From contig CALBUZ010000208.1 in assembly GCA_937969105.1 (NCBI GenBank), forward strand, positions 1 through 11,520: a stretch of DNA of 11,520 nucleotides, written 5' to 3'. This document shows, in pieces, positions 1 through 11,520 of this stretch; positions within the stretch are counted from its first letter, which is position 1; each line of letters begins with the position of its first letter. The translations under genes and the position numbers were made by a program. Source of the stretch: an uncultured Collinsella sp. Lineage in GTDB: Bacteria; Actinomycetota; Coriobacteriia; Coriobacteriales; Coriobacteriaceae. The notes under the pieces are model-generated. The model ran no database searches, was not told the origin of the DNA, and saw only the letters and a list, made by a program, of their open reading frames with translations.

Positions 1-28
1 GTGCCCAGAATCAGGGAAATCCCCAGAA

Positions 29-52
29 GCGGTAGGGCTTCCCTCCAACCGC
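29..52 (-). terminator. Weak hairpin downstream of nadE
   Basis: Bases 29-33 (GCGGT) pair with 48-52 and 34-37 pair with 41-44, giving an interrupted stem with a tiny loop about 40 nt past the nadE stop codon. On the minus strand it is followed only by TTCT, so there is no convincing U-tract. It may contribute to nadE termination but could be chance in GC-rich DNA. Nothing else was recognised in bases 1-92. Confidence 0.22.
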
Positions 53-92
53 CGCCGAGACCCACCCGCTGGGAACCCTCCATGCGCCACCA

Positions 93-2099
93 CTACCCCA
101 GCTCGTCGAGCTCGCGAATCCAGAGGTTCACGCAGGCGTCGGACGGCATGCGCAGGTCGCCGCGCGGGCTCACGGCCACGCTGCCCACCTTGGGACCGTC
201 TGGCAGACAGCTGCGCTTGAACTGCTGCGAGAAGAAGCGCCAGTAGAACTTGCGCAGCCACTTCATGATCGTCTCGGCATCGTAGGTGCCCACCGCGGCG
301 TCGTCGGCGTCGGCACCGCTCGCGTAGCGGCCGCCGAACGCCGCAAGCGCCAGGCGATAGACCTTCGCCGGGCCAAAGCCGCAGCGCAGAACGTTGTAGA
401 GGAAGAAGTCGTGCAGCTCGTACGGCCCCACGAGGTCCTCGGTCTTCTGGGAGATCTTGCCGTCCCCCGTGGCCGGCAGCAGCTCGGGGCTCACGGGCGT
501 ATCGAGCACATCGAGCAGCACGCCCGCGAGCGCGGCGTTGCCGCGGGCACGCGCGTCGTCTGCCACGTAGCGCACGAGGTGACGCACGAGCGTCTTGGGC
601 ACGCCGGCGTTGACGCCATACATGCTCATGTGATCGGCGTTGTAGGTGGCCCAGCCAAGCGCGAGCTCGGAGAGGTCGCCCGTGCCAACCACGAGGCCAC
701 CCTCGCGGTTGGCCACATCCATGAGGATCTGCGTGCGCTCGCGGGCCTGCGCATTCTCGTAGGTCACGGAGTGGTCCGCCTCGTCATGGCCGATGTCGGC
801 GAAGTGCTGGCGCACGGCCGCGGCAATGCCGATCTCGCGCAGCTCGCAGCCGAGCGCCTCGCTCATGGCCGCCGCGTTGCCGTGGGTGCGGCTCGTGGTA
901 CCAAAGCCGGGCATCGTGATGGCGAGAATGCCGGAGCGCTCGAGCCCCAGCAGGTCAAAGGCGCGGGCGCACACGAGCAGCGCAAGCGTGGAGTCCAAGC
1001 CGCCGGAGACGCCGATGACGGCGCGGCGCGAGCGCGTGTGCGCCAGGCGCTTGGCCAGGCCGTGCGCCTGAATGGCAAAGATGGACTCGCAGCGTTCCGC
1101 CCTGCGCGCCGGATCTGCCGGCACGAACGGGTGCGGGTCCACGAAGCGACCCGCCAGGGGCGTCTGCCGCACGCAGAGGGAGAACGGCGAAACCACGAAA
1201 CCGGCCGCCGCCGGGTCGACATCGAACGTGGACATGCGCAGGCGGTCATGAGCGAGAAGCCCCAGGTCGATGACGGTGGTGACGCCCGTGGAGGCCGGCT
1301 TGTCACCCGCTTGCACGAGCGGCTCGTCCGCAAGTGGCGCGGCTTCCCCGAGCACGCGGCCATTCTCGGCCACGAGGCAGTGGCCACCGTAGACCACGTC
1401 CTGGGTGGACTCGACCCAGCCGGCGCTCGCATAGGCGTAGGCGCACACGAGGCGGGCGCTCGTGGAGCTCACGAGGCCGCGACGGTAGTCCGCCTTGCCC
1501 ACGAGCTCGTTTGAGGCCGAGAGGTTCACGACGAGCGTGGCACCGGCAAGGGCGGCGGCGGTGCTTGGCGGATTGGGGACCCAGAGGTCCTCGCAGATCT
1601 CTGCCGCCACGATAAGCCCGGGGACGGTATCGCACTCAAAGAGTTGGGACGAGCCGAACGGCACCTCGCCGTAGCCCGCGAACGACACGGGCGTCACGTC
1701 CTCGGGGCCGGCCGAGAAGCGCCTGCCCTCATAGAACTCGCCATAGGTGGGGATGTTGCGCTTGGGCACGAGGCCCAGCAGCTCACCGGCGCACAGCACC
1801 GCGGCGCAGTTGTAGAGCTTGGAGGCCACGCGCACGGGCACGCCCACGAACACGAGCGCGTCCACGTCTGCCGTGAGCTCGGCAAAGCGCGCAAGGCCCT
1901 CCTCGGCCGCGCGGAGCAGCGCATCCTGCCAGAAAAGGTCCTCGCAGGTATAGGAGGTGATGGCCAGCTCGGGCAGCACGATGACCTGGGCACCCGTGGC
2001 AGACCGAACTGCCTCGGCGCACGCCGCCACGTTGTGCTCCACGTCAGCCACGCGAACCGCCGGCGTCAGCGCCGCAACCCTGATGAATCCATCCCTCAT
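93..2099 (-). CDS. nadE: Glutamine-dependent NAD(+) synthetase
   Basis: Makes NAD from deamido-NAD (NaAD), ATP and glutamine-derived ammonia, the last step of NAD biosynthesis, in the cytosol. The 668-residue protein has two domains. The N-terminal nitrilase-type glutaminase (about 1-300) shows its Glu-Lys-Cys triad at E44 (LPELAITSY), K113 (VPKRNIPTYGEFYEG) and C169 (AAEICEDLWVPNP). The C-terminal synthetase (about 335-640) shows the ATP pyrophosphatase loop SGGLDS at 365-370 and the NAD synthetase segments GTGDLSELALGW and PSPEL-like TPVSPELLP. Length matches the long actinobacterial form (Mycobacterium NadE is about 680). I chose the ATG at 2099 because GGAGG lies just upstream and conserved sequence starts there; an ATG 14 codons earlier has no homologous look. 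No clear promoter lies between it and the transposase unit upstream, so it may once have been transcribed with tsaD. Function is confident. Confidence 0.97.
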   Translation of the reverse strand: MRDGFIRVAALTPAVRVADVEHNVAACAEAVRSATGAQVIVLPELAITSYTCEDLFWQDALLRAAEEGLARFAELTADVDALVFVGVPVRVASKLYNCAAVLCAGELLGLVPKRNIPTYGEFYEGRRFSAGPEDVTPVSFAGYGEVPFGSSQLFECDTVPGLIVAAEICEDLWVPNPPSTAAALAGATLVVNLSASNELVGKADYRRGLVSSTSARLVCAYAYASAGWVESTQDVVYGGHCLVAENGRVLGEAAPLADEPLVQAGDKPASTGVTTVIDLGLLAHDRLRMSTFDVDPAAAGFVVSPFSLCVRQTPLAGRFVDPHPFVPADPARRAERCESIFAIQAHGLAKRLAHTRSRRAVIGVSGGLDSTLALLVCARAFDLLGLERSGILAITMPGFGTTSRTHGNAAAMSEALGCELREIGIAAAVRQHFADIGHDEADHSVTYENAQARERTQILMDVANREGGLVVGTGDLSELALGWATYNADHMSMYGVNAGVPKTLVRHLVRYVADDARARGNAALAGVLLDVLDTPVSPELLPATGDGKISQKTEDLVGPYELHDFFLYNVLRCGFGPAKVYRLALAAFGGRYASGADADDAAVGTYDAETIMKWLRKFYWRFFSQQFKRSCLPDGPKVGSVAVSPRGDLRMPSDACVNLWIRELDELG

Positions 2100-2134
2100 G
2101 TGTCCTCCTCGCCCGCGACAAGGCCGGTGACCGC

Positions 2135-2161
2135 GAGACAAAGGGACAGTCCCCTTGTCTC
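2135..2161. repeat. RAYT-flanking palindrome, nadE side
   Basis: A 27-nt palindrome with 13-nt arms around a single centre base at 2148. One arm mismatch (A at 2142) is the only flaw. It matches the reverse complement of the copy at 2982-3008 at 26 of 27 positions, so the pair forms inverted ends around the transposase gene. The match continues inward for some bases (CATTCTCCTT here, CATTTTCTTT at the other end). This is the layout of REP-like sequences served by RAYT enzymes. It lies 35 nt upstream of the nadE start. Confidence 0.85.
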
Positions 2162-2177
2162 ATTCTCCTTGTCCAGC

Positions 2178-2912
2178 TCAAGCTCGAGCAATGATGTTCC
2201 TACCGATGCCGGTCAGGCGCTCGATCTGCCGAATCGTCAGGCCGGCGTTCTTGAGTTTCAAGATTAGCTCATTGCGTCTCGCACGGCTCAGAGCCTTGAG
2301 CTCGGAGGGGAGAAGCCCGTCAAGCTCGCGCACGGCCGTTTCGTGCGCCTCGGAATCAGAAAGGCGGGAGAACACCCCTCCAACACGACGATCGACAGCG
2401 GCCTTGCTGAAACGCTTGAACCCAGAGACGCCCCCGACCATGCTCAGCACCAGGTTCGCGTCGACACGACCCGAACCTGCGACATACTCGTGATAGCTGC
2501 TCCACCAGTACTCTTCCGCCTTGCAGGTCCCCGCCTTCGCCGGGTTCTCGTGTATGTAGCGGACGAGCTGGAGAAGGTATTCGTCGCTCTCCACGGGGCA
2601 GCTCTTGAATCGCTGCTGGAAGACGTGCCCGACATGTCCCGTTCGCTTGTTATAGCTCTGGGCATAGCCTGACAACAGGGAGCGCATCATCTCCCCAAGC
2701 TCGTCATCGCCGTCTCGAACAAGGAGATGCACGTGGTTTGGCATGAGGCAGTAGGCGATGAGAGACACACCGTGTTTATCGGCACAGGAGCCCAGGGACT
2801 CGAGGAATACCGCATAGTCCCCACCGCACTCAAACAAGAGCTGACCACCAGAGCCCCTAGCCATGACGTGATAGTACCCGGACGACGACTTTGCCCTTGC
2901 CACCCTTGGCAT
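2178..2912 (-). CDS. REP-associated tyrosine transposase (Y1_Tnp, IS200-like)
   Basis: A 244-residue HUH-superfamily single-strand DNA transposase. The HUH metal-binding motif is H60-V-H62 in CLMPNHVHLLV. The likely catalytic tyrosine is Y87 (or Y83) in SGYAQSYNKR, followed by the family block GHVGHVFQQRFKS and the segment YIHENPAKAG. The C-terminal part (about 200-244) carries a helix-turn-helix, LTIRQIERLTGIGRN, as in many long RAYTs with a DnaA-like tail. The start at 2912 is supported by GGGGAGG six bases upstream and by the family beginning MPR-ARxxSxGYYHVMxRG. A small hairpin (2923-2935) lies next to the ribosome site. All catalytic residues are intact, so it could be active. By family knowledge it acts on the palindromes that bracket it. 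Confidence 0.93.
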   Translation of the reverse strand: MPRVARAKSSSGYYHVMARGSGGQLLFECGGDYAVFLESLGSCADKHGVSLIAYCLMPNHVHLLVRDGDDELGEMMRSLLSGYAQSYNKRTGHVGHVFQQRFKSCPVESDEYLLQLVRYIHENPAKAGTCKAEEYWWSSYHEYVAGSGRVDANLVLSMVGGVSGFKRFSKAAVDRRVGGVFSRLSDSEAHETAVRELDGLLPSELKALSRARRNELILKLKNAGLTIRQIERLTGIGRNIIARA

Positions 2913-2939
2913 GATGCCTCCCCTCAAAGCTTGAGAAGG

Positions 2940-2969
2940 CTTATACCCACGGCAGCAGCGTAATCGGAA
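2940..2969 (-). promoter_or_regulatory. Possible transposase promoter
   Basis: On the minus strand TATAAG (2945-2940) is a good -10 match, 18 nt after a weak -35, TTCCGA (2969-2964). It lies between the right palindrome and the transposase ribosome site. The -35 is poor, so this is tentative. Confidence 0.33.
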
Positions 2970-3011
2970 GAGAAAGAAAATGAGACAAGGGGACTGTCCC
3001 CTTGTCTCATT
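2967..3011 (-). terminator. Probable terminator of the tsa fusion, formed by the RAYT palindrome
   Basis: On the minus strand the tsaD stop codon is followed after 1-2 nt by a perfect stem of 16 bp, then ATTTTCTTTCTCTT. A strong stem followed by a pyrimidine/U-rich tail is the layout of an intrinsic terminator. The loop would be tight because the two arms meet at a single base, so in practice a few central pairs must open. Confidence 0.55.
2979..3011. repeat. RAYT-flanking palindrome, tsaD side
   Basis: A perfect 33-nt palindrome, 16-nt arms around T2995; the core shared with the other copy is 2982-3008. It ends one base before the tsaD stop codon (3013-3015). The perfect symmetry contrasts with the one-mismatch copy at 2135-2161. 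Confidence 0.9.
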
Positions 3012-3012
3012 G

Positions 3013-5469
3013 CTAGCGCTCCCAGTGGGGCGGGACGGGCGCGGCCGAGGAGGACCAGGTGCCAAGCGCGGCGTTCGGGTCGGCGTCGAGGGTGAGCGGG
3101 GCAAAGTCGCCGGCCAGGTAGCTGCGCAGCGCCGGGATGCCGATCATCGCGGCATTGTCGCCGCAGGCGGCCAGGGGCGGCACCGTCACGTGGACGCCCA
3201 TGCGGCCAAAGCGGCGCCGGTACGCCTCGCGCAGCGCCGGGTTGGCAGAGACGCCCCCGCCGATGCACACGTCGCTCACGCCCGTCTGCTCCACGGCCGT
3301 CACGGCCTTTGCCACCTGCACGTCCACCACGGCGGCCTCGAAGCTCGCCGCGAGGTCGGGCAGGTTGATGGGCCTGCCTGCGCGGTTCTCGTTGTTGATG
3401 TAGGTGATGACACTCGTCTTGAGACCGCTCAGGCTGAAGCTGTAGTCGCCGCTGTGCATCATCGCGCGCGGGAAGTGGATGGCCTTGCGGTTGCCCTTCT
3501 CTGCAAGCTTGCTGATGACCGGGCCGCCGGGATATCCCAGCCCCAGCGCCTTGGCGACCTTGTCGAACGCCTCGCCCACCGCGTCATCGATCGTGGCGCC
3601 AAGGACCTCGTAGTCTCCCCAGGCGCGCACGTGCACGAGCATCGTGTTGCCGCCGGAGACGAGGCTCGCCACGAACGGCGGCTTGAGGTCGGGGGTCTCG
3701 AAGAGGTTCGCCATGAGGTGGCCCTCGAGGTGGTGCACGGCGATGAGCGGCAGGCCGGTGGCGGCGCACAGGCCCTTGGAGAAGGCCACGCCCACCACAA
3801 GCGCGCCGACGAGCCCCGGACCCGCGGTGACGCCCACGGCGGCAAGATCGTCAGGAGCCAACGTGTCCACGCCAAAGTGGGCGCCAGCCTGGGCAAGCGT
3901 CTCCTCGAGCACGCCCACGATCGCCTCGGTGTGCTTGCGCGAGGCAATCTCGGGCACCACGCCGCCAAAGCGCGCGTGGAAGTCGATCTGGGTGGCCACG
4001 ACGCTCGCGCAGACCACGCCATGCGAGTCCGTCACGGCCATGGCCGTCTCGTCGCAGCTGCTCTCCACCGAGAGGATCAGCGGGCCGGCCGCGGCAATGC
4101 GCTCGCGGGCCTCGTCGCCGCGCGGTGCGGGCACGATGGGCCAGGGGCGGATGGACGTGCGCGGCGCCGGGTCACGGTCCGCGTCGGGAGCGAGGTCTGC
4201 AAGCGGCAGCCCGGCGCGCATGATGCGCGCGTCATGGCCCTGGCCGTAATAGTTGGGCCGCACGCCCACCTCGGCAAAGCCCAGGCGCTCATAGAGATGC
4301 TCGGCAGGCTCGTTGCCCACCTCGACCTCGAGAATGGCACACGTGGCGCCAAGCATCTGGGCGTCATAGGCCACGCGCGTGAGCAGCCTGCCGGCTATGC
4401 CCTCGTGACGGCGCCCCTCGGCAACGGCCACGTCGGAGACCTGCAGCTCGTCGGCAACCACCGTGCCGCCCGCGAAGCCTATGATCGCCCCGCGGTCATG
4501 AGCGACCCACCACAGGTGGCCGTGCTGGGTCACGTCGTCATTGAACGCCTGCTCGCTCCAGGGCGCGTGGCTCGCACCCGCAAACGCGCTCGCCTCGAGC
4601 TCGGCCACGGCGCGGACGTCGTTGACCGTCATGGGACGCAGTTGGCAGTGGATGCCGGCAAGCGCGTCGTCCACGCCGGTGACGGCGGCAGACAGCGGCT
4701 CCTTGAGGCCCAGCCTAGTGCGCTCGTTCTCCTCGGCATCGGAGAGGCGCGTGTAGATGGGCAGCACGAGGGCAGGATCGCCCGAGTCAACGGGGCTGTC
4801 CGAGACGCCTCGGAGCACGCCAGAAGCGGCGGCGGCACGAAGCAGGCCCTCGCCCGAGGGATGCCAGGCGTCCTCGTCAGCGAAGCGCGAGAAGCCCGCG
4901 GCCTCAAACTGGGCGCGATACTTCTTGAGGCCATCGCCCGCAAGCGCAATCTCCCCGGCGTCGTCGCGCGCGGCCCAAGCCTCGATGGCATCGGGCGCCT
5001 TCACGACGGTCTCGACCTCAAACAGGCGCACGGGGCCGTCCTCGCCCACCTCGTAGAGGGCCGGGTAGACCTCGCGGCGCATGGCGTCTCCCACAACGCC
5101 CACGAGCCCGCGCACGCCGTGGGCCCACACGCCCCAGGCAACGGCGTCGAGCGTGGACACGCCGTAGAGCGCGCGGCCCAGGCCGCACGCGAGTCCCTTT
5201 GCCGTGGCGATGCCGATGCGCACGCCCGTGAACGAGCCGGGACCGCGCCCCACGAGCACCGCGTCCACGTCCGCCATCGCAAGGCCGGCGCGGCCCAGGA
5301 CGTCCAGGCACGTGGTCACGAGCTCCTCGTTGGCATGGCGACGACACAGGTGGTCGCCGCTCGCCAGCAGCTCGACGCCCTCCTCGCCCAGACGCCCGAC
5401 GGCGCAGGCAAGCATGTCCGTCGACGTGTCGACGGCAAGGACGATCTTCTCGGCAGTGGCTTCGCTCAT
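3013..5469 (-). CDS. TsaB-RimI-TsaD triple fusion (t6A tRNA modification and protein N-acetylation)
   Basis: An 818-residue cytosolic protein joining three enzymes usually encoded separately. TsaB-like (about 8-245): AVDTSTDMLACAV and GRGPGSFTGVRIGIATAKG, the dimerisation partner of TsaD. RimI-like GNAT acetyltransferase (about 275-420): acetyl-CoA loop RRHEGIAGRLL, LEVEVGN with E381, and Y393 in LYERLGF, then the RimI signature RPNYYG. TsaD (about 464-805): SVESSCDETAMAV, metal ligands H580 and H584 in HHLEGHLMAN, D771 in CGDNAAMIG, plus SGGNTML, SLSGLKT and GGGVSAN. TsaB-TsaD transfers the threonylcarbamoyl group from TsaC product to A37 of ANN-decoding tRNAs, helped by TsaE. RimI acetylates ribosomal protein S18 in E. 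coli. The ATG at 5469 begins homologous sequence; the ribosome site is weak (AAAGG about 10 nt away). All three active sites look intact. I recall such fusions in Coriobacteriia, but the arrangement is uncommon elsewhere. Confidence 0.96.
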   Translation of the reverse strand: MSEATAEKIVLAVDTSTDMLACAVGRLGEEGVELLASGDHLCRRHANEELVTTCLDVLGRAGLAMADVDAVLVGRGPGSFTGVRIGIATAKGLACGLGRALYGVSTLDAVAWGVWAHGVRGLVGVVGDAMRREVYPALYEVGEDGPVRLFEVETVVKAPDAIEAWAARDDAGEIALAGDGLKKYRAQFEAAGFSRFADEDAWHPSGEGLLRAAAASGVLRGVSDSPVDSGDPALVLPIYTRLSDAEENERTRLGLKEPLSAAVTGVDDALAGIHCQLRPMTVNDVRAVAELEASAFAGASHAPWSEQAFNDDVTQHGHLWWVAHDRGAIIGFAGGTVVADELQVSDVAVAEGRRHEGIAGRLLTRVAYDAQMLGATCAILEVEVGNEPAEHLYERLGFAEVGVRPNYYGQGHDARIMRAGLPLADLAPDADRDPAPRTSIRPWPIVPAPRGDEARERIAAAGPLILSVESSCDETAMAVTDSHGVVCASVVATQIDFHARFGGVVPEIASRKHTEAIVGVLEETLAQAGAHFGVDTLAPDDLAAVGVTAGPGLVGALVVGVAFSKGLCAATGLPLIAVHHLEGHLMANLFETPDLKPPFVASLVSGGNTMLVHVRAWGDYEVLGATIDDAVGEAFDKVAKALGLGYPGGPVISKLAEKGNRKAIHFPRAMMHSGDYSFSLSGLKTSVITYINNENRAGRPINLPDLAASFEAAVVDVQVAKAVTAVEQTGVSDVCIGGGVSANPALREAYRRRFGRMGVHVTVPPLAACGDNAAMIGIPALRSYLAGDFAPLTLDADPNAALGTWSSSAAPVPPHWER

Positions 5470-5541
5470 GGGTTGGGGCCTTTCATGTGGTGCGAGTAAC
5501 CCATTTAGTTTAGCCGTCCGCCCCAAGGGGGAACAGGGCCA

Positions 5542-5571
5542 CGCGAGCACCTCATACGCCGCAGGCTCGCG
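5542..5571 (-). other. Stem-loop between DUF3783 gene and the tsa fusion
   Basis: CGCGAGC (5542-5548) pairs perfectly with GCTCGCG (5565-5571) around a 16-nt loop, 11 nt past the DUF3783 stop codon. There is no U-tract, so it is not a standard terminator; it could slow or process the transcript. In the rest of this 112-nt gap I see AT-rich TAAACTAAAT about 40 nt before the tsa start (minus strand), a weak -10 candidate without a good -35. Confidence 0.3.
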
Positions 5572-5581
5572 AGAGGGGAGG

Positions 5582-6010
5582 CTACGCCCCGCCCATGGCT
5601 GCGTGCTCGGCGGCAACGGCCTCGATGAGCCTGCCGAGCGGCCAGTTGCGATTGGCCGAGGTGAGCAGGGCCTTCGCCCCCACGACGCACCCCGCTTCCC
5701 GACTCCGCGCGAGAAACTCGTCCACCTGGGCATTCGTGAAGCCGCAGAGCAGCGCGAACTCGCAGTCGGGCGCGGCGACGCCACCAGGCGCGGACGGCGC
5801 CACATGCCCATGCCCGCCCGCTACGACGCCGGCGGGAAGCCCCAGCTGCTCGACTCGCGCCGTTCTGGCGCGCACGTCCATCTCGCGCAGCACGGCCCGC
5901 ACGGCCGCCCCGCGCTCGGAAGAGGGGTCAAGCCCCCAGAGCACCGCAGTCGCGGACCTTGAGGGCTTGACCTTCTTGCCAGGCTTCTTCTTGGAAGTCT
6001 TTGCGCTCAT
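5582..6010 (-). CDS. Small DUF3783-like protein of unknown function
   Basis: A 142-residue soluble protein with no membrane segment. The first 20 residues are lysine-rich (KTSKKKPGKKVK) and look disordered. Residues about 84-138 resemble the DUF3783 domain: a hydrophobic core (EFALLCGFTNAQVDEFLARSRE), then KALLTSANRNWPLGRLIEAVAAEH, whose K-x-LT-x-x-N-x-x-W-x-L-x-x-LI pattern is the family hallmark as I remember it. The middle is a glycine/alanine-rich linker with GGHGHV. No catalytic residues can be named and I do not know its function. It starts 3 nt after the rubrerythrin stop codon and lacks a clear ribosome site of its own, so translation is probably coupled to that gene. A link to oxidative stress is therefore plausible but only from position. 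Confidence 0.85.
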   Translation of the reverse strand: MSAKTSKKKPGKKVKPSRSATAVLWGLDPSSERGAAVRAVLREMDVRARTARVEQLGLPAGVVAGGHGHVAPSAPGGVAAPDCEFALLCGFTNAQVDEFLARSREAGCVVGAKALLTSANRNWPLGRLIEAVAAEHAAMGGA

Positions 6011-6013
6011 GAC

Positions 6014-6571
6014 TTAGAACAGGCGATCGAGGAAGCCCTTGAGGGCCTTGCCGTGACGGGCCTCGTCGCGAGCCATCTCGTGGACGGTGTCGTGGATGGC
6101 ATCGAGGCCAGCGGCCTTGGCGCGCTTGGCAAGATCAGTCTTGCCGGCGGTGGCGCCGTTCTCGGCCTCAACGCGCATCTCGAGGTTCTTCTTGGTGGAG
6201 TCGGTCACGACCTCGCCCAGGAGCTCAGCGAACTTGGCGGCGTGCTCGGCCTCCTCGTGGGCAGCCTTCTCCCAGTACAGGCCGATCTCGGGATAGCCCT
6301 CGCGATGAGCGACGCGAGCCATGGCCAGGTACATACCGACCTCGGAGCACTCGCCCTCAAAGTTGGCGCGCAGGTCGGCAACGATGTCCTCGGAGACGCC
6401 CTCCATCTTGGCGACGCCCACGACGTGCTCGGCAGCCCACTCGAGCTGGCCCTCCTCCTGCTTCAGGAAACGAGAACCGGGAACGCCGCACTGGGGGCAC
6501 TTGAAGTCCTCGGGCAACTGGTCGCCGTCGAACTCTTCCACATAACCGCAAACGGGGCAAACAAACTTCAT
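6014..6571 (-). CDS. Reverse rubrerythrin (N-terminal rubredoxin domain), peroxide-reducing
   Basis: A 185-residue non-haem iron protein that reduces hydrogen peroxide (and in clostridial relatives also oxygen) in the cytosol of anaerobes. The rubredoxin-like domain comes first (residues 1-36), with iron-binding cysteines C5, C8, C25 and C28 (CPVCGY and CPQCGV). The ferritin-like four-helix domain follows (about 40-185), with carboxylate and histidine ligands in EGECSEVGMY, EKAAHEEAEH and HEMARDEARH. This domain order is the reverse of classic rubrerythrin, whose rubredoxin domain is C-terminal. The ATG at 6571 is preceded by AAAGGA at good spacing; upstream codons in frame are unrelated. It heads a minus-strand unit with the DUF3783 gene. 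A promoter and a Fur/PerR-like dyad lie upstream. Electron donor (rubredoxin or an NADH:rubredoxin reductase) is not encoded here. Confidence 0.95.
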   Translation of the reverse strand: MKFVCPVCGYVEEFDGDQLPEDFKCPQCGVPGSRFLKQEEGQLEWAAEHVVGVAKMEGVSEDIVADLRANFEGECSEVGMYLAMARVAHREGYPEIGLYWEKAAHEEAEHAAKFAELLGEVVTDSTKKNLEMRVEAENGATAGKTDLAKRAKAAGLDAIHDTVHEMARDEARHGKALKGFLDRLF

Positions 6572-6574
6572 GAT

Positions 6575-6636
6575 TCGATCCTTTCGATCGATGGCGATTG
6601 TGCGCTCGTCCGGTCCCGTAAGGGCCCTCTCCGGAC
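6575..6636 (-). promoter_or_regulatory. Structured leader of the rubrerythrin mRNA
   Basis: Two hairpins occupy the predicted leader. GTCCGG/CCGGAC (6608-6613 with 6631-6636) forms a 6-bp stem starting about 13 nt into the transcript, with a further CCC/GGG inside. TCGATC/GATCGA (6575-6580 with 6586-6591) closes a 5-nt loop, GAAAG, that holds part of the Shine-Dalgarno sequence. They may stabilise the message or tune translation; no riboswitch class is recognised. Confidence 0.35.
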
Positions 6637-6655
6637 GTGCGTCTTGACGAGTTCT

Positions 6656-6683
6656 ATTATCCATAAATGCAACCAAATGTGAA
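6656..6683 (-). promoter_or_regulatory. Rubrerythrin promoter
   Basis: On the minus strand TTCACA (6683-6678, 5 of 6 to the -35 consensus), a 16-nt spacer, and GATAAT (6661-6656, 5 of 6 to the -10). The start site would fall near 6649, giving a leader of about 78 nt. It lies in the AT-rich divergent region directly upstream of rubrerythrin. Confidence 0.6.
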
Positions 6684-6689
6684 GCCTAT

Positions 6690-6704
6690 TAGGAATGATT
6701 TTCA
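6690..6704 (-). promoter_or_regulatory. Fur/PerR-like dyad upstream of rubrerythrin
   Basis: Minus-strand TGAAAATCATTCCTA agrees with the 7-1-7 Fur consensus at 10 of 14 positions (9 of 14 for PerR). The left half is good, the right half poor. TATT/AATA symmetry extends outward by a few bases. It lies 6 nt upstream of the -35. A peroxide or iron sensor would make sense for this gene, but the match is only moderate. Confidence 0.35.
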
Positions 6705-6728
6705 ATAAAACAATTTTGAGATATGAAG

Positions 6729-6746
6729 ATGTTGATTGATTAACGA
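6729..6746 (+). promoter_or_regulatory. Rex-like operator 1
   Basis: Dyad TGTTGA-N4-TTAACG with one flanking base each side. It matches the Rex consensus TTGTTAA-N4-TTAACAA at 11 of 14 positions. It lies about 42-59 nt upstream of the likely transcription start of the alcohol dehydrogenase operon and 64 nt upstream of a second, similar dyad. Confidence 0.42.
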
Positions 6747-6775
6747 TTGGGAGGCCGTCTGCAATCTCTGCTGAG

Positions 6776-6781
6776 TACAAT
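6776..6781 (+). promoter_or_regulatory. Candidate -10 of the adh-aldh operon
   Basis: TACAAT agrees with the -10 consensus at 5 of 6 positions and lies 46 nt before the start codon, between the two Rex-like dyads. No good -35 is found at 16-18 nt, so the promoter may need an activator or the true one may be elsewhere. Confidence 0.35.
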
Positions 6782-6792
6782 CGGGCGAGCAA

Positions 6793-6810
6793 ATGTTGAC
6801 CTATCAACAA
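6793..6810 (+). promoter_or_regulatory. Rex-like operator 2
   Basis: TGTTGA-CCTA-TCAACA is a perfect 6-4-6 inverted repeat. With its flanks it matches TTGTTAA-N4-TTAACAA at 11 of 14 positions. It sits just downstream of the candidate -10 and 17 nt before the start codon, where a bound repressor would block transcription. Rex senses the NADH/NAD ratio and commonly controls alcohol dehydrogenase genes. Confidence 0.5.
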
Positions 6811-6827
6811 ATGAAGGAGTTTCCTTT

Positions 6828-8048
6828 ATGCATCTAGCCCGTCGTGCCTGGTGCCGAACATATCAGACGGTTTTCCGCATTGCATTGCCGATCCTGCCCT
6901 ATACCGAGCCACGCATTTTGGAGCATGCCGAGGATGTGCCTGCGGTGCTTCAAAAGCGCTCGATCCAGAAGGTCCTTATCGTGACAGACCCTGGTATTGC
7001 ACGTTTAGGGCTCACGGCATCACTCGAGCGTGCGCTTACGGCTCAGGGGATTGGCGTTACGGTCTATGCCGAAACGCGTGCGAACCCCACGGTCTCGAAT
7101 GTGGAGGAAGCGGCGGCGCTGTATCGCGAGAACGACTGCCGGGCCATTATCGGCTTTGGTGGCGGTTCGGCCATGGACTGCGCCAAGGGTGTGGGGGCGC
7201 GCATTGCGCAGCCAAACAAGCCCATCAACAAGATGCGCGGCCTGTTGCGCGTCCACCGTCGTCTGCCGCTGCTTATTGCGGTTCCCACTACCGCCGGTAC
7301 GGGAAGCGAAGTCACGCTCGCGGCGGTTATCACCGATGACGAGACGCACTACAAATACCCCATTAATGACTTTGTGCTCATCCCGCGCTTTGCGGTGCAC
7401 GACTCTGAATTTACGCGCGGCCTGCCCGCCTCCATTACGGGGCAGACGGGCATGGATGCCCTGACGCATGCTGTCGAGGCCTTTATCGGCCGTAGCACCA
7501 CGCCCTACACGCGCAAGATGGCGCGTCAGGCGGTCCAGCTCATCCGCGACAATTTGCTAGAGGCCTATGAGCATGGCGACGACATGCGTGCACGCCGCAA
7601 TATGCTTTCGGCGGCGTATAAGGCGGGCGTTGCGTTTACCCGCTCCTATGTCGGATATGTGCATGCCATCGCGCACAGTCTGGGCGGCCGATACGGAATT
7701 CCGCACGGTTTGGCCAACGCGATCATCCTGCCGCACATGCTTCGCGCTTATGGTGACGCCGCCGCCCCCAAGCTTGCCGATCTTGCTCGCATGGCGGGCA
7801 TTGCGCCGGCTACCGCGCAGGACAGTCTTGCGGCCGAGGCCTTTATCGATTGGGTCGACCGCATGAACGAGGCCCTGGGAATCCCCAAATATGTCCTGGG
7901 CATTCGCCGCTCCGATATTCCGCAAATGGCGGCCCATGCCGATGCCGAGGCCAATCCGCTATACCCCGTTCCACTTTTGATGGACCGTTTGGAGCTCGAG
8001 CATATGTACGAAGTCGTTGCAGGTGGTATGTTTGAGGGCGAGAATTAG
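6828..8048 (+). CDS. Iron-containing alcohol dehydrogenase
   Basis: A 406-residue NAD(P)-dependent group III alcohol dehydrogenase, interconverting an alcohol and an aldehyde in the cytosol. The nucleotide-binding loop is GFGGGSAMDCAKG (110-121), followed by the phosphate-contact segment TTAGTGSEVT (154-163). Metal ligands are all visible: D210 and H214 (GMDALTHAVEAF), H279 (YVHAIAHSLGG) and H293 (IPHGLANAIILPH), with spacing close to that of FucO. The first 30 residues are longer than in many relatives and basic/aromatic, without a clear signal peptide. The ATG at 6828 has AAGGAG eight bases upstream; an in-frame GTG 27 codons earlier lies in the operator region and is unlikely. The aldehyde dehydrogenase gene starts 8 nt after its stop, so they form an operon. 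Exact substrate cannot be read from the sequence; the pairing suggests aldehyde metabolism or ethanol/butanol-type fermentation. Confidence 0.95.
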   Translation: MHLARRAWCRTYQTVFRIALPILPYTEPRILEHAEDVPAVLQKRSIQKVLIVTDPGIARLGLTASLERALTAQGIGVTVYAETRANPTVSNVEEAAALYRENDCRAIIGFGGGSAMDCAKGVGARIAQPNKPINKMRGLLRVHRRLPLLIAVPTTAGTGSEVTLAAVITDDETHYKYPINDFVLIPRFAVHDSEFTRGLPASITGQTGMDALTHAVEAFIGRSTTPYTRKMARQAVQLIRDNLLEAYEHGDDMRARRNMLSAAYKAGVAFTRSYVGYVHAIAHSLGGRYGIPHGLANAIILPHMLRAYGDAAAPKLADLARMAGIAPATAQDSLAAEAFIDWVDRMNEALGIPKYVLGIRRSDIPQMAAHADAEANPLYPVPLLMDRLELEHMYEVVAGGMFEGEN

Positions 8049-8056
8049 GAGGGTCC

Positions 8057-9436
8057 ATGAACACCGAGGAAATTGCGCGCATCGTCGGCGATCAGCGTGC
8101 CTACTTTAAGACACACGCCACGTTTGATGTCGATGCTCGACGTCGCGCGCTCGCGAGTTTACGCGATGCGGTGCGGGCCCACGAGGCCGATATTGCCCAT
8201 GCGCTCAAGACCGATTTGGGTAAGTCGCATGACGAGGCATATATGTGCGAGATCGGCACCTCGCTTTCCGAGATTCGTCATCAGATTGCGCATGTGGCTC
8301 GATGGAGTCGTCCGCGCCTGCGTCCGTGTGACCTCGCTAACGCCGTGAGCGTGTGCAAAACGCAAGCCGTGCCCTATGGCGTCACGCTCATCATGGCGCC
8401 CTGGAACTATCCGTTTTTGCTGACGCTCGAGCCGCTCGCTGGCGCGCTCGCTGCAGGTAACACCGTGGTCATCAAGCCGAGCGCCTATGCGCCGGCTTCG
8501 AGCGCGGTGCTCAGGCAGATTTGCGAGGAAGCATTTGATCCGCGCCTGGTGACGGTCGTCGAAGGCGGGCGTGCCGAGAATGAGGCGCTGCTCGACGAGT
8601 GCTGGGACAAGATCTTCTTTACCGGTAGCGTTCCGGTCGGCAAGCTCGTCATGGAGCGCGCAAGTGAAAACCTCACGCCCGTGACGCTTGAACTGGGCGG
8701 AAAGAGCCCCTGCATCGTGGATGCGACGGCAAACTTGAAGGTCGCGGCACGCCGCATCGCATTTGGTAAATGGCTCAACGCGGGCCAGACCTGTGTAGCG
8801 CCCGACTATCTGCTGGTCGATACGCGCGTGCACGACGAGCTGTTGGACCTCATCAGGGAAGAGGCCCGCCGCATGTTTGGCGAGCATCCGCTCGACAACG
8901 AGGACTACGGTCATATTGTCAATGCCAAGCATTTTGCGCGCGTACGCGGGCTGATCGACCCCGATAAGGTTGTGCTGGGAGGCACGGCGCGCGAGTCGTC
9001 GCTCAAGATTGAGCCGACGATCTTAGACGGTGTGGCGCCTGAGGACGCCGTGATGCAGGAGGAGATTTTCGGCCCCATCTTACCGGTGCTGACGTTTGAG
9101 AGCCTAGACGAGGCCGAGACGTTTATTACGGATCGTCCGACGCCGCTGGCCCTGTATATTTTTAGTCAGGATCGCGCGGTTCAGCAGCGCTTTGTGGGCT
9201 ACGTGCCCTTTGGCGGCGGCTGCGTTAACGACACCATCATGCACTTAGCTACGAGCCATATGGGCTTTGGTGGCATGGGCGCGAGCGGTATGGGTCAGTA
9301 CCATGGCCGCGAGAGCTTCGATACGTTTAGCCACAAGAAGAGCATCGTGAACAAGGCAACCTGGCTGGACGTGCCGTTTCGGTATGCGCCCTACGCAAGC
9401 TGGAAGCACAAATTCGTGCGCATGTTTGTGCATTAG
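8057..9436 (+). CDS. Class 3-type aldehyde dehydrogenase, NAD(P)-dependent
   Basis: A 459-residue aldehyde dehydrogenase oxidising an aldehyde to its acid in the cytosol. It belongs to the shorter class 3 / YwdH-like branch. Key features are PWNYPFLLTLEPLAGALAAGNTVVIKPS (N117 of the oxyanion hole), the cofactor turn FTGSVPVGK (188-196), the general base E212 in LELGGKSP, the nucleophile C246 in NAGQTCVAPDY, and EEIFGPILPV (335-344). The C-terminal end, FRYAPY...KHKFVRMF, is typical of this branch. AGGAGGG stands directly before the ATG at 8057, and only 8 nt separate it from the alcohol dehydrogenase, so the two are co-transcribed and may act in sequence on the same aldehyde. All catalytic residues are present. 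A long dyad starts 1-2 nt past its stop codon. Substrate unknown. Confidence 0.95.
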   Translation: MNTEEIARIVGDQRAYFKTHATFDVDARRRALASLRDAVRAHEADIAHALKTDLGKSHDEAYMCEIGTSLSEIRHQIAHVARWSRPRLRPCDLANAVSVCKTQAVPYGVTLIMAPWNYPFLLTLEPLAGALAAGNTVVIKPSAYAPASSAVLRQICEEAFDPRLVTVVEGGRAENEALLDECWDKIFFTGSVPVGKLVMERASENLTPVTLELGGKSPCIVDATANLKVAARRIAFGKWLNAGQTCVAPDYLLVDTRVHDELLDLIREEARRMFGEHPLDNEDYGHIVNAKHFARVRGLIDPDKVVLGGTARESSLKIEPTILDGVAPEDAVMQEEIFGPILPVLTFESLDEAETFITDRPTPLALYIFSQDRAVQQRFVGYVPFGGGCVNDTIMHLATSHMGFGGMGASGMGQYHGRESFDTFSHKKSIVNKATWLDVPFRYAPYASWKHKFVRMFVH

Positions 9437-9437
9437 G

Positions 9438-9481
9438 AAATGACAGGTAATACGAACAAGTGTTCCTATTACCTGTCATTT
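9438..9481. terminator. 44-nt dyad after the aldehyde dehydrogenase: terminator and/or operator
   Basis: Perfect 15-bp outer arms (9438-9452 with 9467-9481), one C/C mismatch, then an inner 5-bp stem GAACA/TGTTC around AG. Transcribed, it would be a very stable hairpin, ended by TCATTTACG, a weak U-tail. Both strands end in ATTT, so it could stop transcription from either side. Its core is also a LexA box. No other copy exists in the window. Confidence 0.6.
9453..9466 (+). promoter_or_regulatory. LexA (SOS) box
   Basis: CGAACAAGTGTTCC fits the Gram-positive LexA/DinR consensus CGAACRNRYGTTYC at every position. It lies at the centre of the 44-nt dyad and overlaps or abuts the -35 region of the small ORF that follows. 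Because it is inside a larger palindrome, its symmetry alone is not independent evidence; the specific bases are. Confidence 0.55.
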
Positions 9482-9502
9482 ACGTTAGACTACTGCTATG
9501 GG
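9473..9502 (+). promoter_or_regulatory. Possible promoter of the small peptide gene
   Basis: CTGTCA (9473-9478, 4 of 6 to -35), an 18-nt spacer, and TGCTATGGG (extended -10 TGn at 9495, hexamer 9497-9502). An alternative is TTCCTA (9463-9468) with TAGACT (9486-9491) at 17 nt. Either places the LexA box on or next to the -35. Both are weak matches. Confidence 0.33.
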
Positions 9503-9513
9503 GTGCGGATGGG

Positions 9514-9538
9514 CCAACTCCCTTTAGAAGGGAATTGG
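9514..9538 (+). promoter_or_regulatory. Hairpin burying the Shine-Dalgarno sequence of the small ORF
   Basis: CCAA (9514-9517) pairs with TTGG (9535-9538) and TCCCTT (9519-9524) with AAGGGA (9528-9533), loop TAG, one C/A mismatch between the stems. The AAGGGA arm is the ribosome site of the ORF starting at 9540, so the stem hides it. Translation must need opening of the hairpin, as in many type I toxin mRNAs. Confidence 0.65.
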
Positions 9539-9539
9539 T

Positions 9540-9623
9540 ATGAACGTAAGCGATGTTATTTCGTTACTGGCGTTGTTAATCGCGGCTATCGAACTCGGCC
9601 TGTTTATCGGCCGAATGAAATAG
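9540..9623 (+). CDS. 27-residue hydrophobic peptide, type I toxin-like
   Basis: An ORF of 27 codons encoding a short polar start (MNVSDV), a hydrophobic helix of about 17 residues (ISLLALLIAAIELGLFI) with one central glutamate, and a basic end (GRMK). Size and shape resemble type I toxins and the small holin-like peptides of Gram-positive bacteria, which sit in the membrane. AAGGGA stands 6 nt before the ATG but is held in a hairpin. A LexA box lies about 75 nt upstream and a series of hairpins follows the stop codon. I have seen the same plan (tiny ORF, then CCGCCC...GGCGGCC-type hairpin, then CAACCCG...CGGGTTG-type hairpin) in many Firmicutes and Actinobacteria genomes, from memory. No antisense antitoxin promoter could be pinpointed on the minus strand. 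Toxin activity is inference; coding potential is fairly likely. Confidence 0.62.
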   Translation: MNVSDVISLLALLIAAIELGLFIGRMK

Positions 9624-9705
9624 CCGCCCCCGCGTAAGCGAAGACGGCCACTTCTCACGCTACAAACGTGTTTGGGAGCTGGCCAACCCGCTGCAACGGG
9701 TGCCA
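9623..9705 (+). ncRNA. Structured 3' region of the small peptide transcript
   Basis: Three hairpins follow the ORF: GCCG/CGGC with inner CGC/GCG (9623-9648), CACG/CGTG (9656-9670), and TGGC-ca-ACCCG/CGGGT-GCCA (9680-9705, loop CTGCAA). The last is the strongest and is followed by TCTGCTTCAATCTTA, a partly U-rich tail, so it may be the terminator. I call it an RNA element because the structure is compact and tied to the ORF. Confidence 0.45.
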
Positions 9706-9780
9706 TCTGCTTCAATCTTATGCGAATCCCGATCCCATTTCAACAAGCTCCAAGGGCTCAAATGGAATCGCAATAATACC

Positions 9781-9786
9781 TATAAT
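9781..9786 (+). promoter_or_regulatory. Candidate -10 of tcdA
   Basis: A perfect TATAAT 43 nt before the tcdA start codon. The best -35 at 17 nt is TCAAAT (9758-9763), a poor match. The stretch 9706-9829 otherwise holds no gene I can support. Confidence 0.5.
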
Positions 9787-9829
9787 GGCGATAGCTAAAA
9801 CACGACCGACTCCCCATCGGAGGATATCT

Positions 9830-10627
9830 ATGACCGAAACTGCAGCCGCAGCCCCCATCGAGACACGCGACACCAAGCTCGAGATCATCATGGGCCGCGA
9901 GGCACTCGACAAGCTCGCCGCCGCCACGGTACTGGTGCTCGGCTGCGGAGGTGTGGGCTCCAACTGCTGCGAGGCACTCGCCCGCGGCGGCATCGGACAT
10001 TTCGTCATTCTGGATAAGGACGTCGTCGCGCCCAGCAATATCAACCGTCAGGCCATCGCCTTTCACAGCACCGTCGGCAAGCGCAAGGTTGACGTCATGG
10101 AGGCTATGATTCACGACATCAACCCTACCGCTACCGTCATCAAACGCACCGAATACCTGCTGAGCGACAACATCGATGATTTCTTCGCGAGCGTTTTGGA
10201 GCAGACGGAGGGCAAGATCGACTACGTCGTCGACGCCATCGACACCATCTCGGCCAAGCTCACCATTGCCAAATATGCTCAGGACCACGACATTCGTTTG
10301 GTTAGTTCCATGGGCGGGGCCAACAAGCTCCATCCCGAGTGCCTCCGCTTTGCCGACATTTTCGATACGGTACGTGACCCCATGAGCCGCATCATGCGCA
10401 AAGAATGCAAGAAGCGCGGAATCAAGAGCCTGCATGTACTGTTTAGCTGCGAGGAATCGGTTAAGACACAGCCCCGCGACCCTTCCAACATCCACGAGCG
10501 TACCGAGCTCGGAACCGCCAGCTTTATGCCGCCTATCATGGGTCAGATGATCGCCGGCGAGGTTATCCGCCAGATCAGTGGGCGCGGCACCGAGCGCGTG
10601 CGCGCCGATGGCCAGCGCCTGGACTAG
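9830..10627 (+). CDS. tcdA: tRNA threonylcarbamoyladenosine dehydratase (TcdA/CsdL, E1-like)
   Basis: A 265-residue ThiF/MoeB-type enzyme that activates the t6A37 carboxylate with ATP and closes it to cyclic ct6A in tRNAs. It has the Rossmann loop VLGCGGVGSNCCEALARGGIG (36-56), the ATP-contact segment LDKDVVAPSNINRQ (61-74), HSTVGKRKVDVM (79-90), VVDAIDTISAKL (133-144), and the TcdA-type block SSMGGANKLHPECLRFADIFDTVRDPMSRIMRK (159-191). The ubiquitin-E1 catalytic cysteine domain is absent, as usual for the family. GGAGG stands 7 nt before the ATG at 9830; longer in-frame extension would run back into the upstream RNA element. Its last base is the first base of a possible GTG start of tatD, so the two are in one operon. 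It acts on the product made by the TsaB/TsaD fusion encoded elsewhere in this window. Confidence 0.95.
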   Translation: MTETAAAAPIETRDTKLEIIMGREALDKLAAATVLVLGCGGVGSNCCEALARGGIGHFVILDKDVVAPSNINRQAIAFHSTVGKRKVDVMEAMIHDINPTATVIKRTEYLLSDNIDDFFASVLEQTEGKIDYVVDAIDTISAKLTIAKYAQDHDIRLVSSMGGANKLHPECLRFADIFDTVRDPMSRIMRKECKKRGIKSLHVLFSCEESVKTQPRDPSNIHERTELGTASFMPPIMGQMIAGEVIRQISGRGTERVRADGQRLD

Positions 10628-10641
10628 TGGAGCGTGCCGAG

Positions 10642-11298
10642 ATGGGGCCCCAGTTAATTGATGCACACTGCCATCTTGATTTAATGGCTCACCCGGACGC
10701 CGTTGCCGATGAGGCGACGGCACTGGGCTTGGGCCTATTTGATTGCGGCATCGATCCACGCGACTTTTCGGCCGCAAACGAGCGTGCCAGCCGCTACCCA
10801 AACATTATCGCGGGCGCCGGCCTCCATCCCTGGTGGATCGCCGACGGCCGGTGCGGAGCCGCCGAGGTCAACCTACTTTGCGAGCTCGCTAGCCGAGAGC
10901 GCTTTATCGGCGAGATCGGACTCGATTTTTCATCACGCTTTGCGGGCACCGAGGGAGTCCAGACGCAGGCATTTGAACGGCTTTGCCAAGCTCTATCGCA
11001 GCACCCACTCGCTGGGCGCGTCCTGTCCATTCACGCCGTTCGCGCAGCGGGGACAACCTTGGACATTTTGGAGTCGAGCGGCCTTCTAAAGAACGATCCC
11101 AACTCCCCCACCATCATCTTCCACTGGTTTAGCGGTACCTCGGATGAGCTCGTCCGTGCGCGCCACGCAGGCAGCTTCTTTTCCATCAATGAACGCATGC
11201 TTGCGACCAAACGCGGGCGTGAATACGCACGACAGATTCCACTCAACCGCTTGTTGCTCGAAACCGATGCGCCAGCCGAGCGGCTCGCTCGGATGTAG
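10642..11298 (+). CDS. TatD-family metal-dependent hydrolase, short C-terminus
   Basis: A 218-residue TIM-barrel hydrolase of the TatD/YcfH family; relatives act as DNases or D-aminoacyl-type hydrolases, and the substrate here is unknown. All metal ligands are visible: H9 and H11 (DAHCHLD), E91 (GEIGLDF), H131 (SIHAVRAAG), H161 (IFHWFSGT) and D209 (LLLETDAP). Typical members have about 255-260 residues, with roughly 45-50 after the last aspartate (the final strand partner and helix). This one stops 9 residues after it, so the C-terminus is either naturally short or truncated. I see no simple frameshift that restores a family-like tail. I start at the ATG 10642, with GGAG nine bases upstream; a GTG at 10627 overlapping the tcdA stop codon is an alternative that adds five residues. 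It is co-transcribed with tcdA. Confidence 0.88.
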   Translation: MGPQLIDAHCHLDLMAHPDAVADEATALGLGLFDCGIDPRDFSAANERASRYPNIIAGAGLHPWWIADGRCGAAEVNLLCELASRERFIGEIGLDFSSRFAGTEGVQTQAFERLCQALSQHPLAGRVLSIHAVRAAGTTLDILESSGLLKNDPNSPTIIFHWFSGTSDELVRARHAGSFFSINERMLATKRGREYARQIPLNRLLLETDAPAERLARM

Positions 11299-11343
11299 AT
11301 GGTTGGCCGCACCGCTCGCTCGAACGAAAATGAGGAGAGATTC

Positions 11344-11520
11344 ATGAACGATTACACTTATTTTGCGCCTACGCGTGTGCTGTTCGGTGCGGGTCGACTG
11401 AGCGATTTGGGCGACCAGGCACTTCCGGGCAAGCGTGCACTCATCGTCACGACGGGCGGAAAATCGGTTAAGGCAAACGGCTATTTGGCGCGTGTGGAGG
11501 CGGAGCTTGACCGTGCAGGT
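11344..11520 (+). CDS. Iron-containing alcohol dehydrogenase, butanol dehydrogenase-like (5' part)
   Basis: The first 59 codons of a gene that runs past the window end. It begins MNDYTYFAPTRVLFGAGRLSDLG, the entrance of BdhA/YqhD-type iron alcohol dehydrogenases (F-x-PT-x-x-x-FG-x-G), followed by a first Rossmann strand KRALIVTTGGKSVKANGYLARV. AGGAGAG lies a few bases before the ATG at 11344. It is 45 nt behind tatD with no hairpin between, so read-through from tcdA-tatD is possible. The metal-binding residues are beyond the window. It differs in its N-terminus from the alcohol dehydrogenase at 6828-8048, so the two are not a recent duplication. Substrate cannot be told. Confidence 0.9.
   Translation, partial: MNDYTYFAPTRVLFGAGRLSDLGDQALPGKRALIVTTGGKSVKANGYLARVEAELDRAG

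Follow-up and report, generated by a model that had tools for sequence, protein, structure and literature searches.

The described systems closest to the element studied here are type I toxin-antitoxin (TA) modules. In E. coli, TisB/IstR-1 and DinQ/AgrB combine hydrophobic membrane peptides of 29 and 27 aa, respectively, with a LexA promoter and an RNA antitoxin, and tisB displays an inhibitory 5' structure (available parts of PMC8309996 and PMC4147584). According to the accessible text of PMC6563280, dinQ, tisB and symE of E. coli are SOS-inducible, and expression of type I TAs responds to genotoxic and further stresses in B. subtilis, S. aureus and E. coli; damage-responsive type I systems are therefore not without precedent in Gram-positive bacteria. 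In TxpA/RatA, BsrG/SR4 and YonT/SR6 of B. subtilis, a convergent antitoxin about 100 nt long overlaps the mRNA 3' end (excerpts of PMC4147584 and PMC5848175); indeed, all Gram-positive type I systems described until 2014 overlapped at their 3' ends (PMC4147584, in part). A 2025 report states, in its accessible portion, that type I systems were previously known only from Proteobacteria, Firmicutes and Tenericutes, the first ones outside these phyla being cyanobacterial (PMC12390103). The open-access literature contained no report of a type I toxin in Collinsella, Coriobacteriia or Actinobacteria, nor of a LexA-controlled Gram-positive type I system, and such reports may exist elsewhere. One paper mentioned both Collinsella and a type I toxin, its abstract being concerned with type II systems (PMC7354421).

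The DNA analysed here (the window) is the whole stretch of 11,520 nucleotides from an uncultured Collinsella sp. Our results suggest that positions 9438-9743, located in a gap between an ALDH gene and a ThiF-family gene, quite probably form a complete type I TA-like module and define a new family of Coriobacteriia that is LexA-controlled in several lineages. An operator, a leader hairpin, a closing stem, an ORF and positioned antisense signals were read from the DNA itself, together with three allelic states in relatives. The features are the following.

8057-9436: ALDH gene, upstream of the gap.
9438-9481, no strand assigned: palindrome with 15-bp arms, centred on the LexA box, just past the ALDH stop.
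9453-9466, plus strand: LexA operator CGAACAAGTGTTCC, an exact GAAC-N4-GTTC like those that precede lexA.
9486-9491, plus strand: putative -10 of the toxin promoter, TAGACT (TATACT in L001), read by eye.
9505-9512, plus strand: 5' arm of the closing stem, pairing at long range with 9703-9710.
9513-9539, plus strand: leader hairpin over the Shine-Dalgarno sequence (SD, about 9527-9533).
9540-9623, plus strand: toxin-like membrane peptide of 27 aa, MNVSDVISLLALLIAAIELGLFIGRMK, best 19-residue hydropathy 2.53.
9582-9589 with 9620-9627, plus strand: in-ORF pairing of the Ala-Ala-Ile codons with the stop-codon region, in the best fold.
9619-9715, plus strand: conserved 3' module with hairpins 9646-9684 and 9686-9701 and closing arm 9703-9710, described by covariance model R1.
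9613-9709, minus strand: antisense antitoxin RNA (about 95 nt) predicted to begin across from the 3' closing arm and to stop at the toxin stop codon.
9614-9641, minus strand: predicted intrinsic terminator of the antitoxin, with a U-run complementary to the final Lys/stop codons of the toxin.
9715-9743, minus strand: predicted antitoxin promoter TTGAAA-17-TAAGAT, directly outside the 3' arm.
From 9830: ThiF-family gene downstream of the gap, then a TatD-family gene.

Two other genes of the window deserve mention. A 932-aa ORF (3013-5811, minus strand) matched the Pfam domains of TsaD and of GNAT acetyltransferases, its start looked TsaB-like by eye, and it is apparently a TsaB-RimI-TsaD fusion. 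At 2178-3104 (minus strand) lies a Y1/IS200-like transposase domain (PF01797), which we presume to resemble REP-associated transposases.

The window copy combined the surroundings of two loci found in relatives. On its left side, the match to locus A extended as far as 9707-9721; on its right side, the match to locus B began at 9505, 9577 or 9618-9621. None of 30 loci of the genus joined these two sides. From these matches, the window copy is an A/B hybrid with its junction at 9505-9721, due either to an inversion between two copies or to an assembly chimera: recombination between two copies would create such a junction by inversion, and a chimeric assembly would give the same. Loci A and B occurred in opposite orientation, about 160-180 kb apart on the same contig, in G001, G002, G007 and G024 (the distance in G001 assumes a circular chromosome, and site B is empty in G001, G007 and G024). 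The hybrid closing stem reached only -14.9 kcal/mol versus -23.2 to -28.7 kcal/mol in native copies, and the 5' arm of the window reached -28.7 kcal/mol with the 3' arm of an L001-type locus A copy.

The 14-base operator noticed in the earlier note is present and was the sole exact GAAC-N4-GTTC of the window, a motif that we take to be the Gram-positive LexA consensus. This assignment was sustained by the operators of lexA itself: the gene was found in 10 of 10 genomes searched and each of the 10 genes was preceded by two exact boxes (e.g. CGAACAGTTGTTCC and AGAACGAATGTTCG), which also supports LexA control of the element. Two further weak LexA-domain matches (L111 and L112) had no exact box upstream. 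Box and closing-arm counts were based on one copy per locus, i.e. 19 representative toxin loci (window and L002 omitted as copies of the L007 locus; L023 copy 322, with an in-frame toxin stop, and L151 and L159, without the usual stop, included). When 150 nt upstream were searched, an exact box occurred 77-89 nt before the ATG in seven of these 19 loci, versus a mean of 0.03 and a maximum of 1 locus over 1000 shuffled runs. The seven loci, among which is L007, the orthologue of the window copy, belonged to three families of the order (f1: L007 and L026; f2: L137, L141, L143 and L151; f3: L148). No exact box was found in the remaining 12 loci. Two of them displayed near-boxes at 67-68 nt (one mismatch in L033, two in L157); in the other ten, the best matches had 1-3 mismatches and lay at unrelated places, for instance across the SD in the two L023 copies, or at a distance of 134-144 nt in L145 and L155. 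All 15 exact boxes detected in 23 stretches (176,342 bases) picked for holding the element were located at the element. Among the 62 laid-out copies, which are not independent, an exact box accompanied 24 of the 41 with a toxin ORF and one of the 21 without (these include the ORF-less second L150 copy), the single exception (L142) being a truncated toxin. In nine aligned copies of locus A, GAAC and GTTC were invariant and variation was confined to the N4 bases. In the window and in seven of the 19 loci, the element thus shares with SOS-regulated type I systems such as TisB and DinQ a LexA operator in the (putative) toxin promoter.

The palindrome surrounding the box, on which the earlier note is silent, folded at -25.2 kcal/mol (9436-9486) and its arms covaried among relatives of locus A (CAGGTAATA/TATTACCTG in the window, CGGGTAATA/TATTACCCG in L003, CGGGCAATA/TATTGCCCG in L008). 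Acting as terminator or insulator, it probably keeps ALDH transcription from running into the toxin promoter. An Rfam match to mir-192 (22.6 and 18.3 bits versus 54) reflected only this palindromic shape and was discarded as a chance hairpin; no Rfam family matched above its gathering score. The LexA box probably lies near the -35 region and the toxin mRNA probably starts near 9498; a consensus scan of the window found no plus-strand promoter or terminator for this mRNA. Copies devoid of the box may use other promoters, e.g. a CRISPR leader, or transcription continuing from an nth-like gene.

Downstream of this promoter region, the hairpin proposed to mask the SD was recovered at 9513-9539, with -13.6 kcal/mol for the 42-nt leader plus ATG. 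Although leader sequences differ, the SD was placed in a stem in 18 of 21 folded leaders, the exceptions being both L023 copies, which lacked it, and L150, which was ambiguous. More generally, the 246-nt stretch 9480-9725 folded at -96.7 kcal/mol versus -76.8 +/- 5.1 for shuffled sequences (z -3.9; 0 of 200 as good). The closing stem, which pairs the first and last bases of the presumed transcript, differed in sequence from locus to locus: GCACGGATGG with CCATCCGTGT at locus A, GAAGCAGATGG with CCATCTGCTTC at locus B, CGTGCAAGGTGGC with GCCACCTTGCACG in L148 and ATATGGGACGAGCGG with CCGCTCGTCCCATAT in L155. Over the 19 loci, each 5' arm paired with its own 3' arm at a mean of -34.7 kcal/mol versus -24.6 after permutation, the best permutation giving -29.0, and none of 20,000 permutations attained the observed mean. 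The stem was part of the best fold in 20 of 21 copies, the exception being the L023 copy inside a CRISPR array. The own arm ranked first in 11 of the 21, with poor ranks for L023 (7th), L150 (9th), L151 (10th) and the window (12th). In L132, L141, L155 and L023 copy 322, the arms extended to imperfect inverted repeats of about 25 bp.

The 27-codon ORF was likewise confirmed and encodes a short hydrophobic peptide with a basic C-terminus, such a charged tail being typical of type I toxins. Among the 22 ORFs of the window with an ATG start and 22-40 aa, it was the only one reaching a hydropathy of 1.6. All 17 peptide variants were hydrophobic (best 19-aa mean 1.75-2.57); the N-terminus was net negative in 16 of 17 (neutral in one), the last eight residues were net positive in 16 of 17 (neutral in the L157 type), and in 15 of 17 an acidic N-terminus was combined with a basic C-terminus. 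The shared pattern is roughly M-x3-5-[DE]-x-hhh...V[IL]AAI-x-LG...R-K/R. Pattern and charge/hydropathy analyses each comprised 17 peptides from different sets, L151 and L159 being cut at the usual end in the latter. Variable sites (n = 34, four groups) were distributed 7/9/18 over codon positions 1/2/3, a modest bias and hence a moderate sign of a protein-coding frame. Pfam, NCBIfam and PHROGs searches with the ORF gave nothing over cut-off, and PF16935 (Hol_Tox) did not match the window peptide; the weak leads (PetL at 17.9 of 30.1 bits, DUF4305 at 16.3, Hol_Tox and TIGR04161) were rejected. Two overlapping frames were also dropped: one of 65 aa (9440-9637), which matched no family and of which a 42-aa part recurs in some locus A copies, and one of 63 aa on the minus strand (9524-9715), without family match. 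Alleles lacking the toxin stop codon were encountered in L010, L146 and L147; in L010, TAG was replaced by TGG, which the toxin-less copy L020 also carries, and recombination with a copy of that kind may be the origin of the change.

As for the compact hairpins announced after the stop, 9646-9684 and 9686-9701 were found in the best fold of the window and 9623-9648 was not; the latter belonged to the consensus of relatives, but to the best fold of only two of 21 mRNAs. Instead, the stop region ATAGCCGC paired with the Ala-Ala-Ile codons GCGGCTAT in the window, and stop-codon bases folded back into the ORF in 17 of 21 mRNA best folds. The Ala-Ala-Ile motif may therefore be kept partly for RNA structure, and part of the ORF conservation may serve RNA pairing. 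The comparison across relatives called for in the earlier note was favourable: leader hairpins and ORF frame were conserved and the closing arms were matched locus by locus. Codon bias was modest, and covariation of hairpin 9646-9684 did not emerge across families, since RNAalifold kept only 10 pairs on the wide alignment (A4).

The RNA antitoxin initially postulated is now supported by a predicted minus-strand promoter and terminator, and the predicted antisense unit (9709-9613) overlies the mRNA 3' module. In the window alone, these minus-strand scans were near chance (promoters: 1 versus 0.5 +/- 0.8 expected; terminators: 2 versus 0.5 +/- 0.9). The comparison comprised 34 copies at 32 distinct sites, with L014 and L020 as toxin-less alleles of B and A, respectively. 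In 32 of these copies, representing 30 of the distinct sites, the best minus-strand -10 kept a distance of 16-23 nt to a fixed point. Its mean score was 6.18 versus 1.78 (sd 2.51) in control windows, 5.8% of which reached the median score; weak -10 sequences were recorded in L022, L142, L152 and L153. A good -35 was often present, e.g. TTGACT-16-TATAAT in L033, TTGACA-18-TATACT in L150 and TTGAAA-17-TATAAT in L156. Promoter and terminator were also detected in the toxin-less copies L015 and L034, and the terminator U-run consisted of 8 U in L034 and L016.

DNA matches to the element were found in 25 of 43 genomes of the genus. In the class, model R1 matched 47 of 396 genomes, or 45 of 314 when only those of good quality are counted, and 11 of 153 genera; the class count is a lower bound because of stricter filters. 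A sample of 198 genomes of the phylum gave four matches, none of them outside the same order. Scanning the species genome collection with an exact pattern yielded 64 stretches, of which 23 scored at least 47.9 bits with R1 and were all from Collinsella or the uncultured actinobacterium hRUG864; the other 41 scored at most 22.4 bits and were rejected. No match occurred in 50,697 phage records or 72,556 plasmid records, and of five IMG/VR pattern matches, also rejected, only one scored (9.9 bits). Altogether, 71 model matches were obtained and 62 laid out; the nine omitted were duplicates (L035, L059, L079 and L100) and five weak secondary matches of 20.6-24.3 bits, each facing a true copy on the other strand. 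The class survey also gave a weak match in G005 (G005:C38). A genome contained at most three model matches, mostly divergent, and the genes next to the element differed from locus to locus.

Both loci of the genus displayed several allelic states. At locus A, 11 genomes could be read at the ALDH end (from a search of 16, four having no match and one only a 25-base match): one carried a full element, three the antisense half only and seven were empty. At locus B, eight of 15 matched genomes were read, seven being empty and one carrying the antisense half. Full copies were L001-L010 at locus A and L011-L013 and L026-L029 at locus B, where L014-L019 and L030 were half copies; further toxin-less halves occurred elsewhere in the class (L034, L036, L154, L156 and L158). 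The ORF, or the whole element, was thus missing without loss of neighbour genes. The simplest reading of these alleles would be that, at two loci of the genus, the toxin disappeared while the antisense half was retained.

Other sites displayed more unusual arrangements. A third site (L132, L021, L025, L022 and L032) lies directly 3' of a gene whose protein end, judged by eye, resembles endonuclease III (nth); there the LexA box was absent and the toxin was missing in L032 and mostly missing in L022. In Collinsella bouchesdurhonensis (L090, 5075-5175 and 6320-6415; L023), two copies were associated with a CRISPR-like array, one of them inside it. The array has 8 repeats with a start-to-start spacing of 65-66 nt, except for intervals of 459 nt, which holds the element, and 1179 nt. 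The inner copy lacked LexA box, SD hairpin and closing stem and may thus depend on the promoter of the array; its counterpart is interrupted by an in-frame stop. In G109, which belongs to a different family, an antitoxin-only copy (L034, 1501-1596), its terminator ending in 8 U, adjoined degenerate CRISPR-like repeats (1640-2989, 70-100% alike) similar to the C. bouchesdurhonensis repeat.

For transcription, damage induction, toxicity, neutralisation and the RNase III step, we infer the following course. LexA bound at 9453-9466 would shut the toxin promoter, which DNA damage and LexA self-cleavage would open. The toxin mRNA, running from about 9498 to about 9712, would have its ends paired and its SD locked in a hairpin, so that the full-length molecule would be poorly translated. 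From 9743-9715, the minus-strand promoter would deliver a short antisense RNA covering the whole mRNA 3' end; leaked mRNA, once paired with it, would be degraded or blocked, probably by way of RNase III. Upon SOS induction, mRNA would exceed antitoxin, and the 27-aa single-helix peptide would enter the membrane, depolarise the cell and slow growth. Beyond operator and folds, this scheme follows by analogy what the available parts of PMC4147584 and PMC8309996 say of TxpA/RatA, BsrG/SR4 and TisB. Its varied neighbours and its full, antitoxin-only and empty alleles at two loci suggest a self-contained unit, and the 3' half persisting alone in many genomes could have another job.

The same observations may be read otherwise. 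A small LexA-controlled membrane peptide could act without antitoxin, as a mild SOS checkpoint or division inhibitor on the model of YneA and SosA, the 3' hairpins being a terminator only. LexA box and peptide are solid, and the antisense RNA is a prediction whose signals in the window alone were near chance; yet this reading is unlikely in view of the constant place of the minus-strand -10 in 32 of 34 copies, the minus-strand terminators, the presence of exactly the antisense unit where the toxin is missing and the many copies without LexA box. The long imperfect inverted repeats of four copies, the occurrence of several copies per genome, the empty sites and the insertion inside a CRISPR array are reminiscent of a small non-autonomous MITE-like element with terminal inverted repeats, for which ORF and LexA box would be passengers aiding persistence. 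We consider this origin improbable, since no genome exceeded three, mostly divergent, matches, the arms, in contrast to transposon ends, varied in sequence from locus to locus, inspection by eye revealed no clear target duplication, and phage and plasmid records were devoid of the element. Finally, a short ORF in a strongly folded RNA, with coding/stop pairing in 17 of 21 best folds, might be a leader peptide within a structured RNA controlling a downstream gene rather than a toxin. The variety of neighbours, and their retention where the ORF or the whole element is absent, make this very improbable.

Within the preferred type I TA interpretation, a broader reading is possible, albeit rather doubtful as a whole. 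It would see a TA family without precedent in Actinomycetota, with a single inverted repeat fulfilling three jobs: it would lock the mRNA end to end, set the antisense start so that the antitoxin 5' end copies the mRNA 5' arm, and bracket a unit gained or lost by recombination. The stop region would double as pairing partner of the Ala-Ala-Ile codons and as antitoxin terminator. LexA control would have been kept or gained in three families, in parallel to TisB and DinQ of E. coli, and the toxin-less copies would be working orphan antitoxins directed against toxin copies elsewhere in the genome or on invading DNA.

If true, a LexA-switched family in Coriobacteriia would extend type I systems to another phylum and would mean that a coupling of SOS to a membrane peptide, as in E. 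coli, also emerged or was maintained in other bacteria. Such a family would also bear on the survival of gut Collinsella exposed to DNA-damaging drugs. The full, antitoxin-only and empty alleles of one locus form a natural set for testing what such systems do.

Compared with known systems, the element is close to TisB/IstR-1 and DinQ/AgrB in its peptide, LexA promoter and predicted RNA antitoxin, and to tisB in its 5' structure. These systems belong to another phylum, and the likeness drawn here concerns peptide size and character and mode of control; moreover, their antitoxins are encoded apart with limited complementarity (from the parts of PMC8309996 and PMC4147584 at hand), whereas the predicted antisense RNA of the element is convergent and overlaps the mRNA 3' end. 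In this latter respect it resembles TxpA/RatA, BsrG/SR4 and YonT/SR6; BsrG further has its RBS partly in a stem and TxpA undergoes the RNase III decay also proposed here (PMC4147584, in part). Differences are that LexA control is unmentioned in the accessible descriptions of these B. subtilis systems, that no family match links the peptides, and that the element displays antitoxin-only copies and a locus-matched 5'/3' closing stem. Among the peptides of nine relatives, one (L141) aligned from its first residue with the putative holin-like toxins Hol_Tox (PF16935), but its 13.4 bits are below the curated cut-off of 23.3, and PetL (17.9) and DUF4305 (16.3) scored as high below theirs. The copy inside a CRISPR array and the antitoxin-only copy beside degenerate repeats recall the CRISPR-adjacent type I TAs of C. 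difficile (PMC6563280, PMC7699646); these are, however, described as Sigma-B-linked, LexA being unmentioned in the text of both papers, and an unsystematic inspection showed no other copies of the element near CRISPR. Taken together, the sequence comparisons point to a new family, in a phylum unnamed in that literature, which would combine a TisB-like SOS switch of the E. coli type with a Bacillus-like layout.
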